From contig JAMOTN010000036.1 in the NCBI GenBank assembly GCA_027062325.1, forward strand, positions 1 through 7,507: a stretch of 7,507 bases of DNA, in the 5' to 3' direction. Source of the stretch: a bacterium (GTDB lineage: Bacteria > JAMOTN01). Under the pieces are notes generated by a model, which searched no databases, was not told where the DNA came from, and saw nothing but the letters and a program-made list of their open reading frames with translations. This document shows, in pieces, positions 1-7,507 of this stretch; position 1 is the first letter of the stretch; each line of letters opens with the position of its first letter. Both the position numbers and the translations under genes were made by a program.

Positions 1-276
1 GTCATTACCCTCTATGATGCCTTCTCTACATCCTTAAAGAAAGCACGTGCTTTTCAAGAAGAGGTTGGTTCAAGAAAGAGAATTTTAAGGGATTACAAGA
101 TGATGTATCAAACTGGGAAAGCAACAATTACTGATGTTTTAAAGCAATTAGTTGCTTATAAGGCAAGTAAATTAGCTTTTTATTCTTCAATGTATCAATC
201 TTTAAATGACGCCTTTGAAATTTTTAAGGAGGTAGAAATAGATGAGAGAAGTGAGCTTATCAAAATCTTATTCTAA
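1..276 (+). CDS. TolC-family outer membrane efflux protein, C-terminal end (5' truncated by the window)
   Basis: Frame 1 is open from the window edge to a TAA at 274-276, giving the last 91 residues of a protein whose start lies upstream. The fragment is almost entirely amphipathic helix. Residues 30-50 (R-x-Y-x-x-x-Y-x-x-G-x-x-x-x-x-D-V-L-K-Q-L) match the repeat seen in TolC/OEP proteins, where Y-x-x-G...DVL opens the last long tunnel helix. Proteins of this family form trimeric channels that span the outer membrane and reach into the periplasm to meet an adaptor and an inner-membrane pump. Both partners follow directly here, which supports the call. The last 12 codons (241-276) are shared, in another frame, with the start of the adaptor gene. 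The fold assignment rests on pattern and context; which substrate-specific subfamily it belongs to cannot be told. Confidence 0.8.
   Translation, partial: VITLYDAFSTSLKKARAFQEEVGSRKRILRDYKMMYQTGKATITDVLKQLVAYKASKLAFYSSMYQSLNDAFEIFKEVEIDERSELIKILF
226..233 (+). promoter_or_regulatory. Ribosome binding site of the adaptor gene, inside the upstream gene
   Basis: AAGGAGGT is a near-perfect Shine-Dalgarno sequence ending 8 nt before the ATG at 242. It lies within the coding sequence of the outer-membrane channel gene, so it decides the adaptor start and implies coupled translation of the two genes. Confidence 0.85.
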
Positions 277-1318
277 ACTTTTTTCAGTAAAAGGTTGTAA
301 ACGGAGAGTGTTTTTAGCAGTATTGGTGTTAGTGTTGATGTTTATTTTGGAAAGTATATGTACTGCTACCTCAACTCAAAACATATTTTTCTATAAACTA
401 AAGCGTGAAATATTTTCTCCTTATATTCAAACTTATGGAATAGTTGTGCCGGATGAGGTGAAAGCTGTTGTAGAAACACCGGGAAAACTCATATTTACAG
501 TGCCAGAAGGAACTCACTTTAAAAAAGGAGAGTTGATTGCCAAGGTTGATACTTCTACACTTCAGAAGAAACTTGAAGCGCTACGTTTTCAGAGAAAATC
601 TTTGGAATCTAACTTTGAGTATTTGACTCGAGAATTGAAAAGAGCTGAAAAATTGTTCAAAAAGAAAGTTATAGCTAAAAGCGATTATGAAAAAATTCTC
701 TATCAATTTCAGGCAACCCAAGCTCAATTGGATGCTATTGCCAAACAAATTGAAGAGTTAGAGATAACTATACGGAAAGGATCTCTGTTTGCTCCTTTTG
801 ATGGGTTTGTCTTGAAAAAGTTACTTCAAACCTACGACTTTGCAAAATCTCCTGTATATATTCTAGCGAAGGATAAGGCAAAGTTTAACTTCTGGGTGCC
901 TGTAGATAAACTTGAATATTTTAAGAAGGCAGTTGCGGTCAAAACAGAAGATTTTGTGATAAAGCTAGCACACACCACAGTTGAATCTTCTTTCAGGCCC
1001 ATTCCCTACACGGGGCAGATAAGCATTTTGTGTCCAGTAGATTCAAAATACATAGGAAAGTCTTACAAAACCTATATACTACTGCCAACAACAGAGGTGA
1101 TCAGAGTTCCTCTGGGGGCAGTTTTAATGGTTAAGGATAAAATGTTCGTATTGAAAAAAGAAGGAGACAAATACATAAGACAAGAAATTGAGCCGTGGTT
1201 TGTGTATGAAGATTCTGTTTTGGTTAAACGTGGGATCTCAGAGGGAGATGAAATACTGCGAGTTGGAATTTACAGCACAACGTTTGACAAAACTGTTTAT
1301 TTGGACAGAAAAAAATAA
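242..1318 (+). CDS. Periplasmic adaptor (membrane fusion protein, HlyD/AcrA type) of an RND efflux system
   Basis: The 358-residue protein bridges the inner-membrane pump and the outer-membrane channel. A basic N-terminus (K20 R21 R22) precedes one hydrophobic segment at about 23-36, read as a membrane anchor or uncleaved signal. The first lipoyl/barrel-sandwich half is at about 65-103, with VVETPGKLIFTVPEG and the family-typical FKKGELIAKVD. A charged coiled-coil hairpin follows at about 105-178. The second lipoyl half begins with the characteristic LFAPFDGFVLKK (182-193). Beta-barrel and membrane-proximal domains follow, and VLVKRGISEGDEIL (327-339) matches the usual end of these proteins (V-x-x-G-[IL]-x-x-G-D-x-[IV]). 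The start is set by AAGGAGGT at 226-233, even though it lies inside the preceding gene. The RND pump gene starts 35 bp downstream. No lipoprotein box is seen: Cys40 follows Glu-Ser-Ile. Function is secure at family level; the substrate is unknown. Confidence 0.92.
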   Translation: MREVSLSKSYSKLFSVKGCKRRVFLAVLVLVLMFILESICTATSTQNIFFYKLKREIFSPYIQTYGIVVPDEVKAVVETPGKLIFTVPEGTHFKKGELIAKVDTSTLQKKLEALRFQRKSLESNFEYLTRELKRAEKLFKKKVIAKSDYEKILYQFQATQAQLDAIAKQIEELEITIRKGSLFAPFDGFVLKKLLQTYDFAKSPVYILAKDKAKFNFWVPVDKLEYFKKAVAVKTEDFVIKLAHTTVESSFRPIPYTGQISILCPVDSKYIGKSYKTYILLPTTEVIRVPLGAVLMVKDKMFVLKKEGDKYIRQEIEPWFVYEDSVLVKRGISEGDEILRVGIYSTTFDKTVYLDRKK

Positions 1319-1340
1319 AAACAGCAATTTTGTCTTAAAG

Positions 1341-1347
1341 AGAGGTG
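1341..1347 (+). promoter_or_regulatory. Ribosome binding site of the RND pump, indicating a TTG start
   Basis: AGAGGTG ends 6 nt before a TTG at 1354. An alternative GTG codon at 1345 lies inside this motif, so using GTG would leave only weak purines (AAAGAGA) as a binding site. The spacing favours TTG. Confidence 0.65.
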
Positions 1348-1353
1348 GGTAGG

Positions 1354-4300
1354 TTGAATATATCGCGGTTTGCTGCGTATCACCCGGTTCCAGTAGCGGT
1401 TTTCGCATTGGTTGCAGTTATATTGGGATTTTGGGCATGGTTTTATATGCCTGTGGATTATATGCCGGAAATGGATATTCCCATAAGCATAGTGGTTATT
1501 CCGTGGGAAGGAGCAGATCCGGAAACCATAGAGGAAGAAATAGTAAAACCTCTTGAAAGTTTTCTGGCTGGAGCTAAAAATGCCAAAAAAGTTAAAGCAA
1601 TGAGTATGGACAATGCAGGAGTTGTCATTGTTGAGTATCACTCCTTTGTCACCAAAAGGGAGGCAATGCAGAATACAAGAGAAGAAATTGAAAAGTTTAA
1701 AGCGGTTTTTCAACTTCCCAAAGGAGCAAAGGAACCGGCAATATTTCAGATGGATCCTGCAATGATGCCAATTTTATTTATGGGATTTACAAGCACTAAA
1801 CTCACACCCCGTCAGCTTTACTCCTTTATTGATCAGAATATAAAGCCGGAGCTGGAGAGCGTTGAAGGTGTTGGAAATGTCATGATATTTTCTCCGAATA
1901 AGCGTGAAATACATGTTATCCCAAATGTTGAGAAGTGTTTGGCTTACGGAATAACTTATGCGGACGTAATTACAGCTTTGCAAACTCATCTTAAGAATCT
2001 TCCTGCAGGAGATGAAGAGATTGGAAAAGGATTGCGGAGGATTAAGGTTTACTTAAAGCCGTATTTTGTCCCTAAAATAGGAAAAATTCCTGTGAAAAAG
2101 TTAAAAGATGGGAACGTGATTTATCTAGAAGACGTGTGTAAAATTGAAGATGCTGTTGCTAAGAAACAAGGAGAAGTTAGTATAGAGGGGATTCCAGCAG
2201 TTTTCGTGGCAATCAGGAAACAGCAGGGAGCCAACATAGTCAGCACTACTGATGCTGTTAAAAGAAAAATTAAAGAGATTTTGGAAAAGTATCCTCATAT
2301 AAAAATTGCTTTGAGTTTTGAAGTCGCAAAGTTCATAAAGCAGTCAATTAGCAACTTAACCCAAAATGTGATAACGAGTATCATCATTGTTTCAATTACA
2401 GTTTGGCTGTTTTTGAAAAGATTTTCTGCTGTTATGGCGGTAATAACGACTATTCCCATAGCTTTCATATTTACCCTGTTCCTTATGTATTTGAAGGGAA
2501 TGACATTGAACATGATATCTTTGGGTGGATTGGCAATAGCAATTGGAATGCTTGTTGACAATGCAGTTGTTGTAACTGAAAATACTGCCCGCCTTGTTAC
2601 CGAGAAAAAGTTTTCCTCTTTAAAAGAAGCAGCTATTCAGGGTGCATCCGAGATGATTTTGCCCATAATTGCAAGCACCTTGACAAGTGTAATCGTTTTT
2701 TTACCCATAGCTTTTTCAAGGGGGCTCGCTTCAAAGTTCTTTGGGCAGTTGGCGGCGACTATAACGTTTTCTCTGACTATTTCAATCATCACAAGTTTTA
2801 CGGTTGCAGTTTCCATACTTGCTAAATATGCCAAACCAATTCCTGAAGGCTGGTTTGTGAAAAGCTTGCAGACTGCCTACACAAAACTTGTAAGTGTGAT
2901 TGCTAGGAGCGGATTCGTGGCTTTTGTAATAATAGGCGGACTGGTATTACTGACAGTTGGTGGGTTAGGAGTGGTTAAGCACATGAATGCCACTTTCATC
3001 TCTGAAGCCGATGCCGATGATTTTGGAGTGGTAGTAAAACTTCCGATAGGAACAAACTGGCAGGCTTCAAAACAGGTGGCAGATTTGCTTTTGCATGAGA
3101 TAGAGGATAGAATTCCGGAAGTTGAATACATTTTACAACAAGTTGGTGTAACTCAAGCTTCTGCTTTGGAAAGTGCTGCCTTTGGGGGAGAATCGGGAGA
3201 AGAGGTTATAAGTTTGTATATAAGGTTGAAATCCGACAGAAAGAGGACAGCTCCTCAAATAATGGACGAAATAGCCAAAATCGTTAACGATCCAAAGTGG
3301 CACTTTACAAGTGTTAAGTTTCAAAAGATTACACAGGCAACTATTGGAGCAGGAGACGAGTTTGTGGTTGCTCTATATTCAAACGATGAGGATACTCTCG
3401 AAGATTACGCCAGCTTTTTAAAGAAAGAACTTTTAAAGTTACCCGAGATAAAAAGCATAGTTTCCACCTTGGAAGATAAAAAGCCTGAGGTAAAATATAC
3501 GATTAAAAACGACGTATTAAAACATTTTGGAATACCTGAAGAGTTCATAAGAGCAGCCTTGTGGATGTCCACCACTGGACTTGAAACTGGAAGAATTTTT
3601 CTTGACGGAGAAAGCATTAAGGTTAGAGCCAAGCTGAAACCTAAAACTCATGAACTTTTTCTTCCTTTGGGGGAAATTGCGATCCCTATTGACAACTTTG
3701 TAAACAAGGAATACAGGCTTGTCCCGCTTGTCAGAAACAGATACAAGAAAAGAAGTGTGGTATATCTAAAATGTACACTAGAACCTAACACTCCATTGAA
3801 AACTTTGAAAGAAAAAACGATAAAGCTCATAGAAAAGAGCAAACCACAAAGCATCCTGTTTGACTTTGAAGGTAGTGTTGAAAAAATGGAAGAGGTATTT
3901 TCAGACTTGGGAAAGATGTTTATTTTAAGCACCATACTGGTTTACCTTACAATGGCTGCGCAGTTTGAAAGCTGGATATTGCCGTTTTTGATTGCACTCT
4001 TGGTTCCAACAGATATAATTCTGGCAATGTCTGTTTTTCCGATAATAGGCAAAAGTTTTGACGTGACAGCCTTCCTTGGTATGATAGTTTTGGCAGGAAT
4101 CGTTGTTAACAACGGAATAGTCTTCATAGACGTGTTTAAAAACCACTATTCAGAACTTGGTGCGGATGCAATAACCCTTGCTGCGTCTCAGCGTTTAAGA
4201 CCCATTCTGATAACTTCACTCACAACGATCGTTGGGATGATACCGCTGGCACTTGGAATGGGGAAAGGTGCAGAGTTGAGACAATCCATGGGAATAATGG

Positions 4301-4413
4301 TTGGAGGGGGTATGACGATTGCCACATTGGTAACACTCTTTGGTTTACCTGCACTTTTGAAGATTTATACTTTAATAACCGGCACTGTTGGCAGAGGTGG
4401 AGAGAAAAAATGA
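1354..4413 (+). CDS. RND-superfamily inner-membrane efflux transporter
   Basis: From the TTG start the product is 1019 residues, normal for an RND pump, and begins with the typical M-N-x-S-R-F-A...HPV. These proteins work as trimers and use the proton gradient to export substrates through an adaptor and a TolC-like channel, both encoded just upstream. The family duplication is visible. TM1 (about 11-30) is followed by a periplasmic loop opening with MPVDYMPEMDIP and GADPETIEEEIVKPLE. TM2-TM6 lie at about 337-490, a second large loop at about 545-850, and TM8-TM12 at about 853-1008. TM4 carries GMLVDNAVVVTEN (398-410), so only Asp402 of the Asp-Asp relay pair of AcrB is present and Asn403 replaces the second. 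The matching half has VVNNGIVFID (917-926). This D-N/N-N arrangement is known in part of the RND family, so the pump is probably functional. An alternative GTG start at 1345 would add three residues. The gene ends in an ATGA overlap with the repressor gene. Substrate is not predictable. Confidence 0.95.
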   Translation: MNISRFAAYHPVPVAVFALVAVILGFWAWFYMPVDYMPEMDIPISIVVIPWEGADPETIEEEIVKPLESFLAGAKNAKKVKAMSMDNAGVVIVEYHSFVTKREAMQNTREEIEKFKAVFQLPKGAKEPAIFQMDPAMMPILFMGFTSTKLTPRQLYSFIDQNIKPELESVEGVGNVMIFSPNKREIHVIPNVEKCLAYGITYADVITALQTHLKNLPAGDEEIGKGLRRIKVYLKPYFVPKIGKIPVKKLKDGNVIYLEDVCKIEDAVAKKQGEVSIEGIPAVFVAIRKQQGANIVSTTDAVKRKIKEILEKYPHIKIALSFEVAKFIKQSISNLTQNVITSIIIVSITVWLFLKRFSAVMAVITTIPIAFIFTLFLMYLKGMTLNMISLGGLAIAIGMLVDNAVVVTENTARLVTEKKFSSLKEAAIQGASEMILPIIASTLTSVIVFLPIAFSRGLASKFFGQLAATITFSLTISIITSFTVAVSILAKYAKPIPEGWFVKSLQTAYTKLVSVIARSGFVAFVIIGGLVLLTVGGLGVVKHMNATFISEADADDFGVVVKLPIGTNWQASKQVADLLLHEIEDRIPEVEYILQQVGVTQASALESAAFGGESGEEVISLYIRLKSDRKRTAPQIMDEIAKIVNDPKWHFTSVKFQKITQATIGAGDEFVVALYSNDEDTLEDYASFLKKELLKLPEIKSIVSTLEDKKPEVKYTIKNDVLKHFGIPEEFIRAALWMSTTGLETGRIFLDGESIKVRAKLKPKTHELFLPLGEIAIPIDNFVNKEYRLVPLVRNRYKKRSVVYLKCTLEPNTPLKTLKEKTIKLIEKSKPQSILFDFEGSVEKMEEVFSDLGKMFILSTILVYLTMAAQFESWILPFLIALLVPTDIILAMSVFPIIGKSFDVTAFLGMIVLAGIVVNNGIVFIDVFKNHYSELGADAITLAASQRLRPILITSLTTIVGMIPLALGMGKGAELRQSMGIMVGGGMTIATLVTLFGLPALLKIYTLITGTVGRGGEKK
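4394..4402 (+). promoter_or_regulatory. Ribosome binding site of the TetR-family gene
   Basis: GAGGTGGAG lies in the last codons of the pump gene. Its GGAG part (4399-4402) ends 7 nt before the ATG at 4410, supporting a start that overlaps the pump's TGA. Confidence 0.7.
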
Positions 4414-5072
4414 TAGATAAGTTGATAGCAGAATTTGGTGCGATTGAAGATGAAAACTCCACGAAAACGAGACTTGTAAAGGCAGCACTTGAGATTCTGG
4501 AAAATGAGGGAATAGCAGGTTTTACTCTTCGCAAAGTTGCTTCTAAAGCTGGTATTACTGTGTCTTCAATTTACAATCATTTTAAAAGTAAGCAGGAGTT
4601 ACTGACGCATTTGATAGTTTTTTCATTCGTGGAAGTTATCTATTCTGCGGTAGTAGAAAGTTTGGTAGAATCGGGAGACAATTTGCCTCAGAAGTTGAAA
4701 AACTTTCCAGTCGTATTTTTCAAAAAAATTAGAGAAAAGGCGCAGTTTCACGATTTTAAGACACAAACCGCGGTTTTAGAATTAAAATACTGGCTTGTGA
4801 AGTTTGAAGAGGGGAAGGAGCTTTACCGTAAATTGCACGAAAAATTGTCGGAACTTTTAACCCAAAGACTTCCCCTTGAATATGAGAAGGCAGAAGCATT
4901 GCTTGCGACGGTGATTGGAATGGCAGAGGCATTGTTGTTTAAAACTTTTTTTCAAAATTATTCTGGTTCAGATAGTGCAAGTACAACTAAATCTTTCCCA
5001 TTATCAGTTGATAATTCCAAAGTAGTTTTGCATTGCGAAAAATTTTTACAGACAATCGGCGAAATTTTGTAG
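4410..5072 (+). CDS. TetR/AcrR-family transcriptional repressor
   Basis: The 220-residue protein has the TetR architecture of an N-terminal DNA-binding domain and a variable helical ligand-binding/dimerisation domain. Helix 1 is at about 19-34 (TRLVKAALEILENEG). The helix-turn-helix is at about 38-59, with FTLRKVASKAGITVSSIYNHF showing the family signature: F-T-[LV]-x-x-[VI]-A...G-[IV]-[ST]...[IL]-Y-x-[HY]-F. Residues from about 65 on are helical and unlike any specific ligand class I recognise. A Ser/Thr-rich stretch (about 183-203) near the C-terminus is probably a loop. The start codon overlaps the pump stop (ATGA), implying translational coupling. Such regulators commonly repress a neighbouring efflux operon and release DNA when bound by a pump substrate. 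Here it would be an autoregulated last gene; this role is inferred from position. Most family examples are divergent or first in the operon. Confidence 0.9.
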   Translation: MIDKLIAEFGAIEDENSTKTRLVKAALEILENEGIAGFTLRKVASKAGITVSSIYNHFKSKQELLTHLIVFSFVEVIYSAVVESLVESGDNLPQKLKNFPVVFFKKIREKAQFHDFKTQTAVLELKYWLVKFEEGKELYRKLHEKLSELLTQRLPLEYEKAEALLATVIGMAEALLFKTFFQNYSGSDSASTTKSFPLSVDNSKVVLHCEKFLQTIGEIL

Positions 5073-5363
5073 TTTTTTACACAACTCTTTTTCCAAGTTT
5101 CAGTAATAATTTGTTAAGCTAATTATAGGAATTTAAAGAAATAGCAGGATTTTGGGTGGTTGGTTGGGGTAACTTTAAATGAGATCCTACCAGTAATAAA
5201 TTACTACAACCTCTTCTGAGTTGAAGCAGGTGATATTGAATTTGGAAAAAGAGTTGAAAAAATTTGAGGTGTAGAGAGAAGTGTTATGGTCTAAAGAAAA
5301 TAAACGAAGTTCAGGATTAAACGATTCCGACAATAAAATAAACTCAATAGGAGTGAGCAAAAG
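5073..5363 (+). other. Spacer between the efflux operon and the chemoreceptor-like gene
   Basis: No convincing gene or RNA is visible in these 291 bp. A T-run follows the TetR stop (5074-5079), but only a weak AT-only stem precedes it, so I do not call a terminator. Two short overlapping stretches look faintly protein-like. One frame over about 5143-5217 reads from a stop to TGA through QDFGWLVGVTLNEILPVINY. Another frame ends with ELKKFEV and a stop at about 5272-5274. They could be remains of a decayed gene or chance. A poor sigma-70-like pair (TTCAGG at 5310-5315, 18 bp, TAAAAT at 5334-5339) lies just ahead of the next gene. Confidence 0.4.
5349..5354 (+). promoter_or_regulatory. Ribosome binding site of the chemoreceptor-like gene
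   Basis: AGGAGT ends 9 nt before the ATG at 5364. This supports that start over the second ATG two codons later. Confidence 0.7.
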
Positions 5364-6710
5364 ATGGAAATGATTTGTATTATCTTACTTTTTTTGTTAT
5401 TAGCGTGTGCATTGTGGTTGGGGCATAGGTATAAGAGATTAAGCGCTGTTGTTAACAGCTTTCTAGACAAACTTTGTCGCTTTGACTTTAGGGTAACAGA
5501 AGTAGAGAAAAGAGAATTTAGAGGGATATTAAGATCCAAGTCGTTGGGTGAAGTAGAAAAGCTGGCTTTATCAATGGATGAAATGATTATGAAAAAAAGA
5601 GCGGCAATAGGAGCTGCCTTTTACAAGGCATTTTGGATTAAAGAAAATATACTGCAATTGAAAGAAAGAGTAATTGCTATTTCTAAAATTTTGGCAGATT
5701 CACTGTTCCTTGAGAGAGAACATACATTACGGGAAAATTTTGAGTCGGCAAAAACAAAGTTGGAGCTTTCTAATGCAAATTCTGATAAACAAATGGAGGA
5801 AACAATCCAACATGTATTGTTGTTTTTAGATGAACAAATGGACAACATTAATCAAGGAACAATTCTTTTAGCGAATGCCATGAAGGATTTGGAGAGCACA
5901 ATTAACCTTATTTTTCCCAAATCTCAATTTATCAAGAAGTTGACAACAAGGGTAGATTTACTTGCCTTGAACTCTTCAATTGAGGCTGCCAGAGCGGGAA
6001 ATGCAGGTAGAGGATTCGGAGTAGTTGCTTTTGAAATCAAAAAACTTGCCGAGGATACTCAAAAAAGTGCTGAAGATATAGAATCTGCTCTGAAAGAACT
6101 GTTAGATAGCCTACAGAAAACTAAAAAAGTTTTTCAGAGGTTTGAAGACTCAGTTCAAAATTCTACAGAAAGAGTAGAGAAAGCTGCTCTCAATATAGAA
6201 AAATATGTTAAGAATTCCCAGAATGCCTTGGACAATATAAAGAAGAAAGTGGAAGGTTTGGTAGAAGAGTTAATTACTCATCTGGATGGAATTCTAGAAT
6301 TTATTGAAAGTATCATTGATAGTTTTAAGAAGTTTGCTCAAACGGTAAACTTGTTTTCTGTCAACTCGTTAGTTGAACCAGAGGAGGCGTTTAGTGAGAT
6401 AAAAGATGGGAAAGCTATTTTGGTTTGCACTATGCCTCAATGGTTAATTCCTGATGAAGTGGCTTGTTGTAGCTTCTATTTAAACCCTGAGAAATTTGAA
6501 AAGGTTGTAGAAAAACTCCCCAAAGATAAGAAGTATTTTCTACTTTGCTTGTCTGGTCACATAGCTAGCTGGCTATTTGAACTTTTAAAAGAGCATAGTT
6601 TTAGAAATGTATTTGTTGTAAAGGGTGGCTTAATAGGCTGGAAAAAAGCCAAGTTGCCTTTACAGCCCAAGTCTAAACTGATAGAAGTAGAAAAATACTT
6701 TAGAGGTTGA
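5364..6710 (+). CDS. Membrane-anchored MCP-type signalling protein with a C-terminal rhodanese-like domain
   Basis: The 448-residue product combines three parts. Residues 4-20 form one hydrophobic helix followed by HRYKR, which by the positive-inside rule leaves the rest of the chain in the cytoplasm. Residues about 85-335 are long charged coiled coil around a chemoreceptor hairpin tip (192-230). The tip contains [16 protein letters not shown] and [18 protein letters not shown], matching the tip that binds CheA/CheW in methyl-accepting chemotaxis proteins. Residues about 345-433 resemble a rhodanese (sulfurtransferase) domain. A Lys-rich [11 protein letters not shown] leads into the active-site-loop position Cys395 (CLSGHIAS), then [21 protein letters not shown] closely follows the usual N-V-x-x-[LV]-x-G-G-[IL]-x-x-W-x-x-x-x-L-P ending. 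The first half is degenerate: the usual DVR and HI-x-G-A-x-x-I-P motifs are not recognisable, and Cys355, Cys368 and Cys369 lie there instead. There is no periplasmic sensor, no obvious HAMP and no C-terminal receptor-methylation tether. I infer a receptor for an intracellular sulfur or redox cue; enzymatic sulfur transfer is possible but unproven. Confidence 0.8.
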
Positions 6711-6886
6711 TAAAAAGTTTATTTACAAATTCGATTTGCCAGATGTTAATGGAGTGCTGTTCGTGCATGTATAGTGAGGAAGGTAAAGAGCTATTACTGT
6801 CATGACTAAGAAGGTAATATGTATGGAATTAGTGAGGAAATTTAAATTGTGAGAACTGTAAACAATGTTGAGGATAGGTACTTTGC
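6711..6886 (+). other. Spacer upstream of the riboswitch promoter
   Basis: AT-rich sequence without a supportable gene; short reading frames lack ribosome sites and family features. The only structure noted is the inverted repeat at 6846-6866. No clear terminator follows the chemoreceptor-like gene: AGTA/TACT near its stop is not followed by a T-run. Confidence 0.5.
6846..6866 (+). repeat. Interrupted palindrome ATTGT-N11-ACAAT, possible operator
   Basis: Five-base arms ATTGT (6846-6850) and ACAAT (6862-6866) are exact inverted repeats around an 11-base centre that is not symmetrical. The site is about 20 bp upstream of the promoter's -35 element, a position usable by an activator. In an AT-rich spacer such short arms can arise by chance. 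Confidence 0.25.
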
Positions 6887-6915
6887 TTGCTTTTAATAGA
6901 ATTTAAGGATATACT
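6887..6915 (+). promoter_or_regulatory. Sigma-70-type promoter for the riboswitch-sucC transcript
   Basis: TTGCTT (6887-6892) and TATACT (6910-6915) are separated by exactly 17 bp. The -10 box differs from TATAAT at one base and the -35 from TTGACA at two. Transcription would start near 6922, about 60 nt ahead of the aptamer, which fits a riboswitch leader. Confidence 0.6.
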
Positions 6916-6980
6916 CACTAACAAGCAGTATTGGAAAAGTGCTATAAACAGGAGGCGAGGAAGTAAAAATCCTGTCATAG

Positions 6981-7170
6981 TCGTTCGGGTGTTAGGGAAG
7001 CCGGTGCAAAACCGGCGCTGCCCGCGCAGCTGTAACCGGGGAGCCGAGCTCCATTGGCTTGCTCCTCATGGGGTGTCAAGCCGGTCACTGGGATGGATTC
7101 GTGCAAGCGGCCATCCTGGGAAGGCAGGAGGTCGGTGATGATCCGGGAGCCAGAAGACCTGCCCGAACGC
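6981..7170 (+). promoter_or_regulatory. Cobalamin (vitamin B12) riboswitch aptamer
   Basis: The element folds around a closing stem CGTTCGGG (6982-6989) with CCCGAACG (7162-7169), 8 perfect pairs. Inside, in order, are GGGAA (6995-6999); a six-pair hairpin GCCGGT/ACCGGC with a GCAAA loop (7000-7016); the conserved core GCGCAGCTGTAACC (7024-7037); a GATGG/CCATC arm (7092-7096 with 7111-7115) joined to TGGGAAGGC (7117-7125); GATGATCCGGG (7137-7147); and the B12 box AGCCAGAAGACCTGCC (7148-7163). This is the full set of landmarks of the cobalamin riboswitch family, which binds adenosyl- or other cobalamins and usually lowers expression of the downstream gene when ligand is present. The element is about 64% GC by hand count, in contrast to its AT-rich surroundings, as expected for a structured RNA in a thermophile. 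Confidence 0.96.
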
Positions 7171-7198
7171 GAAAACGCGCGAGGCGGAGGTGTCACTT
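7168..7198 (+). promoter_or_regulatory. Riboswitch expression platform: short hairpin and strong Shine-Dalgarno
   Basis: CGCG-AAAA-CGCG (7168-7179) forms a tight hairpin directly after the aptamer and competes for the last closing-stem bases (7168-7169). GGAGGT (7186-7191) follows and ends 7 nt before the ATG at 7199. There is no terminator-like stem with a T-run, so control is most likely of translation initiation. ACCT-g-CC in the B12 box (7157-7163) can pair with GGAGGT, leaving one bulged G, which offers a possible ribosome-site sequestering structure. Confidence 0.6.
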
Positions 7199-7507
7199 AT
7201 GAAATTGCACGAGTGGCAAGGAAGGAAGCTTTTTCAAAAATTTGGAATACCTGTTTCTAACTTTTTTGTTGTTAGTTCTGCTGATGAAGCCTACAAAGCC
7301 GCCAAACAACTCAAAGCAAGCGATAAATTCCCAGTTGTTGTAAAAGTTCAGGTGCATGCTGGCGGTCGTGGAAAAGCAGGTGGAGTAAAACTTGTTAAAA
7401 GTCCTGATGAAGCTTATGAGGTAGCTAAAAACCTTTTGTCTTCCCCATTCAAAACTTCTCAAACTCCTATCCCCTTACCAGTTAACAAACTGATTGTTGC
7501 AGAAGCT
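7199..7507 (+). CDS. sucC: Succinyl-CoA synthetase (ADP-forming) beta subunit, N-terminal part (3' cut by window)
   Basis: Frame 2 is open from ATG 7199 to the window end, giving 103 residues of a protein normally near 390-400. It begins MKLHEWQGRKLFQKFGIPV, the classic SucC start of an ATP-grasp domain, and continues with VVKVQVHAGGRGKAGGVKL (47-65). That segment contains the nucleotide-binding Lys49 and the glycine-rich loop 55-62. VNKLIVAEA at the end matches the next conserved strand. The enzyme joins succinate and CoA at the cost of ATP, or the reverse, in the oxidative or reductive TCA cycle; a sucD alpha-subunit gene is expected next. Related paralogues (malate-CoA ligase beta, citryl-CoA synthetase large subunit) share this N-terminus and cannot be excluded from the fragment. 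The start is fixed by GGAGGT at 7186-7191. Expression is expected to respond to cobalamin through the riboswitch immediately upstream. Confidence 0.9.
   Translation, partial: MKLHEWQGRKLFQKFGIPVSNFFVVSSADEAYKAAKQLKASDKFPVVVKVQVHAGGRGKAGGVKLVKSPDEAYEVAKNLLSSPFKTSQTPIPLPVNKLIVAEA

Follow-up and report, generated by a model that had tools for sequence, protein, structure and literature searches.

We found a chemoreceptor gene in which one reading frame carries an MCP signalling hairpin and then a C-terminal rhodanese-like domain, in a genome that also holds genes for CheW, CheA and flagellar proteins. This MCP-then-rhodanese order is real and well-formed, is represented by one example and is apparently undescribed. 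Most likely the rhodanese-like tail serves as a sensor in the cytoplasm, and C395, as a persulfide or an otherwise modified thiol, would tune CheA, by analogy with the CZB cysteine of TlpD. To the more specific reading, a receptor class that uses the rhodanese fold as a cytoplasmic sensor of persulfide or sulfane sulfur and thereby lets cells orient by the reactive-sulfur status inside them, we give a probability of roughly one in three (0.35).

The receptor gene and its genome of origin

The window, that is the whole stretch of 7507 bases analysed here, is an entire contig (C36) of a 1.65 Mb draft genome which is 84% complete and is the sole representative of its phylum among the genomes searched. 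The receptor gene runs from an ATG at 5364 to a stop codon at 6708-6710, and the ORF list and translation have no internal stop or frameshift.

5349-5353, + strand: AGGAG, probable Shine-Dalgarno sequence of the receptor gene, read from the sequence some 10 bases before the ATG
5364-6710, + strand: receptor gene, 448 aa, with membrane helix, MCP hairpin and C-terminal rhodanese-like domain (ORF list and translation)

A single known copy in one incomplete draft, with no orthologue found, could point to an artefact or a decaying gene, whether a chimeric assembly or an accidental fusion devoid of function. We consider the chance of this very slim, as the frame is continuous through both domains behind a ribosome-binding site, the codon-position G+C is alike in the MCP and rhodanese halves, and the key residues of both hairpin and rhodanese are intact. 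The tetranucleotide profile of the contig compared with its own genome is 0.963, inside the range of that genome's own pieces (0.954-0.984), and the junction between the two domains lies away from the contig edges. A chimeric assembly is therefore unlikely; the sequence-only reading had raised an artefact joining two genes as a danger to its claim, and nothing suggests joined genes.

Membrane helix and signalling hairpin

5373-5426, + strand: N-terminal helix predicted to lie in the membrane, about residues 4-21, with basic residues after it (hydrophobic stretch in the translation)
5874-6239, + strand: MCPsignal domain, residues 171-292 (Pfam E 1.3e-23; alignment with 31 other receptors)
5931-6008, + strand: hairpin tip, the CheA/CheW contact region, about residues 190-215 (alignment with receptors of the same genome and others)
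6009-6353, + strand: descending coiled-coil arm and linker, residues 216-330 (full-length AlphaFold2 model)

The MCPsignal match (PF00015) scores 84.1 bits against a curated cut-off of 34.6, and the tip, with a 24-residue core sequence at about 199-222, retains the residues that are invariant across the 32 aligned receptors, including the E, R and G that contact CheW and CheA. Residues 140-335 form a single helix in the full-length AlphaFold2 model. The only clear membrane-type stretch in the translation is the one near residues 4-21, and this predicted helix leaves a periplasmic sensor no room; given the basic residues that follow it, the whole of the remaining receptor would by the usual rule be cytoplasmic. 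Pfam finds no HAMP, periplasmic or ligand-binding domain in the receptor. In the absence of HAMP, periplasmic and other sensor domains, the input would naturally come from the tail, the sole candidate. The strict methylation-site consensus is absent from the receptor, with one loose match at residue 298; it may be noted that this motif differs among receptor classes.

Fold of the C-terminal tail

6366-6662, + strand: rhodanese-like domain, about residues 335-433 (Pfam, domain model, fold searches)

The Rhodanese profile (PF00581) matches residues 376-429, the C-terminal half of the domain only, with 24.0 bits (E 5.5e-5), a score barely above the curated cut-off of 22.2. The AlphaFold2 model of residues 325-448 is alpha/beta with a mean pLDDT of 83.8 and a pTM of 0.76, and was made from a 42-row alignment whose rows were rhodaneses, which favours a rhodanese outcome. 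Rhodaneses are the top Foldseek matches of this model (E down to 2.8e-6) and the best ones in VIA-align (Z up to 14.9 over 105 residues). A full-length model made from receptor rows only, of low confidence in the tail, places a helix at 375-384, a strand at 391-395, a helix at 398-410 and a strand at 416-420, and this modelled order of elements around C395 is that expected at a rhodanese active site. Profile and models together point to a divergent rhodanese-like domain. A CZB domain was considered for the tail and rejected, there being no CZB Pfam match and the predicted fold being that of a rhodanese.

These results bear out the domain order that the sequence-only reading had proposed, with both modules over their Pfam cut-offs in one frame. 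The GGLIGW...LPL ending that it had singled out is present at 421-426 and 431-433, and the failure of profile and fold that it had named as fatal did not occur, the rhodanese match being significant both ways.

Motifs, cysteines and family placement of the tail

6426-6470, + strand: region of three more cysteines (C355, C368, C369), resembling the LVCAY...C half of rhodanese_LYCAU (seleno)proteins (alignments)
6546-6569, + strand: putative active-site loop C395-L-S-G-H-I-A-S402, with the cysteine in the catalytic position (alignment with 41 rhodanese domains)

In the 41 aligned rhodanese domains, at least 90% have C in the column of C395, and the column of the GG...W motif is conserved to the same level; the G at +3 from C395 is also retained. 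The CLSGHIAS loop is without the Arg of active sulfurtransferases, and the N-terminal DVR and GHI motifs, which are usual and not universal among rhodaneses, are missing from the alignment (AILVCTM is found, and no GHI). Judged by sequence, the loss of these motifs and the atypical loop make full sulfurtransferase activity less likely, and the domain may be inactive. If so, it could be a catalytically dead docking or scaffold module that binds a partner (a sulfur carrier, a cysteine desulfurase or an adaptation enzyme) or aids receptor packing, with no small-molecule input, and the degenerate N-terminal half and the divergence from every rhodanese found (identity of at most about 38% over the domain) would fit such a role. 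We think this unlikely, however, since the catalytic-position cysteine and the +3 G have been kept though the remainder diverged, and since the receptor has no other sensor domain.

The N-terminal half of the tail resembles, in alignment, EEAYQKVKSGKAILVCAY of the small (seleno)protein family NCBIfam rhodanese_LYCAU. C355 aligns on a cysteine of this family, and C368 or C369 does likewise, less surely. The tail was nevertheless rejected as a member of the family (NF041203), as it scores 28.3 bits against a cut-off of 115 and has no CxU or CxC, the Sec position being Ser397 (C395-L-S397). A profile of ordinary rhodaneses scores 59 bits versus 40 for LYCAU, with the C-terminal half better against the ordinary one, a comparison that is not decisive because both sets were picked by similarity to the query. 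By our own identification, the rhodanese_LYCAU proteins seem to be the CxU form 2 of the COG0607 sulfurtransferases treated in a selenoprotein review (PMC9312934). Among their relatives, those in the match regions L120 and L128 have two in-frame TGA codons (YUAU, YUNU) and thus possibly two selenocysteines, and that of Acetomicrobium (L127) has Ser in the Sec position.

These cysteines bear on a second alternative, in which the rhodanese fold would act as a reactive-thiol switch for redox or electrophile signals (peroxide, HOCl, nitric oxide, or a disulfide of C395 with C355, C368 or C369) and not by sulfur transfer. Four cysteines in the tail, three of them sharing positions with a redox-type (seleno)rhodanese family, and the loop without Arg are consistent with it, as are the precedent of TlpD, where a cysteine of the C-terminal sensor is oxidised (PMC6715182), and the YgaP rhodanese domain, whose structure was solved S-nitrosylated according to the titles of the structure entries. 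However, C368/C369 align uncertainly and no orthologue speaks for conservation of the extra cysteines; we rate the thiol switch as rather unlikely.

Genome setting

One CheW ORF and a two-piece CheA are found on another contig (C55) of the same genome. The CheA is encoded by two ORFs that overlap (L111, 8933-11400), the one with Hpt and CheW-like domains (421 aa) and the other with dimerisation, ATPase and CheW-like domains (401 aa), and no CheA other than this pair was seen in the genome. The split recalls CheA3/CheA4 of Rhodobacter sphaeroides. ORFs that read as MotA-, MotB- and FliM-like from their sequences lie on contig C17. As the genome has flagellar genes and just one set of CheW and CheA, the pathway is likely to be chemotaxis rather than another Che-type one, the two options that the sequence-only reading had named. 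The receptor gene adjoins neither che nor sulfur genes. The genome has six further receptors, and one of them (L106, 8868-10811, contig C29) carries C-terminal CZB-like (below the Pfam cut-off) and hemerythrin domains after the hairpin. The source cell therefore already makes use of tail-end sensing on a receptor hairpin.

Around the receptor gene, positions 1-5072 of the window hold, in one direction, the end of an ORF that resembles an outer-membrane factor (91 codons, by look only), a membrane-fusion protein, an RND permease and a TetR regulator, which looks like a complete efflux operon. Downstream, a strong match to the cobalamin riboswitch (RF00174, 93.9 bits; 6970-7200) immediately precedes a sucC-like gene (ATP-grasp_2) that starts at about 7199; for a cobalamin riboswitch, this is an uncommon target. 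Neither the operon nor the riboswitch with its sucC-like gene points to sulfur.

Elsewhere in the genome (contig C5; L102, 5247-7136), an ArsR-family regulator, a divergent rhodanese-like protein and a TauE/SafE permease are adjacent. In other bacteria, such ArsR-rhodanese-TauE/SafE sets are associated with the handling of reactive sulfur or sulfite, and the present set is possibly a reactive-sulfur response cluster. Its regulator is above the cut-off of NF033788, with TsoR and BigR, both below cut-off, as the best specific models; taken alone, its rhodanese-like protein stays under the Pfam cut-off, and comparison of this second rhodanese-like protein with the receptor tail revealed no kinship. 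The 84%-complete genome yielded no NrfD-type polysulfide reductase subunit.

The ArsR-family and TauE genes could also speak for a sensor of oxyanions (phosphate, arsenate or a sulfite-like ion) that uses the rhodanese/Cdc25-type anion loop, as the loops of rhodaneses and of Cdc25/arsenate reductases bind oxyanions. The tail loop, however, has the length of a rhodanese loop and is without the Arg of Cdc25-type loops, which makes an oxyanion sensor very unlikely.

Search for further fusions

No second MCP-rhodanese fusion was found in about 650 genomes (386 diverse genomes and three phyla of 147, 25 and 103 genomes, with few overlaps) or on scanning 85,000 species genomes with sequence patterns. 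Among the ORFs of all loci retrieved, including those of at least 350 aa with tail matches from the 386 genomes, the gene in the window is the only one to match both the MCP and the rhodanese profile. The scan of the 85,000 genomes with the single tail sequence gave 98 pattern matches and no relative, its patterns of 8 exact residues reaching close relatives only, and that with a three-sequence alignment gave 52 rhodaneses, none of them in a receptor ORF. Both scans used short peptide patterns that would miss homologues below about 75% identity by our estimate, so the rarity of the fusion holds within the sample. Viral contigs held no MCP-rhodanese fusion, and neither did plasmids, where 6 weak matches were metallo-hydrolases or a rhodanese. 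One of the proteins from these searches (L186, 817 aa) resembles CoA-disulfide reductases and carries a rhodanese domain. The literature searched likewise contained no description of a rhodanese-tailed chemoreceptor, in agreement with the sequence-only reading, which knew of no class with this order; domain databases may nonetheless hold unremarked entries. To our knowledge, no chemoreceptor is known to read reactive sulfur via a sulfurtransferase fold.

Proposed mechanism

The rhodanese fold normally carries sulfur on a cysteine. If the tail works in this manner, the N-terminal helix would anchor the receptor dimer in the membrane and the hairpin tip would join the CheW/split-CheA array of the cell, as is known for the family, and the cytoplasmic sensor would sit where the hairpin base ends at the C-terminus. 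C395 would then take up sulfane sulfur from a persulfide, a polysulfide or a sulfur-carrier partner, perhaps exchanging it with C355, C368 or C369, and what this alters at the foot of the descending helix would shift CheA activity, allowing the cell to steer according to the reactive-sulfur status of its cytoplasm. That persulfidation of C395 alters the hairpin base and the activity of CheA we consider, by analogy, the likeliest of the readings, at somewhat short of even odds. On this view the tail would sense persulfide, sulfide or polysulfide.

The sulfur-sensor reading draws on the retained C395 and +3 G, the predicted rhodanese fold and the intact hairpin tip, together with the ArsR-rhodanese-TauE set elsewhere in the genome. 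Against it stand the divergent loop, the lost DVR/GHI motifs, the lack of sulfur genes nearby and of an NrfD subunit, the strict methylation-site motif that was not found in the receptor, and the want of an orthologue, which leaves no measure of how far C395 is conserved within the receptor type. The closest analogue with a known mechanism is TlpD, in which reversible oxidation of a single cysteine in the C-terminal zinc domain switches the signalling complex off (PMC6715182) and the ligand site is structurally coupled to the kinase interface (PMC12871147). Rhodanese cysteines are known to carry persulfides in cells, an example being C508 of CoAPR (PMC9405070). Among the loci retrieved, one (L045, 1360-1980) has a rhodanese domain and a CsoR-type repressor in a single ORF.

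Comparison with known systems

Bacteria of sulfidic habitats move along sulfur gradients. If the tail reports persulfides, it would tie sulfur chemistry to movement directly at the molecular level, and the source bacterium, of an almost unsampled phylum, may steer by its internal sulfur chemistry through a rhodanese-tailed receptor. What is new is the kind of sensor proposed at the receptor tail, of which one example is known, and the rhodanese would be an added fold on the short list of sensor domains at the tail end of the receptor hairpin.

The closest parallel in architecture is the TlpD-type CZB chemoreceptor, which likewise has a hairpin and then a small C-terminal cytoplasmic sensor with a reactive cysteine; CZB is, however, a helical zinc-binding domain, whereas the present receptor has an alpha/beta rhodanese tail and an N-terminal membrane helix. 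The hemerythrin-tailed receptor of the same genome shares the hairpin type and the tail-end sensing and differs in its CZB-like and hemerythrin sensors. With the rhodanese_LYCAU family, the CxU rhodanese-related (seleno)proteins, the tail has in common the G.AILVC motif, the cysteine positions of the N-terminal half and 38% identity to one member, but it falls far under the family cut-off, has neither CxU nor CxC and is fused to a receptor. GlpE, PspE and the YgaP rhodanese domain have the same fold, the catalytic-position cysteine and the GG...W motif, while the present tail is without DVR and GHI, has the loop CLSGHIAS and is again part of a receptor. Finally, the rhodanese-CsoR type and CoADR-RHD/CoAPR resemble the present protein in that a rhodanese module and a partner protein together deal with reactive sulfur or report on it; their outputs are transcription or catalysis, in contrast to the Che pathway into which the rhodanese-tailed receptor would feed.
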